From Dietzia sp. NCCP-2495 (lineage in GTDB: Bacteria; Actinomycetota; Actinomycetes; Mycobacteriales; Mycobacteriaceae), in the NCBI RefSeq assembly GCF_026011735.1, contig NZ_BRVN01000004.1, positions 1 through 64,000 of the forward strand: a stretch of DNA of 64,000 bases, written 5' to 3'. Under the pieces are notes generated by a model. That model had not been told where the DNA came from. It was given only the letters and a program-made list of their open reading frames with translations, and searched no databases. Shown piece after piece: positions 1-64,000 of this stretch (position 1 is the first letter of the stretch; each line of letters starts with the position of its first letter). The position numbers and the translations under genes were made by a program.

Positions 1-5
1 CCCTA

Positions 6-66
6 ATCGATCAGAGCCTCCGGCCCACAACGTCCGAGTAGCCCCGCACCGAACCCACTTATCGAT
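6..66. repeat. 61-bp direct repeat, copy 1
   Basis: This block begins and ends with the palindrome ATCGAT and contains CAGAGCCTCCGGCCCACAAC. It matches 448-508 at all but about four positions, in the same orientation. The two copies bracket a 380-bp segment holding a decayed gene. The terminal ATCGAT and a partly symmetric interior (ATCGATCAGAG against ATCGATAAGTG read from the other end) suggest a small mobile or recombination element rather than chance. Confidence 0.85.
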
Positions 67-122
67 AGAGCGGGACAGGGTCCGGCGCGGACGGAAGCGG
101 GACCGGGCCAGGCGCGGACGTG

Positions 123-449
123 TCACGCACCGGCGCGGAGGACGCTGTAGACGAAGCCATCAGGCCGCAGGACCACCACGTCCCCCTCCCGCACCGGGAA
201 TCCGCGCAGTTCCTCGGAGTCCGGCGACACCCGCGCGAGCGCCGGTCCGCGGTGAGCCAACTCCGGCGGCACCGGCACCGTTCGGGGATCCACGCCCACG
301 CCGACCAGCGACCACCCTGACCCCACGACCGTGTCCAGACGGCCCGTCGCAGCCCGTCCATCACCCGTGCGCCTCCCGGCGGCCCCTTCGGAATCCGCTA
401 CTTCTGTCTGCGCATTTGCCAGCTCCCGTCGCGCGGTGCGGGCTTCCAT
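123..449 (-). pseudogene. C-terminal remnant of a flavin-dependent aromatic monooxygenase
   Basis: The 108-residue reading frame resembles only the C-terminal tail of FAD-dependent phenol or hydroxyphenylpropionate hydroxylases: a GVGVDPRTVPVP stretch, then REGDVVVLRPDG near the end, as in the thioredoxin-like tail of that family. There is no FAD-binding GxGxxG domain, and intact members are about 500 residues. Its apparent start lies at the inner edge of the second 61-bp repeat, so the upstream part seems to have been replaced by the repeat. The family is inferred from short motifs; a spurious frame is possible. Confidence 0.45.
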
Positions 450-508
450 CGATCAGAGCCTCCGGCCCACAACGGCCGAGTAGATCCGAGCCGAACCCAC
501 TTATCGAT
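448..508. repeat. 61-bp direct repeat, copy 2
   Basis: Second copy of the ATCGAT-bounded block at 6-66, with differences only at the GTCC/GGCC and CCCCGCACC/ATCCGAGCC positions. It lies between the monooxygenase remnant and the 3' end of ptsI. The stretch from 509 to 581 holds no gene. Confidence 0.85.
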
Positions 509-581
509 GAGGTGGCGCTGGCCTGGCCGCGACGAGCGACGGGCTGCAAGCGGTAAGCGGCAAGCGACGGGCGCGCCGCGC

Positions 582-2414
582 TCAGCCGCGGACGGCGGCG
601 ATGACCGCGGCCCGGGCCTCCGCGGCGGTGTCGGCGTCCAGCGCGAGCGCCGCGAGCTCCCGGCACCGCTCCAGCGTGACCTCCGAGAGCGCCGCCCCGA
701 CGAACGGGATCGCGGCACTGGCCGCCGAGAGCGAGCTGACGCCCAACCCCAGCAGCACCATCGCCAGGTGAGGGTCGGCGGCGGCCTCACCGCACACGCC
801 CACCGGCACCACGCGCCCGTCGGGCGTCGCCGATCCGGCCTGCGCGACGGCGCGGATCAGCCGGAGCACTGCGGGCTGCCACGGATCGGTCAGCGCCGCC
901 AGCTCCGAGGACATGCGGTCGGCGGCCATGACGTACTGCGTGAGGTCGTTGGTTCCGATGGACAGGAAGTCCACGTGCGGCAGAAAGCGGTCCACGGCCA
1001 CGGCCACCGAGGGCACCTCGACCATGATCCCGGGGGTCAGGCCGCGCTCGCGGCACCGCCGGGAGAAGTCTCGGGCCTCGTCGACGATAGCGACCATCGG
1101 GGCCATCACCCATGGCGAGGACTGGGCGCCGCCTACCCGCCCGCCGGCCTCGGCGAGGGCGTCGAGCTGCCGGTCGACCAGCCCCCGGTCGATCCTGTCG
1201 ACGCGGATGCCCCGCACGCCCAGAGCCGGGTTCTCCTCCTGCGTCATCCCCGCGAACGCCAGCGGCTTGTCCGATCCCGCATCGAGGGTGCGGGTGACGA
1301 CCTTGGCATCCGGGAACGCGCTGAGCACCTGGGCGTAGAGCTCCGCCTGCTCGTCGACGGTCGGCTCCGTCGGGCGGTCGAGGAAGGCCAGCTCTGTGCG
1401 GAAGAGCCCGATTCCCCCCGCCGGTCCCGCTGCGGCGGCGGCCGCGCCGTCGCCGTCCTGGACATTGGCAAGCAGGTCCACCGGGTGACCGTCGGCCAAC
1501 ACGGAGGGGCCCGTCCACCCCGCCGCCTTGAGGCGCATCTCCCTGTCCGCCGCCGCGGCCTCGGTGGCAACGCGCTCGTCGGGGCCCACCTCGACCGTCC
1601 CGGCCGCGCCGTCGACCAGCACGCGTTCCCCGTCTGCCACGTCGCCGAGGCCGGCGGCCGCGACGATGCACGGGATCCCGAGCTGCCGCGCGATGATCGC
1701 CGTGTGGGAGGTGGGGCCGCCGTGTTCGCAGACGATCGCCAGCACCATGTCGGGGTCGAGTCCGGCGGTGTCCGCCGGCGCCAGGTCGTCGGCCAGGAGC
1801 ACGCCCGGCTCGTCGAACTCGGGGATCCCCGGCTCGGGCAGGCCCTGCAGCTCGGCGACCACGCGGGCGCAGATGTCGCGCAAGTCGGTGATCCGCTCTG
1901 CCTGCCGTCCGCCGATCTTCGTGAACATCGCGACGAAGGTCTCCGTGGCGGCGACGGTGGCGGCCTCTACCCCGAGCCCCTTCTTCAGCTCCTTGACCAC
2001 AGCTTTCGCCCATCCCCGGTCCCGCGCGAGGACGGCGTTGGCCGTGAGGACTTCAGCGCTGACGCCGGTGGCGAGCGCGGCCCGACGGTCCAGCCGTTCG
2101 CCGACGGTCGCGGCGGCGTCGACGAACCGCTGCCGCGACTGATCGACCTGCTCCGGGGTCGAATCCGGGGCCTGGCCCGGGTCCGACGTCGGGGGCTGCT
2201 CCGGAGCCTGGCCGGTGTTCGGGGCCGGAGCGGCGGCGTCGCCCGAAGCGGGCGATCCCGGGCCGGATCCGTCGGAAGCGGCCGCCCCGGTCTCCGTCGG
2301 GTCAGCCCGCCGCACCCATCGGGCGGGGCCGTAGGCGAGCCCGGCCACCACCGCGGTCCCGCGGATCGTCGTCCGGGCCTGCCCGGCCGTCCCAGTCTGC
2401 GCGTCAAGGGGCAT
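582..2414 (-). CDS. ptsI: Phosphoenolpyruvate-protein phosphotransferase (PTS enzyme I)
   Basis: Enzyme I takes phosphate from phosphoenolpyruvate onto a histidine and passes it to HPr, starting the cytoplasmic PTS chain. The active-site His is about residue 237 in GGPTSHTAIIARQ, and the PEP-barrel signature GTNDLTQYVMAADR is near the C-terminus. The protein is 610 residues against a usual 560-575. The excess is a Pro/Ala/Asp-rich insert at residues 40-90, between the first strand and the HPr-binding helical domain. It is divergent from fruR across a 142-bp gap, as in Corynebacterium, so FruR could control both sides. The ATG start at 2414 leaves the conserved N-terminal strand (IRGTAVVAGLAYGPA) about 17 residues in. 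Confidence 0.95.
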   Translation of the reverse strand: MPLDAQTGTAGQARTTIRGTAVVAGLAYGPARWVRRADPTETGAAASDGSGPGSPASGDAAAPAPNTGQAPEQPPTSDPGQAPDSTPEQVDQSRQRFVDAAATVGERLDRRAALATGVSAEVLTANAVLARDRGWAKAVVKELKKGLGVEAATVAATETFVAMFTKIGGRQAERITDLRDICARVVAELQGLPEPGIPEFDEPGVLLADDLAPADTAGLDPDMVLAIVCEHGGPTSHTAIIARQLGIPCIVAAAGLGDVADGERVLVDGAAGTVEVGPDERVATEAAAADREMRLKAAGWTGPSVLADGHPVDLLANVQDGDGAAAAAAGPAGGIGLFRTELAFLDRPTEPTVDEQAELYAQVLSAFPDAKVVTRTLDAGSDKPLAFAGMTQEENPALGVRGIRVDRIDRGLVDRQLDALAEAGGRVGGAQSSPWVMAPMVAIVDEARDFSRRCRERGLTPGIMVEVPSVAVAVDRFLPHVDFLSIGTNDLTQYVMAADRMSSELAALTDPWQPAVLRLIRAVAQAGSATPDGRVVPVGVCGEAAADPHLAMVLLGLGVSSLSAASAAIPFVGAALSEVTLERCRELAALALDADTAAEARAAVIAAVRG

Positions 2415-2491
2415 GAGGCTCTCCTGAAAGAGGAACGGGCACGCGGGCCCGGGTCCGACACTCGAATTGTGACGAGCCTAACTAATTCGGC

Positions 2492-2519
2492 TTGACTTTC
2501 CAACCGGATTGGGCAGAAT
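2492..2519 (+). promoter_or_regulatory. Probable fruR-fruK-fruA promoter
   Basis: TTGACT at 2492-2497 and CAGAAT at 2514-2519 are 16 bp apart, which fits a sigma-A promoter firing toward fruR. Two inverted repeats lie in the same gap, CGAATT/AATTCG (2463-2489) and CCAA-N5-TTGG within the spacer region. They are candidate DeoR-type operators for FruR and could also reach the ptsI promoter on the other strand. The operator role is inference. Confidence 0.5.
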
Positions 2520-2556
2520 CCAACGCAATCGGTCACCGGCGGAGGGCGGGCTCTAC

Positions 2557-3336
2557 ATGTACGGCAGCGAACGGCGTCGCCACATCACCGAGACCCTGGC
2601 CGCGTCCGGTCGGGTCACGGTGGCCGCCCTGGCGTCGGGGCTCGACGTGAGCGCGGAAACCATCCGTCGCGACCTGTCGGCGCTCGAGTCCGAGGGGATC
2701 CTCGAGCGCACCCACGGCGGCGCCGTCCCCGCGATCCCCGGCGGCAGAACCGAGCGCACGCTCGCTGCCCGCCGCGCCGAGAACGTGGACGCCAAGGCCG
2801 CGATCGGCCGCGCCGCCCTGCAGTTCCTGCCCGCCCCCGGCGGCACGGTCCTGCTCGACTCCGGCTCCACCACCGCCAGCCTCGTCGACGCGATGTGTAC
2901 GGGCCCGGCGGAGGGGCACGGCCTGAGCCTCATCACCAACTCGGTGCCGCTGGCCGACACCCTCCACCGCGCCGGCCGCGATCGCCTGCACATGCTCGGC
3001 GGCAGCGCGCGCGGGCTGACCGGGGCCTGCGTCGGCGCCGAGACCCTGCGTGCGCTCCGGGCGATCCGCGTGGACGTGGCCTTCATCGGCGCCAACGGTC
3101 TCGACGCCGAGCGGGGGCTGACCACACAGGACCCCGAGGAGGCCGCGGTCAAGGCGGAGATGTGCCGGGCCGCCCGACGGGTGGTGCTGCTCGCCGACTC
3201 GAGCAAGTTCGGCCGCGACTTCCTGGTGTCGTTCGCCGGCCTGGACACGGTCGACGTCCTGGTCACCGACACCCGACCGACCGGGGCGCTGGCCACCGCG
3301 CTCGACGAGCAAGGAATCGAGGTGCTGCTGCCGTGA
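2557..3336 (+). CDS. fruR: DeoR/GlpR-family regulator of the fructose PTS operon
   Basis: A 259-residue DeoR-type repressor. The N-terminal winged helix has the family signature (RVTVAALASGLDVSAETIRRDL, residues about 15-36), followed by the ERTHGGA hinge and a sugar-phosphate sensor domain ending in DSSKFGR and LVTD. The ATG at 2557 is preferred because GGAGGG lies about 10 bases upstream; an earlier in-frame start has no such site. fruK follows with a 4-base overlap. By analogy with corynebacterial FruR it probably responds to fructose 1-phosphate and represses the operon and ptsI. Confidence 0.9.
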   Translation: MYGSERRRHITETLAASGRVTVAALASGLDVSAETIRRDLSALESEGILERTHGGAVPAIPGGRTERTLAARRAENVDAKAAIGRAALQFLPAPGGTVLLDSGSTTASLVDAMCTGPAEGHGLSLITNSVPLADTLHRAGRDRLHMLGGSARGLTGACVGAETLRALRAIRVDVAFIGANGLDAERGLTTQDPEEAAVKAEMCRAARRVVLLADSSKFGRDFLVSFAGLDTVDVLVTDTRPTGALATALDEQGIEVLLP

Positions 3337-4292
3337 TCGTCACGCTCACCATGAACCCGTCCATCGACCGCACGGCCACCCTGCCGGCCCCACTGCAGGT
3401 CGGGGGCGTCAACCGTATCGCGGAGATGGACGACTCCCCGGGCGGCAAGGGGATCAACGTCGCCCGGGTCGTCGCCGCGGGAGGCACGCCGACGCGCGCG
3501 GTGTTCCCCGCCGAGCCCGAGGACCAGTTCGTCGCGATGTGCGTCGCCACCGGCGTCTCTACGGCTGTGGTATCAACCGGGGGTGCGGTCCGGGTCAACC
3601 TCACCGTCGTGGACTCGGACGGCACCACCACCAAGATCAACGCCCCCGGCCCCGAGCTCGGCGCAGCGGCAAGCGACCGCGCCCGCGACACCGTCGTCCA
3701 CCTCGCCCGGGAGGCTGACTGGGTGGTGCTGTGCGGCTCGCTTCCGCGTGGCGTGCCGGACCATTTCTACGCCGACCTGGTCGCCGGCCTGCGGGGGGCG
3801 GGGGCGCGCGTCGCCGTCGACACCTCCGACGCGCCCCTGGCGGCCCTCGCCGCGCGGTTCCCCGACGCCGCCCCCGACCTCATCAAACCCAACGGCGAGG
3901 AGCTCGGCCAGCTCGCCGGCACCGACGGCGCCGAGTTGGAGCGGCGCGCCGCCGCCGGTGACCTCGCCCCCGTCGTCGAGGCCGCGCGGGCCCTGTGCGC
4001 CGGGGGACTCGGCGCGGCCCTGGTGACGTTGGGTGGTGCGGGCGCCGTACTGGTCGACGACGACGAGGCGTGGTTCGCAGGTTCCCCGCAGGTCCGCGTC
4101 CGATCCACGGTCGGGGCGGGCGACTCCTCGCTGGCCGGGTATCTCCTGGCCGAGAGCCGGGGGCTCCCACCCGCCGACCGGCTCGTGTGGGCGGTCAACC
4201 ACGGAAGTGTGGCCGCATCCCTGCCCGGGACGGGTCTGCCGCTCGGGCTCGACCCCGCGACGTTCACCACGCTCCCAAGACGACTCGACTAG
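3333..4292 (+). CDS. fruK: 1-phosphofructokinase
   Basis: This PfkB-family kinase phosphorylates fructose 1-phosphate made by FruA to fructose 1,6-bisphosphate. The 319-residue protein starts at a GTG that overlaps the fruR stop (GTGA). It shows the N-terminal LTMNPSIDRT motif, the GGKGINVARV substrate-binding signature and the C-terminal catalytic GAGDSSLAGYL with the base aspartate. It sits between its regulator and its transporter, which fixes the substrate as fructose 1-phosphate rather than tagatose 6-phosphate. Confidence 0.95.
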   Translation: MIVTLTMNPSIDRTATLPAPLQVGGVNRIAEMDDSPGGKGINVARVVAAGGTPTRAVFPAEPEDQFVAMCVATGVSTAVVSTGGAVRVNLTVVDSDGTTTKINAPGPELGAAASDRARDTVVHLAREADWVVLCGSLPRGVPDHFYADLVAGLRGAGARVAVDTSDAPLAALAARFPDAAPDLIKPNGEELGQLAGTDGAELERRAAAGDLAPVVEAARALCAGGLGAALVTLGGAGAVLVDDDEAWFAGSPQVRVRSTVGAGDSSLAGYLLAESRGLPPADRLVWAVNHGSVAASLPGTGLPLGLDPATFTTLPRRLD

Positions 4293-4339
4293 GTCACGCG
4301 CCTCGACTCGGTCGCCGCCTCAGCCCCCGAAGTCTCCCC

Positions 4340-4381
4340 ACCCACCCCTTTCACGAACACACCCACCCCTTTCACGAACAC
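4340..4381 (+). repeat. Two tandem 21-bp units before fruA
   Basis: ACCCACCCCTTTCACGAACA plus C occurs twice back to back (4340-4360 and 4361-4381) with no mismatch. The second copy ends inside the ribosome-binding region of fruA (CGGAG, start at 4393). The perfect match implies a recent duplication. Changes in copy number would alter the fruK-fruA spacing. Confidence 0.9.
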
Positions 4382-4392
4382 GGAGTACGGCC

Positions 4393-6540
4393 ATGAACCA
4401 CCCGATCATCGAGACCGCCACCGTGCGGCTCGACGCCGACCTCGGCGGCAGCAAGGACGAGGTGATCCGGTCACTGGCCGGTTCCCTGGTCGATGCCGGC
4501 CGCGCCCACGATCTCGAGCAGATGGTCACCGATCTCCTGGCCCGCGAGGCCAAATCAGCGACCGGCATGAAGGGCGGGATCGCCATCCCGCACTGCAAGT
4601 CCGAGTCGGTGGAGAAGCCGAGTCTGGGATTCGCCCGGCTCGACCCAGCCGTGGACTTCGGCGCCAAGGACGGACCTGCTGACCTGGTGTTCCTCATCGG
4701 TGCGCCCGCCGGCGGCGGCAAGGAGCACCTCAAGATCCTCGCGACGCTGGCGCGCAATCTCGTGCGGGCGGAGTTCGTGGAATCGCTGCGGACGGCCGCC
4801 ACGCCCGAGGAGGCCGTGGACGTGATCCAGGGTGTGCTCGCCCCGAAGGACGAGGACTCGTCGTCGTCGTCGACCTCGTCGTCCTCCCCCGCTCCGAGTG
4901 CAGCCGGCGCGGCGGGTGCGGCGGGTGCCGCAGGTGCGGCGGGCGAGGCAGGTGCCGCAGGCGCGGCGGGGAGCACCGGCGGCTCGGGCGCCCGGCTCGT
5001 GGCCGTGACCGCGTGCCCCACCGGCATCGCCCACACCTACATGGCGGCCGATTCCCTCGCCCAGGAGGCGACGAGACGCGGCATCGACCTCCACGTGGAG
5101 ACACAGGGCTCGGCCGGCGCCACGCCCCTGGACCCACAAGTCATCCGTGACGCCGACGCGGTGATCTTCGCCACCGACGTGGGCGTCCGCGACCGCGGCC
5201 GGTTCGCCGGGAAGCCGGTGGTCGAGTACGGCGTCAAGAAGGGCATCGACGCCCCCGGCCAGCTCATCGACGAGGCGCTCGCCGCGGCGAGCAATCCCCA
5301 TGCCCACCGGGTCTCCGGCGAGACCGGCGCCGACGCCGCCACCGGAGCCGACTCTGGCGGCGACGAGCACTGGGCGCGCGGCCTGCAACGAGCTGTGATG
5401 ACCGGCGTGTCCTACATGATCCCGTTCGTCGCGGCCGGCGGCCTCCTGCTGGCGCTCGGCTTCCTGCTCGGCGGCTACGACGTGGCCTACGCCTGGCAGG
5501 CGCTGGCCACCGACTACTCGCTCACCAACCTGCCCGGCCAGATCTTCGTCCTCGACGGCGAGATCGTCAACGCCGGTACCGCCGGCGCAGAACAACTCTC
5601 CCGGACCGGCCTCAGCCTCTACGTCGGCGCGGTCCTGTTCGCGATCGGCCAGGCCGCGATGGGCTTCATGATCGCGGTCCTGTCCGGCTACATCGCCTAC
5701 GGCCTCGCCGACCGCCCGGGACTGGCGCCCGGTTTCGTGGGCGGCGCCATCTCCGTGACCCTCGGCGCCGGCTTCATCGGCGCGCTCATCACCGGCATCG
5801 TCGCCGGCTACCTCGTCCGCTGGATGACCTCGTGGAACACACCGCGCTGGCTCGCCGGACTCATGCCGGTCGTCCTGATCCCGCTGCTCGGCTCACTGGT
5901 GATCGGCCTGCTCATGTTCCTGCTGCTCGGTCGCCCACTCGCCGCCGTGTCCGAGGGGCTGGAGTCGTGGCTCAACGGCATGACCGGCTCGTCCATGATC
6001 GTGCTGGGGATCGTGCTGGGCCTCATGATGTGCTTCGACCTCGGCGGCCCGGTCAACAAGGCCGCCTACACCTTCGCCACCGCGGGCCTCGCCGCCGACA
6101 ACCCCGCGTCGCTGAAAATCATGGCCGCCGTCATGGCCGCGGGCATGGTCCCGCCGCTGGCACTGGGGCTGGCGACCGTCGTGCGCAAGCGGCTGTTCAG
6201 CCCGGCGGAGCAGGAGAACGGTCGCGCCGCGTTCCTGCTCGGCGCGAGCTTCATCACCGAGGGCGCCATCCCCTTCGCCGCGGCGGACCCGCTGCGGGTG
6301 ATCCCGTCGATGATGGCCGGTGGTGCCGTGACCGGCGCGCTGATCATGACGTTCGACGTCGGATCCTACGCGCCGCACGGAGGGATCTTCGTGTTCTTCG
6401 CGATCAACCCGGTGTGGGGCTACATCGTGGCTATCCTCGCGGGCATGGTGGTCTCCACGACCGCGGTCATCGTCGCCAAATCCACGCGGCGAGCGCCGGA
6501 GGTCGCGGCGACGGAGGAGCGCGTGGCCGTCGACGCCTGA
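4393..6540 (+). CDS. fruA: Fructose PTS permease, fused IIA-IIB-IIC components
   Basis: This 715-residue membrane transporter takes up fructose and phosphorylates it to fructose 1-phosphate. The EIIA-Fru domain (1-150) has its phospho-histidine at about residue 67 in GIAIPHCKSES. The EIIB domain has the phospho-cysteine in VTACPTGIAHTYMAAD at about residue 207. EIIC (about 335-700) has around ten hydrophobic segments and the FDLGGPVNKAAYTF loop. IIA and IIB are joined by a low-complexity linker, a serine run followed by repeated Ala-Ala-Gly. Such fusions are usual for this family in Corynebacterium relatives; the linker is probably variable in length. Confidence 0.95.
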   Translation: MNHPIIETATVRLDADLGGSKDEVIRSLAGSLVDAGRAHDLEQMVTDLLAREAKSATGMKGGIAIPHCKSESVEKPSLGFARLDPAVDFGAKDGPADLVFLIGAPAGGGKEHLKILATLARNLVRAEFVESLRTAATPEEAVDVIQGVLAPKDEDSSSSSTSSSSPAPSAAGAAGAAGAAGAAGEAGAAGAAGSTGGSGARLVAVTACPTGIAHTYMAADSLAQEATRRGIDLHVETQGSAGATPLDPQVIRDADAVIFATDVGVRDRGRFAGKPVVEYGVKKGIDAPGQLIDEALAAASNPHAHRVSGETGADAATGADSGGDEHWARGLQRAVMTGVSYMIPFVAAGGLLLALGFLLGGYDVAYAWQALATDYSLTNLPGQIFVLDGEIVNAGTAGAEQLSRTGLSLYVGAVLFAIGQAAMGFMIAVLSGYIAYGLADRPGLAPGFVGGAISVTLGAGFIGALITGIVAGYLVRWMTSWNTPRWLAGLMPVVLIPLLGSLVIGLLMFLLLGRPLAAVSEGLESWLNGMTGSSMIVLGIVLGLMMCFDLGGPVNKAAYTFATAGLAADNPASLKIMAAVMAAGMVPPLALGLATVVRKRLFSPAEQENGRAAFLLGASFITEGAIPFAAADPLRVIPSMMAGGAVTGALIMTFDVGSYAPHGGIFVFFAINPVWGYIVAILAGMVVSTTAVIVAKSTRRAPEVAATEERVAVDA

Positions 6541-6620
6541 GCCCCTCCGGGCCGGGGCCTGACCGCCTCCGGCCCGCCCACTCGAAGTAGCTGCACGTCC
6601 GTCACGATAAAGGAGACACC

Positions 6621-6878
6621 ATGCCCAGCAAGACCGTGATCGTCGGTTCCTCCGAAGGACTCCACGCCCGCCCGGCGGGGATCATCGCCGAAGCCGCCGA
6701 GAAGTACGACGACGACATCATCATCACCTTCGACGAGGAGGACGCCGACGCCGCGTCCGCGATGCTCATCATGGCACTCGGCGCGGAGAAGGGCGCCAGC
6801 GTGATCGTCGCCAGCGACAGCGCCGCGGCAGTGGACGAGATCGCGGCACTGGTCGAGCAGGACCTCGACGCGGAGTAG
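6621..6878 (+). CDS. ptsH: Phosphocarrier protein HPr
   Basis: The 85-residue HPr carries phosphate from enzyme I to FruA. His15 is in GLHARPAG, the standard active-site context. Serine 46 sits where regulatory Ser46 is found in Firmicutes HPr, but the surrounding sequence (ASAMLIMALG) is not the classic KSIMGVMSLG; no HPr kinase is visible here. AAAGGAG lies about 8 bases before the ATG. It closes the fructose operon 80 bp after fruA. Confidence 0.95.
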   Translation: MPSKTVIVGSSEGLHARPAGIIAEAAEKYDDDIIITFDEEDADAASAMLIMALGAEKGASVIVASDSAAAVDEIAALVEQDLDAE

Positions 6879-6905
6879 TTCACCCGCGGTGTGCCGGGCC
6901 CCGCG

Positions 6906-7346
6906 TCAGTGGGGCCGCAGCGGCATGACGGACGAGTTGGTCACGTCCAGCACCGTCTGCCCGTCGTCGCCCACCAGCGCGGCGTCAATGACCAGCTTCG
7001 CGTCGCCCCGGTCGGGGCGTGGCTCGATCGAGCGGATCGTGATCTGCCCGGTGAGCGTCGTGCCCGGCAGGACGGGGCGACGGAAGGTCATCTCGAATCC
7101 GCGACCGATGCCACTGGGGAACCGGGTCCAGAACGCCTGCGCCGCCAGCCGCTGGTAGACGGCGAGGGTCTGGATACCGCTGGCGATCACCGAACCCAGC
7201 GGTGAGTCGTCCGCGGGGCCGGTGTGGATGGTGATCGGGTCCCATTGCCGGGCGAAGTCGACGATCGCTTCCTCGGTGAGCGTGTAGTGGCCGAGGGGGA
7301 TCTCCTGGCCCGGCGTGAGATCGTCCGCGTACAGGGTGTCGGTCAT
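6906..7346 (-). CDS. MaoC-like hot-dog dehydratase
   Basis: A 146-residue single hot-dog protein of the MaoC / R-specific enoyl-CoA hydratase group. The catalytic Asp-His pair appears in FARQWDPITIH (residues about 28-38), and the SVIASGIQTLAVYQRLAAQAF helix is typical. Such proteins hydrate enoyl-CoA or act as small thioesterase-like enzymes in lipid metabolism; the substrate is unknown. The ATG at 7346 is supported by GGAGG 6 bases upstream. It is divergent from the Old Yellow Enzyme gene and may share its control region. Confidence 0.85.
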   Translation of the reverse strand: MTDTLYADDLTPGQEIPLGHYTLTEEAIVDFARQWDPITIHTGPADDSPLGSVIASGIQTLAVYQRLAAQAFWTRFPSGIGRGFEMTFRRPVLPGTTLTGQITIRSIEPRPDRGDAKLVIDAALVGDDGQTVLDVTNSSVMPLRPH

Positions 7347-7482
7347 GACCGCCTCCGGTTCCGGTTCCGGTTCCGGACCACCGGTGCCTCCGGCAGCCCG
7401 GTTCCAAGTGTGCTTCCGGGGCGGCGCGCCGGGGCGATTACCTCGGAAGTCACGGCGTTCGGGGACAGCCCCAGAAGCCAAT

Positions 7483-7496
7483 CAAGCATTTGCTTG
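7483..7496. promoter_or_regulatory. Palindromic operator CAAGCA-TT-TGCTTG
   Basis: A perfect 6-2-6 inverted repeat between the MaoC-like gene and the Old Yellow Enzyme gene, about 105 bp before the latter's ATG. Palindromes of this kind are common targets of TetR-family repressors of acyl-CoA or redox genes in actinobacteria. It does not match the palindromes upstream of the nearby TetR gene at 8804-9409, so its regulator may lie outside the window. Confidence 0.55.
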
Positions 7497-7599
7497 GTTG
7501 CTCGTGAATCCATATGCTCGACAGAAGCTCCCCCTCAGGCGACACCACCGGCCACCACCGCTCCATGTCGCCGAACGCCCAGATGAGAGGTCACCGTCG

Positions 7600-8802
7600 A
7601 TGAGCCAGCAGGTCGCCCCCGGTCGCGAAGCACTGTTCCGCCCGCTCGAGATCCGGTCCCTGCACCTGGCCAACCGGCTCGCCATGTCGCCCATGACGCG
7701 CATGGGCTGCCCTGACGGTCTGCCGGACGAGGTCAACCGTGAGTACTACGCCTCGCGCGCGGCGGGCGGCACCGGACTCGTGGTGACCGAGGGCATCGGC
7801 ATCGACCACCCCACCTCGGTCGACCACGCCTGGATTCCCCGGCTGGACTCGCCCGCGTCCGTCGCGGCGTGGCGCGAGGTCACCGGTGCCGTGCACTCCG
7901 CGGGCGGGAAGATCGTCGCGCAACTGTGGCATGTGGGCCCGCTGTGGGGCGCCAACGCCCGCTTCGACAAGCCGAACCGCGACCGCCTCATGGAGTTGCG
8001 GCCGATGCGCCCGTCGGGCCTGTGGGGCACCCCGGGCGTGACGACCTACTCCGAGCGCAGCGTGGCCCGGTGGATCCCGGAGATCGAGCCCATGACCGAG
8101 GCCGAGATCACCGAGACCATCGAGGCGTACGCGCGTTCGGCGGCACTGGCCATGGAGGCGGGTTTCGACGGCGTGACCCTGCACGGCGGCCACGGTTATC
8201 TTCTCGACGCGTTCGTCTGGGCCGACACGAATCGTCGCACCGACGCCTGGGGCGGCGACCTCGCGGCGCGCGTGCGCTACCCCGCGGCCGTGGTGGCCGC
8301 CGTGCGCGAGGCGATCGGCCCCGACGCGCCGCTGTTCTACCGCTTCTCGCAGCACACGCAGCAGGACTACAAAGCCCGCAAGGCGGAGACCCCGGACGAG
8401 CTGGGCGTGTACCTGGGTGCGCTCGCCGACGCCGGTGTGGACCTGTTCGACGCGTCGACGCGCCGGTTCAGCGATGCGGCGTTCCCCGAGCTCGAGGGCG
8501 ACGACGGCGAGGTGACTCTGGCCGGTTGGGCCCGCCGCCTCACCGGCAAGGCGTCGGGAGCGGTCGGCGGCGTCGGCATCGGCACGTCACTGCGCGAGCA
8601 GAAGTCGGGCGCCGAGATCAGTGCCTCGGACAACGTAGACCTGGTCACGGAGCTGATGGACCGCGGCGAGTTCGACCTGATCTCCGTCGGACGTCTCCAT
8701 CTGGCGGATCCGGGCATCGCCGGTGTCCTGCGTTCCGCGGGACCGCTGCCGGAGTTCATCCGTGAGCAGCACGAGGCCCCGCTGCGCGACCCGCAGGCCT
8801 GA
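7600..8802 (+). CDS. Old Yellow Enzyme-family NADH:flavin oxidoreductase
   Basis: A 400-residue FMN-dependent TIM-barrel reductase of activated alkenes (enones, nitro compounds or nitrate esters). Diagnostic parts are RLAMSPMTRM near the N-terminus, the HGGHGYLLDAFVW active-site loop (about 188-200), and a C-terminal phosphate-binding ISVGRLHLADP. The ATG at 7600 has GAGAGG upstream. The gene converges with the TetR gene, with one base between the stop codons. The physiological substrate cannot be told from sequence. Confidence 0.92.
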   Translation: MSQQVAPGREALFRPLEIRSLHLANRLAMSPMTRMGCPDGLPDEVNREYYASRAAGGTGLVVTEGIGIDHPTSVDHAWIPRLDSPASVAAWREVTGAVHSAGGKIVAQLWHVGPLWGANARFDKPNRDRLMELRPMRPSGLWGTPGVTTYSERSVARWIPEIEPMTEAEITETIEAYARSAALAMEAGFDGVTLHGGHGYLLDAFVWADTNRRTDAWGGDLAARVRYPAAVVAAVREAIGPDAPLFYRFSQHTQQDYKARKAETPDELGVYLGALADAGVDLFDASTRRFSDAAFPELEGDDGEVTLAGWARRLTGKASGAVGGVGIGTSLREQKSGAEISASDNVDLVTELMDRGEFDLISVGRLHLADPGIAGVLRSAGPLPEFIREQHEAPLRDPQA

Positions 8803-8803
8803 G

Positions 8804-9409
8804 TCAATCCGCTCCGGCGGCGGGTGTGCCCACGATCTCCGGACGGGCGAGGAGGCGTGCGGCCATCTCGCGGCCCTGCCACACCATCTCGGTCCCGTAG
8901 ATCGGTCGGTGCGCGAACGCCCCCTCCAGCAGGAGGAACAGGTGGTTGCCGAGCATTCGGTGGTCGATGTCCGGCGCGGAGTCCTCCTTGACCAACTCCT
9001 CGAGCAGATCGCAGATCGAGTGCTTGTGATAGCGGATGACCTCGTGGGCCGGGTGGTCGTCGGGGAGTTCGGCAGCGGCGTTGAGAAACGCGCAGCCGCG
9101 GCGTGAATTCATGTGGTCGGCGGCGTAGACGGTGAAGAACGCCAGTGCACGGGGGCTCTCGGCACGCGCCACCTCGTCCTCCAGCAGCGTCCACCACCAA
9201 CGATGCCGGTCGAGCAGGTACGCCACGACCAGTCCGTCCTTGGATCCGAAGTTGGTGTACAACACCGGCTTCGAGACGCCGGATTCGGCAGCGATCGTGT
9301 CCACGCTGACGGGATGAATGCCCTGCTCATAGAAGAGCCGGGACGCCACGTCGAGAATCCGCCGGGCGCCCGGGGTGAGGTCACTGAGGTCTGGAAAATC
9401 GGAGGTCAT
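8804..9409 (-). CDS. TetR-family transcriptional regulator
   Basis: The 201-residue protein has the TetR helix-turn-helix at about residues 12-58 (DTIAAESGVSKPVLYTNFGSKDGL) followed by a helical ligand domain with a WWW cluster. Two strong palindromes (9422-9440 and 9453-9474) lie immediately upstream, so it probably represses itself and the divergent small ORF at 9541. The ligand is unknown. Confidence 0.92.
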   Translation of the reverse strand: MTSDFPDLSDLTPGARRILDVASRLFYEQGIHPVSVDTIAAESGVSKPVLYTNFGSKDGLVVAYLLDRHRWWWTLLEDEVARAESPRALAFFTVYAADHMNSRRGCAFLNAAAELPDDHPAHEVIRYHKHSICDLLEELVKEDSAPDIDHRMLGNHLFLLLEGAFAHRPIYGTEMVWQGREMAARLLARPEIVGTPAAGAD

Positions 9410-9421
9410 ATCCCCATTGAC

Positions 9422-9474
9422 TTTACAGGTCTGTATACCTAATCTGTAGCCGAGGTTTACAGGTCTGTAAACCT
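9422..9474. promoter_or_regulatory. Double TetR operator TTTACAG-GT-CTGTAAA
   Basis: The copy at 9453-9474 is a 22-bp palindrome with arms AGGTTTACAG and CTGTAAACCT around GT. The copy at 9422-9440 keeps TTTACAG-GT-CTGTA-ACCT with one arm change. Their centres are about 32 bp apart, three helical turns, and both lie between the TetR gene and the small ORF at 9541. This is the layout of a cooperative, bidirectional autorepressor site. Confidence 0.85.
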
Positions 9475-9540
9475 CGCAACCGCCGGACCTCTCGGATCCG
9501 GCCCCTCACACGTTCACTCACCCCTCGAGGAGGGATTCCC

Positions 9541-9714
9541 ATGACGTTGTTCCGTTCCGTCGTCACCTATGTCACCCAGATCTTGACCGCCTTCGACACC
9601 GCCAGCGCGCTGCGCCATGGCAATTCCGTGTCGGACCGGTCCCGCCGGCTGTGCATGAACCCGGTCGAGGACACCCAGGCCCCGGTCGCGGTACCCACCC
9701 TCGTCGCCGCCTGA
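9541..9714 (+). CDS. Small protein downstream of the double TetR operator
   Basis: A 57-codon reading frame begins with ATG at 9541 after a strong AGGAGGG (7-8 bases upstream) and ends with TGA at 9712. The product starts MTLFRSVVTYVTQIL, a short amphipathic or hydrophobic N-terminus, then a basic middle and a Val/Ala-rich tail. No family is recognised. The gene is the first one right of the double operator, so it is probably the main target of the divergent TetR regulator. Confidence 0.6.
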   Translation: MTLFRSVVTYVTQILTAFDTASALRHGNSVSDRSRRLCMNPVEDTQAPVAVPTLVAA

Positions 9715-9771
9715 GCTCGGCCCGGTCTGGGCAGGGCCGGACCGACCCGGACCTGCCGGAACTTCGACGCG

Positions 9772-9817
9772 CACTACCGACCGTGTGAGAACAGGCGTTC
9801 TCGCGCGGTCGGTAGTG
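9772..9817. terminator. 21-bp hairpin with 4-base loop
   Basis: The arms 9772-9792 and 9797-9817 pair along their whole length, with two T-G positions that become G-U pairs in RNA and a loop AGGC. No T tract follows, so it is either an intrinsic terminator of the U-less type reported in mycobacteria or a processing signal. It separates the small ORF from the HdeD-like gene, about 57 bp after one and 58 bp before the other. Confidence 0.7.
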
Positions 9818-9875
9818 GTCAGGTGGAGTCCAGAACGCCTTCTTGCTCCCGACTCCGTCGAATGAGGTCTCCGGC

Positions 9876-10421
9876 ATGAGTACGTCCGCCGCCGCCAGGG
9901 GTGCCAAAGGCATGCGGCTCGCACTGATCACGGGCGGTCTGGTCGCCATCGCGTTCGGCATCGCCGTGCTCGTGTGGCCCGCCAAGACCGCCGCGGCGAT
10001 CACCGGAATCATCGCCTTCTGGGCGATCGTCGCCGGGCTCATCTACATTGCGATGGCGCTCGTCGACGCCGGCCAGTCGACGGCGAGCCGAGTAGGCCAT
10101 GCCCTACTCGGCCTGCTGTACGTCGCGGCCGGGGTCTACGCCATCATCGCGATCCAATCCACGACGATCGTCCTCGCCTTTTTCATCACCCTGATGATCG
10201 GCATCATGTGGATCATCGAGGGTTTCACCGCCCTCTTCGCGCTCGGCGAGCCCGGCTCGAAGGGCCTGACGATCGTCTTCGCGGTGATCTCGGTCCTCGC
10301 CGGGATCTCGCTCGTCAGCACCCCGCTGTGGGGCGCCGGATTCCTGTGGTGGCTCGTGGGCGTCTCGCTCCTCGTCCTGGGGGCGCTCAACCTGATCCGC
10401 GGGTTGTTGCTCAAGTCGTGA
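9876..10421 (+). CDS. HdeD-family multipass membrane protein
   Basis: The 181-residue protein has six evenly spaced hydrophobic segments (about 14-35, 40-61, 68-90, 94-116, 124-145, 148-172), the pattern of the HdeD / DUF308 family. In E. coli HdeD is linked to acid resistance; the role here is unknown. The ATG at 9876 follows GAGG by 8 bases. A short run of repeats GAGCGNGTTCCGCGT follows the stop codon. Confidence 0.8.
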   Translation: MSTSAAARGAKGMRLALITGGLVAIAFGIAVLVWPAKTAAAITGIIAFWAIVAGLIYIAMALVDAGQSTASRVGHALLGLLYVAAGVYAIIAIQSTTIVLAFFITLMIGIMWIIEGFTALFALGEPGSKGLTIVFAVISVLAGISLVSTPLWGAGFLWWLVGVSLLVLGALNLIRGLLLKS

Positions 10422-10544
10422 GCGAGTTCCGCGTGAGCGTGTTCCGCGTGAGCGTGAATGGCCGGTGATCACCGCACTGCACGTGTCCAGCAGGGGGTTC
10501 CCTCCAACCCGGGAACGCCCTGTGCTTACTCTGTCCCTATACTG

Positions 10545-10652
10545 CTGACATCCGGAACCAGCAGGGGAAGACCGGTGAGAATCCGGCGCTGACCCGCAAC
10601 GGTGTGCGGCCACCCAGGTGACCGCGAGCCCGATTACCTGCCCGGATGTTCG
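10545..10652 (+). ncRNA. Cobalamin riboswitch before the B12-uptake operon
   Basis: The conserved core GGGGAAGACCGGTGAGAATC is followed by CCGGCGCTGACCCGCAACGGT, the B12-box region. Outer helix arms CATCCGG (10549) and CCGGATG (10642) close it, and GCGAGCCCGATTACCTGCC matches the 3' part of the class. Adenosylcobalamin binding would shut down the uptake operon that starts at 10779. Confidence 0.93.
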
Positions 10653-10778
10653 CGACTCCAGGTACATCGCCGAGGTCTGCGATCCAGGGGTCCTGCACCG
10701 TGCGGGTTCGCGGCACTGCGCCTACCGCCGTCAGGTCTCTCGTTTCGTCGGTCTCACGACACGATCCGAGGACTGATC

Positions 10779-11789
10779 ATGTTTCGTCGCACACCCGCCA
10801 GTACCGTCTCCGTCGGCGCCGCGCTGCTCGTCGCAGGACTCGCCCTCACCGGCTGTTCCCGAGGGGAGGCGCTCGAGTCCACCGCCGCAGCCGAGCCGTT
10901 CGCCGAACCGGTGACCATCACCAACTGCGACCGCGAGGCCACCTTCGACGCCCCACCGCAGCGCATCATCACGATGAACCACCATGTCACCGAAACGCTG
11001 ATCCAGATGGGCGCCGGCGACCGGATCATCGGCCGCGCCTACGCGGACCGCGACTCCGAGCCCCTCCCCGAGGTCGCCGACGAGATGGCGGCGATCCCCG
11101 CCCTCGCCGATGAGTACCCCACCTGGGAGCAGATCGTCGACCTCGACCCGGACCTGGTGGTGGGCGGGATGAGGAGCGCGTTCGACGAGAAGGAGGGCCG
11201 TAGCCGCGACGCTCTGGAGGCCGAGGGGATCGACACGTTCCTGTTCTCCGAGTACTGCGGCGAGGGCTTCCCGGACCTGGACATGCTCGAGACCGACTAC
11301 TCCCAGCTCGGTCACGTGCTCGGCGTCGAAGAGGGCGCTGCCGCACTCACCGACCGGATCGTCGGCGGATTGGACGAGGTCCGGGCTGCCCTGGACGCCC
11401 ACGCCATCAGCGGCACCCCCACGTTCTTCTATGACAGTGGTGAGGACGTGCCCATGACCATCGGCGGCGTGGGCATCGGCCAGTTGGTCGGAGACGTTGC
11501 CGGCGCGGACAACATCTTCACCGAGGGCGAGAAGCCGTACGTCAAGACCACGTGGGAGATCCTCGGTGAGCGTCAGCCGGAGGCCATCGTGGTTCTGGAC
11601 TACGGGTCCACGAGCGCCGAGGAGAAGATCGCCTATCTCGAGCAGCACCCCGTCATGTCCACCACGCCGGCCGTGCGGGAGGGCCGCTATGCGGTGATCC
11701 CCCTGGACGACCTGTTCGAGAGCTCGCGCATCGTCACCGCCGCCCGGACCATCGCCGGTGCACTGCACCCGGAAGTATTCGGGCAGTGA
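10779..11789 (+). CDS. btuF: Cobalamin/siderophore ABC transporter substrate-binding lipoprotein
   Basis: A 336-residue BtuF/FepB-type binding protein. It has a lipoprotein signal (hydrophobic run then LALTGC at about residue 24) and the two-lobed fold marks: PPQRIITMNHHVTETLIQMG in the N lobe and YVKTTWEILGERQPEAIVVLDYG in the C lobe. Family sequence alone cannot separate B12 from ferric siderophore as ligand. The upstream cobalamin riboswitch makes a corrinoid or cobalt-linked ligand most likely. GAGGA precedes the ATG. Confidence 0.85.
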   Translation: MFRRTPASTVSVGAALLVAGLALTGCSRGEALESTAAAEPFAEPVTITNCDREATFDAPPQRIITMNHHVTETLIQMGAGDRIIGRAYADRDSEPLPEVADEMAAIPALADEYPTWEQIVDLDPDLVVGGMRSAFDEKEGRSRDALEAEGIDTFLFSEYCGEGFPDLDMLETDYSQLGHVLGVEEGAAALTDRIVGGLDEVRAALDAHAISGTPTFFYDSGEDVPMTIGGVGIGQLVGDVAGADNIFTEGEKPYVKTTWEILGERQPEAIVVLDYGSTSAEEKIAYLEQHPVMSTTPAVREGRYAVIPLDDLFESSRIVTAARTIAGALHPEVFGQ

Positions 11790-11790
11790 C

Positions 11791-12894
11791 GTGACGACGG
11801 TTGCTGAGACGCCTCATCAGCTGGTCGGCTCCACCACTGAGCGGTCGGGCCCCTCGCCCTCGGGCCGCCGCTCACTGTGGTTCATCTGCCCTCCCCTCGT
11901 GGCGCTGCTCGCGCTCGCGATAGCCGCCGCCGTGTCCCTGGGCTCGGTGTCAATCCCGATCGGGGACGTGTGGGCGATCGTCGCGCATCGCCTGGCGCCC
12001 GGCACGTTCGCGCCGTGGTGGACGGACGCCCGAGAGGCGATCGTCATCGAATCCCGCCTGCCGCGGGCCCTCATGGCCGCAGCGGTGGGCGCGTCACTGG
12101 CGGTGGCGGGCGGTGTCGCCCAGGCGGTGACCCGCAACCCGCTGGCCGACCCGTACCTGCTGGGGGTGTCTTCGGGCGCGGGCTTCGGCGTGGTGGTGCT
12201 GACCGTCCTCGGGTGGGGCGCCGGGGTTGCGGGGGTCTTCACCCTTCCGGTGGCGGCCTTCGTCGGGTCCCTGTTGCCGCTGTTGGGCGTGGTCCTCGTG
12301 GCCCGGCGGGCGAACGACACCACCGCGATCGTGCTGGTCGGCGCCGCCATGACGATGGTGTTCGGCGCCCTGAACACCTTCACCCTGCTGGTGCTCGGCG
12401 ACGATCACCAGCTGGGCACGGTCATGCGCTGGCTCGCCGGTGGTTTCGGCGACGCCGGCTGGACGATGCTGTGGGCTCCGCTGTCGATCCTGCTCGTGGT
12501 GGGGGCGGTGGTGTTGATCGTCGGCCGCCACCTGGACCTGCTGCTCACCGGCGACGACGGCGCCACCGCGATGGGCGTCAACGTGCCCCGGTTCCGGGTG
12601 CTCATGCTGCTGCTCGTCTCGCTGCTCACGGCGGGCGCGGTGGCCGTGTCGGGGACGATCGGGTTCATTGGCCTGCTCATCCCCCATCTGGCGGGCTTCG
12701 TCACCGGCCGCACGTCCGTCCGATTGTTGCCGACTGCGGCCCTGATGGGGGCGATCGCCCTGGTCGCGGCCGACATCGCGGCCCGCGCGGTGAGTGAGGG
12801 CACCGAGCTGCCGGTGGGCGTGGTGACCGGAATCGTGGGCGGTCCGGTCTTCCTGCTCATGCTGTGGCACCGCTACGGGAAGGCGACGGTATGA
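11791..12894 (+). CDS. btuC: FecCD-family ABC permease
   Basis: The 367-residue inner-membrane permease has about ten transmembrane segments and the FecCD signatures RLPRALMAAAVGASLAVAG and FIGLLIPHLAGFVTG. It starts with a GTG one base after the substrate-binding gene stop codon. As part of the riboswitch-led operon it should carry the ligand of the preceding lipoprotein. Confidence 0.88.
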   Translation: MTTVAETPHQLVGSTTERSGPSPSGRRSLWFICPPLVALLALAIAAAVSLGSVSIPIGDVWAIVAHRLAPGTFAPWWTDAREAIVIESRLPRALMAAAVGASLAVAGGVAQAVTRNPLADPYLLGVSSGAGFGVVVLTVLGWGAGVAGVFTLPVAAFVGSLLPLLGVVLVARRANDTTAIVLVGAAMTMVFGALNTFTLLVLGDDHQLGTVMRWLAGGFGDAGWTMLWAPLSILLVVGAVVLIVGRHLDLLLTGDDGATAMGVNVPRFRVLMLLLVSLLTAGAVAVSGTIGFIGLLIPHLAGFVTGRTSVRLLPTAALMGAIALVAADIAARAVSEGTELPVGVVTGIVGGPVFLLMLWHRYGKATV

Positions 12895-13673
12895 CCACCC
12901 TGACCGCCTCCGAGGTCTCGGCCCACCTGGGCGGCCGCCAGATCCTTCACGGCGTGGACCTGACCGTCGCGCCGGGCCGGGTGACTGCACTGGTCGGCCC
13001 GAACGGCAGTGGCAAGACCACCCTGCTGCGTGCCTGCTATCGCGCCCTTCCGGTGTCGTCGGGGCTGGTGACGATCGACGACGCGGACATCCATTCGCTG
13101 CGCCGCCGCACGCTGGCCCGCACGGTCGGCGCGAGCACGCAGGAGCCGGTCTCGCTCGGCGGCATCACCGTTCGCGAGTCCGTGCGCCTGGGCCGGACCG
13201 TCACGCGCGGCCTGTTCGAGCCGTTCGGCAGCGACGATTCCGAGGTCGTCGACACCGTGCTCGCGCGGGTGGGACTGTCGGAGCTCGCCGATCGCGACGT
13301 CCTGGCCCTGTCGGGCGGGGAGCGGCAGCGGGTGTCGATCGCGCGCACGCTCGCCCAGCAGCCCGACGTGCTCCTCCTGGACGAACCCACCAACCACCTC
13401 GACCTGCACCAGCAGCTCTCTGTCCTCACCCTCCTGCGCGACCTCGCCGCCGGGGGTCTCGCCGTGCTGTTGACGGTGCACGACCTGCGGATGGCGGTCG
13501 AGTACTGCGATGCCGTGGCGGTGCTCAGCAACGGCGCCCTGGTGGCCACGGGTCCGCCGGAGGAGGTGCTCGGCGCCGCGGTCCTGCGCGAGGTGTTCGG
13601 GGTGCGCGGCGAGGTCCGCGAGGGTGCGGGCGGGCGCCGCACGTTGGACGTGATCGGACTGGCGGATGGGTGA
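12891..13673 (+). CDS. btuD: ABC transporter ATPase for B12/siderophore uptake
   Basis: This 260-residue nucleotide-binding subunit has Walker A GPNGSGKTT (about 38-46), the signature LALSGGERQRV, Walker B VLLLDEPTNHLDL and the switch histidine in LTVHD. The ATG overlaps the permease stop (ATGA). The next gene begins 8 bases before this one ends, so the four genes form one transcript under the cobalamin riboswitch. Confidence 0.9.
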   Translation: MTTLTASEVSAHLGGRQILHGVDLTVAPGRVTALVGPNGSGKTTLLRACYRALPVSSGLVTIDDADIHSLRRRTLARTVGASTQEPVSLGGITVRESVRLGRTVTRGLFEPFGSDDSEVVDTVLARVGLSELADRDVLALSGGERQRVSIARTLAQQPDVLLLDEPTNHLDLHQQLSVLTLLRDLAAGGLAVLLTVHDLRMAVEYCDAVAVLSNGALVATGPPEEVLGAAVLREVFGVRGEVREGAGGRRTLDVIGLADG

Positions 13674-14442
13674 CGCGTCGGCGCGGTACCTGTGGAGGGA
13701 CGACGACGACAACGCCGCCACCTCGATCTCCTCACCCGAGGGCGTGGCGTCGGCCTATGCCGGCGTCGCGGGGTACCTCGGGGACTTCGCCCGCACGATC
13801 AGTCTCGGACCCGAGGTGCTGCCGGGGCCGGTGCTCACGGATCCGGAGTGGCTGGCCCAGCGCGTCCTCGACACCGGACGCCGCTGGGAATACCGCGACC
13901 GGCGCGTGAACGGCACCCTGTGGTGGTATTCGGCCAGTTCATCACTGGTGGCGGCACCGTTGATGATGCTGCTCACCGCTGGTGTCGCGCCGGATCCGCG
14001 GCCCGGCAGCGTGACCCTCTCGTTGCAGCCGAACGGCTATCTGCGGGCAGTTCGTTCGGACCGACTCCTGCCCACTGTTGAGGCTTTCGCGGACGCACTC
14101 GTCGAGGCCCACTCCGCGGTGATCGCCGCGTTGGCAGAGGTGTCCGGGGCTGCGCCGCGGGCGTTGTGGGCCATCGCGAGTGATTCCATCGGCAACCGCG
14201 CGCTGGAGGCCGGCCGGTCCGTCGGAGACCCGGTTCTGGGGATCGAGTTGGCCGGTGCCGTCTGCGCGGCGCCGCTGCTGGAACCTCGCTACATCGATGT
14301 CGAGGGCTCCGAGCGTTCCCGGACGTTCGTTCGCCGCAGCTCGTGCTGCCTCATCTATGTGGCCACGAACGGTGACAAGTGCGTCAGTTGCCCGCGCCGC
14401 ACACCCGAGGACCGGCACGCCCAGCTCCGCCTCAGGACGTAG
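13666..14442 (+). CDS. FhuF-like [2Fe-2S] reductase in the B12-uptake operon
   Basis: The C-terminus contains CC-x10-C-x2-C (SSCCLIYV, then CVSC), the [2Fe-2S] ligand pattern of FhuF ferric-siderophore reductases. The body of the 258-residue protein has the loose FhuF layout with a WWYSASSSLVAAPLMMLL segment. FhuF proteins release iron by reducing ferric siderophores in the cytoplasm. Here the gene overlaps the ATPase gene and is under a cobalamin riboswitch. Either the transporter carries a siderophore-like ligand as well, or the protein reduces cob(III)alamin after import. The second idea is inference. Confidence 0.75.
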   Translation: MGDASARYLWRDDDDNAATSISSPEGVASAYAGVAGYLGDFARTISLGPEVLPGPVLTDPEWLAQRVLDTGRRWEYRDRRVNGTLWWYSASSSLVAAPLMMLLTAGVAPDPRPGSVTLSLQPNGYLRAVRSDRLLPTVEAFADALVEAHSAVIAALAEVSGAAPRALWAIASDSIGNRALEAGRSVGDPVLGIELAGAVCAAPLLEPRYIDVEGSERSRTFVRRSSCCLIYVATNGDKCVSCPRRTPEDRHAQLRLRT

Positions 14443-14587
14443 CAGCCCCAGGACCGAGCAGACCCGGGACGTAGCAGTCTCGGGTCGTCGCGGCGTACCG
14501 CTCGGGCACGGTTGACCGGGCGCTGGCACTCCGCGTGTGCGCCCGATTCCGTCCGGTCGGCGCTTGCGGACGCCGCGCTGCTGTCGG

Positions 14588-14731
14588 TCAGCGCTTGCGG
14601 GCGCTGTTGCTCACCTTCTGGAAGAGCTCCTTGGCCTTGCGCTGGTTCTCCGGCTTCGCGGCCTCGCGCTTGGCCACCTCGACGGCCTTGACGGCGATCC
14701 CGCTCTTGATGGCCTTGCTCAGAAATCCCAT
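14588..14731 (-). CDS. Small lysine-rich helical protein
   Basis: A 47-residue frame that begins MGFLSKAIKSG and continues as a charged Lys/Glu/Ala helix to KVSNSARKR. GAGGTG lies 6 bases before its ATG at 14731. The composition suggests a single amphipathic helix, with the N-terminal GFLSKAIKSG perhaps touching the membrane. No family name is known to me. Confidence 0.65.
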   Translation of the reverse strand: MGFLSKAIKSGIAVKAVEVAKREAAKPENQRKAKELFQKVSNSARKR

Positions 14732-14818
14732 GGTGCACCTCTGTGTTGTCGGAAGAGCCAGTGTAGATGCGGTGCGGAGGGGCTGCGCCCGACAGTCGGA
14801 GCTCGCGGTACCGGCGTG

Positions 14819-15193
14819 TCAGTCGAGCGGCACGATCATCGGGCTGCCGGCCACCGGGTCCGGAACCACCACGCAGTCCATCCCGAAGATCTGGTCGACC
14901 AGCTCCGGGGTGACTACCTGTGCCGGCGGACCACTCGCGACCCAGACGCGTTGCCGCTGGCCGCCGGAGAGCTCGGAGACCGGGCGGTCCGCGAGTTCGG
15001 TGACCCCGGCCGCGTCCATCGCGCGGTCCGTGGCCTCCTCGTCAGCCCGGGACCAGCTGTTGAGCATCGTCTGGTGGGCATAGCGGCCACGGCGTACGAG
15101 GGCCTTCACCCGGATGCCCTCCGGGCTCAGTGCGGACTGGGGCAGCCTGTCGTCGTAGCCGAGGCTCAGCCCGTGCGCGCGCACGCGGTTCAT
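14819..15193 (-). pseudogene. Internally deleted siderophore ABC ATPase remnant
   Basis: The 124-residue frame starts like a FepC-type ATPase (MNRVRAHGLSLGYDD), then jumps to the post-Walker-A region (LPQSALSPEGIRVKALV, RGRYAHQTML). It keeps the signature VSELSGGQRQRVWVA and then jumps to the C-terminal end (VVTPELVDQIFG, VVVPDPVAGSPM). Walker A, Walker B and the H-loop are all gone, so it cannot hydrolyse ATP. Intact relatives are about 270 residues. Both deletions keep the frame. It lies between the small helical protein and cobA. Confidence 0.8.
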
Positions 15194-15233
15194 CGACGGA
15201 TCTCCTTTGTCATGCGTCCCCGAACAGGAAATC

Positions 15234-15252
15234 TCGCAGTGGTGTCGACAAG
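15234..15252. repeat. Dispersed 19-bp repeat, single arm
   Basis: TCGCAGTGGTGTCGACAAG recurs at 25049-25067 (inverse orientation) and, with two changes, at 25084-25102. Here only one arm is present, in the 188-bp gap between the ATPase remnant and cobA. No further gene is seen in that gap. Confidence 0.7.
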
Positions 15253-15381
15253 ATCCCCGCCCCGGCGGGCACCTCGGGTCCCCTCCGCTCAGGGTGATCA
15301 GTGCACCGTGTCGCCCCCGCGTCAGGCCGCCCACAATCACTGTCACCGCCGCGCGGAATCCGACCCGCCAACCCCGACCTT

Positions 15382-16167
15382 TTATCGCCGTGGGAGCTGA
15401 CGCGCCAGGTGACCGGAGAAATGCTCCGCCAACCCGGCGACCGCCCCGATCACCGTGATCGCCGGTGGCTCGACACCCGCCTCGGCGCAGGCCCCGGCGA
15501 TCGTGGCCGCCGTGCCATGCAGGACTAATTGCGTCGGCAACGAGCCGTCGGCGACCGTCACCGCCGGGGTATCGCCGGGCAGTCCCTGCGCCAGCAGTTC
15601 GTCGGTGATCGCCGGCAGGTTCGTCACCGCCATGAGCAGCACCAGTGTGGTGCCGGACCGGGCGAGCGCGCCGTAGTCGAGCGTCGAGTGCGGGCTATCC
15701 GGTGGGACGTGACCCGAGATCACCGACACCCCCTGCGCCAGCCCGCGGTGCGTGGCCGGGACCCCGACGAGCGCGGGCACCGAGAAAGCTGACGTCACGC
15801 CCGGGATCACCGTCACCGCCACGCCGGCGACCGTGCACGCCAGGTACTCCTCGCCGCCGCGGCCGAAGAGGAAACTGTCACCGCCCTTGAGCCGCACCAC
15901 CGTCCGCTTCCGCCGTGCCTGCTCGACAAGGATCCGGTTGATCTCCTCCTGTGGCGTGGCCCGACCGAACGGGACCTTGCCCACGTCGATTATCTCGACG
16001 CCCGGCCCGAGCTCGTCGAGGACCGCCACTGGGCCCAGGCGATCGGTCACCACCACGTCGGCGGCGAAGAGCGCCTCCCGGCCGGCGACGGTCATCAGCC
16101 CCGGGTCACCGGGCCCGCCGCCCACCAGGATCACCTGACCCGTGTCCGCATCCCCGGTCGTCGTCAC
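15382..16167 (-). CDS. cobA: Uroporphyrinogen-III C-methyltransferase (SUMT)
   Basis: This 261-residue enzyme methylates uroporphyrinogen III twice with S-adenosylmethionine to give precorrin-2, the entry step to cobalamin and siroheme. It shows the SUMT motifs VGGGPGDPGLMT, VVTDRL, VVRLKGGDSFLFGRGGEE and VIPGVTSAFSVPA. The GTG start at 16167 overlaps the cobF stop (GTGA), so it is the last gene of cobN-cobF-cobA. There is no fused CysG or HemD domain. Confidence 0.92.
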   Translation of the reverse strand: MTTTGDADTGQVILVGGGPGDPGLMTVAGREALFAADVVVTDRLGPVAVLDELGPGVEIIDVGKVPFGRATPQEEINRILVEQARRKRTVVRLKGGDSFLFGRGGEEYLACTVAGVAVTVIPGVTSAFSVPALVGVPATHRGLAQGVSVISGHVPPDSPHSTLDYGALARSGTTLVLLMAVTNLPAITDELLAQGLPGDTPAVTVADGSLPTQLVLHGTAATIAGACAEAGVEPPAITVIGAVAGLAEHFSGHLARQLPRR

Positions 16168-17111
16168 GTCGTCGTCCCTTCTCCGCGCCCTGCCCCGGCA
16201 CCACGCCGCAGGAGATACACATCCATCACCCAGCCGTGCTCCGCGCGCAGCCGCTCCCGGTGCGCGCGCAGCTCGGCCAGCACGTCCCCGACGCGGCCTG
16301 CCACCAGCGTCTCGCCGGCGTCTCCGAGGTTGCCGCCCCACCAGATGTGCCAGTCGGTCAGCTCGTCGATCGGCAGGTCCGAGTTGAGCATCACCACCAC
16401 GTTGTCCGCGCCGGCGGCCACGACCTCCTGCAGCCGCCGGCCGGTGGTGACGGTAACCGTGCCGCCGATCTCGTGCAGGACCAGCCGGTGCCGAGCGGCC
16501 AGCACCTGCAGCGCGGAGATGCCCGGGAGCACCTGTACGTCCAGCTCCAGCCGCCCGCGCTCGCGGATGCGATCGAGGATTCGCAGCGTCGAGTCGTAGA
16601 ACGCGGGATCGCCCCACACCGGGATCGCCACGTCGCCCGGCCGCTGCGCCATCGCCTGCTCCCACGCCTCCGCGCGTGCCTCGTGCCAGTCCAGGACCAC
16701 GCCGCGGTAGTCGCCGTGCGTCGAGGTCGACGACGACGAGCGGTCCCTCTCCGGATCCGGCACCCCCACCAATTCGACGCCCGGGGCGTGCCGCTCGAGT
16801 AGCTCGGCGCGTCGGGCGAACAGTGGATCGGTCGGCCATTCCGACGCGCCTGTGGGCGGCCCCTTCACCGCCGCCAGGGCGTAGTCGGCGGCTCTGAGGG
16901 CGTGCACGGCCTCGACGGTGATCTGGTCGAGCCCGCCCGAGCCGATGCCCACGACGTTGACCCGGCGGATCCCGGCCCCGGCACCTGTTTGGTCGACATC
17001 AGCGTTGCCGGTGCCGGCGTGTCGCGACGATTTTGTCGACCAAACCCGCGATGAGGTGGCCGCGGAGGAGGCCGATGGCGAGCGCGTGTCCGACTTCCGC
17101 GGGTCAGTCAC
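16164..17111 (-). CDS. cobF: Precorrin-6A synthase (deacetylating)
   Basis: CobF methylates C1 of precorrin-5 and releases the acetyl group, a step specific to the aerobic pathway. The core has VVGIGSGGLDQITVEAVHAL, VPVWGDPAFYDST-like IPVWGDPAFY, QVLPGISALQVLAARH and a C-terminal WHIWWGGNLGDAGETL. The GTG at 17111 overlaps the cobN stop and has GAGGACG upstream, giving 315 residues; an in-frame GTG at 17132 is possible. Relatives are about 250 residues. The extra 50 N-terminal residues are Ser/Arg-rich and contain a DNA inverted repeat (16987-17045), so they may be a repeat insertion. Confidence 0.88.
   Translation of the reverse strand: MTDPRKSDTRSPSASSAATSSRVWSTKSSRHAGTGNADVDQTGAGAGIRRVNVVGIGSGGLDQITVEAVHALRAADYALAAVKGPPTGASEWPTDPLFARRAELLERHAPGVELVGVPDPERDRSSSSTSTHGDYRGVVLDWHEARAEAWEQAMAQRPGDVAIPVWGDPAFYDSTLRILDRIRERGRLELDVQVLPGISALQVLAARHRLVLHEIGGTVTVTTGRRLQEVVAAGADNVVVMLNSDLPIDELTDWHIWWGGNLGDAGETLVAGRVGDVLAELRAHRERLRAEHGWVMDVYLLRRGAGAGRGEGTTT
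16987..17045. repeat. Inverted repeat inside the 5' end of cobF
   Basis: GTTTGGTCGAC (16987-16997) and GTCGACCAAAC (17035-17045) are perfect 11-bp inverted arms 37 bp apart. They lie within the non-conserved N-terminal extension of cobF, which reads through them without a stop. This looks like a small inserted repeat element that has been captured in frame. Confidence 0.7.
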
Positions 17112-20100
17112 CGTGGGCGTCCTCGAGATCACCCTCGACGTCGAGGTAGACCTGCCGCATCTGGTCTAGGAGCCCGGAGTCGGGCTCGGCCCACAGTCCA
17201 CGATCGGCGGCCTCGGTGAGGCGCTCGATCATGCCGCGCAGTGCCCACGGGTTGGACTGCCGCAGGAACTCCTGGTTGACCTCGTCCAGCACGTACTCGC
17301 GGGTGAGCGACTCGTACATCCAGTCATGGACGACTCCGGCGGTGGCGTCGAACCCGAAGAGGTAGTCCACGGTGGCCGCGAGCTCGAAGGCGCCCTTGTA
17401 CCCGTGCCGCTGCATCGCGGCGATCCAGCGCGGGTTCACCACCCGGGCGCGGAACACCCGGTTCGTCTCCTCTGCCAGCGTGCGGGTGCGGATGGCATCC
17501 GGCACGGTGGAATCCCCGACGTAGGCCCGCGGCTCGGCTCCGGTGAGCGCGCGCACGGTCGCGATCATGCCGCCGTGGTACTGGAAATAGTCATCAGAAT
17601 CGGCGATGTCGTGCTCGCGGGTGTCGATGTTCTTCGCTGCCACGGCGATGCGCCGGTAGTTGGTGCGCATGTCGTCGGCCGCGGGCACGCCATCGAGGTC
17701 CCGGCCGTAGGCGTAGCCGCCCCAGCGGGTGTACACCTCCGCCAGGTCGCGGTCGTCGCGCCAGTTCCCGGCCTCGATCGTCTGCAGCAGACCCGCCCCG
17801 TACGAGCCGGGGGCGGAGCCGAAGATCCGCGTGGTGGCCCGCCGCTGATCAGTGTGCTCGGCCAGGTCGGCCCGCGCGTGGGCGGCCACGAAGTTCTGCT
17901 CGTCCGGCTCGTCCAGGCCCGCGACCAGCTGGACTGCGTCGTCGATCATGGCGATGACGTGCGGGAACGCATCGCGGAAGAAGCCCGAGATGCGGACCGT
18001 CACGTCGATGCGGGGACGTCCCAACTCCTCGAGCGGGATCACCTCGAGCCCGGTGACGCGCCGCGAGGCCTCGTCCCACTCCGGGCGCACGCCCAGCAGG
18101 GCCAGCACCTCGGCGATGTCGTCGCCTGAGGTCCGCATCGCGGAGGTACCCCAGATCGACAGGCCCACCGAGGCCGGATAACCGCCGGTCTCGGACACAT
18201 GCCGCTCGAGCAGGGAGTCGGCCATCGACTGCCCTGTGTCCCACGCCAGCCGCGAGGGGATGGCCCGCGGGTCGACGGTGTAGAAGTTTCGGCCGGTCGG
18301 CAGCACGTTGACCAGGCCGCGCAGTGGCGAGCCCGAGGGCCCCGCCGGGATGAAGCCGCCGTCCAGCGCGTGCAGGACCGCATCCATTTCGCCTGTCGTC
18401 GCGGCCAGGCGCGGGACGACCTCGCGGGCGGCGAACTCCAGGACGTGGGCGACGTCGGAGCCGGAGTTGTTGTCGTCGTCGTCTTTCCCTCCGGCAGAGC
18501 CACCGGCGTCGAGCCCCGCGGCGGCGAGGACCTCGGGCACGGCGGCCACGTCCCAGTCGCGGGCGTCCATCGCCACCACCAGCTCGCGGGCGAGCGCCTC
18601 GACGCGGTCCACCTGCTCGGTCGGCGCGCCCTCGGCCAGCCCCAGCGCCCGGCGCAGACCCGGCACTGCCCCCGACTCGCCGCCCCACACCTGCGAGGCC
18701 CGCAGGATCGCCAGCACCAGGTTGACGCGCGCCTCGCCACCTGGTGCCTGGCCGAGAATGTGGAGGCCGTCGCGGATCTGGACATCCTTGATCTCGCACA
18801 GCCAGCCGTCGACGTGGAGGATGAAGTCGTCGAACTCCTCGTCACCCGGCTGCTGCTCCATCCCCAGGTCCTCGTGCATGTGCGCGGACTGCATGAGCGT
18901 CCAGATCTGGTCGCGGATCGGGCCGATCTTGGCCGGGTCCATCGCGGCGATGTTGCCGTACTCGTCCAGCAGCTGCTCGAGCCGGGCGATGTCGCCGTAC
19001 GACTCCGCGCGGGCCATCGGCGGCACCAGGTGGTCGACGATCGTCGCGTGCGCCCGCCGCTTGGCCTGCGCCCCCTCGCCCGGATCGTTGACCAGGAACG
19101 GGTAGATCAACGGAAGGTCGGCGATCGCAGCGTCCGTGGCGCACTCCGCCGACAGGGCCGCGTTCTTGCCCGGCAGCCACTCGAGCGAACCGTGCTTGCC
19201 AATGTGCACCAGCGCGTGGGCGCCGAAACCGTGCCGGAGCCACCGGTACGCGGCCAGGTAGTGGTGCGACGGCGCGAGCTCCGGATCGTGGTAGATCGCC
19301 ACCGGGTTCTCGCCGAAGCCGCGCGGCGGCTGGATGAGCAGCACCACGTTCCCGGCCTGGAGTGTGGCCAGCACGATCTCACCGGCGTCGTTGACGAACA
19401 GCTCGCCCGGCGCCTCGCCCCATGCCTCGACCATCTCGCCGCGCAGCGATTCCGGCAGGTCAGCGGTCCAGCGCAGGTAGTCGGAGGTGCTGATCCGCAC
19501 GTGCGAGTCGGTGAGCTGCGCGGTGGTGAGCCACTCTTCGTCCTGGCCGCCGGCGTCGATGAGGGCGTGGATGAGGGCGTCGCCGGCGGCGGTGTCGTCA
19601 GCGTAACCGCCCGCGCTGGAGCCGGCGGGACTGTCGGCATCGGCGGGGGCCGCCGAGTGGCTGCGCTCCAGGAACCGCGCGAGGGGGCCGTCGTCCGGGC
19701 CCAGGTCGTAGCCCTCCTCTCGCAGTCGGCGCAGCAGCCGGATCGTGGACACCGGCGTGTCCAGGCCCACGGCGTTGCCGATGCGGGAGTGCTTGGTGGG
19801 GTAGGCCGAGAGCACCAGCGCGACGCGGCGCTCGGCCGGCGGGACGTGACGCAGCCTGGCGTGGGCCACGGCGATCCCGGCGACGCGGGCGCACCGCTCT
19901 GGGTCGGCGACGTAGCGCGGCAGACCGTCCGCGTCGATCTCCTTGAAGGAGAACGGCACGGTGATGATCCGGCCGTCGAACTCGGGGATCGCGATCTGGT
20001 TGGCCGAGTCCAGCGGGTTGACGCCGTCGTCGGAGCCCTCCCAGTCCTCGCGGCTCCACGTCAGGCTCAGCCCCTGGATCACGGGGATGTCCAGCGCGGC

Positions 20101-20910
20101 GATGCGCTCGACGTCCCAGCTCTCATCGTCGCCGCCCGCGCTCGCGGAGCCCGGCGTGGTTCCGCCCGCGGCCAGGACCGTCACGACCAGCGCGTCCAGC
20201 GTCCCGAGCGCGTCGAACAGCTCGTCCGGTGCCGAGCGCAGCGACCCGGCGAACACCGGCACACCCACGGCCTCGCCGGTCGCGTCGATCGCGTCGGCCA
20301 AGGCGTGCGCGAAGCCGGCGTTACCGCTCACCTCGTGCGCGCGGTAGTAGAGCACGCCGACGCGCGGCAGGGAGCCAGCGGAGACCCCAGGCCGCTCGGG
20401 GATCCCCCACACCGGCACGGCCACAGGGGGTTCGAACCCGGTTCCGGTGAGCAGGACGGTGTCCGAGAGGAAGGCGTGGAGCTGCGCGAGGTTGGCGGGC
20501 CCGCCCTCGGCGAGGTAGCGGTGCGCCTCGGCGGCGATGCCGATCGGGACGGTGGAGACCTCCATGAGGTCCGCGTCAGGGGACTGTTCGCCGCCCAGGA
20601 CGACGACGGGCACGCCGGCGCCCAGCACCGCCTCGAAGCCATGGTCCCACGAGCGCCTGGGTCCGAGGATCCTGACGACGACGACGTCGGCCCCCTCGAG
20701 TAGTGGACCCAGCTCGGTGTCCACATCGATGCGGGACGGATTGCCAAGCACGAAGTCGGCCCCCGACTCCCGCGCGGAGAGCAGGTCCGTGTCGGACGTA
20801 GACAGCAGTGCGATGCGAGGAGCACGCGACTCCGCGGATGTGACCGTTGTGGCCTCTACAAGTGTTGCTGAGGCGTCGTCAGGGGACGCCGAACGCCGGT
20901 CGTGGCGCAT
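17104..20910 (-). CDS. cobN: Aerobic cobaltochelatase subunit CobN
   Basis: The 1268-residue large subunit inserts Co2+ into hydrogenobyrinic acid a,c-diamide together with the ATPase subunits, here supplied by the gene at 27668. CobN/ChlH marks include VHIGKHGSLEWLPGKN, VNVLPTGRNFYTVDPRAIPS and NPWALRGMIERLTEA near the C-terminus. The ATG at 20910 has GGAGAAG 4-7 bases upstream. A minus-strand cobalamin riboswitch precedes it at once. Two Asp/Ser-rich inserts (near 18470 and 19620) lie in surface regions. Confidence 0.95.
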   Translation of the reverse strand: MRHDRRSASPDDASATLVEATTVTSAESRAPRIALLSTSDTDLLSARESGADFVLGNPSRIDVDTELGPLLEGADVVVVRILGPRRSWDHGFEAVLGAGVPVVVLGGEQSPDADLMEVSTVPIGIAAEAHRYLAEGGPANLAQLHAFLSDTVLLTGTGFEPPVAVPVWGIPERPGVSAGSLPRVGVLYYRAHEVSGNAGFAHALADAIDATGEAVGVPVFAGSLRSAPDELFDALGTLDALVVTVLAAGGTTPGSASAGGDDESWDVERIAALDIPVIQGLSLTWSREDWEGSDDGVNPLDSANQIAIPEFDGRIITVPFSFKEIDADGLPRYVADPERCARVAGIAVAHARLRHVPPAERRVALVLSAYPTKHSRIGNAVGLDTPVSTIRLLRRLREEGYDLGPDDGPLARFLERSHSAAPADADSPAGSSAGGYADDTAAGDALIHALIDAGGQDEEWLTTAQLTDSHVRISTSDYLRWTADLPESLRGEMVEAWGEAPGELFVNDAGEIVLATLQAGNVVLLIQPPRGFGENPVAIYHDPELAPSHHYLAAYRWLRHGFGAHALVHIGKHGSLEWLPGKNAALSAECATDAAIADLPLIYPFLVNDPGEGAQAKRRAHATIVDHLVPPMARAESYGDIARLEQLLDEYGNIAAMDPAKIGPIRDQIWTLMQSAHMHEDLGMEQQPGDEEFDDFILHVDGWLCEIKDVQIRDGLHILGQAPGGEARVNLVLAILRASQVWGGESGAVPGLRRALGLAEGAPTEQVDRVEALARELVVAMDARDWDVAAVPEVLAAAGLDAGGSAGGKDDDDNNSGSDVAHVLEFAAREVVPRLAATTGEMDAVLHALDGGFIPAGPSGSPLRGLVNVLPTGRNFYTVDPRAIPSRLAWDTGQSMADSLLERHVSETGGYPASVGLSIWGTSAMRTSGDDIAEVLALLGVRPEWDEASRRVTGLEVIPLEELGRPRIDVTVRISGFFRDAFPHVIAMIDDAVQLVAGLDEPDEQNFVAAHARADLAEHTDQRRATTRIFGSAPGSYGAGLLQTIEAGNWRDDRDLAEVYTRWGGYAYGRDLDGVPAADDMRTNYRRIAVAAKNIDTREHDIADSDDYFQYHGGMIATVRALTGAEPRAYVGDSTVPDAIRTRTLAEETNRVFRARVVNPRWIAAMQRHGYKGAFELAATVDYLFGFDATAGVVHDWMYESLTREYVLDEVNQEFLRQSNPWALRGMIERLTEAADRGLWAEPDSGLLDQMRQVYLDVEGDLEDAHGD

Positions 20911-20944
20911 GTTCTTCTCCAAACCCTCGTGGAACTCCTCGCCG

Positions 20945-21115
20945 TGGCCGGTCTCCTGGCTTTCGCATCGACGCCACGCGGGCCGACCTTCCCGGGTTGG
21001 TGTACCCAGTGGCCTCCGCCCCTTCAGGGACAGACGAGGGCCGCGGAACTCCGCGACTACAGTGGCGAGGGCCGCGCCGGCTTTTCCTCCGGCTTCCCGA
21101 ACACCACGGCACCGC
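20945..21115 (-). ncRNA. Cobalamin riboswitch before cobN-cobF-cobA
   Basis: Read on the minus strand, GGGAAGCCGGAGGAAAAGCC leads into GCGGCCCTCGCCACTGTAG, then CCACTGGG, and ends with CGAAAGCCAGGAGACCGGCC. All are standard landmarks of the class. It ends about 35 bp before the cobN ATG, so it most likely acts on translation or early termination of the cobN operon. Confidence 0.93.
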
Positions 21116-21184
21116 CGAGACTATCCGCCGCCTGCAGCGCCCGGCCCGCAGCCCTGCGTTTTGTGGGCTCCGCGTAGGATCTTT

Positions 21185-21283
21185 AGGCATCCCAAGGCGA
21201 GGAACCCGGTGCGATTCCGGGGCGGTTCCGCCACTGTGAAGCCCTGACCAGGGCTGTCAGCCAGATACTGGCCGAGGGATGGA
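21185..21283 (+). ncRNA. Cobalamin riboswitch before cobH-cobIJ-bluB
   Basis: GAGGAACCCGGTGCGATTCC is followed by GGGGCGGTTCCGCCACTGTGA, the variant common in actinobacteria. CATCCC (21188) and GGGATG (21276) close the outer helix, and GTCAGCCAGATACTGGCC forms the 3' part. It is back to back with the cobN riboswitch, so both arms of the cluster answer to the same ligand. Confidence 0.92.
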
Positions 21284-21344
21284 CGTGCGGTCACTCCGCG
21301 CCGACTTCGACTTCTGACCGGGGCGAGAACCCCGAGGAGGACCC

Positions 21345-22010
21345 ATGCCTCGTGCCGTTCGGCCGCCGCGTCGCTATGACTACATCGACGACGGACCCGC
21401 CATCTACGTTGATTCCTTCGCCACCATCCGGCGGGAGACCGACCTCTCGCGCATCCCCGGTGACGCCGAGAAGCTCGCGGTCCGCATGGTGCACGGCACA
21501 GGTCAGACCGACCTGACCGACGACCTGCAGGTCCATCCCGGCCTGGTCGGCGCCGCCCGAGCCGCCCTCGAGGCCGGCGCGCCGATCCTCTGCGACGCCC
21601 ATATGGTCGCCTCGGGAGTGACCCGATCCCGGCTGCCGCGGGCCAACGACGTGGTCTGCACGCTGAACGACCCGCAAGTCGCCGAGCTGGCGCGGCAGAT
21701 GGGCACCACCCGCTCCGCGGCCGCGCTGGCGCTGTGGGGCGACCGACTGGACGGCGCGGTGGTGGCGATCGGCAACGCGCCCACCGCGCTGTTCCACCTG
21801 CTGGAGATGCTCCTCGACGGCGCTCCCCGACCGGCGGCGATCATCGGCTGCCCGGTTGGGTTCATCGGAGCGGCCGAATCCAAGGCCGCGCTGGCGTCGT
21901 TCGCCGACGACCACGGCATCGACATTCCGTTCGTCACCGTGCACGGCCGCCGGGGTGGGTCGGCCATGACCGCCTCGGCGATCAACGCCCTGGCGCAGGA
22001 CGCCGAGTGA
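21345..22010 (+). CDS. cobH: Precorrin-8X methylmutase
   Basis: CobH moves the C11 methyl group to C12, giving hydrogenobyrinic acid. The 221-residue protein shows RRETDLSRIPGDAEKLAVRMVHGTGQTD with the catalytic histidine, APILCDAHMVASGV and IGCPVGFIGAAESK. It is the first gene after the riboswitch and overlaps cobIJ by four bases (GTGA). Confidence 0.95.
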   Translation: MPRAVRPPRRYDYIDDGPAIYVDSFATIRRETDLSRIPGDAEKLAVRMVHGTGQTDLTDDLQVHPGLVGAARAALEAGAPILCDAHMVASGVTRSRLPRANDVVCTLNDPQVAELARQMGTTRSAAALALWGDRLDGAVVAIGNAPTALFHLLEMLLDGAPRPAAIIGCPVGFIGAAESKAALASFADDHGIDIPFVTVHGRRGGSAMTASAINALAQDAE

Positions 22011-23683
22011 GCGGCGGGAAGCCCGGCGCGGAGGCCGTCGGTGTGGCCGTGGTCGTCGACACCGATGACGACGACGCGGTCGAAGACGCTGGCACTGGCA
22101 CTGGCACTGGCACTGGCCGTCTCTACGGCGTCGGTGTGGGCCCGGGCGACCCCGAGCTCATGACCCTCAAGGCCGCCCGACTGATCGGTGCCGCCGACGT
22201 GGTGGCCTTCCACGCCGGTCGCGGCAAGCAGTCCAACGCCCGCCGCATCGCCGCCGACCTCATCCCCGCCGGCGCGATCGAGGAGGTGCTCGAGTACCCG
22301 GTCACCACGGGTCTGACCGAGCACCCCGGCGGGTACGCGGGCGCGATCGCCGAATTCTACGAACGGAGCGCGCGGCGTCTGGCCGAGCACCTCGCCGCGG
22401 GCCGGGACGTGGTGCTGCTGGCCGAGGGCGACCCGCTGTTCTACGGCTCCTTCATGTACATGCACGACCGGCTGTCCGGGGAGTTCGCCACCGAGATCGT
22501 CCCCGGGGTGCCCGCCTTCGCCGCTGCCACCGCCGCGTCCGCGACGCCGCTGGTCAGGCAGACCGATGTGCTCACCGTCCTGCCCGGCACGCTGCCCGAG
22601 CCCGAGCTCGCGCGGCGCCTGGCCGACACCGACGGCGCGATCATCATGAAACTGGGCCGCAACTTCCCGGCCGTCCGCAGGGCGCTCGAGGCGGCCGGCC
22701 GGCTGGACGGCGCGGTGTACGTCGAGCGCGCCTCGACAGATGCAGAAGCGCATCACCCGGTGCGCGAAGTCGACCCGGAGACCGTGCCGTACTTCTCCCT
22801 CGTCGTCGTCCCCGGGGACTCCCACCACCAGGACCCCACCGGCCGCCGACCCGTCCCCCTGGCCGCGTCGGCCCCCTCCCCCGGCGGCACCGCCGATGAT
22901 GACGCCCGCCCCTCCGGCCACACCGGCCCGTCCAGCGGCCCCGCCCCGCGCGGCGTCGTGCACGTGGTGGGCCTGGGCCCCGGGCCGGACGACTGGCTCA
23001 CGCCCGAGGCCGTGCGCGTACTCAGCGAAGTGGGCCATGTCGTGGGCTACGCACCGTACGTGAACCGCGTGCCGCAGCGGCCCGGCCTGCGGCGACACGC
23101 CTCCGGCAACACCGTCGAGGTTGACCGGGCAGGGTTCGCCCTGGAGCTGGCCGCCGGCGGAGAGCGCGTCGCCGTGGTCTCCGGCGGGGACGCAGGCGTG
23201 TTCGGCATGGCGTCCGCGGTGTTTGAGGCCGCCGAGGACCCGACGTTCGCCGGGATCGAGATCCGTGTCGCGCCGGGCGTCTCGGCAGTGCAGGCCGTTG
23301 CCGCGCGGGCCGGCGCACCGATCGGCGCCGACTTCGCCGTGGTGAGCCTGTCCGATCGTCTCAAGCCGTGGGAGGTGATCGCCCGTCGGCTCGACGCGAT
23401 CGCCGCCGCCGACCTGGTCCTGGCCGTCTACAACCCGGCCTCACGCTCGCGCACCCACCAGGTTCGCGACGCACGCGACGTGCTGCTGCGCCACCGCGAG
23501 CCCTCTACGCCCGTCGTGGTGGGCCGGGACGTCGGCCGCGACGGCGAATCACTGACCGTCACCACACTGGGCGAGCTCGACTGCGCCTCGATCGACATGA
23601 AATGCCTGCTCATCGTGGGTGCGTCCGGGACCCGGGTGACCGGCGACAGGCGCGTGTGGAGCCCGAGGTTTGTTCGAGCATGA
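22007..23683 (+). CDS. cobIJ: Fused precorrin-2 C20- and precorrin-3B C17-methyltransferase
   Basis: The 558-residue protein joins CobI (about 40-280: GVGVGPGDPELMTLKAARLI, LAEGDPLFYGSFMYMH, IVPGVPAFAAATA) to CobJ (about 315-558: VVGLGPGPDDWLTPEA, VVSGGDAGVFGMASA, VAPGVSAVQAVAARAGAP). Both are S-adenosylmethionine-dependent ring methylases. Such fusions are known in mycobacteria. The GTG start is inferred from the overlap with the cobH stop. The N-terminal leader carries an Asp run and a Gly-Thr repeat coded by four tandem GGCACT units (22091-22114). The CobI-CobJ linker is Pro/Ser-rich. Confidence 0.93.
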   Translation: MSGGKPGAEAVGVAVVVDTDDDDAVEDAGTGTGTGTGRLYGVGVGPGDPELMTLKAARLIGAADVVAFHAGRGKQSNARRIAADLIPAGAIEEVLEYPVTTGLTEHPGGYAGAIAEFYERSARRLAEHLAAGRDVVLLAEGDPLFYGSFMYMHDRLSGEFATEIVPGVPAFAAATAASATPLVRQTDVLTVLPGTLPEPELARRLADTDGAIIMKLGRNFPAVRRALEAAGRLDGAVYVERASTDAEAHHPVREVDPETVPYFSLVVVPGDSHHQDPTGRRPVPLAASAPSPGGTADDDARPSGHTGPSSGPAPRGVVHVVGLGPGPDDWLTPEAVRVLSEVGHVVGYAPYVNRVPQRPGLRRHASGNTVEVDRAGFALELAAGGERVAVVSGGDAGVFGMASAVFEAAEDPTFAGIEIRVAPGVSAVQAVAARAGAPIGADFAVVSLSDRLKPWEVIARRLDAIAAADLVLAVYNPASRSRTHQVRDARDVLLRHREPSTPVVVGRDVGRDGESLTVTTLGELDCASIDMKCLLIVGASGTRVTGDRRVWSPRFVRA

Positions 23684-24363
23684 CGCCCGCGAATCACGAG
23701 GAGCACTATGCAGCCGACGCGGACGCACCCCATGTAGCCGCCGCGAGCACCTTCCCTGCGTCCGACGCCGACGCGCTGTGGCGGGTACTCGCCACCCGGC
23801 GAGACCACCGACATTTCCACCCCACACCGGTGCCACGGGAGCTGATCGAGCGGCTCCTCTCGGTGTTCTCGGTCGCCCCGAGCGTGGGGCTCAGCCAGCC
23901 GTGGCACGTGACCGTGGTGCAGGAGCTTGCCGTTCGAGAGGCCGTCCATGCCGGTTTCCGGGACGTGCGCGCCACCGAGGCCGAGCGTTTCTCCGGCGAG
24001 CGGCGCGAGCTGTACAACACTCTGCGACTCGAGGGCATCCTCCAGGCCCCGGTCGGCCTGGTGGTGAGCCACCTGCCGCCGGACGGGCCCGTGTTGGGCA
24101 CCACGGCGATGCCCGCCGCGTCGGAGTACAGCGTCATCTCGGCCATCACACTGCTCTGGTTGGCCGCCACCGCCGAGGGGCTGGGCATGGGCTGGGTGAG
24201 CCTGCTCGACCCGGCCCACCTCTCGGGCGCTGTGCCGCTCCCGACCGGCGCCCGGCCCCTGGCCTACCTGTGCCTCGGCTACCCGTCGCTCGACCTGGAC
24301 GAGCCGTTGCTGCAGACCGTCGGCTGGGGGCAACGTAGACCGCTCCCGGTGGACTGGGTATAG
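23680..24363 (+). CDS. bluB: 5,6-dimethylbenzimidazole synthase
   Basis: BluB is a flavin-destroying nitroreductase-fold enzyme that makes the lower ligand of cobalamin from FMNH2 and oxygen. The 227-residue protein has RRDHRHFHPTPVP, SVGLSQPWHVTVV, LEGILQAPVGLVVSH and GMGWVSLLDP, all typical of BluB rather than general nitroreductases. The ATG overlaps the cobIJ stop (ATGA). Its presence suggests the organism makes true B12 under aerobic conditions. Confidence 0.92.
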   Translation: MTPANHEEHYAADADAPHVAAASTFPASDADALWRVLATRRDHRHFHPTPVPRELIERLLSVFSVAPSVGLSQPWHVTVVQELAVREAVHAGFRDVRATEAERFSGERRELYNTLRLEGILQAPVGLVVSHLPPDGPVLGTTAMPAASEYSVISAITLLWLAATAEGLGMGWVSLLDPAHLSGAVPLPTGARPLAYLCLGYPSLDLDEPLLQTVGWGQRRPLPVDWV

Positions 24364-24475
24364 CGACCACGCATTCCGCCGTCGCGCAGATAGCGCCCTT
24401 AGTTGCAGGACGGACTGGATCTCCGCACCGTGCCAGGCCGCCCCGGCGCCCGTTATCGGCTCTCGGCGGTGAAAT

Positions 24476-25021
24476 CCGCCCGGCGGGATCGTCGGTCAGC
24501 TCATCGTGCCGTTCGTCGCGGGGCAGCTACTGCATCGCCGCATCGGCGACTGGCTGGCACGCAACCGGGTGCTGGTGTCGATCGTCGACCAGGGATCTGT
24601 ACTGCTGGTGGTGTACGTAGCGTTCAGCACCGGCGTCACCCAGGGACTGTGGACCGTCGTCCCGCCGGTGCAGCTGCTCACCGTGGTCGGTGTCTACGTG
24701 GTGCTTCTTGCCGTGGTGATGGCTCTGTTCGCAAGCGTGGCGGCGGCCTCCAAGCTCCCACGGGCTGACCGGATCGTGCTGTTCTTCTGCGGCTCGAAGA
24801 AGAGTCAGGTCAGCGGGCTGCCGATGGCGTTCCTACTGTTCCCCGCGGCCGAGGTGGGCGTCATGGTGCTGCCGCTGATGATCTTCCACCTCATCCAGCT
24901 GCTGGTCTGCGCGGTGATCGCCAACCGGCTCGGCAAGACCGCAGCCGACCAGGGGTTGGAGCGGAAGCCAGCAGACGAGCAGGAGTTGCGGCCGCGCGAG
25001 AGCGTACGTACGCAGGCGTAA
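24476..25021 (+). pseudogene. C-terminal half of a bile acid:sodium symporter-like gene
   Basis: The sequence reads GGIVGQLIVPFVAGQ with no proper start, then continues through the C-terminal half of a YfeH-type BASS transporter (DQGSVLLVVYVAFSTGV, FFCGSKKSQVSGLPMAFLLF, LPLMIFHLIQLLVCAV). Intact members are about 330 residues with ten membrane segments; only about 180 remain. A GTG at 24506 could start a short product, but half the transporter is missing. Sequence from 24364 to 24475 shows no recognisable upstream part. Confidence 0.8.
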
Positions 25022-25048
25022 GCCCAGGTGGTCGACGCCGTGCTGATT

Positions 25049-25102
25049 CTTGTCGACACCACTGCGAAGGAGCACCCGGATTCTCGCAGTGGTGCAGACA
25101 AG
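25049..25102. repeat. Hairpin formed by two arms of a dispersed repeat
   Basis: CTTGTCGACACCACTGCGA (25049-25067) and TCGCAGTGGTGCAGACAAG (25084-25102) pair with two mismatches around a 16-base loop. The same 19-bp sequence occurs alone at 15234-15252. It lies in the 256-bp gap between the transporter remnant and the cobM stop, where no gene is seen. It could act as a bidirectional terminator but looks like a mobile repeat. Confidence 0.75.
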
Positions 25103-25277
25103 CCTCGAGGTGACGGCAGCAGGCCGGCCACAGCCCTGCGTGGAGCCTCGCGGGTCAGCCCAGCGCCTCAGCCATCGCATTCGGCACACCCGGCGTCTGC
25201 CCGGACGCCACCACCTCGCCGAGCCCGCTCGGTTCGCCGTCGAGCGATCGCCCGCCCCTGACTGTCCCGCTCCCCGG

Positions 25278-26045
25278 CTATTCCGCGGTCCGCCGCCGCT
25301 TCAACTCGCGCTCCGGGTCCGACGCATAGAGCCACGACTCGGCCGAGCCTGGCCGCTCCAGCGCGTGGCCGACCAGGATGACCGCCGCCTGGCGCAGGCC
25401 GGCGGACTCGACGGAGTCGGCGATGTCGGCCAGCGTGCCGCGCAGCTCGACCCGGTGCGGGCGGCTCGCCTGGGCCACCACCGCGACCGGGCAGTCCGCA
25501 CCGTGTGTGGGGAGGAGCCGCTCGGCCAGCTCCCTGATTCGGGTGATGGCCAGGTGTAGCACCAGGGTGGCGCCGGTGGCGGCGAAGTTCTCCAGCGCCT
25601 CGGAATCCGGCATGGCAGTGGACCGGGCCTGCACGCGCGTGAGCACCACGGACTGCACCACCTCGGGCACGGTCAGCTCCACCCCCAGCTCGGCCGCGGC
25701 CGCCGCGTAGGCGGGCACGCCCGGCACCACGTCCCACGGCACGCCGGCGGCGTCCAGGCGGCGGGTCTGCTCGGCCAGCGCCGAGTACAGCGATGGGTCC
25801 CCCGAACACAGGCGCACGACGTCCAAGCTCTCGGCGTGGGCGGCGACGACCTCGGCGATGATGGCGTCCAGGTCCAGGTGCTGGGTGTCCACGAGCCGCG
25901 CCTCCGGTCGGCAGTGCTCGAGCACGCCGTCGTCGAGGTAGGTGCCCGCGTACAGGCACACGTCGGCCCGGCGGAGCGCCTCGGCGGCGCGGAGGGTGAG
26001 CAGGTCGGCGGCGCCGGGACCGGCCCCCACGAAGTGAACGGTCAC
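25278..26045 (-). CDS. cobM: Precorrin-4 C11-methyltransferase
   Basis: CobM adds the C11 methyl group to precorrin-4. The 255-residue protein begins VTVHFVGAGPGAADLLTLRA and carries VRLCSGDPSLYSALAEQTRRL and DVVPGVPAYAAAAAELG, the marks that separate CobM/CbiF from other methylases. The GTG at 26045 overlaps the cobL stop (GTGA), so cobL-cobM form a two-gene unit on the minus strand. No riboswitch is seen before it. Confidence 0.93.
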   Translation of the reverse strand: MTVHFVGAGPGAADLLTLRAAEALRRADVCLYAGTYLDDGVLEHCRPEARLVDTQHLDLDAIIAEVVAAHAESLDVVRLCSGDPSLYSALAEQTRRLDAAGVPWDVVPGVPAYAAAAAELGVELTVPEVVQSVVLTRVQARSTAMPDSEALENFAATGATLVLHLAITRIRELAERLLPTHGADCPVAVVAQASRPHRVELRGTLADIADSVESAGLRQAAVILVGHALERPGSAESWLYASDPERELKRRRTAE

Positions 26046-27379
26046 GAGCGCTCCTTTACATCTGTTCCGGCACCGACAGCTCCGAATGGATCTGTTCCGG
26101 CCGTCGTCTCCGGTGGCTTGACGGCCGCCCACTGGGTCACCGCGCGCGCAGGCGCCCAGCCGGTGAAGCTGCCGATCGCATCGGCGTGTTCCACATGGAA
26201 CCTGGTCATCTCGCCGCCGAACTCGGCGTGGGTGTCCCACAACGCCTGCTCGGTCTCGACGGTCACCGCGTGCGCGACGAGCCGGCCGCCGGGCGCGAGC
26301 GCGTGCCAGCACCGGCGGAGCAGTCCGGGTGCGGTGCCCCCGCCGCCGACGAACACCGCGTCGGGCCGGGGCAGGCCGTCCAACGCCGCCGGCGCCCGGC
26401 CCTCCACGACCTCCAGAGCGGGAACCCCCAGGCGGGAGGCGTTGCGCGCGATCCTGGCTGCGCGGGTGGGATCGGCTTCGACGGCGACGGCCCGGCAACT
26501 CGGATGGGTTCGCATCCACTCGATGCCCACCGAGCCTGCCCCCGCCCCCACGTCCCACAGCAGGTGCCCCGCCGCCGGGGCGAGCCGGGAGAGCGCGGAA
26601 GCCCGCAGGTCACGCCGGGTGAGCTGACCGTCGTTCTCGAAGGCGTCGTCGGGAAGTCCGGGGGCCAGCCCCAGCGCCCGAGGGCCGGCGGCGGTGTCGA
26701 CGTCATCGTCGTCGTCCCCTCCCCCTCCAGGTGGGTCGTCGGGCGCGCACTCCACCGCGAGCACGTGCAGTGGCGGCACCCGTTCGCCCGCACCCTCGTC
26801 TCCACCCACGGCCCAGTCCCGGGCGCGGCACCCGCTGCGTGCCTCTTCCGTGGCGCCGAGGTCGGACAGGATGGTCATCGCGCTGGCCCCGAAGCCCGCG
26901 TCACGCAGCATCCGGGCTACCTCGCCCGGGGTGTCACTGTCGGCCGAGAGGACCAGGACCCGGCGGCCCGGGGAGAGCTCGCGCGGGAGCGTGCGGTGGT
27001 CCCGCACCACCGCCACGGTCTCGGCGGGCCAGCCCATCCGCGCCCGCGCCAGCGCCACCGAGGACACCGCCGGCAGGACCGTCACGGCCTCGGCGCCGAG
27101 CACCTCGATCAGCGTCGTCCCGACCCCCGCGACCAATGGATCACCCGAGGCCAGGGCCACAATCCGCCGTCCCTCGTGCCGGGCGAGGAGCTCCGACACA
27201 CCGGTCCGCAATGGCCGCGGCCAGGGCTCGCGGACGGCCGCGAGATCGTCGGGAACCATCGCCAGATGACGCTCGCCACCGAGCAGCACCTCGGCCTCCC
27301 ACACGGCTCGCCGGCGCACCTCATCGAGACCTGCCCAGCCGTCAGCGCCAATGCCCACCACGACCACCTGTGCGTTCAT
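26042..27379 (-). CDS. cobL: Precorrin-6B C5,15-methyltransferase (decarboxylating)
   Basis: CobL methylates C5 and C15 and decarboxylates the C12 acetate. The 445-residue protein joins a CbiE-like N-terminal half (VVVVGIGADGWAGL, ALASGDPLVAGVGTTL) and a CbiT-like SAM-binding half (LLWDVGAGAGSVGIEWMR, DAVFVGGGGTAPGL). An Asp-rich insert lies between the halves near residue 225. ATG at 27379 is chosen because the VVVVGIG strand starts three residues later; an upstream frame extends to 27478 without conserved sequence. It is divergent from the chelatase operon. Confidence 0.93.
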   Translation of the reverse strand: MNAQVVVVGIGADGWAGLDEVRRRAVWEAEVLLGGERHLAMVPDDLAAVREPWPRPLRTGVSELLARHEGRRIVALASGDPLVAGVGTTLIEVLGAEAVTVLPAVSSVALARARMGWPAETVAVVRDHRTLPRELSPGRRVLVLSADSDTPGEVARMLRDAGFGASAMTILSDLGATEEARSGCRARDWAVGGDEGAGERVPPLHVLAVECAPDDPPGGGGDDDDDVDTAAGPRALGLAPGLPDDAFENDGQLTRRDLRASALSRLAPAAGHLLWDVGAGAGSVGIEWMRTHPSCRAVAVEADPTRAARIARNASRLGVPALEVVEGRAPAALDGLPRPDAVFVGGGGTAPGLLRRCWHALAPGGRLVAHAVTVETEQALWDTHAEFGGEMTRFHVEHADAIGSFTGWAPARAVTQWAAVKPPETTAGTDPFGAVGAGTDVKERS

Positions 27380-27467
27380 GAGCCGGAAGACTACAGCCGA
27401 CGCCGGAGGCCGCGATGTCCGAGATGGCGGGTAGCATCCGACCACATAACAGAACACCCACAGCACG

Positions 27468-27629
27468 AGGTGCCCCACGACCCGCCACAGGCGGAGCGGA
27501 GGGGAGAATCAGGGAAGCCGGTGAGAATCCGGCACAGGGCCCGCTACGGTGACCCGCGCCCCTCGACGTGCACGTCCGCCACGGCGGCGCCGCATGCCGA
27601 GATGAGCCGGGAAGTCCGGAGACCGGCCT
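27468..27629 (+). ncRNA. Cobalamin riboswitch before the chelatase-cobO-cobB operon
   Basis: CAGGGAAGCCGGTGAGAATC is followed by CCGGCACAGGGCCCGCTACGGTGA, the B12-box region. The 3' landmark appears as GGAGACCGGCC after GATGAGCCGGGAAG. This is the fourth riboswitch of the class in the window. Its boundaries are approximate. Confidence 0.9.
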
Positions 27630-27667
27630 CGCGCTGACCCACCTGGCAGACGAGAGCGGGAGCCCCC

Positions 27668-29986
27668 ATGCCACAGCACTACCCGTTCAGCGCGGTCGTC
27701 GGATCGGACGACATGGCGCTGGCCCTCATCCTCACCGCGGTGTCCCCGGCGGTCGGCGGCGTCCTCATCCGCGGCGAGAAGGGCACCGCCAAATCCACCA
27801 TGGTGCGCGCGCTCACCGGCGTGCTGCCGCCCATCGAGGTGGTCTCCGGGGACCGCTTCTCCTCGGCCCCCGACGACCGCGGCGCCGAGACCCCTGACGG
27901 CCGGATCCCCGCCGACGCGCCCACCGAGGAGCGCCCGGTCCGACTGGTGGAGCTGCCGATCGGCGTGGCCGAGGACCGCATCACCGGGTCTCTACACCTG
28001 GAGAGCGCGCTGAGCGACGGGGTGATGGTGTTCGAGCCCGGCCTGCTCGCACGCGCCCACCGCGGACTGCTGTACGTGGACGAGGTCAACCTCCTGCACG
28101 ACCACGTAGTGGACCTGCTTCTGGACGCCGCGGCGATGGGCCGGGTCACCGTGGAGCGCGACGGGGTCTCGGTCGAGCACGCCGCGCGGTTCGTGCTCAT
28201 CGGCACCATGAACCCCGAGGAGGGCGAACTGCGGCCGCAGCTGCTGGACCGTTTCGGGCTCACCGTGGAGGTGGCCGCGCCGCGCGACCCCGGACTGCGG
28301 GCGGAGGTGGTGCGCCGCCGCATCGCGTTCGAGACCGATCCTGCCGGGTTCGCCACGTCCTTCGCCGCTGACGAGGCCGCGCTGGCCGAGCGGATTGTCG
28401 CCGCGCGCGAGCTGGTCGGGCGGGTGCCGATGTCGGAGTGGGCGCTGGCCACCATCGCGCGGGTCTGCGCCGGGTTCGACGTGGACGGCATGCGCGCGGA
28501 CATCGTCACCGCCCGCACCGCCGCCGCACACGCCGCGTGGCAGGGGCGGGAGCAGATCACGCGGGAGGACATCCGGGTCGCCGCGCGCATGGCGCTGCCC
28601 CACCGCCGCCGGCGCGCACCGTTCGATGCGCCGGGCCTCGACGAGGACCTGTTGGAGAGGTTGTTGGGCGACGACGACGAGCCCGACCCCGATCCCGACA
28701 CCCGACCGGATCCCGACACCACTGATTCCGCAGACACTTCTCAGGACCAGCACGACGACGAGGGCGGCGCCCGGACTGAGGGCGGCCAGGAGGCGGACAG
28801 CGCTGAGGCCGGAGCTGCGTCGGATCCCGCGGAGGTCCCCGCCTCGTCGACCGCCAACGCCGACGCCGACGAGGACGATACAGAACCAGCGGCCGACGCA
28901 TCGCCCGATTCCTCCCGACCGGATGCCCACGGCGAGGACCGCTCCCCCGCCGACACCGCTGGCTCCGGGACGCCCGGCTCCGGGGTCCCGGGTTCCGCCC
29001 CGCCGGGCACAGTGACCGCTGCCGCGGACCCGTACAGGACCCGGCTGTTGTCGGTGTCCGGAACCGGCCACGGCGCGGCCGGCCGCCGCTCGCGGGCGGT
29101 GACCAGCTCGGGTCGCCGCATCGGCTCCGGCGAGTTCACCGGAGCTGACCTGCATCTGCCCGCCACCATCCGGGCCGCCGCGCGGTGGCAGGCCGTCCGC
29201 GGCCGCGCCGGCGGCGTAGAGGGCGGCAGCGCTGGCAGAACAAGCGGCGGCCGGCTCCTGCTGGAGCCGACCGACCTACGCTCGGCCATACGGGAGGGTC
29301 GCGAGTCCAACCTCGTCCTGTTCTGCGTGGACGCCTCCGGCTCGATGGCCGCCCGGCGGCGGATGGAGCAGGTCAAGACCGCCATCCTTTCGTTACTGCT
29401 CGACGCTTACCGCCGCCGCGACACTGTGGGCCTGGTGACCTTCCGCGGGTCGGGCGCCGAGGTGACGCTGCCGCCCACCTCCTCGGTCGACATCGCCGCG
29501 ACCCGCCTGGCGGAGCTTCCCGCCGGGGGACGCACACCGCTGGCGGAGGGTCTCCTGGCCACCGCGGAGGTGCTGCGGGTCGAGAGGGTCCGGGATCCGC
29601 GGCGGCGGCCTCTCGTCGTCGTCGTCACCGACGGCCGCGCCACCCACGGCCCGGACGCCCTCGCCCGGTCCCGCCACGCGGCGGCCGGGCTGGCCTCGCT
29701 CGGCACTACATCTGTCGTGGTGGACTGCGAGACCGGGCGGTTCCGGATGGGCCTGGCCGTCGAGCTCGCCGCGCACCTGGGCGCCGAGCACGTGCCGCTG
29801 GGCGAGGTCACCGCCGAGGGGTTGGCCGACGCCGTCCGCGCGCGCACCCACACCGGGCCCGCGGCGCAGCCTGGTGCCGACCGCGGCGCGGACCCCGGCG
29901 GCCACTCCGCCCCCGGCGCCGGCGCGCCGCACCCCGCCGACATCCCCTTCACTCACCGCTCCACTCCCCAGAACGAGGTGGCCTGA
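27668..29986 (+). CDS. ChlI/ChlD-type chelatase ATPase subunit (cobalt chelatase partner)
   Basis: The 772-residue protein has an AAA+ domain (1-340) with Walker A GEKGTAKST (about 36-44), Walker B LLYVDEVNLL and sensor motif GTMNPEEGELRPQLLDRFGL. A long Asp/Glu/Pro/Ser-rich linker (about 340-450) follows. The C-terminal von Willebrand A domain has the MIDAS DASGS near residue 554. This BchI-BchD-like fusion replaces CobS and CobT as partner of CobN in many actinobacteria. Magnesium chelatase is unlikely because no chlorophyll genes are present and the gene is riboswitch-led within the cob cluster. Confidence 0.9.
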   Translation: MPQHYPFSAVVGSDDMALALILTAVSPAVGGVLIRGEKGTAKSTMVRALTGVLPPIEVVSGDRFSSAPDDRGAETPDGRIPADAPTEERPVRLVELPIGVAEDRITGSLHLESALSDGVMVFEPGLLARAHRGLLYVDEVNLLHDHVVDLLLDAAAMGRVTVERDGVSVEHAARFVLIGTMNPEEGELRPQLLDRFGLTVEVAAPRDPGLRAEVVRRRIAFETDPAGFATSFAADEAALAERIVAARELVGRVPMSEWALATIARVCAGFDVDGMRADIVTARTAAAHAAWQGREQITREDIRVAARMALPHRRRRAPFDAPGLDEDLLERLLGDDDEPDPDPDTRPDPDTTDSADTSQDQHDDEGGARTEGGQEADSAEAGAASDPAEVPASSTANADADEDDTEPAADASPDSSRPDAHGEDRSPADTAGSGTPGSGVPGSAPPGTVTAAADPYRTRLLSVSGTGHGAAGRRSRAVTSSGRRIGSGEFTGADLHLPATIRAAARWQAVRGRAGGVEGGSAGRTSGGRLLLEPTDLRSAIREGRESNLVLFCVDASGSMAARRRMEQVKTAILSLLLDAYRRRDTVGLVTFRGSGAEVTLPPTSSVDIAATRLAELPAGGRTPLAEGLLATAEVLRVERVRDPRRRPLVVVVTDGRATHGPDALARSRHAAAGLASLGTTSVVVDCETGRFRMGLAVELAAHLGAEHVPLGEVTAEGLADAVRARTHTGPAAQPGADRGADPGGHSAPGAGAPHPADIPFTHRSTPQNEVA

Positions 29987-30600
29987 TGCCCAAGGGACAG
30001 CCGCTTTCCGTGCCCGACGACGGGCTCAGCACCCGCCAGCGCCGCAACCGGCCGCTGGTCATGGTCCACACCGGGCCCGGCAAGGGTAAATCGACCGCCG
30101 CGTTCGGCCTGGCGATGCGCGCGTGGAACCAGGGCTGGGACATCGGCGTGTTCCAGTTCGTGAAGTCCGCCAAGTGGAAGATCGGCGAGCAGAACGTCTT
30201 GGAGCGGCTCGGGCAGCTGCACACCGAGACCGGTGAGGGCGGGCCCGTCGAGTGGCACAAGATGGGGTCGGGCTGGTCGTGGCGGCGCAAGGAAGGTACC
30301 TACGAGGACCACGCCGCCGACGCCGTGGAGGGCTGGAACGAGATCAAGCGGCGGCTCGCCGAGGAGCGGCACGACCTCTACCTGCTCGACGAGTTCACCT
30401 ACCCCATCAAGTGGGGCTGGGTCGACGCGCAGGAGGTGGCCGACACGCTCGCCTCCCGGCCCGGTCGGCAGCACGTGGTGATCACCGGCCGCGACGCCGC
30501 GCCGGAGTTGCTCGAGGTGGCCGACCTCGTGACCGAGATGGGCAAGGTCAAGCACCCCATGGACGCCGGACAGAAGGGCCAGCGGGGCATTGAGTGGTGA
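29986..30600 (+). CDS. cobO: Cob(I)yrinic acid a,c-diamide adenosyltransferase
   Basis: The 204-residue CobO/BtuR transfers the adenosyl group of ATP to reduced cobalt. It has the P-loop HTGPGKGKSTAAFGLAMR (about 28-45), QFVKSAKWKIGE and the LLDEFTYPIKWGW Walker B region, and ends GQKGQRGIEW as in the family. The ATG overlaps the chelatase stop (TGATG). Confidence 0.95.
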   Translation: MPKGQPLSVPDDGLSTRQRRNRPLVMVHTGPGKGKSTAAFGLAMRAWNQGWDIGVFQFVKSAKWKIGEQNVLERLGQLHTETGEGGPVEWHKMGSGWSWRRKEGTYEDHAADAVEGWNEIKRRLAEERHDLYLLDEFTYPIKWGWVDAQEVADTLASRPGRQHVVITGRDAAPELLEVADLVTEMGKVKHPMDAGQKGQRGIEW

Positions 30601-30672
30601 GGCGGGCCGTGCTGCCGGCGCGACGCCGGGTCGCTTCGCGGGCGGCGCGGCGCAGGGCGGCGGCGTGACCCG

Positions 30673-32211
30673 ATGAGCGTCGACCTGCCCCGGTTCGTCG
30701 TGGCCGCGCCCGCCTCCGGGCACGGCAAGACCACCGTCGCCACGGGACTGATGCTCGCGCTGCGGCGTGCCGGCCTGCGGGTCTCGGGCCACAAGGTGGG
30801 CCCCGACTACATCGACCCCGGCTACCACACCCTCGCCACCGGGCGGCCCGGCCGCAATCTCGACCCGCACCTGGTGGGCGAGGACCGGATCGTGCCGCTG
30901 CTGCTGCACGGCGCCTCCGCGGACGGGCCCGGCTCGGCTTCCGCGCCCGGCCCCGCCGACGTCGCCGTGATCGAGGGCGTCATGGGCCTGTACGACGGCC
31001 ACATCGGCGGGGACGGTTTCGCCTCCACCGCCCACGTCTCCACGCTCACCTCGAGCCCCGTGATCCTCGTCGTGGACATCTCTCACGCCTCCCGCAGCAT
31101 CGCCGCCGTGGTGCTGGGCATGGCCACGTTCCACCCGGACGTCCGCATCGCCGGCGTCATCCTCAACAAGGCCGGCTCGCAGCGGCACTCCGACGAGGTC
31201 CGCCGCGCTCTACAGCCGTTGGGCATCCCTGTCCTGGGCGTCCTCCACCGCGACGACGACGTCTCCGCCCCCTCCCGCCACCTCGGACTGGTCCCGGTGG
31301 CGGAGCGCCCCGAGGCCGCGCGCTCACTCGAGCACCTGGCGGACAAGATCGCCTCGTCGATCGACCTCGACGCCGTCATGCGCATCGCGCGCAGCGCATC
31401 GCCCCTGGTGGGAGCACCGTGGGACGCACGTGCGGCGCTGCCGGGGGTCGATGGTGGTGACGACGACAACGGTAGGCAGCCCCTGGGAGGTGCACTGTCG
31501 CTCAACGGCTTCGACCGCGCTCGCCCAGTCGTCGCCGTCGCCGGCGGCCGGGCATTCACCTTCCGCTACACCGAGACCGTCGAACTCCTCGAGGCCGCGG
31601 GCTGCGAGGTTCAGGTTTTCGACCCGACTGCCGACGAGGCGCTGCCGGCGGGGACCTCGGGCATCTACCTGGGGGGCGGGTTCCCGGAGGTGCACGCCGC
31701 GGAGCTCAGCGCCAACGCACCGCTCCGGGAGTCGCTGAGGTCGGCGATCGCCGAGGGCGTGCCGACCGTCGCCGAGTGCGCCGGGCTGCTGTACCTCTGC
31801 CGGACCGTCGACGGGGCGCCCATGGTCGGGGCCATCCCCGCCGACGCCGCGATGGCGCCCCGGTTGACGCTGGCCTACCGCCGCTCGACCGCGCCCGCAG
31901 ACAGCGTGCTGGCCGCCGCCGGCACCGAGGTCACCGGCCACGAGTTCCACCGGACCGCGGTCACCCCGGCAGCGGGCGGATCGGGTGCGTCAGGCGCGTC
32001 CGGTGATCTGGGAGCCGCGGCTCCCGCTGCTGTTGCCGCTCCCGCGTGGACCAGCGCCGCCGGCCCCGAGGGCTTCGCCGGCCCGACACTCCACGCCTCG
32101 TACCTGCACACCCACTGGGCTGGGCACCCGGCGCTGGCCGCGCGCTTCGCGACGCACGTCCACCACTTCGCCGGCGCAACCCCCCGGCTGCAAGACACGC
32201 CCACGCGGTAG
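30673..32211 (+). CDS. cobB: Cobyrinic (hydrogenobyrinic) acid a,c-diamide synthase
   Basis: This 512-residue glutamine amidotransferase amidates the a and c side chains using ATP. The N-terminal part has the P-loop APASGHGKTTVATGLM, KVGPDYIDPGYH and IEGVMGLYDG. The C-terminal GATase-1 domain has the nucleophile cysteine in VAECAGLLYLC and GGGFPEVHAAEL. A Gly/Ala/Ser-rich insert lies near residue 440, and GGDDDNG interrupts the junction between the two domains. It ends the riboswitch-led operon, 72 bp after cobO. Confidence 0.95.
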   Translation: MSVDLPRFVVAAPASGHGKTTVATGLMLALRRAGLRVSGHKVGPDYIDPGYHTLATGRPGRNLDPHLVGEDRIVPLLLHGASADGPGSASAPGPADVAVIEGVMGLYDGHIGGDGFASTAHVSTLTSSPVILVVDISHASRSIAAVVLGMATFHPDVRIAGVILNKAGSQRHSDEVRRALQPLGIPVLGVLHRDDDVSAPSRHLGLVPVAERPEAARSLEHLADKIASSIDLDAVMRIARSASPLVGAPWDARAALPGVDGGDDDNGRQPLGGALSLNGFDRARPVVAVAGGRAFTFRYTETVELLEAAGCEVQVFDPTADEALPAGTSGIYLGGGFPEVHAAELSANAPLRESLRSAIAEGVPTVAECAGLLYLCRTVDGAPMVGAIPADAAMAPRLTLAYRRSTAPADSVLAAAGTEVTGHEFHRTAVTPAAGGSGASGASGDLGAAAPAAVAAPAWTSAAGPEGFAGPTLHASYLHTHWAGHPALAARFATHVHHFAGATPRLQDTPTR

Positions 32212-32290
32212 CAAGACCCAGGTTGCGAAATCGGGCGCGATTAACGAACAGGGTGTCGGGCAACCGGGTTGGCATGTCTTGCAACCGGCT

Positions 32291-32354
32291 GCAGGTTGCA
32301 GCCGGCGCAGGTTGCAGCCGGCGCAGGTTGCAGCCGGCGCAGGTTGCAGCCGGC
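32291..32354. repeat. Four tandem 16-bp repeats between cobB and cobK
   Basis: GCAGGTTGCAGCCGGC is repeated four times without a break (32291, 32307, 32323, 32339). Just before it, GCAACC and GGTTGC arms and GCAAGAC/GTCTTGC arms can form hairpins with the array. The array lies in the 180-bp gap between the convergent 3' ends of cobB and cobK, so it may serve as a variable bidirectional terminator. Confidence 0.92.
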
Positions 32355-32391
32355 GCCGGCTACGATCGGGAGCCGGGAGTGCGAGGACCGC

Positions 32392-33165
32392 TCAGGCGGT
32401 GGCGGCCCACTCTACGGCCTCGGCGGCCGTGTCGACCACCGTCACGCTGGACGGCGGGCCGGGGCGGCGCACCACGACCACCGGAATGTCCGCGGCCGTC
32501 GCGACCGCCATCTTGGGCCACGTCAACGCGCCGCCGGAATCCTTGGTGACCAGCACATCGATCCCGTGGCTCTCCATGAGCTCGCGCTCCCCGGCCTCGG
32601 TGTAGGGGCCCCGCGCGCGCAGCACCTGCCACGGCTCGGGCAGCGGATGCTCCGGGGGATCGACCACCCGGACCACGGCCGGGACATTGGCGAGCGGTCC
32701 GGTGAAGCGGTCGAGCGACTGCCGGCCGACGGTCAGCAGCGGTCGGCGGCCGAGTCTGGCGGTGGCCTCGGCGGCGGCGTCGTGCCCGTCGACCCAGTGC
32801 CAGTGCTCCGCGCCGGGGGCCTGCGACCAGCCCGGACGCTCGAGCCGCAGCAGCGGGACCCCGGCGGCCCCACACGCGGAGGCGGCGTTGCCCGAGATGA
32901 CCCGCGCAAATGGGTGCGTGGCATCCACGACCGCACGCACGCCCGACTCCCGCAGATAGCCGGCAAGGCCGTCGATTCCCCCGAAGCCTCCGATCCGGAC
33001 CTCACCCACCGGCAGCCGCGGCGCGGACACCCGTCCCGCGAGAGAGGACACCACCGGCACCCCGGCTTCGACCAGCAGTTCCGCGAGCGCCCGCGCCTCT
33101 CCGGTCCCGCCGAGGATCAGCACCGGACGTCCCGCCATCGCCGGTGATTCGGTTCCTATGCTCAT
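32392..33165 (-). CDS. cobK: Precorrin-6A reductase
   Basis: CobK reduces precorrin-6A with NADPH to precorrin-6B. The 257-residue protein shows PVLILGGTGEARALAELL at the N-terminus, AVVDATHPFA, LRLERPGW and VLVTKDSGG. The ATG at 33165 overlaps the cobQ stop (ATGA), which places it second in the cobQ-cobK pair. Present only in the aerobic-type pathway in this form, it agrees with cobF. Confidence 0.93.
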   Translation of the reverse strand: MSIGTESPAMAGRPVLILGGTGEARALAELLVEAGVPVVSSLAGRVSAPRLPVGEVRIGGFGGIDGLAGYLRESGVRAVVDATHPFARVISGNAASACGAAGVPLLRLERPGWSQAPGAEHWHWVDGHDAAAEATARLGRRPLLTVGRQSLDRFTGPLANVPAVVRVVDPPEHPLPEPWQVLRARGPYTEAGERELMESHGIDVLVTKDSGGALTWPKMAVATAADIPVVVVRRPGPPSSVTVVDTAAEAVEWAATA

Positions 33166-34754
33166 CGACTCGCCCCCGGCTCGAGCAGGCGCAGGTCGGG
33201 CGCCCCGGCGCGGGCCAGTTCGAGGATCGCGTCCAGGTCGAGGTACTCCTCGGCGAGGTCGGCGAGCAGGTCCAGCCGCGCCTCCCGCGCCCGGCCGAAG
33301 CCCGCCCCCGACGCCTCGCGCGCCCCGCCGGCCCGCCCGTGAGGCGCACCACCGGCCGCAGCGGAGCGAGCCACCTCGGCCAGGAACGCGCTGCGGAAAC
33401 CGTCCGCCTCCAGCGTGCCGTGCCACATGGTGCCGAACACCCGACCCCGCCGGGCCCCGCCTATGAAATCGTCGTCGTCGTCACCTGGGGTGATCCGTCC
33501 GTGGTGGATCTCGTACCCGGCCACGTCCTGCCCGAACTCCCGCCCGGTGGGCAGTCGCAGCACCTTCTCCGCGGCGAATCGCGTGGTCAGACCCAGCAGG
33601 CCGAGACCGTCGACGAGGGCGCCGGAGCGTCCCTCGGTGCCGTCGGGGTCGGCGATCGTACGGCCGATCATCTGGCAGCCGCCGCAGATCCCGAGCACCG
33701 CGCCGCCGCGCTTAACGTGTGTAGAGAGCGCGTGGTCGAGGCCCCGCGCGCGGAGCCAGTCGAGGTCGTCGAGGGTCGCCCTGGTTCCGGGGACGACGAC
33801 GAGGTGGGCCCCGGCGAGGTCGCGGGGCTCCGTGACGAACTGCAGCTCGACGTCCGGTTCGAGCCCCAGCGCGTCGACGTCGGTGAAGTTGCTGATGCGC
33901 GGCAGCCGGATCACCGCGACGCGCAGGGGGGCGGTCGCGGTGCCGGCGGACGCAGGGTGCTGCCCGTCCGCTGCGGCGTCGGACGACGTGGCGGGCCCGG
34001 TGGCGCGGGGGGCGGGAACGGCGAGAGCGTCCTCGGAATCGAGCCAGAGGTCGGGATGCCACGGCATCACCCCGAGCGTGGGACGACCGGAGAGCGCCTC
34101 GAGCTCCCGCAATCCGGGCGTGAGCAGGGTGGGATCGCCGCGGAACTTGTTGAGCACGAACCCCGCAACCAGCCGTTGGTCCGCGGCTTCGAGCAGGGCG
34201 ACGGTGCCGAACAGGGCGGCAAAGACGCCGCCGCGGTCGATGTCGCCCACCACCACGACCGGCATGTCGGCATGGCGGGCCAGGCCCATGTTGACGTAGT
34301 CGCTGCGGCGGAGGTTGATCTCGGTGGGGCTACCGGCGCCCTCGCAGATCACGAGGTCGTGGCGGGCAGCGAGGTCGTCGTAAGCGGCGAAGGCGGTCTC
34401 GGCCAGGTGCGCGCGGCCATCAATGAAATCGCGGGAGGACACCGAACCGGCCGGCTGTCCCAGGACCACGACGTGGCTGCGGCGGTCGCCGCCGGGCTTG
34501 AGCAGGACCGGATTCATGGCGGGTTCGGGCTCTACACCTGCCGCGACGGCCTGGATCCACTGCGCCCGGCCGATCTCGCCGTACCCGCCGGGCGCGGCCG
34601 GGCTGCGGACCACCATCGAGTTGTTGGACATGTTCTGCGCCTTGAACGGCGCCACCTTCAGTCCGCGGCGGGCGAACGCACGGCACAGCGCGGTGACCAC
34701 CACGGTCTTGCCCGCGTCAGAGGTCGTACCGGCGATGAGCAGGGAAGAGGCCAC
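33162..34754 (-). CDS. cobQ: Cobyric acid synthase
   Basis: The 530-residue amidotransferase amidates side chains b, d, e and g of adenosylcobyrinic diamide. The GTG start gives SSLLIAGTTSDAGKTVVVTALCR with its P-loop, then APFKAQNMSNNS and EGAGSPTEINL. The C-terminal GATase domain has the nucleophile in VLGICGGCQMIG and the motif HHGRITPG. An Asp-rich insert (GDDDDDF) follows ITPG, near the catalytic histidine loop. No riboswitch precedes this gene; it starts the minus-strand cobQ-cobK unit. Confidence 0.95.
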   Translation of the reverse strand: MASSLLIAGTTSDAGKTVVVTALCRAFARRGLKVAPFKAQNMSNNSMVVRSPAAPGGYGEIGRAQWIQAVAAGVEPEPAMNPVLLKPGGDRRSHVVVLGQPAGSVSSRDFIDGRAHLAETAFAAYDDLAARHDLVICEGAGSPTEINLRRSDYVNMGLARHADMPVVVVGDIDRGGVFAALFGTVALLEAADQRLVAGFVLNKFRGDPTLLTPGLRELEALSGRPTLGVMPWHPDLWLDSEDALAVPAPRATGPATSSDAAADGQHPASAGTATAPLRVAVIRLPRISNFTDVDALGLEPDVELQFVTEPRDLAGAHLVVVPGTRATLDDLDWLRARGLDHALSTHVKRGGAVLGICGGCQMIGRTIADPDGTEGRSGALVDGLGLLGLTTRFAAEKVLRLPTGREFGQDVAGYEIHHGRITPGDDDDDFIGGARRGRVFGTMWHGTLEADGFRSAFLAEVARSAAAGGAPHGRAGGAREASGAGFGRAREARLDLLADLAEEYLDLDAILELARAGAPDLRLLEPGASR

Positions 34755-34824
34755 GTTCGTCGACTCTAGTCCCTCGGATCGTCACGCCGTGAGGGAGTTC
34801 GGGCGTGACACACCAGCGGCATAC

Positions 34825-34886
34825 AGATCAGGGTACGACCGCTCCGGCGACTTCGAGATCAGGGCACGACCGCTCCCGCCCATCCG
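34825..34886. repeat. Two tandem 31-bp units beside a secreted-protein remnant
   Basis: AGATCAGGGTACGACCGCTC starts a 31-bp unit that repeats at 34856 with several changes. A third, partial unit (GGTCAGGGCACGAG) runs into the 3' end of the minus-strand remnant at 34890, whose stop codon lies in the same TCAGGGCACG motif. The units therefore look like duplications of that gene's tail. Confidence 0.75.
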
Positions 34887-34889
34887 CGG

Positions 34890-35226
34890 TCAGGGCACGA
34901 GCACCGTGCCACCGCAGCCGCCGTACGGGTTGCTCTCCGAGCCGGTCGGGATCTGGAACAGGCCCAGGGAGAAGGTCGGGAGGAACGCACCGACCTCGTC
35001 AGCGGTCATGCCCCACTCGATGGTTCCGGGACCGGTGTCGACGATGACGCCGCGACCCCGACCGCCTCCGATGTCTATCCGCCCGAGCATGGACTGATCC
35101 ACAGTCCCCTCCGCCCCGGTGTCCCTGGTCGGAAGACTGCGCGACGGCGGCGGGGGCGCCCATCGACAAGGCGAGCCCGACGGCGGCGGAGACGGCGAGT
35201 GTCCTTCGGCGAGGGCGGTACGACAT
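34890..35226 (-). pseudogene. Frameshifted secreted protein, paralogue of 42557-42940
   Basis: An ATG at 35226 begins a clear export signal (MSYRPRRRTLAV, hydrophobic core, then APAAVAQSS). Soon after, the conserved sequence continues only in the next frame: DTGAEGT, then IVDTGPGTIEW, LPTFSLGLF and SNPYGGCGGTVLVP. The last part matches the paralogue at 42557 closely. About 45 codons found in the paralogue before DTGAEGT are missing, so a deletion caused the frame change. The function of the family is unknown. Confidence 0.75.
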
Positions 35227-35496
35227 GGTTTCACTATCTCGCCAGGGCTGAACGGGGGCACGAGATTTCACCGGCGACCTTCAATTGTGGCCGCATTGAC
35301 ACCTCCGACCGTGGCCGTTGAACCGACATCACGCCCAGATGGACACCCGTACGAGTCCGCATCCACGATCAGGCCGCCTCACCCGACGGCATCGCCGGTG
35401 GTATCACCGCTGGCATCACCGGCGACACCCCCGCATCACCGCCGACATCGCCGGGGGCACGCCCGCACCGCCTCCGGCACATCCGCCTCCCGACCT

Positions 35497-35542
35497 GTCA
35501 ATGAACCCTTGACGTTGTCGTCGTTGTCAATCTACCCTTGAC
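35497..35542. promoter_or_regulatory. Two operators GTCAA-N7-TTGAC
   Basis: GTCAA-TGAACCC-TTGAC (35497-35513) and GTCAA-TCTACCC-TTGAC (35526-35542) are inverted repeats with identical arms and spacing, 29 bp apart (nearly three turns). The second ends three bases before the ATG of the helix-turn-helix gene at 35546. The transcript may therefore be leaderless, and the protein probably represses itself. The 270 bp before this hold only CATCACCG-type low-complexity repeats and no gene. Confidence 0.75.
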
Positions 35543-35545
35543 GCG

Positions 35546-35932
35546 ATGGCCACGTACTTCGACACCGCCCTCACCACCGACCTCGACCCCGCCGTCCAGG
35601 CCACCCACGCCGCCGCGGTCAATGCCACCTACACCCAGGCCCAGCAACTCCTCGGCCCGCAGCCAACCGACGCCGCAGACGCCGAGAGCTGGAACGTTGC
35701 CGTGCAGATCCTCGCGTTCCGCATCGAGCACGCCGCGGGCTACGACGCGTTCGGCTCGGTCCTGGGCCTCCGTCGCTGGGGCGTGACCTGGGAGACCATC
35801 GGCAGCGCCGCCGGCATCAGCCGCCAGGCCGCGCACGCCCGGTGGGGCCAGCAAGTCCGTGCCACCCTCGACCCGTACGGGACCGGCGAGATGGGCGGGC
35901 CCGTGGCGAACGACGAGGCCGACCTCGCCTGA
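35546..35932 (+). CDS. Small helix-turn-helix protein
   Basis: The 128-residue protein has a C-terminal DNA-binding segment RWGVTWETIGSAAGISRQAAHARW (about 76-99), similar to sigma-region-4-like helices of small actinobacterial regulators, after an Ala-rich helical N-terminus. Twin palindromes directly upstream suggest autoregulation. The next gene starts 42 bp after its stop and could be co-transcribed. Confidence 0.75.
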   Translation: MATYFDTALTTDLDPAVQATHAAAVNATYTQAQQLLGPQPTDAADAESWNVAVQILAFRIEHAAGYDAFGSVLGLRRWGVTWETIGSAAGISRQAAHARWGQQVRATLDPYGTGEMGGPVANDEADLA

Positions 35933-35973
35933 ACCGACCTCGCGCGCCCCACCGCACAGGGTAGGAAGGCCCC

Positions 35974-36396
35974 ATGGCCACACATAGTCAGCCCGACCGC
36001 ACGCCCACCGTCACCGGAATCGACCACTGCGGCAACTCGCCGCGCATGGCCCTCACCGCCGACTTGGTCGTCGCCTGGGCCAGGGGAGGAAACGACGACG
36101 ACGTCGTCGGCACCCGGCTCGCCGACGATGTCTCCCATACCGTCCTGGGCCCCGGAGCCGCCGACAGCTCCCACGGCGCGGAGGCGGTCGCCCGGTCATT
36201 CCGGGCCCCGGGCGAGGTCGAACGGCTGACCGTCCACGGACTGCTGAGCCACGGCAAGGAGTCCGCTTGCGACGGCACCCTGACCCTGGCCGACGGGAGC
36301 GAGGTGGATTTCGCCCACCACTTCTCCTTCGCGTCCGCCGGTAAACAAGCCGGGCTCCGCTCGATCCGGACCTACCTGGTCCCGCGCGCCGCCTAG
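35974..36396 (+). CDS. NTF2/SnoaL-like small protein
   Basis: The 140-residue protein shows the cone-fold layout of nuclear transport factor 2-like proteins: an opening helix (TGIDHCGNSPRMALTADLVVAW), then LADDVSHTVLG and a C-terminal sheet with DGTLTLADGSEVDFAHHFSF. AGGAAGG lies upstream. Its ligand or reaction is unknown. An Asp run (GGNDDDVVG) interrupts the helix-strand loop. Confidence 0.65.
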   Translation: MATHSQPDRTPTVTGIDHCGNSPRMALTADLVVAWARGGNDDDVVGTRLADDVSHTVLGPGAADSSHGAEAVARSFRAPGEVERLTVHGLLSHGKESACDGTLTLADGSEVDFAHHFSFASAGKQAGLRSIRTYLVPRAA

Positions 36397-36438
36397 CGAC
36401 GGACCCGCGTATCGGCGGCGGTCCCGGCGCCCCGAACC

Positions 36439-36512
36439 CCGTCAGCCGTCACTCCGGTCAGCGTTTCCCCAGGACAGTAACTCGGAAAACGTACCGGAGT
36501 GACGGCTGACGG
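36439..36512. terminator. Bidirectional terminator-like inverted repeat
   Basis: The arms 36439-36458 and 36493-36512 are perfect 20-bp complements (CCGTCAGCCGTCACTCCGGT). Inner CGTTTCC and GGAAAACG can extend the stem. It lies between the convergent 3' ends of the genes at 35974 and 36610. The large stem without a T tract also fits a repetitive extragenic element. Confidence 0.75.
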
Positions 36513-36609
36513 ATTTCTGGGCGGCGCGGAAGATCCGGAGCGGCGACGGTGCGGGGAAGCGCCAGTGCAGGCAGACCGCCGCGTAGGTAGTCGGCGGCGG
36601 CCGGGACTG

Positions 36610-37605
36610 CTAGAAGACGTCGATCCCCAGCGCCCGGCGCGCCCTCATGTCCCACAGGGCCGCGGTGTAGAGCCTGCGCAGGGGCGTGGGGATGACGCGG
36701 TCGCATCCGCGCGCCACGGTGTGGATCCTGCGCTTGCGACGCAGGTCGGACGGGGTGATCTCCCAGCCCATCTTCTCGCGGGCCCGACCCGGAACGCCGA
36801 AGCGCGTGTACGAGTGGTGCACGGGACCGACGGTGCGGTGCAGGAGGCTGCCCGAGCCTGCGAGCTTGCCGTCGAGCGGGCCGAACTCGCAGAGGTCGTC
36901 GAGCATCGCGCGGACCGGCTCGTCGATGGTCGCCTCCTCCATGCCCTCAGCGAACACCCGCTCGTACTCGTCCCACGTGGCGGGCCACGCCTCGGGGCGG
37001 ACGTTGAGCACGGTCGCGAGCGGCTCCCCCAGCCCGAGCACGTGCTCGCGCTCGGCGGCGGACAGCGGCCGGTAGAGGAGCTCGAACTGGTCCACGAAGA
37101 ACCGGATGAGGCACAGCGCGACCCACAGCTGGAGCTTCTGGGAGTTGCCCGAGTAGCGGACCGGCGAGTCGGACGTGGAGACCACCTCGTCGTGGATCCG
37201 CTTGACCTCCTCGTGGATGAACCGGCGGTCCTCGGCGCTACCGAGAGTGGCCACGGCCAGGTAGAGCGCGGTGGTGCGGGCCCGCTTGATGGGGTGCCGG
37301 TCGACGCGCCCGGACTCCACGCGACTCTCCACAACCCCGTGGCCGACGCCCGGGTTGGCCAGCTGCATCACGACATTCGCCCCGGCAAGCCACGGCCACA
37401 GCCCGCTGGACAGGTCGAGGAGGGAGTCGATCTGCGTGAGATCCCGCTCGGCGGGGCGACGCCGGACGAGGAAGCGGTCGAGGCGCGCCCGTGCGGCGGA
37501 ACGGGCGGTCGTGCCCCCGCGCGCGAGGGCGCCCGGGGACTGCGTTGATCCGCTGTTCGACCCGGTCGGGCCGGGCAAGCTGGCGTGAGTGTGTACCGCG
37601 GTCAT
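36610..37605 (-). CDS. DUF2236 / MpaB-like oxygenase-family protein
   Basis: A 331-residue all-helical protein of the DUF2236 family, which includes latex-clearing protein and mycophenolic acid MpaB. Typical parts are LWPWLAGANVVMQLANPGVGHGVVESRV (about 80-107) with a candidate haem-ligand histidine region, the R-TALYLAVATLGS helix and IHDEV. The family may bind haem b; activity here is unknown. The first 50 residues are variable. It is divergent from the TetR gene at 37793, which probably controls it. Confidence 0.82.
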   Translation of the reverse strand: MTAVHTHASLPGPTGSNSGSTQSPGALARGGTTARSAARARLDRFLVRRRPAERDLTQIDSLLDLSSGLWPWLAGANVVMQLANPGVGHGVVESRVESGRVDRHPIKRARTTALYLAVATLGSAEDRRFIHEEVKRIHDEVVSTSDSPVRYSGNSQKLQLWVALCLIRFFVDQFELLYRPLSAAEREHVLGLGEPLATVLNVRPEAWPATWDEYERVFAEGMEEATIDEPVRAMLDDLCEFGPLDGKLAGSGSLLHRTVGPVHHSYTRFGVPGRAREKMGWEITPSDLRRKRRIHTVARGCDRVIPTPLRRLYTAALWDMRARRALGIDVF

Positions 37606-37684
37606 CGGCGTCCCTCCTGGACGGTGCGTGAGTCCTCGGGCGGGTGCCCGGGTCCGATGCCCTCACGGTAGACCCCCACACGCC

Positions 37685-37708
37685 ATCTGAGCAAGCATGT
37701 AGTCAGAT
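37685..37708. promoter_or_regulatory. Candidate TetR operator ATCTGA-N12-TCAGAT
   Basis: A perfect 6-bp inverted repeat with a 12-bp centre lies in the gap between the divergent DUF2236 gene and the TetR gene. Position and symmetry suit a shared operator; the arms are short, so chance is possible. Confidence 0.4.
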
Positions 37709-37792
37709 TGGTTCTGGCCGCGCCCCCCGTTCGCCCCGTTGCTAGTGTCTGATCGGCAACCACCGGACGAGCAGGACGGAACCACCACGGCC

Positions 37793-38458
37793 ATGGCAGC
37801 GCAGGGCAAGCAGGGACGCGTCTACGGCGGCCTGTCCTCGGCCGATCGCGAGGCACAGCGCCGCCAGAGCCTGTTGGACGCGGCGATCGACCTGCTCATC
37901 GCCGGAGAGAAGCTCACCGTCCGCGGCGTGTGCGCCCCGACCCGCCTGACGTCCCGCTATTTCTACGAGAACTTCCGCTCCACGGACGAGCTCGCCGACA
38001 CCGCGTACAACACGTGCGTCGCCGAGCTCGCCATGGCCGTGACCGAGGCCTTCGACGCCCCGTCGGGCCTGGAAGCGCAGATCGCCAACGCGATGACCGT
38101 GATGGTGACGAGCCTGGACGCCAATCAGCGGGCCGCGCACATCCTGTTCTCACACCGGATCACCAATCCGCTGATCCTGCGCAAGCGCCAGGAGTCGACC
38201 GCCTTCTTCGCGCAGATCACCGCGATCACGGCCGGCGACGCGACGCCGGCGGGGATCGACGCGGTCCAGGCCGCTCACTTCGTGGTGGGTGGGGTGACCC
38301 AGTTGCTGTCGGTGTGGCTCAACGAGGGTGACAAGAAATCCGACGACGACGACAACGCCGGTCCCGCACCACTCGACGGTCCCGCGGTGGCCGAGCTCGC
38401 CACCACGATGATCACCGCGCTGGCCACTCAGCTCGCCGGTGGGCAGGAGACCGACTGA
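37793..38458 (+). CDS. TetR-family transcriptional regulator
   Basis: The 221-residue protein has a TetR-type N-terminal domain (LDAAIDLLIAGEKLTVRGVCAPTRLTSRYFYENFRSTDEL, within about 25-65) and a helical C-terminal domain with an Asp run near residue 185. ATG at 37793 is preferred to upstream TTG or GTG codons because AGGACGGA lies before it and the helix-turn-helix begins at a normal distance. It is divergent from the DUF2236 gene, a common arrangement for TetR and its target. Confidence 0.88.
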   Translation: MAAQGKQGRVYGGLSSADREAQRRQSLLDAAIDLLIAGEKLTVRGVCAPTRLTSRYFYENFRSTDELADTAYNTCVAELAMAVTEAFDAPSGLEAQIANAMTVMVTSLDANQRAAHILFSHRITNPLILRKRQESTAFFAQITAITAGDATPAGIDAVQAAHFVVGGVTQLLSVWLNEGDKKSDDDDNAGPAPLDGPAVAELATTMITALATQLAGGQETD

Positions 38459-38460
38459 CT

Positions 38461-38566
38461 GTCCGTGAGGCCAGTCGGTCCACGAGGCTAGCCCGTTCCG
38501 TGAGGCCAGTCCGGTCCGCGATGCCCTCGCGTCCCGTGAGGTCAGTCCGTTCCCTGAGCTCAGTCG
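38461..38566. repeat. Six degenerate 17-19-bp tandem repeats
   Basis: Units of the type GTCCGTGAGGCCAGTCG follow each other at 38461, 38478, 38495, 38514, 38531 and 38549, with two to six changes each. The array begins two bases after the TetR stop codon and overlaps the 3' end of the next, convergent gene by a few bases. Confidence 0.75.
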
Positions 38567-40554
38567 GTCGCTGTGGGATCGAGCTCCGGCAACCGATCGG
38601 CGCCCCAGCTGCGGTGCAGGTACCCCACGGCCGCGTCGATCTCCTCGGTCGTCACCGATCCGGTCTCGCCGGGTTCGAGTGGATCGAAGTGGAAGATGTA
38701 CAGCCTCGAGGCGAACTGCTCGAACGGTAGTGACGATTCACCGAACCGCTCGCCGTGGCCTGCGGTGCTCACCACGACGGAGTCCCCCCAGTCCTGACCG
38801 CTGTCGTTGTTGGGGTTGAAAAAGTAGACCCGCATGGTGCCCTCGGGGTCCAGCGCGGCCCGCAGGATCGTGATGGCGTGCCAGCCGACGAACCTCGCGG
38901 AGCTGTCTGTCACGGCGACGCCGGCGGGCTGCGGGTGGATGAGCGGCTGGTTGCCGTTGTGCAGCGGGTGGTAGCTGCCGTAGAAGTGGCGGAGGAAGTC
39001 GTTGACTCCGGTGAGTCGTCCGGTGGCCACGTCCACGATGATCCGGAATCCGCGGGCGGCCCACCAGCCGTGGAATTCCGGGTTGACCCAGCGGTGCGGG
39101 TCGCCCTCGCGGTCTGCGCACAGGCGCCCCATCTCGGCGTAGATGCGGTCGAGATGCGGCACCACGAGTAGGGACACCGGGTCCAGGTCCACGGGCAGTG
39201 TGGCCGCGAGTCCCGCGTCGACCTCCTGCGAGGAGATCGGCCGCCCCTCAAAATGCATCACCAGCTCGTCGTCGCGGGCGGCGCGGGCGATGGTCTGCAG
39301 CAGGTAGTCGGGGTCGTTGTACGCCCACATCGACAGCGCGCGGGCGGACTGGCAGGTCGGATTGTCGCCCTGACCCACCCCGAGCGGCTGCCCGAGCATG
39401 GACAGGGTGCCGGCCAGCAGCCAGACGCGTCCCTCGTGTGCGTTCCCGTATGCGAGTGCCAGTCGCTCCCGCGCGTGCTCGGACAGCGGCAACGCGAGCT
39501 GACGCCACAGGCCGGGCGCGACGGGGGGCTGGAAGAGGATCCCACGTTCCAGGAGCAGTGCTAGCCCGTACACGGCCTGCGGCGTCTCCGGATGTACGGC
39601 GGCGTCGATGAGCGCATCCACCAGGGAGTGGAAGGACAGCAGACTCTCGCGCCCCGTGCTGGACAGTCCCAGCGCCTCCACCATGAGGAGGCTGCCCGAT
39701 TCCCGGAGGAACCGCAGCAGCACCGGGTGATACGGGGAGACGAGTCCGGTGTCGTGCATCGATCGGGCGAAACCGGCCGCCTCGTACTGGAGATCGCCCT
39801 CGTCCATCGACTCGAGTCGTGCGCGGTAGACGTCCACCCCGGGATCTTCGCGGCTCGCCTCGGTGGTGCCGTAGATGCTCGTGATGAGGCGGTCCACCCC
39901 CACGCCGCCGCGGCTCATGTCCATGTCGGGGTCCTGGCGGGCCACGTCGATCTCGGAGATGGTCTGCTTGATCTGTTCCACCTGGATCGGCCGCTGGCGC
40001 AGGATCCGCCAGATCTCCTCGACCAGTTGGTCCAGGACACTGTCGAGGCCGATCTCGTGGGCGAGGTGCCTGATCGCCGAACGGGTCACCGTGGCCATGC
40101 GACCCTGCCTGGTCCGTTCGGCCTCGCTGGCCGTGGTGAACAGCAGCGAGGCGTTGTGCGCAAGGACCTCACTGAGGTGCCCTCGAGCCTGCTCCGCGCT
40201 CACGTCGGCGTGGGTGTGTTCGCCCAATGCCACGGCCGCCAGCCGGAGGTCACTGACGATCTCCATGACGACCGTGTCCGCTTCCGCGCTTCCGAGCGAT
40301 CCGGTACTGAGCGCGGGCACCAGCGATCCGGGGCTGGCCCAGTCGGTGCCGTCGAACAGGCCGGCGGACTCGAGTCGCGCCGCGCGGTCCTGTACTGCGC
40401 GGGCGCCACCGTCCTGCAGCAGGACGAGGCGCAGCCCATCCAACACTCGACGCATGGCGGTGGCCTTGCCCAGTCCGCCGGCGTCGGCGAGCGCAGTGGT
40501 GGCGTCGTCGAGCGAGTCCAGACGCTTCTCGAGCACCTGCACGTTTCCGGTCAC
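38560..40554 (-). CDS. Large unclassified protein with possible Cys-His-Asn site
   Basis: The 664-residue soluble protein is not assigned to a family I know. The N-terminal 370 residues are mostly helical. The C-terminal part has GDNPTCQSARALSMWA (Cys about 401, at the start of a helix), then FVGWHAITILRAA (His about 559) and VYFFNPNNDSGQDWGD (Asn about 580). Cys, then His, then Asn in a strand is the order of papain-fold or transglutaminase-like enzymes. A GTG at 40554 has GGGAG upstream; a frame extends to 40644. The next minus-strand gene upstream encodes an ATP-grasp enzyme, 220 bp away. Confidence 0.65.
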   Translation of the reverse strand: MTGNVQVLEKRLDSLDDATTALADAGGLGKATAMRRVLDGLRLVLLQDGGARAVQDRAARLESAGLFDGTDWASPGSLVPALSTGSLGSAEADTVVMEIVSDLRLAAVALGEHTHADVSAEQARGHLSEVLAHNASLLFTTASEAERTRQGRMATVTRSAIRHLAHEIGLDSVLDQLVEEIWRILRQRPIQVEQIKQTISEIDVARQDPDMDMSRGGVGVDRLITSIYGTTEASREDPGVDVYRARLESMDEGDLQYEAAGFARSMHDTGLVSPYHPVLLRFLRESGSLLMVEALGLSSTGRESLLSFHSLVDALIDAAVHPETPQAVYGLALLLERGILFQPPVAPGLWRQLALPLSEHARERLALAYGNAHEGRVWLLAGTLSMLGQPLGVGQGDNPTCQSARALSMWAYNDPDYLLQTIARAARDDELVMHFEGRPISSQEVDAGLAATLPVDLDPVSLLVVPHLDRIYAEMGRLCADREGDPHRWVNPEFHGWWAARGFRIIVDVATGRLTGVNDFLRHFYGSYHPLHNGNQPLIHPQPAGVAVTDSSARFVGWHAITILRAALDPEGTMRVYFFNPNNDSGQDWGDSVVVSTAGHGERFGESSLPFEQFASRLYIFHFDPLEPGETGSVTTEEIDAAVGYLHRSWGADRLPELDPTATD

Positions 40555-40774
40555 CGGCCACCACTCCCGTCTGCGCGTGCCGACTGAGGTGCACACGACA
40601 TCATTTCCCGTTCCCGGTACCGTACCCGCGCCCACCCTGCGCACGGTCGGGCGTGGTGCCCGGTCGGGTCACGCTGACCGCGCTGGCGGCCGAGCGCGAT
40701 CCCACAGCTTGGCGAGCGCGATCGCGCGGTACGCCGAGCGCGATCGCCCGGCTCGGCGCCGCTGCGCGACGACC

Positions 40775-42088
40775 TCACACGTAGAAGTCGAGCTCCTCCT
40801 GCCGGGAGAGAACGGAGCGCATCTCGTATGCGTCGTCGCCGAAGAAGTACACCAGTCCCCAGTGGGTGCCGAACGCGGTGCGCTTGGTGACGGTCTCCTC
40901 CAGCGGGGCGCTGAGCTCGTGGGACTCGAAGTACGGGTGGTCCTCGGTCTCCTCCGGGATCTCGAGCTCCGAGACAACGCGCCGCCGCGGGTAGACGCCG
41001 AAGCATCCGGCGTGCCCGGTGGCGTCCACGACCTCGCGTGGGAAGAAGTCGGCGATCTCCTCGGCGGTGGTCTTGGGATCGAACGACAGGACGAGACCCT
41101 GGTAGGCGTTGAACCCGTAGGCGCGCTCCAGCAACTCGAACACCTTGAAGCCCGGCGGCCGGTAGGCCACCTCGCCGAAGTACATCTCGCCATCGCTGGT
41201 GACGAAATACTCCGGGTGTACGAACCCGAACTTGATGTCGAAGGTCTTGATGAGCTTCTCGATCTGCCGGGTGATCTCGGGCCGGTACTTCTCCAGTTCC
41301 GGCGAGGCGGGCACGAACACGGAGTAACCGAGTCGCACGTACTCGGAGATGTTGAGGAAGACGATCTTGCCGTCGTGGACCCAGGCCTCAACGGCGAACT
41401 CCCAGCCGTCGAGGTGAGATTCCATCAATACGGGAAATTCTTCCTCCGGAATGGAGTCGATCTCGTCCGGAGTGCGGATCACCCGGTGCCCCAGGCACCC
41501 GGCCTTGTCGAAGGCCTTGAGGTGGATCGGGTCGTTGGGGTCGCCGTCGAGCTTGAGCAGGGTCTGGTTGACCCGCTTGAGGAAGCGGATCACGTCGTCA
41601 CGTTCGTGCGCCTCCTCGAAGATGCCCACACGGATACCGCCGAGTTGGGCGCGACGCTTCATCAGTGCCTTGTCGCGCAGCAGTAGGGATTGTCCGTAGA
41701 GAGTCGGATTGTCCATGAGCATCGAGTTGATGGCGCCGGCCCATTCGACGGTCTCCTCGAACAGGGGAATCGCCACGTCGACTCCCATGTCCTTGAGTGT
41801 CTCGGCGATCTCCATGGACCGGTCGTTGAGACGCTCGAAGTTCCAGGGGACGTACGGGATCCCGTGCTCTCGGCAATAGTCCTCCGCCCAGTCCGGGGCC
41901 ACCACGACGTATCGACGGTCGAACCGGTCCACCGCGTCCACGGCGCCGGGCGCCCACCCGAGGAGTGCGACGAAACCCTTGTCCGGATCTCGCTGGTCGA
42001 TTTTCGGATCGAAGGTGCTCGGCCGTGTGTGCTCGGCCGACGTGTGGTCTGTGGCTGCCGTCTCGTGTGCTGTGGCGGATGAGATCAA
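40775..42088 (-). CDS. ATP-grasp ligase-like protein
   Basis: A 437-residue ATP-grasp enzyme. An N-terminal preATP-grasp domain (FVALLGWAPGAVDAVDRF) is followed by the grasp core: LLLRDKALMKRRA, HLKAFDKAGCLGHRV, VLMESHLDGWEFAVEAWVHDGK and the metal-binding GFVHPEYFVTSDGEMYFGEVAYRPPG. This group joins a carboxylate to an amine or thiol through an acyl phosphate; the substrate is unknown. The TTG at 42088 is chosen because GAGGAGG lies 8-10 bases before it. The 220 bp to the next gene hold only short GAGCGCGATC repeats. Confidence 0.85.
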   Translation of the reverse strand: MISSATAHETAATDHTSAEHTRPSTFDPKIDQRDPDKGFVALLGWAPGAVDAVDRFDRRYVVVAPDWAEDYCREHGIPYVPWNFERLNDRSMEIAETLKDMGVDVAIPLFEETVEWAGAINSMLMDNPTLYGQSLLLRDKALMKRRAQLGGIRVGIFEEAHERDDVIRFLKRVNQTLLKLDGDPNDPIHLKAFDKAGCLGHRVIRTPDEIDSIPEEEFPVLMESHLDGWEFAVEAWVHDGKIVFLNISEYVRLGYSVFVPASPELEKYRPEITRQIEKLIKTFDIKFGFVHPEYFVTSDGEMYFGEVAYRPPGFKVFELLERAYGFNAYQGLVLSFDPKTTAEEIADFFPREVVDATGHAGCFGVYPRRRVVSELEIPEETEDHPYFESHELSAPLEETVTKRTAFGTHWGLVYFFGDDAYEMRSVLSRQEELDFYV

Positions 42089-42318
42089 ACCTGTATTCCT
42101 CCTCGGTGCGGGCGCTGCTGGGACTCCCAAAACTACCCACGAGGTCACCTGATGCAAGGGCCCGGAGACCGCCACCACGAGCAGCGGGTCGACTCTCAGT
42201 TGATGCTCAGCCGCGTCGGGTTCCCGCGCCCCTTGCGGGTGAGGGCCGGGCAGGCCTAGCGCCGATTCGGTCGGCAACACCGTGGCCGACGATGGTCTCT
42301 CCGGAGGGCAGCACCCCC

Positions 42319-42507
42319 ATGTCCCGCGTTCGCATCCACAACTACTTCGTCTCGCTGGACTATCTGCACGTCGTGGTGGTCCCGGTGACGCTCGGGGAGG
42401 GACAGCGCGCCTATCCCGACGGGCTGGATCTCTCCGAGCGGTTCGATCGGGAGTTCCTCTCCACGCCCACCGGTCGCACGCACCAGTTGTGGAACCGGCG
42501 AACGTAG
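42319..42507 (+). pseudogene. Internally deleted dihydrofolate reductase-family gene
   Basis: The 62-residue product joins the N-terminus of a RibD/DHFR-family protein (MSRVRIHNYFVSLD) directly to the C-terminus (HVVVVPVTLGEGQR, LSTPTGRTHQLWNRR). The central 120 or so residues, including the substrate site, are absent. The deletion keeps the frame. GGAGGG lies upstream. A full-length member of the same family is at 43054. The 230 bp before it contain nothing recognised. Confidence 0.75.
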
Positions 42508-42550
42508 GAGTTCCGGCGGGCGTAGGAGTACCGGCGGGTCCAGGAGGTCA
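42497..42550. repeat. Three tandem 18-bp units
   Basis: GGCGAACGTAGGAGTTCC, GGCGGGCGTAGGAGTACC and GGCGGGTCCAGGAGGTCA follow one another at 42497, 42515 and 42533. The array overlaps the last codons of the deleted dihydrofolate reductase-like gene and runs to the stop codon of the convergent gene at 42557. Confidence 0.75.
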
Positions 42551-42556
42551 GGCGGA

Positions 42557-42940
42557 TCAGGGCACGGTGACCGTGCCGGCGCACCCTCCGTAGGGATTGC
42601 TGTTCGATCCCGCGTCGATCCCCATCATGGTGAGTGAGAAGGCCGGCAGGAAGAGGCCGTCCTCCGTGGCGTTCATGGACCACTCGATGGTGCCGGGCCC
42701 GGTGTCGACGATCGCGCCCCACGTCTCGTCACCTTGGAAGTCGATCCAGTTGATCTGGTCGAAACCGGACAAGGTGCCCTCGGCGCCGGTGTCGGTGTTG
42801 GTCCAGTGGATCTCGATGTTCTCCGTGGTGGTGCTGCCCTCGGAGTTGAGGTTCTGGTCCACGAGGAACACGGTCTCGCCGGGGTTCTCACCCGGCACGG
42901 CGCCGGTGTGATTGCGGTCGCCGATCCCGACCGATCCCAT
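42557..42940 (-). CDS. Protein of unknown family, paralogue of the remnant at 34890
   Basis: The 127-residue frame contains GDRNHTGAVPGENPGETVFLV-like N-terminal strands, then NTDTGAEGT, VDTGPGTIEWSM, LPAFSLTMMGIDAGSNSNPYGGC and GTVTVP. The last 60 residues match the frameshifted copy at 34890-35226. No export signal is seen here, and sequence upstream in frame does not supply one, so this copy may have lost its 5' end. Beta-strand-rich with a single Cys near the C-terminus. Function unknown. Confidence 0.6.
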   Translation of the reverse strand: MGSVGIGDRNHTGAVPGENPGETVFLVDQNLNSEGSTTTENIEIHWTNTDTGAEGTLSGFDQINWIDFQGDETWGAIVDTGPGTIEWSMNATEDGLFLPAFSLTMMGIDAGSNSNPYGGCAGTVTVP

Positions 42941-43053
42941 CGCGGTTAACGTCGCAATGGGCGAGAAGCGCCGCGCGGGTGGAGATGTGAGCTGCGTTCA
43001 GGTCCGTGTAAGTCACCGATAAGGAAGGAACGACGACGACCCTGCCCGACGCC

Positions 43054-43617
43054 TCAGTCCGAGGGGCGGTAGTGCAGGTACGTCGTCGAACCGAACACGC
43101 GGTGCTCGACGAGGTCCAGTTCGAGACGGACGTCGTCAGGCAGCGCGGGCAAGCCTCCGCCCACGATCTTGGGAATCACGAAGAAGCGGAAGTCGGACAC
43201 CATCCCCGCGCGGATCGCCGGGGTGGCGACGGTGGGGCCGAAGATCTCGACCTCGCCGGGTGCCTCGTCGACGATCCGGCGGAGCTCGTCCAGTCCCAAG
43301 TCCGCGACCAGCTCGTCCTCTGACCTGACGAGCTCGCCCAAGGTCAGCGTGGACGAGGCCACGACGTGTCGGATCCCCAGCCAGCGCCGGGAGAACTCCT
43401 TCTCGTCGGGGCCCCACTCCTCGTCGTCGGGCTCTGCGTGCCAGTACCGCATCAGCTCGTAGGTCCGCCTGCCGAGCACCTCGTGCGACACCGGGCCCAT
43501 GCGCTCGACATGAAAACTGAACACCTCGTCGTCGGGCGCTGACCACTGGAAATCACCGTCGGCGTCGGCGACATACCCGTCGAGGGAGACCGACGCGGTG
43601 TAGCACAGGGTTCCCAT
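43054..43617 (-). CDS. Dihydrofolate reductase-family (RibD C-terminal-like) protein
   Basis: The 187-residue protein starts MGTLCYTASVSLDGYVAD and has LGRRTYELMRYW, VVASSTLTL, VEIFGPTVATPAIRAGMVSDFRFFVIPKIVGGG, all family marks. Such proteins are NADPH-dependent reductases of mostly unknown substrates. GGAGGGG precedes the ATG at 43617. A deleted relative lies at 42319. Confidence 0.88.
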   Translation of the reverse strand: MGTLCYTASVSLDGYVADADGDFQWSAPDDEVFSFHVERMGPVSHEVLGRRTYELMRYWHAEPDDEEWGPDEKEFSRRWLGIRHVVASSTLTLGELVRSEDELVADLGLDELRRIVDEAPGEVEIFGPTVATPAIRAGMVSDFRFFVIPKIVGGGLPALPDDVRLELDLVEHRVFGSTTYLHYRPSD

Positions 43618-43734
43618 GGGCCCCTCCAGTCGTCTGGCGCCGCCCCCGGGCGACATCGGTCGCCGGGGGCTGGACGCGATCCACCGAGCGTAGGCCTCTC
43701 GCACCCACGGCGAAAGGGTCCGGCGCCGGTCAGC

Positions 43735-45213
43735 TCAGGTGTAGAGCGACTTCTTGCTGGTCTCGGGCGCGAGCACCAGGGAGATGATCGTCAGCACGGA
43801 CATCGCGGCCAGGTAGTAGCCGACGTGCGCCACCGAGAAGTGCTGCACGAGCCACACCGCGGCGAACGGCGTGAGCGCGGCACCGAGGATGGCGGAGATG
43901 TTGTAGGCCACGCCCGAGCCGGTGTAGCGGGTGTTGGTGGGGAACAGCTCCGGCAGCACCGCCGACATGGGGCCGAAGGTCAGTCCCATGAGCGCCATGC
44001 CGACACAGAGGAACACCAGCATCCGGCCCACGTCGAGATTCTCGCCGGTGCCCATCGCCTCCGGGCTGAGCCACCACCCGAACGACAGGCCGAACAGGAT
44101 GATCCCGACGGTCGTGGCGATGAGCATCGTGCGGCGCCCGAAGCGGTCGGCGAGGTAACCGGCGATCGGGATGAACGCCGCGAACAGCAGGATCGCGGTC
44201 ACCTGCAGGACGAGGAACGACTGATAGCCGTAGCCGAGCCCGCCGGTGTCCTCGCCGCCGATCGCGAACGACAGGATCCACGTGGTCATGAGGTAGAACA
44301 GGCCATAGGTGGCCAGCATGATGAACGTGCCGAGGATGATCTCCCACCAGTTCTTGCGGAACACCTCGGTCACGGGCGCCTTGACGCGCTCGTTCTGCTC
44401 GATCGCCTTGGCGAAGACCGGCGTCTCCTCGATGCGCAGCCGGACGTACAGGCCCACGGCCACCATCACGACGGACAGCAGGAACGGCAGGCGCCATCCC
44501 CACACGAGGAACGGGTCGCTCAGGTCGGCGGCGGTCGAGTCGTAGGCGAACCAGATGGTCAGCAGCAGGAAAATCCCGTTGGCGAGGATAAACCCAAACG
44601 GGGCGCCGAGCTGCGGCCACATCGCGGCGAAGGCGCGCTTTCCCGGCTGGGCGGTCTCGGAGGCGAGCAGGGCAGCGCCCGACCACTCACCGCCCAGGCC
44701 GATGCCCTGGAAGAAGCGCAGGATCGTGAGCATCGCCGGGGCGAACACGCCGATCTGGTGGAACGTCGGCAGCAGCCCGATGAGGAAGGTCGCGATGCCC
44801 ATCGTCAGGAGCGCGCCGACGAGGGTGACCTTGCGGCCGAGCCGGTCGCCGTAGTGCCCGAACAAGACCGAGCCGAGCGGGCGGGCGATGAACGCGGTGC
44901 CGAAGGTCGCCATGGAGGCCAGCAGTGCGGTGTCCGCGTCGCCGCCGGCGAAGAACAGGAGGGGAAAGACCGAGACCGCCGCGGTGGCGAAGATGTAGAA
45001 ATCGTAGAACTCGATCGTGGTGCCGATGAGCGAGGCGAGGATGATCCGCCGCCGGGGGACGGTCGACGTGTCGCCCTCGGCGTCCCCGGCGTCCGCGGCG
45101 CGTTCAGCGTCCCCGACGCGATCCTGTGCCGCGCCGACGTGGGGTGCGTCGGTGGGGTCGACGACGACGTCGTCGTCCGGCCTCGATTCGGTTCTCGAAT
45201 CCGACGATCTCAT
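43735..45213 (-). CDS. MHS-family major facilitator transporter
   Basis: The 492-residue membrane protein belongs to the metabolite:H+ symporter family (ShiA, ProP, KgtP). It has an acidic 50-residue N-terminal tail, then twelve membrane segments with SLIGTTIEFYDFYIFATAA in the first, FGHYGDRLGRK in loop 2-3, the FFQGIGLGGEWSGAALLASE segment, and a second DRFGRR loop. The substrate is probably a dicarboxylate, shikimate-like or betaine-like compound; not determinable here. GAGGAG lies 4 bases before the ATG. Confidence 0.9.
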   Translation of the reverse strand: MRSSDSRTESRPDDDVVVDPTDAPHVGAAQDRVGDAERAADAGDAEGDTSTVPRRRIILASLIGTTIEFYDFYIFATAAVSVFPLLFFAGGDADTALLASMATFGTAFIARPLGSVLFGHYGDRLGRKVTLVGALLTMGIATFLIGLLPTFHQIGVFAPAMLTILRFFQGIGLGGEWSGAALLASETAQPGKRAFAAMWPQLGAPFGFILANGIFLLLTIWFAYDSTAADLSDPFLVWGWRLPFLLSVVMVAVGLYVRLRIEETPVFAKAIEQNERVKAPVTEVFRKNWWEIILGTFIMLATYGLFYLMTTWILSFAIGGEDTGGLGYGYQSFLVLQVTAILLFAAFIPIAGYLADRFGRRTMLIATTVGIILFGLSFGWWLSPEAMGTGENLDVGRMLVFLCVGMALMGLTFGPMSAVLPELFPTNTRYTGSGVAYNISAILGAALTPFAAVWLVQHFSVAHVGYYLAAMSVLTIISLVLAPETSKKSLYT

Positions 45214-45442
45214 GTTTCTCCTCGTGTGCGGCGGCGGCCGGATCCCGGATCGCGGGGCCGGCCTTCCGGTCGTGGCGGGTGATGCCGTGCCGCCCGTCGT
45301 GGCCGACCACGCCGAACTGCTCGATCGGCGTGCCCGGTCCGGCGGGCGGAATACACAGTAGGAGAAGATGTGTCTTCCGTCACATCTTGATGCGTGGAAT
45401 CTACAGGTGGTACCCGATCGCACCGGTTACGGCGCCTCCGAC

Positions 45443-45457
45443 TGGACAATGTGTCCA
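45443..45457. promoter_or_regulatory. Palindrome TGGACA-N3-TGTCCA
   Basis: A perfect 6-3-6 inverted repeat lies in the 284-bp gap between the MHS transporter start (45213) and the SDR stop (45498). This symmetry is common for TetR or MarR operators. It is 230 bp from the transporter ATG, so the target is uncertain. The rest of the gap holds no gene. Confidence 0.5.
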
Positions 45458-45497
45458 CTTCCGGGCGCCGGTCAGCTACCTCCGTCCAGACCCAGCG

Positions 45498-46268
45498 CTA
45501 CTGGGCGAGGTACTTGTTCACCAGGCGCGTCGCGAAGTTCGGCGAGAACTTGGACAAGTTGCCCAGGAGGAGCGTCTGCAGACCGACCGAGTAGGACGTG
45601 CGGTGGATCCGGCGGTCGAGGGCCGTCGGGTGCACCGACTGCCACACCTTGTCGGCAACCTGCTCGGGAGTGATGTTCACGCCGAGGGTCTTGGTGGACT
45701 TGGCCTCGTTATCGGCGAGCGAGGTCTTGGCCCAGAGCGGCCAGATGCCCACGACCCTGACGTCGTGCTTCTCCCACTCGAGCTCGAGTGCCTCGGTCAG
45801 GCCGGCGACGTAGAACTTGGCGGCGCTATAGGTGGCGATGCCGGGCTGGCCGTAGATCGCCGACGCGGAGGCGATGTTGACCAGGTGCGCGCCCGGGGTC
45901 GCCTTGAGGTAGGGCAGGGCGGCCTGTGCTCCGTACGTCACGCCCAGGACGTCGATGTCGATCTGCGCCTTGATCGCGCCGGTCGAGATCTCGTCGAGGT
46001 CCCCGGCGACGAGCACGCCCGCGTTGTTGTCCAGCACGTCGAGTGTGCCGCCGGTGTGCGAGGCGAACTCAGCCAGGGCGTCCGCCCACTGCTGGGGCTC
46101 ACGGACGTCGAGCTCACCGACGATCCAGTCCGGATGCTCGGACTTCACCGCGGCGAGTGCGGCCTGGTCGACGTCGTACACACCGACCTTCCAGCCTTCG
46201 CGCGCGAAGCGCTCGGCAGTGGCCAGGCCGATACCGGCCGCGCCGCCCGTGATGAAGATCGATGGCAT
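45498..46268 (-). CDS. Short-chain dehydrogenase/reductase
   Basis: A 256-residue classical SDR: cofactor loop TGGAAGIGLATAERFA (7-22), DNNAGVL, and the catalytic Ser...Tyr-x3-Lys as NIASASAIYG...YSAAKFYVAG. The Asp at position 32 (YDVDQ) suggests NAD rather than NADP. The substrate is unknown; the C-terminal part (HRTSYSVGLQTLLLG) resembles mycobacterial acyl-chain SDRs. GGGGGAG lies before the ATG. Confidence 0.9.
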   Translation of the reverse strand: MPSIFITGGAAGIGLATAERFAREGWKVGVYDVDQAALAAVKSEHPDWIVGELDVREPQQWADALAEFASHTGGTLDVLDNNAGVLVAGDLDEISTGAIKAQIDIDVLGVTYGAQAALPYLKATPGAHLVNIASASAIYGQPGIATYSAAKFYVAGLTEALELEWEKHDVRVVGIWPLWAKTSLADNEAKSTKTLGVNITPEQVADKVWQSVHPTALDRRIHRTSYSVGLQTLLLGNLSKFSPNFATRLVNKYLAQ

Positions 46269-46441
46269 GTGCTTCTCCCCCGTGAGAATTCTGGACGCTC
46301 GACGGTGCGGGAGCGTGATACCTGCACGTCAGCGCGGCGTAGTTCGCCGATTCCCCTACTAGGCCCAAGCGTAGTGCCTCAGGCCCCGCGGCCTAAAACA
46401 CGAGGAAACCATCAGAAAGTCGATTCGCACATCACATGATC

Positions 46442-46455
46442 GTGAGTCAAATCAC
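46442..46455. promoter_or_regulatory. CRP/GlxR-like site GTGA-N6-TCAC
   Basis: GTGAGTCAAATCAC fits the core of the TGTGA-N6-TCACA consensus of CRP-type regulators, which include the global regulator GlxR in Corynebacterium relatives. TACGAT at 46459-46464 is a good -10 element, so the site would overlap the -35 region of a promoter for the small gene at 46522. Repression is the likelier effect. Confidence 0.5.
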
Positions 46456-46521
46456 TGTTACGATCGGCAACGTCGGGCCGGCGCCCCTGACCGGTCGCGA
46501 CCTTTTTCGAAAGGACCCCTC

Positions 46522-46725
46522 ATGGATCTCGGCTCCATCGCAATGGGCTCTCTCGCCCTTCCCATCATCGGCTCGCTCGGCGGCTCACTCGGCACGGGCT
46601 CGCTCCTACAGAACGCCAGCAGCGGCGGCAGTGGCGGCGGCAGCGGCGACTCGCTGATCGGGATGCTCCCTACCGACATCCTCGGCGATCTGATCCCGAC
46701 GGACCTCCTCGGCGGATTGTCCTGA
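46522..46725 (+). CDS. Small hydrophobic Gly/Leu-rich protein
   Basis: The 67-residue product begins MDLGSIAMGSLALPIIG, continues with a Gly/Ser stretch (SSGGSGGGSGDS) and ends with two similar segments, LPTDILGDL and IPTDLLGGL. AAAGGA lies 8 bases before the ATG, and a promoter with a CRP-like site is 60 bp upstream. It has no cleavable signal peptide. The size and MDL start recall the small pore-forming PorH/PorA peptides of corynebacteria, but the resemblance is weak and the function is open. Confidence 0.6.
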   Translation: MDLGSIAMGSLALPIIGSLGGSLGTGSLLQNASSGGSGGGSGDSLIGMLPTDILGDLIPTDLLGGLS

Positions 46726-46825
46726 CCCACCGACAGGACTGACCTATCGACAGTCCTGACCGCTGTGCAGGCCTGACCCATCGGCGGCCCTGACCTATCG
46801 CCAGCCCTGGCCCGCTGAGAGCCCA
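46724..46825. repeat. Six degenerate 17-bp tandem repeats
   Basis: Exact 17-bp spacing from 46724: GACCCACCGACAGGACT, GACCTATCGACAGTCCT, GACCGCTGTGCAGGCCT, GACCCATCGGCGGCCCT, GACCTATCGCCAGCCCT and a weaker sixth. The first unit shares its first two bases with the stop codon of the small gene. Units match at 9 to 13 positions. The array fills the gap before the convergent ndh gene. Confidence 0.85.
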
Positions 46826-46883
46826 GCTCCGCGGGTTATGGCGCGCCCAGGCGCCAAGGCCGCTTACTCACGCCTCGGTTCGT

Positions 46884-48275
46884 CTACGGCGTCGGTTCGA
46901 TCCGGCTGCGGGGGATCTCGCCCCCGTATACGCGGTCGATCGCCCGACGTCCGTAGACGAACCTCGCGGTGGAACTGAGGTGCGAGCGATGATCGCCCAC
47001 GATGTGCATTCCCCACGAGAAGAGGGTGGCAATACGGTTGCGGAACCCGATGAGGAAGGCCAGGTGGACCAGTAGCCACATCACCCAGGCGATGAAGCCG
47101 TGGAATTCGATCCCACCCATCTTCACCACGGCGCTGTACCTGGACACCGTGGCCATGGAGCCCTTGTCGAAGTATTTGAACGGCGGACGGCCGGCAGGGG
47201 TCTGCTTGCCGGCGACCTCTCGGGTGATGTGCTTGGCCACGTGCTTGGCGCCCTGGATCGCCACCGGAGACACGCCGGGAAGCTTGTCGAGGCTCATCAT
47301 GTCGCCGATCACGAAGATCTCGGGATGCCCGGGAACCGAGAGGTCCTTGGTGACCTGAACGCGACCGGCGCGGTCGACCTCGGCCTCGGTCTGGTCGGCG
47401 ATCATTTTCCCCAGCGGGCTGGCCTGCACCCCGGCGGACCAGATCTTGCAGGCCGTGGTGATCCGGTGCGTCGTGCCGTCCTCTTCCTTGACCTCGACAC
47501 CCGTCGCGTCGACATCGGTGACCATGGCGTTGAGCATGACCTCCACGCCGAGCTCCTCCAGCCTCATCTGTGCGGCCTTGCCGAGCTTCTCCCCGAACGG
47601 CGGCAACAGGCCGGGGGCGGCGTCGAGGAGGATGATCCTGGCTTCGGCCGGATCGATGCGACGGAAGCTGTTCTTGAGGGTACGGTTGGCCAGCTCACCG
47701 ATCTGTCCGGCCATCTCGACCCCGGTCGGTCCTCCGCCTACCACGACAAAGGTGAGGAGCTTGCGGCGTTCCTCCGGGTCCTCGGTGAGTTCCGCCAGTT
47801 CGAAGCTGCCGAGGATCCGACCACGGAGTTCGAGGGCGTCGTCGATGGTCTTCATCCCGGGCGCCCACCGCTCGAAATGGTCATTGCCGAAGTACGACTG
47901 GTTGGCTCCGGCGGCGACGATCAGGCTGTCGTACTCGAGTGTGAAGTCGACGTGTCCGGCCTGGGCGTGGACGGTCCGGGCTGAGACGTCGATCTGGTCG
48001 ACCTCGCCGAGGGTGACCGTGACGTTCTTCTGGTCCCGCAGGACCAGGCGGGTCGACGGGGCGATCTCGCCGACGGAGAGGATCCCGGTCGCCACCTGGT
48101 AGAGCAGCGGCTGGAACAGGTGATGGCCTGTCATGGCAACCAGCGTCACGTCGACGTCGGCGTCCTCGAGCTGCTGCGCGGCGGTCAGACCGCCGAAGCC
48201 CGAGCCGATGATGACGACGCGATGCCGGCGAGCGGCAGCCGGGACGTCCTCGCCCTGACTGTTGATTGCATCCAC
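46884..48275 (-). CDS. ndh: Type II NADH dehydrogenase
   Basis: The 463-residue flavoprotein oxidises NADH and reduces menaquinone at the inner face of the membrane without pumping protons. FAD motif VVIIGSGFGGLTAAQQLE, the quinone-site GHHLFQPLLYQVATG, NADH motif FVVVGGGPTGVEMAGQI and the second FAD contact EIFVIGDM are clear. The C-terminal WVMWLLVHLAFLIGFRNR segment is the membrane anchor. The GTG at 48275 has AGGAG 9 bases upstream. Length equals that of mycobacterial Ndh. Confidence 0.95.
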   Translation of the reverse strand: MDAINSQGEDVPAAARRHRVVIIGSGFGGLTAAQQLEDADVDVTLVAMTGHHLFQPLLYQVATGILSVGEIAPSTRLVLRDQKNVTVTLGEVDQIDVSARTVHAQAGHVDFTLEYDSLIVAAGANQSYFGNDHFERWAPGMKTIDDALELRGRILGSFELAELTEDPEERRKLLTFVVVGGGPTGVEMAGQIGELANRTLKNSFRRIDPAEARIILLDAAPGLLPPFGEKLGKAAQMRLEELGVEVMLNAMVTDVDATGVEVKEEDGTTHRITTACKIWSAGVQASPLGKMIADQTEAEVDRAGRVQVTKDLSVPGHPEIFVIGDMMSLDKLPGVSPVAIQGAKHVAKHITREVAGKQTPAGRPPFKYFDKGSMATVSRYSAVVKMGGIEFHGFIAWVMWLLVHLAFLIGFRNRIATLFSWGMHIVGDHRSHLSSTARFVYGRRAIDRVYGGEIPRSRIEPTP

Positions 48276-48368
48276 TTTGGCACTCCTGATCTCGGTGGTC
48301 GGCGCCCAGAACGTTACCCCCGCCCCACAGGGTTCGTCCGGCTTCCGGAGCGCCCGCACCCCGATGCG

Positions 48369-48731
48369 CTAGTCGGGGAGATCGTCAATGCACCCGTGCG
48401 TCCGTGCGAGCATCGCGGCGAATCCGGCCAGGAAGTCACTTCCCCGCCGCGCGGCCTGCTGCTCCACGAGTCCGCGACCCAGCACCCGGGCTACTGCCTC
48501 GACCGCAGCACTCCCGTCGGACTGTCCGTCGGCATCGAGCTGGGTCAGCGCCAGTCCGGCAGCGCAGGCCTGCCCCTCGTAGAACAGCAGGTCTGGCAGG
48601 ATCGCGTCGAGGGCCCGAGACAGCTCACCCGCCGGACGCTCGTCGAGCACCCCCGACACGGACGCACGGTACTGCTCGAACCGGTCGATGGCCGCCTCGA
48701 ACTCCCGCCTCAACTCACTGGTGTCGTTCAT
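48369..48731 (-). CDS. Hypothetical helical protein
   Basis: The 120-residue acidic, Ala/Leu-rich protein is predicted all-helical (RREFEAAIDRFEQYRASV, ALDAILPDLLFYEGQACAAG). Two Cys are widely separated. GGAGGAGG lies 6-10 bases before the ATG at 48731. No family is recognised. It is divergent from the LURP-one-like gene at 48811, 79 bp away. Confidence 0.7.
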   Translation of the reverse strand: MNDTSELRREFEAAIDRFEQYRASVSGVLDERPAGELSRALDAILPDLLFYEGQACAAGLALTQLDADGQSDGSAAVEAVARVLGRGLVEQQAARRGSDFLAGFAAMLARTHGCIDDLPD

Positions 48732-48810
48732 GTGGCCTCCTCCTCCGCAGCGATCACTACTGGGTATCACGTGCGAGCCGCCGGTGGCGGATTCTCGAAC
48801 GCGGAGAACG

Positions 48811-49371
48811 ATGGTTCACATGAGCGGCCTGATGAGCAACGTTCTGCTGTTCCAGCAGACCACCAGTTTCGTCAAGAACGACTTCGCGATCCTCGACGAG
48901 GCCGGCCGCCAGGTCGGTCACGTCGAGACCGGCGGCAGCACCCTGATGCGGATGGTTGCCGGGTCCCGAGAACTGACCGTGTTCGAGGGTCCCGACAATC
49001 CGGTGCTCCGGGTGGAGGACGTCTATACGTTAGGCCGCGAGAGGATGCTGATCCGCGACGCCCATGGCGACCTCCTCGCGACGCTGGTCAGCAGGCTCCT
49101 ACTGTTCGGCACCCGCATCACGCTCGACGTCCGCGGCGAGGAGCTCGAGTTCACCGGGAACGTCTGGGGCTTCGAGTTCCAGATCGCCGGCCCGGGCGGC
49201 GAGATGGGGACGGTGTCCCGCACGTGGTCCGGCGTCGGCAATGCGTTCTTCGGCAAATCGACCTACTCACTGCGACTCGCCGAGTACCTCACGGTTCCCC
49301 AGCGTCACGCGATCATCGGTGCGGTGCTGGCGCTGGACCTCATCCGGGATAAGCGCAAGCGCAGTAGCTGA
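48811..49371 (+). CDS. LURP-one-related (YxjI/scramblase-like) protein
   Basis: The 186-residue protein has the tubby-like LURP-one pattern: an N-terminal LLFQQTTSFVKNDFAILDEAGRQVG, alternating strands with LRVEDVYTLGRERMLIRDAHGD, and the closing hydrophobic helix YLTVPQRHAIIGAVLALDLI. Function in bacteria is unknown; lipid contact is suspected for the fold. ATG at 48811 is best supported (GGAG 5 bases upstream); ATGs at 48820 and 48832 are alternatives. Confidence 0.82.
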   Translation: MVHMSGLMSNVLLFQQTTSFVKNDFAILDEAGRQVGHVETGGSTLMRMVAGSRELTVFEGPDNPVLRVEDVYTLGRERMLIRDAHGDLLATLVSRLLLFGTRITLDVRGEELEFTGNVWGFEFQIAGPGGEMGTVSRTWSGVGNAFFGKSTYSLRLAEYLTVPQRHAIIGAVLALDLIRDKRKRSS

Positions 49372-49953
49372 GCCGAGCGAGGTCCCGCTGTGCAGTTCTG
49401 GGGCGCCACCACTGACCGCCAAGGCTGTGTACGCCGACTGCGGGCGTGACCCCTCGTTGTGCAGTGTGGCCTCGCTGATGGTGCGTTGAGATTCCCGTGG
49501 AGCGGCGTTGATCCCCCACACCTACCGTGCGGAGATATGCCCTTCATCACACCCCGTGCTCCCGAGGGGGGCTCCTCTCGAGCAGGGGTCTGATGTGCCC
49601 CTCGGAGGTGCGGGAGCCGTCGTTGACCCGTCACGGTCATCGAACCATGCCGGCGCTCCTCACGTCCCCTGATGAGTGGTAAGACGTCCCAGGATGAGCG
49701 GCGAGTCGCTGGGACGTGATCTGACCGATGCGCGAGAAGACGAGCGATCCGTGTCCCCGGTCAGGCCAGCGCTGCGGGTGAGCGAACTCGGTGTCGTCGT
49801 CGTTGTCATCGTCCCCCACCACACCGACTTTCGGCGATTTGCGGTGACACACCCCATACATAGGGCTTGATGGTGTGAACTCCCCCGCCGCACGTCACCG
49901 GCGGGGCGGCGACGCGCCGACCGAGTCACCGAGGGGAAGGACCGCCCGGACCG
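49372..49953. other. Intergenic region without a convincing gene
   Basis: The 582 bp contain several short frames on both strands, none with family features or a good start site. A hairpin with arms ACGTCCCAG and CTGGGACGT (49684-49717) lies in the middle. An Asp-type repeat read as GTCGTCGTCGTTGTCATC occurs at 49795. Composition is slightly lower in GC than the neighbours around 49840-49870 (ACACACCCCATACATAGGG). The promoter of the BASS gene at 49954 probably lies in the last 100 bp. Confidence 0.5.
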
Positions 49954-50889
49954 ATGAACGATTCCGCACTGATCACCGTCGGGTTGCCGATCGCGCTGGC
50001 GATCATCATGTTCGGTCTGGGGCTGTCGCTCACGGTCGACGACTTCCGCCGCGTGGCCACCTCACCCCGCGCCGTGGTGGTGGCGCTGGTCCTGCAGATC
50101 CTCGTGCTGCCCGCGGTCGCGTTCGGCCTCGTGCTGGCCTTCGACCTCGACCCACTGCTGGCGGTGGGCGTGATGCTGCTGGCGGCCTCCCCCGGCGGGA
50201 CCACCGCCAACCTGCTCAGCCACCTCTTCCGCGGCGACGTGGCGCTCAACATCACCCTCACCGCGATCAACTCAGTACTCGCCGCCGTGACGATTCCGGT
50301 GATCACCAACCTCGCGATCGGCTACTTCGACGCCGACGGAACCCTGGGCCTGCAGTTCGGCAAGGTCGTGCAGGTCATCGCGATCGTGATCATCCCGGTG
50401 ATACTGGGCATGATCGTGCGCAGCCGCCGACCCGCGATGGCCGAGCGCGCGGACCGCCCGGTACGGATCTTCTCGATCGCCGTGCTGGTGATCGTCGCGG
50501 TGGGAGCGATCATCGGCGAGCGGGAGAACGTCCTGGACTACCTGTACTCCGTCGGCGCGGTGACCGGCCTGTTCTGCCTCGCCAGCCTCGCCCTGGGGTA
50601 CTGGGTCTCGAGGCTGCTGCGCCTGGACCGACCGCAGTCGATCGCCGCGTCCATGGAAATCGGCGTGCACAACACCACCATGGCGTTGACCATCGCCCTG
50701 AGCGTGCTGGGCAGCGTAGAGGTGGCGATCCCGGCCGCGGTCTACTCGATCCTCATGTACATCCTGGCGCCGGCCTTCGGGTTCACGATCAGCAAGGGGC
50801 ACGGCGGGTCCAGCGCGTCCAGCGGGCACGGCGGGCATTCCGGCCCCGCGGCGATCAGGGGCGCAGGCCCCGCAGAAAAACGTCGATGA
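49954..50889 (+). CDS. Bile acid:sodium symporter (BASS)-family transporter
   Basis: The 311-residue protein has about nine or ten membrane segments and the BASS signatures IMFGLGLSLTVDDFRRV, LLAASPGGTTANLLSHLFRGDVALNITLTAINS and SIAASMEIGVHNTTMALTIAL, where two broken helices cross at the sodium site. The C-terminal tail is Gly/Ser/His-rich. It is likely a sodium-coupled transporter of organic acids. Its last 35 bases overlap the 3' end of the convergent TetR gene. Confidence 0.9.
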   Translation: MNDSALITVGLPIALAIIMFGLGLSLTVDDFRRVATSPRAVVVALVLQILVLPAVAFGLVLAFDLDPLLAVGVMLLAASPGGTTANLLSHLFRGDVALNITLTAINSVLAAVTIPVITNLAIGYFDADGTLGLQFGKVVQVIAIVIIPVILGMIVRSRRPAMAERADRPVRIFSIAVLVIVAVGAIIGERENVLDYLYSVGAVTGLFCLASLALGYWVSRLLRLDRPQSIAASMEIGVHNTTMALTIALSVLGSVEVAIPAAVYSILMYILAPAFGFTISKGHGGSSASSGHGGHSGPAAIRGAGPAEKRR

Positions 50890-51409
50890 GCCAGTCGGTG
50901 AGCCCCGGGACCAGTTGATCCACGATCTCCGGGGTCGGGCGGGTGAGCAGACTGAGCCCCAGGTGGATCTGCAGGGTGCTCGCGTCGTGGCGGACCAGCC
51001 CGGCTGACCGCGCCGCGTCGACGACCGTGTCGATCGCGCCGAAGGTCTCCTCCCGCAGGTCGTGGATCGAGCGGGGCAGCGTGTCAGTGCTGAGACCACG
51101 GAACAGGTGCGGGAACAGGATGCCCAGTCGCAGCGCGGCGATGTCCCCGGCGAACCCGGTCCAGCCCGCGGCCGGGTCGGTCCCCATCTCCTCGAGCCTG
51201 CGCGCGCAGATGTCGCGGATCTGCGCGGCGATGTCCCGGGCGAGTCCCTCGATCAGGTCGTCGGGCGTGGGGAAGTGACGGTAGAGCGTGGCGATCCCGA
51301 CTCCCGCCTCGGCGGCGACAGCACTGTAGGGCACCACGGAGTCGCTCGCGTAGAGGGTGCGTGCAGCCGCGAGGATCGCGTCCCTGTTGGCGCGGGCATC
51401 GGCACGGAT
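50855..51409 (-). CDS. TetR-family regulator lacking a normal start codon
   Basis: The helix-turn-helix reads DAILAAARTLYASDSVVPYSAVAAEAGVGIATLYRHFPTPDDL and needs sequence to about 51409. From the in-frame TGA near 51430 to the GTG codons near 51340 there is no ATG, GTG or TTG. A strong GAGGAGG (51424-51418) lies 8 bases before an ATC and 5 before a GTC codon, so translation may begin at a non-standard codon or the start has mutated. The GTG at 51337 would cut off the first helix. Two palindromes upstream (51458-51502) and the divergent membrane gene suggest autoregulation. Confidence 0.8.
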   Translation of the reverse strand: MRADARANRDAILAAARTLYASDSVVPYSAVAAEAGVGIATLYRHFPTPDDLIEGLARDIAAQIRDICARRLEEMGTDPAAGWTGFAGDIAALRLGILFPHLFRGLSTDTLPRSIHDLREETFGAIDTVVDAARSAGLVRHDASTLQIHLGLSLLTRPTPEIVDQLVPGLTDWLIDVFLRGLRP

Positions 51410-51457
51410 GACTCTGTCCTCCTCGGATCAAGGCGACTCGATATTGCGTCGCGCTGT

Positions 51458-51502
51458 AACGGAGTATTACACTCCGTTTGATCCGGAGCAAAAGGCTCCG
51501 TT
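51458..51502. promoter_or_regulatory. Double TetR operator between divergent genes
   Basis: Site 1 (51458-51478) is AACGGAGT-N5-ACTCCGTT, a perfect inverted repeat. Site 2 (51482-51502) is TCCGGAGC-N5-GCTCCGTT, with weaker outer arms. Centres are 24 bp apart. They lie between the TetR gene and the membrane-protein gene at 51524, whose start is 21 bp from site 2. Confidence 0.82.
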
Positions 51503-51523
51503 TAGCACCTCTCGGAGGTCGAG

Positions 51524-52582
51524 ATGAATGGTTCCCCGACACACAACACACCCGTCGACTCGCCCGACCCGGGCACACCGGCCTCCGACGTCGCCACGTC
51601 GCCCGGTCCTGACGCGGACCAGGCCGCTGCCCAGCGGCGGAACCCGAAAATGCTCATCGGGATCGTGCTGGGCATCCCGGTCGTCATCTGCCTCATGCTG
51701 CTCGCCTTCGCCGCACCCGCGCTGAACTCCGGGCCCAAGGACCTCCCGGTAGCGGTGAGCGGTCCCGGCCCGGCGGTCGAGCAGATCACCACCATGATGA
51801 GCACGGCTCAGCCCGGTTCCATCGAGGCGCACACCTACGACTCCGCCGAGGCGGCCGCCGACGCCATCCGGAACCGCGAGGCCGTCGGCGGGATCGCCCT
51901 CGGCCCGGAGGGCGTCACAATCCAGATCGCCTCGGGCGCGGGCGCCCCGTACGCGCAGATGCTCCGCGGCATCGGCACCCAGATGGCCTCCGGCGGTCAG
52001 CAGGTCACCTACGAGGACCTGGCGCCGTTGTCGGAGAAGGACGCCGCCGGCGCCAGCCTGACGATCCTCGCCCTGCCCCTCATCTTCGGCGGGATGGCCT
52101 CGGCCGCGGCGCTCGTGCTGGGCTACCGAGGACGGGTCACCGCGCGGGTCCTCGCCGCGCTGGGGATCGCCCTCCTGGGTGGGTTCGTCGCCACGGCGAT
52201 CCTCCAGTTCGGCTTCGGCACCCTCGACGGGGACTACCTGACCACCTCACTGACGATCGCCGCCGGCATCGCCTCCATCTCACTGGTCGTGCTGGGCCTG
52301 GGACTCCTGCTCGGCCCGGCGGGGATCGGCCTGGGCGCCGTGCTCATGCTCTTCATCTCCAACCCGCTGTCGGGCATGGCCACCGGGCCGCTCTTCCTGC
52401 CGCAGCCCTGGGGCGCGATCGGCCAGTATCTCCCGCTCGGCGCGAGCGGCACCGCGCTGCGCTCGGTCGCCTACTTCGACGGTGCCGGCGCCACGCACGC
52501 CTGGATCGTGCTCGCCTGCTGGATGCTCGTCGGCATCGCGCTGGCCTACGCCGGCGCGCGCCGCACCCGCACCCGCGCCTGA
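51524..52582 (+). CDS. ABC-2/YhgE-like membrane protein
   Basis: The 352-residue protein has a disordered 40-residue N-terminus, a first membrane helix (MLIGIVLGIPVVICLMLLAF), an extracellular domain (about 65-175) and then five or six membrane helices with PLGASGTALRSVAYF before the last one. This is the layout of YhgE/Pip and DUF3533-type proteins, relatives of ABC-2 permeases often paired with TetR regulators. Such genes often act in drug or lipid export. GGAGG precedes the ATG. No ATPase gene is adjacent. Confidence 0.75.
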   Translation: MNGSPTHNTPVDSPDPGTPASDVATSPGPDADQAAAQRRNPKMLIGIVLGIPVVICLMLLAFAAPALNSGPKDLPVAVSGPGPAVEQITTMMSTAQPGSIEAHTYDSAEAAADAIRNREAVGGIALGPEGVTIQIASGAGAPYAQMLRGIGTQMASGGQQVTYEDLAPLSEKDAAGASLTILALPLIFGGMASAAALVLGYRGRVTARVLAALGIALLGGFVATAILQFGFGTLDGDYLTTSLTIAAGIASISLVVLGLGLLLGPAGIGLGAVLMLFISNPLSGMATGPLFLPQPWGAIGQYLPLGASGTALRSVAYFDGAGATHAWIVLACWMLVGIALAYAGARRTRTRA

Positions 52583-52606
52583 GGAACGGCTCCGGCGGCG
52601 GGCCGG

Positions 52607-53521
52607 TCAGTGCCCGTCGCCGCCGTGCCCCGCGGCGAACCGCCCCGGCGTCATCCCGGTCACCGCGGAGAAGTCGCGAATGAAGTGCGCCTGGTCCGCG
52701 TAGCCGAGCATCGCCCCCACCTCCGCCGCGCCCTCCTCGCCCGTCCGCAGGAGCTCGGCGGCCTCCTGGAGCCGACGCCGCTGGATCAGCCACTTCGGAG
52801 TCAACCCGAGCCGCCGGTGCACCAGCCGCTGCAGCGTGCGCTCACTCATCCCGAACTCCTCGCACAGCTGGGCCACGCGCAACACCTCGCGATCCGTCTC
52901 GACGTACCGGACGAGCCGATTGACCATCTCTCCCTCTCCGTCGACCGGGAGGTATCCGCGCAGCACCGACGCGTAGGCGTCCATCGCCGCGAGGTGACTG
53001 CGCTCGGTGTGTGGATCGGGGTCCATCGCGGCCCGGACCTGTTCGGACAGGGCCGAGCCCGCCTCCCCCAGCACCTCTGTGAGGTCGACGAACCGGTCCG
53101 TGAAGTCGGAGACCGAGTCCGCGGGCCCCAGCCCCGGTTCGTCGGGCCCAGCCGGAGCCGAACCGCGCGCCAGCAGGTACCCGGCGGCCGGGGCGAGCAT
53201 CACGCCCACCGCCCACCCGTCACCGGTCAGCGTGGTGGTGGACAGTCCCGACACCACGCCGTAGAAGCGCGCGTACCCGGGCGTGATGACGATCAGACAC
53301 ACCGGGTACTGCAGCACCTTCTGGGGCGCCTCCTCGCCGGGCGGCACCGACCACACCGGGATCCAGAACCGCTCGAGGAAGCCGGCGAACTCAGGCGGCG
53401 GGGCGTACCGGTACATCGCGTGCGAGGCGTCACCGGATTCCTTCAGGTGAGCACGCTCGATCGCGTCCATCCGCCGGCCGGAGGGGGACGGATCAGGGGC
53501 CTGCCCACTGTCGGATTTCAT
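52607..53521 (-). CDS. AraC-family transcriptional regulator
   Basis: The 304-residue protein has an N-terminal DUF6597-like sensor (YRYAPPPEFAGFLERFWIPVW, YPVCLIVITPG) and a C-terminal AraC DNA-binding domain with both helix-turn-helix units: VAQLCEEFGMSERTLQRLVHRRLGLTPKWLIQ and GAMLGYADQAHFIRDFSAVTGMTPGRF. ATG at 53521 is preferred over an adjoining TTG. It is divergent from the gene at 53560, which may be its target. Confidence 0.9.
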   Translation of the reverse strand: MKSDSGQAPDPSPSGRRMDAIERAHLKESGDASHAMYRYAPPPEFAGFLERFWIPVWSVPPGEEAPQKVLQYPVCLIVITPGYARFYGVVSGLSTTTLTGDGWAVGVMLAPAAGYLLARGSAPAGPDEPGLGPADSVSDFTDRFVDLTEVLGEAGSALSEQVRAAMDPDPHTERSHLAAMDAYASVLRGYLPVDGEGEMVNRLVRYVETDREVLRVAQLCEEFGMSERTLQRLVHRRLGLTPKWLIQRRRLQEAAELLRTGEEGAAEVGAMLGYADQAHFIRDFSAVTGMTPGRFAAGHGGDGH

Positions 53522-53559
53522 CAATCCCCGACATTGCCACAGGCCCTAGCGTTGCGGGC

Positions 53560-54123
53560 ATGAACACCACAGCAGAGCGCTACGGCGCGGCCCGCGGGCC
53601 ACTGACCGACCTCATCGAGACCGTTGACGCCGCGTCGTGGTCGTCGTCGTCCCCCTGCGAGGGGTGGACGGCGCGGGACGTCGTGCGGCACATCATCGAC
53701 ACCCAGCGCGATTTCCTCGCCACCCACGGGGTGGACCTGGGGGACGAACCGGATGTCGACGACGACCCCGCGCGGGCCTGGCGTGACCACGCCGGGCGCG
53801 TCCAGGCGAAGTTTGACGACACCGACAACGACGACACCGACGTGGCAGCGATCGCCTTCGAGGGATTCTTCGGCCCCACCACCGTCGGAGCCGCGCTCGA
53901 GCAGTTCTACATCTGGGACATGGTCGTCCACCGCTGGGACATCGCCCGCGCCACCGGGCTCGACGCGGGACTGACCGACGCCGAAATCGACGAGATGGAG
54001 CAGGGTGCGGACAGCTTCGGCGACGCGCTCTACATGGACGGGATCTGCCGCCCGGGCGTCTCCGCACCTGCCGGCGCCGGCCGTCTCGAGATCGTCCTCG
54101 CCCGGCTGGGCCGGGTCGCCTGA
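53560..54123 (+). CDS. DinB-like / maleylpyruvate isomerase N-terminal-type metal-binding protein
   Basis: The 187-residue protein matches the TIGR03086 type of mycothiol-dependent isomerase-like proteins. It has SPCEGWTARDVVRHIIDTQRDFL with a metal-ligand His near residue 45 and a second pair in FYIWDMVVHRWDIARATG. These four-helix proteins bind a metal and often use mycothiol, the thiol of actinobacteria. The substrate is unknown. The loop between helices carries Asp repeats (VDDDP, DDTDNDDTD). Confidence 0.85.
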   Translation: MNTTAERYGAARGPLTDLIETVDAASWSSSSPCEGWTARDVVRHIIDTQRDFLATHGVDLGDEPDVDDDPARAWRDHAGRVQAKFDDTDNDDTDVAAIAFEGFFGPTTVGAALEQFYIWDMVVHRWDIARATGLDAGLTDAEIDEMEQGADSFGDALYMDGICRPGVSAPAGAGRLEIVLARLGRVA

Positions 54124-54187
54124 GCGGGCGGAATGATGCACCCTCGGTGACCGCCGAACGTGCCGGGATGCCCTGTGCCGTCTCGGC

Positions 54188-55195
54188 TTAGCCGGAGTGG
54201 ATCTCGCGGAGTTCGTCGACCGTTTTGTCTGACGTCTCGGTGATGATGTCGAGGATGCGGGGATACCAGGGCGAATCGCTGCTCACCACCGAGACGTGGT
54301 CCTCGCCGTCGGCCAATGTCAGCCCACCGATCCCTCCGGCCTCCGTGACCGCGGCGATGTACCGCTCCGAGTTCGCGGGCGCCACCATCGTGTCCGCGGT
54401 GCCGTGGACGGCCACCACGGGGAGGTTCGTGTCGATGTTCTGGATCGGATCTACGGACGTATAGCGGTCCGGGACCTGCTCCGGCATGCCACCCAGGACG
54501 GTGACGATGCGACTGTCGCCGTGCGTGGCCGCGTATCGCATGTCCAGCGGCCCGGCCACCGAGACTACGCGGGTAGGACGGAACCGTGGACTGTTGCCGA
54601 CCTCGTCGTCGTTCAGGGCATGGCGGGTACCGGCCCACATGGCCAGCTGTGCACCCGCGCTGTGTCCCACGACGAGCTCGTCGTCGATGGTGAACTCGGG
54701 GTGCTGTTCATTGAGTTCCACCACGTGGTCCAGCGCGTCGGCGACGTCGTGAAAAGTCGTCGGCCACCCACCGCCGGAGCCCACTCGTCGGTACTCGATG
54801 TTGTAGACAGCTATGCCCCGGTCCACGAGATCACGGGCATAGGAGTTCATCACCTCGGCACCGAGCTGCGACTCCCAGGAGCCACCGTGGATGAGCACCA
54901 CCAACGGCACCGAGCCCTCGGCGTGCTGCCCGGCCGGTAGATAGAGGTCGCCCCAGTTCTGCTCGGGGTCGACCGGCCCCCTGGTGGGGTAGGGCACGCG
55001 CGTGACCGCCGGCTCAGGCCGATCGATCAACGCCTCGCTTGCCACCGCCGTCGACGTAGTGGGGTGGCTCGGCGACGACAAGGATTGTGCCGTGTCCTCA
55101 GCGGAGGCGCAGGCTCCGGTCACGAGCGGAATGACCGTCGACAGCGCCACCATTGCCGCGATGCGACGTCCGCCATTCGAGTCCACGGCCGTCAC
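54188..55195 (-). CDS. Alpha/beta-hydrolase lipoprotein
   Basis: The 335-residue protein has a lipoprotein signal (ALSTVIPLVTGAC, Cys about 29) and a secreted hydrolase domain. The oxyanion motif is HGGSWESQ, the nucleophile is in VVGHSAGAQLAMWAG, and the Asp and His are in AVHGTADTMV and DGEDHVSVV. The BD-FAE-like layout suggests an esterase acting at the cell surface. The small gap at 54124-54187 holds nothing of note. Confidence 0.87.
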   Translation of the reverse strand: MTAVDSNGGRRIAAMVALSTVIPLVTGACASAEDTAQSLSSPSHPTTSTAVASEALIDRPEPAVTRVPYPTRGPVDPEQNWGDLYLPAGQHAEGSVPLVVLIHGGSWESQLGAEVMNSYARDLVDRGIAVYNIEYRRVGSGGGWPTTFHDVADALDHVVELNEQHPEFTIDDELVVGHSAGAQLAMWAGTRHALNDDEVGNSPRFRPTRVVSVAGPLDMRYAATHGDSRIVTVLGGMPEQVPDRYTSVDPIQNIDTNLPVVAVHGTADTMVAPANSERYIAAVTEAGGIGGLTLADGEDHVSVVSSDSPWYPRILDIITETSDKTVDELREIHSG

Positions 55196-55306
55196 CGTAT
55201 CGGTACCGCACCCTGCACTGGGCGCGATCGTCGAACTCCGTAGCCTGCAGCGCGAGCTGACCCGGGGGCTCCCCGATCCCCTACTGACGTGGGCGACGGA
55301 CCGTGG

Positions 55307-55513
55307 TCAGAATTGCCTGACGCTCCCGATGGCATCGGCCGGTGGTACCCCCAATGCCTGCAGAGCGAGGGCCACCAGCGACTGCGGCAACACGAGCGAC
55401 CCCGCCGCGGCCGACCCCATTCCGGTGGCGCATTCCATGCCTTCGCACGGGAAGATGTCACCGAGCGCGGGAAATGCGACGTTCTCGATGAAGGTGGTGA
55501 GCGAACCTGCCAT
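55307..55513 (-). CDS. Small hydrophobic protein
   Basis: The 68-residue frame begins MAGSLTTFIENVAFPALG, includes CEGMEC (two Cys four residues apart) and ends in a hydrophobic helix (AGSLVLPQSLVALALQALG). AGAAGG lies 8 bases before the ATG at 55513. It recalls the small Gly/Leu-rich protein at 46522 in size and hydrophobicity but shows no clear alignment. No family recognised. Confidence 0.5.
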   Translation of the reverse strand: MAGSLTTFIENVAFPALGDIFPCEGMECATGMGSAAAGSLVLPQSLVALALQALGVPPADAIGSVRQF

Positions 55514-55692
55514 GACAGCCTTCTTCCGATTGGTGACTACTCGTGGCCCTGGCACCGGGTATATCGAGTGGCCGCCGCCACCGCGTTACCCGTCCGATCC
55601 GACGACAGGCTCGGGAACACGGTCCGCTCCAGAAGCCACGCGATTCAGAACAGAGTCGCCCTGAGGATTCGATCTACTCAGCGCGCCCTTCT

Positions 55693-58059
55693 TCAGCTCC
55701 CCCCGCCACCGCCGTTGAGAACGTGCGCGACGTCGATGCGCGCCACGGTCCCGTCGGTGCGGAGTCCGCGGATCTGCGGGCCCGGGACCCAGACGGTGCC
55801 GTCGGCATCCGCGGTGACGTGCAGGTAGTTCGAGTCGACCCCCATCACACCTACCGGCAGCATGTTCGGCAGCTCGAGCAGGGTGAAGAGCCAGCGGCCG
55901 TCCTCGCGACTGAGCCGTTCGGATTCGTCTCCGTGCGGCCAGAGCCCTGACGGTCCGGTGCCGTCGGGATGGTGGGTGAGGATCCACAGGCGATTCCCGA
56001 CGAAACCAGCTTCCAGGACCATCCCTGTCGGCAGCCGGTGGACGGTGTCGAGCGTCAGATCGTCGCTCACCGTGTACACGGCGCTCGCGGCCACCACGAT
56101 CCGTCCGTCGACGATCCCGATCGCGCTGATCTGGTCGGTGAACTCGACCTCGGGTCCGATGACGACGACGCCGTCGTCATCAATAGTGGCGAGCCTATAC
56201 ACATATCGCGCGGTGAACCCACCATAGGAGCTCGGACGCATCGGTACGTCGGGAACTCCGAGCGCGACGACAAAGTGCGGATCTCCGGCCCTTCGCGGCG
56301 CGACAACCGGGCCGGGACCCCAGTCGGGCAGTTCGACCGGGCGCCGACTGCCCGCTGCGTCGATGATCACCGAGGATTCTCCGAGTACGAGCATCGTCCG
56401 GTTGTCGTACCCGCACGCAGACCACTTCCCGAGCGGTTCGGGATCCACGACCGCCTCGGTCGAATCGCGTTCGATGCGGTAGCGGCTGTTTCCGGCCAGC
56501 ACCCAGCATCCGGTCTCGTCGGGCCACACCGACAATGGCCCGGAGGAGAACATCCCCTGGGCCGCCACCGGCAACGGCAGCACAGTCTCGGTGGCGGTTC
56601 CGGTTTCCAGATCGATGCGCACGACCACCGGTAATTGTCGGTCGGTCACCCAGAGTGTCCGTCCCTGCGCAGCGGCTCGCCCGGGGGCCACGAGTGGCCG
56701 CGGCTCGGGTGGGGCCGCGGCGTCCAGGTCGAGTTCAACGATCACATCGATCGGGTACTCGCGTGTGCCGTCCGGTTGGACCTCTCCGAATCTCGGCATG
56801 TCGAACGCGTGAGGTGAGACCTCCACGTCGACCCAGCGCCGCGAATCCGGTACCGCCTCCCACTTGTTCCTGAACACGGACGTGACCTTGCGTTGCCTCA
56901 TGACCTGCACCCGGACCCGGCTGATGCGTCCGCGGGTCTCGGTCTGCCGAGCCGGGAATACCGCCTGCCCGAGCGAGTCGATCCACAGGTGCCCCCGCAC
57001 GTGGACCGCACCGATCACCGGTCTGTCGGCATCCCAGATGGCGCTCCAGCCGTCCCCCTGCAGGTGGGTCGACCATCGCATCGTCCCCTGCCAGTCGTGT
57101 CTGGGTGGCCTGCCATCCGCCGGAGTCGCCTCGGCCACGAGGGCAGTCGGCTCGGAGCCTGCGGTGGCGGTGTCGTCGTCATCTTCGGGGACGAACATCA
57201 GCGCCCACTCAACGGTCTCGCCCACGCGCGGCGGTGACACGGACCCGTCCTCGATCAGCCACGTCTCCATCCGCACGGGCAACACGCGCCCCCGGCCGCT
57301 CGGCATCTCCCGTCCCGGCGCCGGTGTGGGGTCCGTCGCCGGCTTGGGGTCCGCCTCGGACTCCGACTTAGGCTCTGGCTCGGGCTCTGGCTCGGGTCCT
57401 GATACAGGCTCTGGGAGCGCGACGTCCTCGACGTTCCAGGTCCCGTCCTCGCGTTCGGCTATCTCCAGGGGTGTCGCCTCGGTGGACTCTCCGTCCCATC
57501 GGAACGTCTCGGGGTCGATCGACTCGGGAAACTCGATGGAGGCGAACTGCGCCGAGCAGTCGCCGTCGAGCGCGGTCACCGCCAGCACCACGCCGGACTG
57601 CTGATCCACGACGATCTCCGCGTCCACGTCTGCGATGGACCCGGGCACAACCCACGTGGGCCTGCCCAGATGCGTGTCGCTGCGGACCGGCCCCGAGGGG
57701 AACGACCGCGACAGCGCCTCGTCCGCGTTCTCCGACGCCGAGATCAGCTCGTACCCGGGGCCGATCACGGGGGCGTACCGCGACTCCGTGGTGACCGGAC
57801 GCTCAGGGTTCTCGGAGAAGTCCCACGCCCAACCGTCCGCGATGAGGAAAAGCGGCGTCCCGTCCGGGCGGTCCATACGAAGCGAGCCGTCGGCCCGGGT
57901 CAGGTCCAACCCGTCCGGATGCAGGAACAGCGGCATGAACGGCACGCCGCCCGGGTACTCGAAGTGGAGGTTCGAATTCTGGTGCGCGGTGACCCGCCCC
58001 CGCACCGGGCGCCGACGCCCGCGTCGCATCGCCGCAAGTACGTCGAGCCAGTCGGTCAT
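55693..58059 (-). CDS. Large two-domain protein with charged linker and probable beta-propeller
   Basis: The 788-residue protein starts with DWLDVLAAMRRGRRRPVRGRVTAHQ and a beta-rich domain (to about 215) resembling LolA/MucB-type lipid-binding folds. A Pro-Glu repeat linker (EPEPEPEPKSESEADPKP, about 222-240) follows, then a second beta domain (to about 470). The C-terminal half has repeated short strands ending in hydrophobic or Trp residues (GRTLWVTDRQ, NRLWILTHH, DGTVWVPGPQ), typical of a six- or seven-blade propeller. No signal peptide, so it is probably cytoplasmic. Function unknown. Confidence 0.7.
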   Translation of the reverse strand: MTDWLDVLAAMRRGRRRPVRGRVTAHQNSNLHFEYPGGVPFMPLFLHPDGLDLTRADGSLRMDRPDGTPLFLIADGWAWDFSENPERPVTTESRYAPVIGPGYELISASENADEALSRSFPSGPVRSDTHLGRPTWVVPGSIADVDAEIVVDQQSGVVLAVTALDGDCSAQFASIEFPESIDPETFRWDGESTEATPLEIAEREDGTWNVEDVALPEPVSGPEPEPEPEPKSESEADPKPATDPTPAPGREMPSGRGRVLPVRMETWLIEDGSVSPPRVGETVEWALMFVPEDDDDTATAGSEPTALVAEATPADGRPPRHDWQGTMRWSTHLQGDGWSAIWDADRPVIGAVHVRGHLWIDSLGQAVFPARQTETRGRISRVRVQVMRQRKVTSVFRNKWEAVPDSRRWVDVEVSPHAFDMPRFGEVQPDGTREYPIDVIVELDLDAAAPPEPRPLVAPGRAAAQGRTLWVTDRQLPVVVRIDLETGTATETVLPLPVAAQGMFSSGPLSVWPDETGCWVLAGNSRYRIERDSTEAVVDPEPLGKWSACGYDNRTMLVLGESSVIIDAAGSRRPVELPDWGPGPVVAPRRAGDPHFVVALGVPDVPMRPSSYGGFTARYVYRLATIDDDGVVVIGPEVEFTDQISAIGIVDGRIVVAASAVYTVSDDLTLDTVHRLPTGMVLEAGFVGNRLWILTHHPDGTGPSGLWPHGDESERLSREDGRWLFTLLELPNMLPVGVMGVDSNYLHVTADADGTVWVPGPQIRGLRTDGTVARIDVAHVLNGGGGGS

Positions 58060-58279
58060 TGGTCGGCTCCCTGGTCTTCGTCTGGGTGGTTCGCCACAAC
58101 GCCGGGCTCAGGAATCCACAAGTACCCTCATCGCGCCGTTGACGACTATTCCGCAGCGCATAATGTCAGTCTAGGGCACCTTGAATGACATTGTTCGGGC
58201 CGGGGATTCTGAGGCGCAGCGTATCCACGAGCCCGCCAGCGGTTGCTGCGCTGGTGGGCGCGCGGTAACACTGACGTCC

Positions 58280-58828
58280 GTGGACCTCGGCTTCGATTTC
58301 TCGCTCGAGCAGCTGATCAGCAATCTGGCGATCTTCGTGGTGCTCCCCCTCGCGATCGCGGCCGGTGTGGTTGCTGTCATCCACCGGTCCGAGCAGAGTG
58401 CGCCCCGCAGCGGCCTCGGCATGTGGGCAACCGGGGCGGTCGCTCTAATTCTCGGAATTCTGGCCTGTGCGGGATGGTTGAGCTGGACCGCGGCGGACCA
58501 TGACGGCAACATCCGCGGGCCCGGCCTCCCCGCACCGACATCTTTCCCGACCTGGCAAGTCGTCGCGTGCGGCGCAACCATGGTGCTGGCGTGCTTCCTG
58601 GCCGCGCACTGGTCGCGCACCCTCTTCGCCGGTGGGCTTGCTGCCGCCGCCGGGACCGCAGGTGGATTCACTGCGGCGTTCTGCATCGACGCGGCACGAA
58701 CAGTGACCAGCCAGGAGGGGATCGGGTTGTTCCTCTCGATCGTCGGCTGGGGGTTGAGCCTGTCCATTCTCATGTCGATCCGGTACTTCGTCCTCGCCAC
58801 CCGGCACGGGAGCGGCGCGCCGTCATGA
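58280..58828 (+). CDS. Multipass membrane protein of unknown function
   Basis: The hydrophobic profile shows four or five membrane segments (about 12-33, 51-70, 93-113, 122-143, 153-172). The start is uncertain: a frame opens at TTG 58181, but its first 33 residues have no protein-like features, so the GTG at 58280 (VDLGFDF) is preferred. No good ribosome-binding site is seen before either. The short frame at 58825 overlaps its stop codon. Confidence 0.6.
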   Translation: MDLGFDFSLEQLISNLAIFVVLPLAIAAGVVAVIHRSEQSAPRSGLGMWATGAVALILGILACAGWLSWTAADHDGNIRGPGLPAPTSFPTWQVVACGATMVLACFLAAHWSRTLFAGGLAAAAGTAGGFTAAFCIDAARTVTSQEGIGLFLSIVGWGLSLSILMSIRYFVLATRHGSGAPS

Positions 58829-58884
58829 GCAAGCCCCTTGCCGAGACCACCAGCCGCAGATCCCGTGAATCGCACTGGGTCTGA
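58825..58884 (+). pseudogene. Short frame cut off at the IS remnant
   Basis: An ATG overlapping the previous stop (ATGA) opens a 19-codon frame, MSKPLAETTSRRS and onward, that ends at TGA 58882, 13 bp before the transposase 3' end. The operon-like overlap suggests a gene that once continued and was interrupted by insertion of the IS3-type element. The evidence is positional only. Confidence 0.4.
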
Positions 58885-58896
58885 TGGAGGCTCGGG

Positions 58897-59604
58897 CTAT
58901 TGGATTCCGACCAGGGTCTGGTCGGCCCGTTTCGTAGCGTAGAACGTCGCCTCGAATTCTGCTGGCGGCACGTCATGGAGGTAGCCGTGCAGGCGGTCGT
59001 TATTGTGCCAGTGGACCCAGCTCAAGGTGGCCAGCTCGACGTCCTCGACGGTCTTCCACGGCCGTCCCTCACGTGCGGGGCCGCGGATGAGTTCGGCTTT
59101 GTAGTAGCCATTGACCGTCTCGGCCAGGGCATTGTCGTAGGAGTCAGCGACGGTGCCGATCGAGGGAGTTGCTCCGATTTCGGCGAGGCGCTCGCCGTAG
59201 CGAATCGACGTGAACTGGCTGCCGGCATCGCTGTGACACCGCAGCCCGGTCAGCTGGGTGCCACGTGACCAGCGGGCCATCTCGATCCCATCCAGGACCA
59301 TCGTGGTGCGCATGTGTGAGGCGACCCGCCATCCCACGATCGTTCGTGAGAAGGCGTCGATGATGGGGCGGACTTGCAACGCGTCGCCGGCCCCGATGCC
59401 CTGCCACCCGACTTGACGCTTCTCGACCCGCGCCCGGTCAAGCGCCGATAGCCCACTCACTGCGCACGGCCCGGCGGATCTGCCCCGGTCGGTGCCCCAC
59501 TCGCCAATCGAGGTTTCCCAAGCCGCGCCTGCCAAGACCTGGGTCGCACGCTGCAACCGGGCAAGGCCGATCCCGGAACCGCGCCGCCAGTCCAACAGGA
59601 GCAC
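58897..59604 (-). pseudogene. Degenerate IS3-family transposase (orfB part)
   Basis: The conserved integrase core is present from IDAFSRTIVGWRVASHMRT through HSDAGSQFTS (second catalytic Asp), DSYDNALAETVNGYYKAELI (catalytic Glu) and LSWVHWHNNDRLHGYL to PPAEFEATFYA. The upstream part with the first Asp (VADFTY in relatives) and the HTH region are missing or in other frames, and orfA is absent. It is therefore inactive. No matching terminal inverted repeats could be assigned. Confidence 0.88.
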
Positions 59605-59637
59605 AGAACGCGACTTGTCGGCGAAGTGGCGGTCCGC

Positions 59638-61701
59638 TTATCCGACGAACCCGGCGTTACCGTGAGCGATCCGACATCCTGCTGCGAGTGCTCGTACTCC
59701 AGATTCAAACTCGTTGAACTGGAGTCTTTTCGGCCCTCCCTGAAGTCGTTGGGGCTTGATGTCCAGGTCGCGGGCGGTGACTGCGATGGGGTCATAGGGC
59801 ATGAACCTTGGTCGGGCAATGTTGACCCAGGGCCACCGTCGGCCGGCGTCTTCTCCCAGGTGGTCGGCCACCAGATCTGGGTCTTCTTCCGCGCTGTGGG
59901 CGATTTCCACCACGGCCACGCATCCGTGCTCCTCCTTGGAGTAGAGAAGGACCAGGTCGCCGGGTGCGCACGATGGCTTATTGCTGGAGGAGAACCATCC
60001 ACCAGGAACCCAGCCATCCGGGTCCGGAGTGTTGTTCAACGTCTTAATCCACAGCCCAACGCCGTCGTGGCGGGCCTCCTCAACCAGTTGGGCTACGACA
60101 GCGTCGAGGTCACCAGGGGGACGGGGTCCAGATGGGCCGGGACGCGGGTCAGGCGGCAATGCGGCCGCCCGGCGCTCGAGGTGATCGATGTCGGCCTGCC
60201 CGACCTCAAAACCCTCGTCCCACCACTGATCCAGGATCTTCTGCACTCGTGGCACGTCGGAGCGGGGGACGACCACCGATAGCTCCAGGTTGGCAGTCTT
60301 AGCGGAGCCGAGGCCGGCGCCGGTGAGGTTGGCCGATCCGATCATGGCGAACGATTCGCCGACCACGTATGCCTTGGCGTGGAGCTGGGGGCAGTCTTGG
60401 ATCATCACCCCCGCCTCCAGCAGCCTGGTCAAGCCCGCGATGGACAGGTAGCTGTTGGCTGCGGCGCGGGGATCGAAGCAGGTGAGCAGGTACCACTCGT
60501 GCCGTGAGCGTTCGGCGAGTTCGGCTAGGCGCAGCGCTATCGGTTCGGAGAGGTAGGGGCTGGCCAAGGTGACCTGCCCACTGTCGGAGTTCAGGGCCTC
60601 GAACAGTTCGGGTTCGGCGTGGTCAACGATCACGGTGGTCTCCTGGGGCTCAACTAGTCGGTCGCGGGGTTCGGTGCTTCGTATCGACTTGGGGGCCACG
60701 TTGTAGATCCGGCCGTCCTCACCGAGCAGCACGCAGGTCTTTTCGTCCGACTCCCAGGCCGGGTCGCCACCGTGATCCGGAAGTCCGGCGTACCGGCCCA
60801 TGACTAGACGTCCGTTCTGCCGCAGCCGTGGGTGCTCGAGTTCTGGGCGCATGATGGTGCCCGCAATCCGTGCACGCAGACGCTCCTCGCCCGTTGGGTG
60901 CCGCACCTGCGGGTAGTGGGAGTCGTCCTCTGTCCAATACTGTCCGCAGTCGCCGCACCGGAACTCGTGCGTCACGCCGATGATGACGCAGCCGGCCGTC
61001 TCGTACCCAGGGGGAGGGGGACCGGGTGGAAACCCCCACAGCACTCGTACCGTGTGCTCGGCGGAACAGGAGGGACACGGTGGCCGGCCCTCCCCCAATA
61101 AGTCGGCTATCTGCGGTTCGACAGGGGAGTGGAGACGGTCGTGGCAGTCACGACAGACTGCGATTTCCCTGCACACGTCGTCAGGATGATTAGCGACATG
61201 CCACTCGAGATCTCGCTCTTCGCGCTCGCACACCGGGCAGCCGTACGCCGCGTGCTGGCCGGAGTCCCAGGGAACACGGGCGCACTTGGCATCGCCAAGC
61301 TCACGCCACGGAGTCGGAGATTCGGCCTCGGCCAGCACCGCTGCCCGGACCTTGTCCGCTAGGGCGGGATCAATCGTGCCCGGAAGAGACGGGAACGGGC
61401 ATCCGAGCCGACGCTCGACCGCGGCAACCGAGACACCGTCCGGGTAGAACCAGAGGCTCTCGAAATCGAGCCCGTCCGGACTGTGCGGCCCATCGATGAC
61501 GTAGTCCCACTCGACGATGGCCGGCCTCGCCGATCCGGTGACGTGGAAGATCTCATCACCGGGGGCACACCCCTCGGGAAGAACCCAGTCGACATCATTC
61601 AGATCGGCCCTGTCGTCGCCGGTGAAAAACGCCACTGCCTTGTGCGCCGGCGTGATCACAGAGACGTGCAGCTGGTTACGGGCAGTCGTGGCATGGGCCA
61701 T
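59638..61701 (-). CDS. HNH-like / zinc-ribbon / PLD nuclease / EVE-like multidomain protein
   Basis: The 687-residue protein contains, in order: an uncharacterised N-terminal region (1-140); an HNH-like zinc segment (about 155-191) with CPVC, EWHVANHPDD and CRDCHDRLHS; a zinc-ribbon with CPSC (209) and CGDC (249); a phospholipase D-type nuclease domain (about 365-500) with HAKAYVV and IGSANLTGAGLGS (His441, Lys443, Asn458); and a C-terminal EVE/PUA-like region (about 545-660) with LWIKTLNNT and FSSSNKPSCAPGDLVLLYSKE. EVE domains bind modified bases. The gene follows a Gabija-like pair on the same strand. A defence role is inferred. Confidence 0.8.
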   Translation of the reverse strand: MAHATTARNQLHVSVITPAHKAVAFFTGDDRADLNDVDWVLPEGCAPGDEIFHVTGSARPAIVEWDYVIDGPHSPDGLDFESLWFYPDGVSVAAVERRLGCPFPSLPGTIDPALADKVRAAVLAEAESPTPWRELGDAKCARVPWDSGQHAAYGCPVCEREERDLEWHVANHPDDVCREIAVCRDCHDRLHSPVEPQIADLLGEGRPPCPSCSAEHTVRVLWGFPPGPPPPGYETAGCVIIGVTHEFRCGDCGQYWTEDDSHYPQVRHPTGEERLRARIAGTIMRPELEHPRLRQNGRLVMGRYAGLPDHGGDPAWESDEKTCVLLGEDGRIYNVAPKSIRSTEPRDRLVEPQETTVIVDHAEPELFEALNSDSGQVTLASPYLSEPIALRLAELAERSRHEWYLLTCFDPRAAANSYLSIAGLTRLLEAGVMIQDCPQLHAKAYVVGESFAMIGSANLTGAGLGSAKTANLELSVVVPRSDVPRVQKILDQWWDEGFEVGQADIDHLERRAAALPPDPRPGPSGPRPPGDLDAVVAQLVEEARHDGVGLWIKTLNNTPDPDGWVPGGWFSSSNKPSCAPGDLVLLYSKEEHGCVAVVEIAHSAEEDPDLVADHLGEDAGRRWPWVNIARPRFMPYDPIAVTARDLDIKPQRLQGGPKRLQFNEFESGVRALAAGCRIAHGNAGFVG

Positions 61702-61867
61702 ACCTGCCGATGGTAAACGTCTCAGCGCCTAGCGCGTCGGTCTCTGCGTCGGCCGTTGAGATCACCGAACCCTGCTGACCTGCGAACATGACGGAACACA
61801 CATTATCGGCAATGGCCTGTTGCACAAGGACAAGGCGGTGACTGCGGCTACACCCCGCCCCCCGCTG

Positions 61868-63328
61868 CTACTCAAGGGCAAGCTCAAGTCGAGGACTTCT
61901 CCCGATCACAGAAACTGACTTTCTGGCTCGGCTTAGAGCTACGTAGAGCTGCCTTGGGTCGGAGAAATTCTGGACATTCGCGATGAGCACGTGGTCGAAC
62001 TCCAGCCCTTTCACTAGCAGAGTCCTAGAGGCGATCCGTTTACGCTCGCTGCGGCCACCGTGGCGTAGCCGGTCGCGAACGACCGCCAACGCATCTCCCG
62101 GCGACGTCCCTTCCTCGACGACAATCGCGACTGCTCTGAACGTGTCGTCCCAGGCTTCTTGCCGGTAGAGCTTCAGTCCAGGGGCTGTCCGGATCGCAGC
62201 GGCTGCCATGCACAGCTGGTCGTAGACCGGATTCGCGATGAGGCCATCAAGAGCAGTCTGCACCGGCATCAGCCCCTCGCGCTTGAGGTCGGAGACCGTC
62301 TGGCCCTTCTCAAGCCGTCGCTTGACCGTGGCGTCAAGACCCGCCAGGCCAACGAAGCAGCTCTTGGCCATCTCGACAAGCCACGCTGCCAGTAGAACGT
62401 CCTCCTCTGCCGGGAGGTTAGCGAGATGCTTGGCCATGAATCGGCCCGCCACGTCCTCCATTACAGCGTAGGAGCCGCCGAGACGGCTTGCGTGATTGGC
62501 GACCTGATCTGGCAGCTTGTCGAGTAAGACAACCGATTCCCCGGCGCTCGAAAGGTCGTACGCTGCCTTGTTAACTGTCTGTACCGCGGTCTTGAAGTCG
62601 GACTGCCTCCAATCAAGTCCCACCACGGAGTGTGCGGAGAAGTCGAACGAGCCTCCATTGACCAGGGACGGCCGGATGTCGAGTAGCCACTGCCCGAAGC
62701 TCACATTGTGTTTGCGCCAGCGCTGCGGCACGTACGGGACGGCCTTGGGTGGGTAGCGAGGCGTGACATGGGTGTCCCAGTCCATCAGAGGGCGCTTCTT
62801 GTCGAAACCGAAAATGGCCTGTAGGCGGTCACCTAGAAGGACCGCTCGAGGCACAGCCTCGGAGATCTCGACAATCAGCTCGTGTTGGTCGACGGTGCAG
62901 TCCTGGTACTCATCGACGAACAGGTAGCCGAAGCTCACGGCGTGGACCTGGCGCACTGCTGCAGTATTCGCCACCACAGTGGCACCCTCGACATACTCCC
63001 GGGAGGTATCCCAGTTGGGAACTGCAGGGACGCTGATTCCAGCGATACCCGGGAAAGACCGTGAGAGTATGAACGCCCAAGTGGTAATTGTTTCGACTCG
63101 CACCATGCTTGACGGGACACCGAAGCGTCTTAGTCGACTCCGGATGGCATCCACACCGGCATTGGTGTGCGTAAGGACGAGCGACCTCACGCCTTGCTTA
63201 GCCGCCGTGGCGACACACGCCGCTAGGAGCTCCGTCTTGCCGGTTCCGGCGGGCATCTCCAGCGAACATGGCGCTTCGGCAATTACCTCGGCTGCCAACC
63301 TGCTCAGCTCATCGCTACCCGCCTGCAT
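61868..63328 (-). CDS. gajB: UvrD/PcrA-like helicase, GajB-like
   Basis: The 486-residue superfamily 1 helicase has Walker A LEMPAGTGKTELL (about 24-35), VLTHTNAGVDAIRSRL, Walker B LFVDEYQDC (about 137-144), the GDRLQAIFGFD motif III region and the C-terminal LYVALSRARKSVSVIG motif VI. It is shorter than UvrD (about 720), as GajB proteins are. ATG at 63328 has GGAG 8 bases upstream and overlaps the nuclease gene stop by 14 bases; a GTG at 63349 is possible. In Gabija, GajB supports the GajA nuclease. Confidence 0.85.
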   Translation of the reverse strand: MQAGSDELSRLAAEVIAEAPCSLEMPAGTGKTELLAACVATAAKQGVRSLVLTHTNAGVDAIRSRLRRFGVPSSMVRVETITTWAFILSRSFPGIAGISVPAVPNWDTSREYVEGATVVANTAAVRQVHAVSFGYLFVDEYQDCTVDQHELIVEISEAVPRAVLLGDRLQAIFGFDKKRPLMDWDTHVTPRYPPKAVPYVPQRWRKHNVSFGQWLLDIRPSLVNGGSFDFSAHSVVGLDWRQSDFKTAVQTVNKAAYDLSSAGESVVLLDKLPDQVANHASRLGGSYAVMEDVAGRFMAKHLANLPAEEDVLLAAWLVEMAKSCFVGLAGLDATVKRRLEKGQTVSDLKREGLMPVQTALDGLIANPVYDQLCMAAAAIRTAPGLKLYRQEAWDDTFRAVAIVVEEGTSPGDALAVVRDRLRHGGRSERKRIASRTLLVKGLEFDHVLIANVQNFSDPRQLYVALSRARKSVSVIGRSPRLELALE

Positions 63329-64000
63329 CGGTCGACTCCGCGGCTTCACGAGTTGGCGACACTTCGTACGCGAACGCCTTGATCAGATCGAGCCGAGCGA
63401 ACACGGCTACGAGGTTCGGCGAGGTACGCCGCTCCAGCAGCCACTCTCCGAGCGCACGCCCGGCGTCAACATTCTTGAACCAGCCCCGCTTGCTTGCTGC
63501 GAGCGCAACAAGCTCGCGAGCCTCCTCGATGCTTTGGGCGCCGAGCCAGTCCGCCACCACCAGGTTCCTGACCTGCGCTCGGCCCCGGCTGTTGATGTCG
63601 TCGAGCACCGTGCTCGTGGCGCCACGATGTTCCACTCCGAGCGATATGAAGTCCTGAAGTTCGTCAGTATCGAGCTGAGAGCAGATTTGAGACTCGATGC
63701 AGTGGGGGAATTCCCAGCGGACAACTGTGGCGCCAGCCTGCTCGGCTTTGACTACGTGCGGGTCTGCTGTGCGCACATCATTGTCGATCAGGGCCAGCGC
63801 GGAGCATCCGAGCGGTGCCATTGCTTCAGCTCGATTGACAGCCTTCTCGCCACCGTTTCCGTTCTGGATGGCCAGTCCCTCGCCGGCTGCAGTCGTGAAC
63901 CCTGCTGCGCTGCGCTCTTGGTCCCAAGTATCGAAACAGGCCGCCAAGACGCCGTGTTCGGTCTTGCCTTCCCCGATGACGATCTTCCGAGCCAGCAGCG
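63315..64000 (-). CDS. gajA: OLD-family TOPRIM nuclease, GajA-like (5' part outside the window)
   Basis: About 228 C-terminal residues are inside the window. They begin in LLARKIVIGEGKTEHG, which carries the TOPRIM catalytic Glu, and continue with ALALIDNDVRTADPH (the DxD-type acidic motif) and a helical tail. The ABC-type ATPase half of GajA should lie beyond position 64000. The next gene overlaps its stop and encodes a UvrD-like helicase, the order seen in Gabija systems. The assignment rests on the TOPRIM motifs and the partner gene, since the ATPase half is not visible. Confidence 0.8.
   Translation of the reverse strand, partial: LLARKIVIGEGKTEHGVLAACFDTWDQERSAAGFTTAAGEGLAIQNGNGGEKAVNRAEAMAPLGCSALALIDNDVRTADPHVVKAEQAGATVVRWEFPHCIESQICSQLDTDELQDFISLGVEHRGATSTVLDDINSRGRAQVRNLVVADWLGAQSIEEARELVALAASKRGWFKNVDAGRALGEWLLERRTSPNLVAVFARLDLIKAFAYEVSPTREAAESTDAGG

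Follow-up and report, generated by a model that had tools for sequence, protein, structure and literature searches.

The DNA analysed here, which we call the window, comprises bases 1-64000 of a 222,861-bp contig of Dietzia sp. NCCP-2495. At its right-hand end a gene for a 687-residue protein lies on the same strand as an overlapping gajA/gajB pair, as the initial annotation had noted. The features of this region are as follows.

58897..59604, minus strand: ORF of an IS3-type transposase (integrase core) that looks fragmentary, matching Pfam rve, rve_2 and rve_3
59606..61811, minus strand: 2.2-kb block of leader, gene and short tail; identity 85.8% with D. massiliensis and 86.2% with plasmid pDK2035-59, in both of which it has other neighbours
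59638..61701, minus strand: ORF of the 687-residue protein, with N-terminal zinc module A, PLD nuclease domain and C-terminal EVE-like domain
59662..60069, minus strand: EVE/PUA-like domain, about residues 545-680, with W569, GDLVLLYS and RWPW, from hhalign comparison with EVE members
60220..60603, minus strand: PLD domain, residues 367-494, single motif, Pfam PLDc_2 E 2e-8
60652..61701, minus strand: module A, residues 1-350, with relatives that also stand alone
60946..61077, minus strand: zinc-ribbon-like C209-x2-C212...C249-x2-C252, from the alignment of members
61129..61239, minus strand: zinc finger C155-x2-C158...H168...C183-x2-C186-H187-x3-H191, invariant columns, HNH-like in looks only
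61702..61811, minus strand: conserved leader upstream of the 687 gene, common to three different gene contexts
61868..63349, minus strand: GajB, 493 aa, UvrD-like helicase, PADLOC GajB E 3.9e-128, UvrD E 5.4e-12
63315..64000, minus strand: 3' part of gajA, PADLOC GajA E 7.1e-39 (63315..63998)

The IS3-type transposase ORF lies directly downstream of the 687 gene and abuts the 2.2-kb block.

The neighbouring pair has the components of Gabija: a GajA with an OLD/ABC-type ATPase and a TOPRIM domain, the latter matched below the cut-off (OLD-like_TOPRIM, E 0.008), and a UvrD-like GajB helicase. The two genes overlap by 35 nt if the first gajB start codon is used and by less with a later start. The ATPase half of GajA, which the initial annotation had expected beyond position 64000, is indeed there: gajA is a 621-aa ORF (L002 5316..7181) that reaches contig position 65180 and has ABC-ATPase matches (AAA_21, E 2.3e-18). 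PDB structures of GajA match at E 2.5e-4, ranking after PtuA and OLD chains, and GajB matched no PDB chain at E<=0.001. The catalytic residues of the Gabija TOPRIM domain are given as E379, D511 and K541 (PMC8136825); GEGKTE, DND and GWFKN can be seen by eye in this GajA. Outside the window, upstream of gajA, comes an Mrr-type ORF of 361 aa, which matches Mrr_cat at E 6.2e-37 and a PADLOC Type IV enzyme at E 7e-81; beyond it lies a 1642-aa Type ISP R-M protein (Type_ISP_C, E 8.6e-90).

The 687 gene starts 166 bp downstream of gajB. Its GC content is 65%, against 70.5% for positions 1-50000 of the window. It is under constraint in every region compared, with dN/dS of 0.15-0.31 against the copies of D. 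massiliensis and pDK2035-59; these two copies, a very close pair, give 0.41 overall when compared with each other.

The PLD nuclease region proposed from the sequence is borne out by the Pfam match, and its motif reads H441-x-K443 ... G455-S456-x-N458 ... E473. H-x-K, GS-x-N and E are invariant across five aligned module-B proteins, while the usual HKD aspartate is a glycine in the four distinct Dietzia sequences that were read. The best PADLOC matches of the domain are DrmC (E 1.7e-7) and ZacB (E 8.2e-6), and the match to the NgoFVII PLD family is weak (Pfam, E 0.047). BfiI is described as a homodimer with one metal-independent active site and the catalytic set His105/Lys107/N125/E136 (PMC4081073). 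Like BfiI, the 687-aa protein has a single PLD motif in each chain; its H441, K443, N458 and E473 resemble the BfiI set, and its H-to-E spacing is 32 residues against 31 in BfiI by the published numbering. In both proteins a recognition-type domain lies C-terminal to the PLD domain, EVE-like here and B3-like in BfiI (PMC4081073); unlike BfiI and NgoFVII, the 687-aa protein has no cognate methyltransferase assigned to it.

The EVE/PUA-like region that had been read into the C-terminus holds at the level of profile comparison but not as a Pfam match, which stays below the cut-off (E 0.17). A profile built from eight C-terminal domains was compared by hhalign with 19 pooled PF01878-family members, those kept from 30 genome-search loci after mainly shorter, partial or divergent ones had been dropped before the run. 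The comparison gave a probability of 94.3 and a score of 48.6 over 103 columns, whereas the best score in 60 column shuffles was 20.3. Three EVE subgroups gave probabilities of 69.8, 19.9 and 80.7 and scores of 34.8, 26.2 and 36.9, with shuffle maxima of 19.1 and 22.5 for the first two and no shuffles for the third. PLD, Mrr and GajA controls, the last two being single sequences, scored at most 17.5 against the EVE sets. In the alignment W569 pairs with the EVE tryptophan numbered W26 in 2eve, a residue named in PMC7897488. Up to E 10 the C-terminal profile matched no EVE structure in the PDB, and AlphaFold models from two sequences (the window and L069) were unusable for both modules, with a mean pLDDT of 37.3 for module B and 32.8 for module A.

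A reverse search with the C-terminal profile in 276 genomes of the phylum returned the genome's own two copies, G546 (a member of the profile) and three weak loci. One locus, in G554, matched at E 3.4e-4 and also has an EVE match at E 3e-8; the other EVE-positive genomes were not among the profile's matches in these 276 genomes, except G546 at another place. Because the profile found so few others, the domain must lie far from ordinary EVE proteins, and it appears from its sequence to be EVE-like yet remote.

Module A has two cysteine-rich elements. The zinc-finger cysteines do not vary among ten aligned members, nor do H187 and H191, and H168 is nearly invariant; the pairs C209/C212 and C249/C252 are also invariant, in keeping with the zinc ribbon of the initial annotation. 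That annotation had further proposed an HNH-like nuclease here, and hence two nuclease modules in one protein, and this part found no support. No HNH family was among the Pfam matches of ten module-A members at E up to 1, a search in which the HMMER filters remove most matches above about E 0.1. Thirteen members compared with PF01844 members (at most 27 of 30 fetched HNH loci) scored 11.8, inside the nulls, whose maxima were 15.4 for free shuffles and 20.3 with cysteine columns kept. At what we take to be the catalytic HNH positions, module A was not conserved as an HNH endonuclease would be: variation is seen among the aligned members in the residue following H168 and at the middle position, and several distant relatives lack the histidines of the finger. 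C155-H191 is more simply read as a structural zinc finger. The likely role of module A is DNA binding or gating of the nuclease, and it is unlikely to be an HNH nuclease. Two tests for a second EVE-like domain, at residues 1-140, did not establish one.

Matches of the 687-aa protein by tblastn, weak ones included, were found in 6 of 61 related genomes and in 15 of 397 genomes of the order. The protein is a fusion of two modules that also occur separately: module A stands alone at L028, L029 and L034-L038, and the PLD-EVE module alone at L032, L033 and, split into two ORFs, L031. Eight plasmid records had matches. Two D. kunjamensis plasmid proteins are full-length (84% and 42% identical), and module A alone occurs on four Gordonia and two Rhodococcus records (fetched loci L072-L075); six of the eight records were fetched, the omitted ones being one Gordonia record, as long as that of L073, and Rhodococcus sp. 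p52. The D. massiliensis orthologue is 83% identical, and the genome of the window has a second full-length copy of this type in its contig C18 (L026). Single-protein scans of viral contigs, which reach close relatives only, found none, phage records held no relative at E 1e-5, and a scan of assembled-genome contigs found one. A module-B profile matched 79 of 396 genomes of the phylum, most rows covering the PLD part alone, and it was therefore not used for the context counts.

The D. massiliensis and pDK2035-59 copies have 4 base differences from gene position 930 to the stop codon, against a dS of about 0.18 over residues 1-262; by this pattern the pair appears to be a mosaic with a break near the module boundary.

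The 2.2-kb block occurs in three settings: in the window its neighbour is Gabija, in D. massiliensis an exonuclease pair, and on the D. kunjamensis plasmid pDK2035-59 a Type III R-M system. The window contig and D. massiliensis share 93.8% identity over a stretch covering Mrr and the Type ISP 3' end, 88.5% over the remaining Type ISP gene, with about 440 bp between the two unaligned, and 85.8% over the 2201 bp that hold the 687 gene. Beside the orthologue, D. massiliensis retains the Type ISP and Mrr neighbours, while the interval between Mrr and the block holds Gabija in the window contig and an RNase T/BRCT exonuclease with a 202-aa ORF in D. massiliensis. On pDK2035-59 the block lies beside Mod and Res and has the same upstream limit. 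A GATAAT-like element (GATAAT in two contexts, GATAGT on pDK2035-59) opens its leader, 110-120 bp ahead of the start codon, and about 110 bp of leader are kept where gajB does not precede. Gene calls in the relatives' neighbourhoods followed a simple GC3 rule, so start positions may be off.

Counting neighbours of homologues, as the initial annotation had suggested, gave no recurrence of Gabija. GajA/GajB (tblastn E<=1e-8) were present in 1 of 19 neighbourhoods (13 genome and 6 plasmid loci), beside one of the five full-length proteins, and were also absent from a twentieth neighbourhood, the remnant L030. Among 201 genomes of the family, just one more had a strong GajB match (G894, 38%); GajA lies beside it, and the 4.4-kb locus is too short to exclude a 687 relative further off. 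The best reading of these alignments is that the 687 gene would be its own cassette rather than a Gabija gene, with Gabija an exchangeable neighbour in the same island; in the window the two are immediate neighbours, yet they do not form one unit.

Defence genes as such are common around the homologues, and the fear that they would rarely be found there proved unfounded. R-M or helicase-type defence genes lie within about 10 kb at 8 of 13 genome loci: Type ISP genes in G000, G008 and G369, Type I in G097, an MmeI-type gene with a PLD-SNF2 helicase in G194, a DrmMI/Type IIG-like gene with an AAA-Mrr_N protein in G345, and helicase and PLD genes in G021 and, by gene order only at a contig edge, in G022. 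At the other five (G000 C18, G429, G366, G026 and G212) no R-M or defence gene was recognised, mostly by eye. Some neighbours may be missed because L028, L029, L036 and L037 end at contig edges. An R-M gene is adjacent at three of six plasmid loci: L070, L072 (MmeI-type, Gordonia) and L073 (by annotation and length). On the L075 plasmid, CBASS-type E1-E2 and JAB genes lie at a distance of 7-8 kb, and no defence gene was recognised at L071 or L074. Lone module A also occurs beside MmeI-type, helicase and DNA-glycosylase-like genes.

Methyltransferases of the N6_Mtase family (PF02384) lie within 10 kb at 5 of the 13 loci, against about 1% expected (binomial P 1e-7, or 4e-6 with the orthologous island counted once), an estimate that assumes evenly spread methyltransferase hits and rounded genome sizes. 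The decayed remnant G001 and the hits in G117, G348, G215, G188, G370 and G175 (30 bits or less) were dropped before this count, two pieces in G429 were merged and G212 (43 bits) was kept; the PF02384 marker is not intended for Type III or MmeI-type enzymes. Judging from their families, the R-M neighbours predictably methylate adenine. A cytosine-C5 methyltransferase is encoded in both assemblies with full-length copies (G000 and G008), and in 4 of 15 other genomes searched from the genus; among these same-genus genomes, with D. kunjamensis outside the search, no avoidance of m5C by carriers was seen. The enzyme's presence in both carrier assemblies argues against broad m5C targeting. As the R-M neighbours predictably methylate adenine and both carriers have a cytosine-C5 methyltransferase, neither generic m6A nor generic m5C looks host-safe as a target.

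It seems moderately likely that the 687 gene forms a cassette of its own and that its product works independently, as a self-contained Type IV-like restriction enzyme. Self-containment is suggested by the full-length copies that have no recognised R-M or Gabija genes beside them, in C18 (by eye) and on pDK2035-53 (L071, by annotation). Counting against a Type IV-like enzyme are the sub-cut-off Pfam EVE match, the lack of a PDB EVE match up to E 10, the glycine that replaces the HKD aspartate in Dietzia, the cytosine-C5 methyltransferase of both carrier assemblies and the five genome loci with no recognised R-M or defence gene. Other explanations have to be set against it. The idea of an extended or composite Gabija, with the 687-aa protein as a third subunit, draws on the shared strand and 166-bp spacing in one genome; the single co-occurrence among 19 neighbourhoods, the exonuclease pair in D. 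massiliensis and the leader kept without gajB largely refute it, and we give it next to no credence. It is unlikely, if worth keeping in mind, that the protein is an accessory subunit of a neighbouring adenine-methylating R-M system, reading local methylation or docking on the adjacent enzyme. Its relatives do lie by Type ISP, Type III, MmeI-type, Type I and DrmMI/Type IIG-like genes, and their closeness to N6_Mtase genes is above chance. However, no fixed R-M partner is apparent, because these R-M types are unrelated; the copies in C18 and on pDK2035-53 have no recognised R-M neighbours, and the pDK2035-59 copy is encoded on the strand opposite Mod and Res.

A role outside DNA restriction, as an RNA- or tRNA-directed nuclease or regulator whose PUA-like domain reads modified RNA, is a weak candidate. 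Zinc ribbons are found in RNA-acting proteins. EVE-like domains, too, have been linked to modified RNA (PMC7641849), but genes of the 687 type sit among DNA restriction genes, and the PLD domain is closest in PADLOC to DrmC and ZacB. We regard as very improbable a dual nuclease in which module A is an active HNH enzyme with a reader of its own, making two modification-dependent enzymes head to tail. C-x2-C-H-x3-H is HNH-like in look, each module also occurs alone near R-M genes, and residues 43-72 contain a GD-x-V pattern that falls into the EVE register; the N-terminal profile scored 17.2 against the pooled EVE set, above all 60 shuffles (maximum 15.5). That score is nevertheless no higher than the 17.5 of the unrelated Mrr control, the EVE probability is 1.2 (2.9 with a wider set), the profile falls inside the null against two EVE subgroups, and the lack of an HNH family match, the variable positions, the missing histidines and the PF01844 comparison speak against HNH.

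If the protein is a Type IV-like enzyme, its EVE-like domain would recognise a modified base by flipping it, and the single-motif PLD domain would cut the DNA nearby without a metal ion, probably as a dimer with one active site between two chains, by analogy with BfiI. The gene is carried in horizontally acquired islands and on plasmids, often adjoining R-M systems predicted to methylate adenine, and the modification-dependent enzyme may catch phages that escape R-M through modified DNA. More speculatively, the portable zinc module could be a plug-in sensor of DNA state, with the PLD-EVE fusion serving any adenine-methylating R-M system and perhaps testing for the local methylation mark instead of a base in phage DNA, a proposal to which we attach little probability.

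The putative modification-dependent restriction enzymes described so far include PLDc-EVE fusions (Bell, Wolf and Koonin 2020, PMC7641849), and the 687-aa protein is like these fusions in joining a PLD nuclease and an EVE-type domain in one protein in a defence context. Its predicted PLD domain has the residues of that class, catalytic ones included and the HKD aspartate excepted, and its candidate EVE domain is placed there by profile comparison; the initial annotation's nuclease coupled to an EVE-like reader among defence genes was in this respect well judged. It differs in its divergent RWPW-type EVE part and in an extra 350-residue N-terminal zinc module, which the section on PLDc-EVE fusions in PMC7641849 does not mention. 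VcaM4I (EVE-HNH) also couples an EVE-type reader to a nuclease (PMC7897488), whereas the 687-aa protein has a PLD nuclease, the reverse domain order and no support for HNH. A reported plasmid island pairs BREX with the Type IV enzyme BrxU (PMC8565348), likewise a methylating system adjoining a Type IV enzyme on a mobile element, although BrxU belongs to the GmrSD family and the neighbours of the 687 gene are other R-M types. The open-access titles and abstract openings listed described neither a zinc module fused to PLD-EVE nor this gene next to Gabija. The PLD-EVE class as such is already known.

The tempting reading of a three-gene Gabija is corrected by a natural experiment, in which one block is found in three neighbour settings. 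If the function proposed here is true, an uncharacterised architecture of zinc module, PLD and EVE-like domain would join the predicted Type IV enzymes, and the locus would be a clear case in which the defence genes lying between an R-M/Mrr unit on one side and a Type IV-like gene on the other have been exchanged.

Module B of the 687-residue protein, its PLD and EVE-like part (window 59638-60772 and the equivalent stretches of L027 and L070), is near-identical between the D. massiliensis copy and the copy on the D. kunjamensis plasmid pDK2035-59, with a dS of 0 across both the PLD and the EVE parts. Unlike module B, the N-terminal zinc part, module A, is not alike between these two copies. 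A near-identical module B joined to a differing module A points to recent recombination close to the boundary between the modules.

The window's genome also encodes a paralogue of the 687-residue protein (45%), which lies alone in contig C18 (L026 8970-11060). Genome G001 retains only a C-terminal remnant (L030 1823-2140), in a region whose neighbouring genes are similar.

Module A also occurs alone. In two genomes of one genus, a module-A-like gene is immediately followed by a gene for an Fpg/Nei-type DNA glycosylase, identified by eye from its MPELPE start (L036 177-1886 and L037 9547-11193). This motif was absent from the 17 other locus records scanned, which represent 16 distinct places, each covered with about 1.5 kb of flanking sequence; some of these records have no clear module-A ORF. 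On a Rhodococcus plasmid (L075 18437-20840), CBASS-type E1-E2 and JAB genes lie 7-8 kb from module A, as does an annotated nucleotidyltransferase.

The island is adjoined by a 788-aa protein (window 55693-58059) whose one match, to DUF6578, is weak (E 0.02). Further along the contig, a DnaB-like ORF (L002 16399-18288) seems, by eye, to carry a putative small intein after GVGK.

About 440 bp of the contig's Type ISP restriction-modification gene (L002 9000-9437) could not be aligned to the D. massiliensis copy. As this stretch overlaps the start of the specificity domain, the two enzymes may recognise different sites.

Gabija itself has been replaced in D. massiliensis. In the place corresponding to window 61868 to contig position 65180, between the Mrr-type and 687-residue genes, L027 11186-12774 carries an RNase T/BRCT exonuclease and a 202-aa ORF instead. 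The exonuclease is PDC-S48-like (PADLOC, E 9.9e-36) and the 202-aa ORF matched neither Pfam nor PADLOC. The pair is possibly an undescribed two-gene system.
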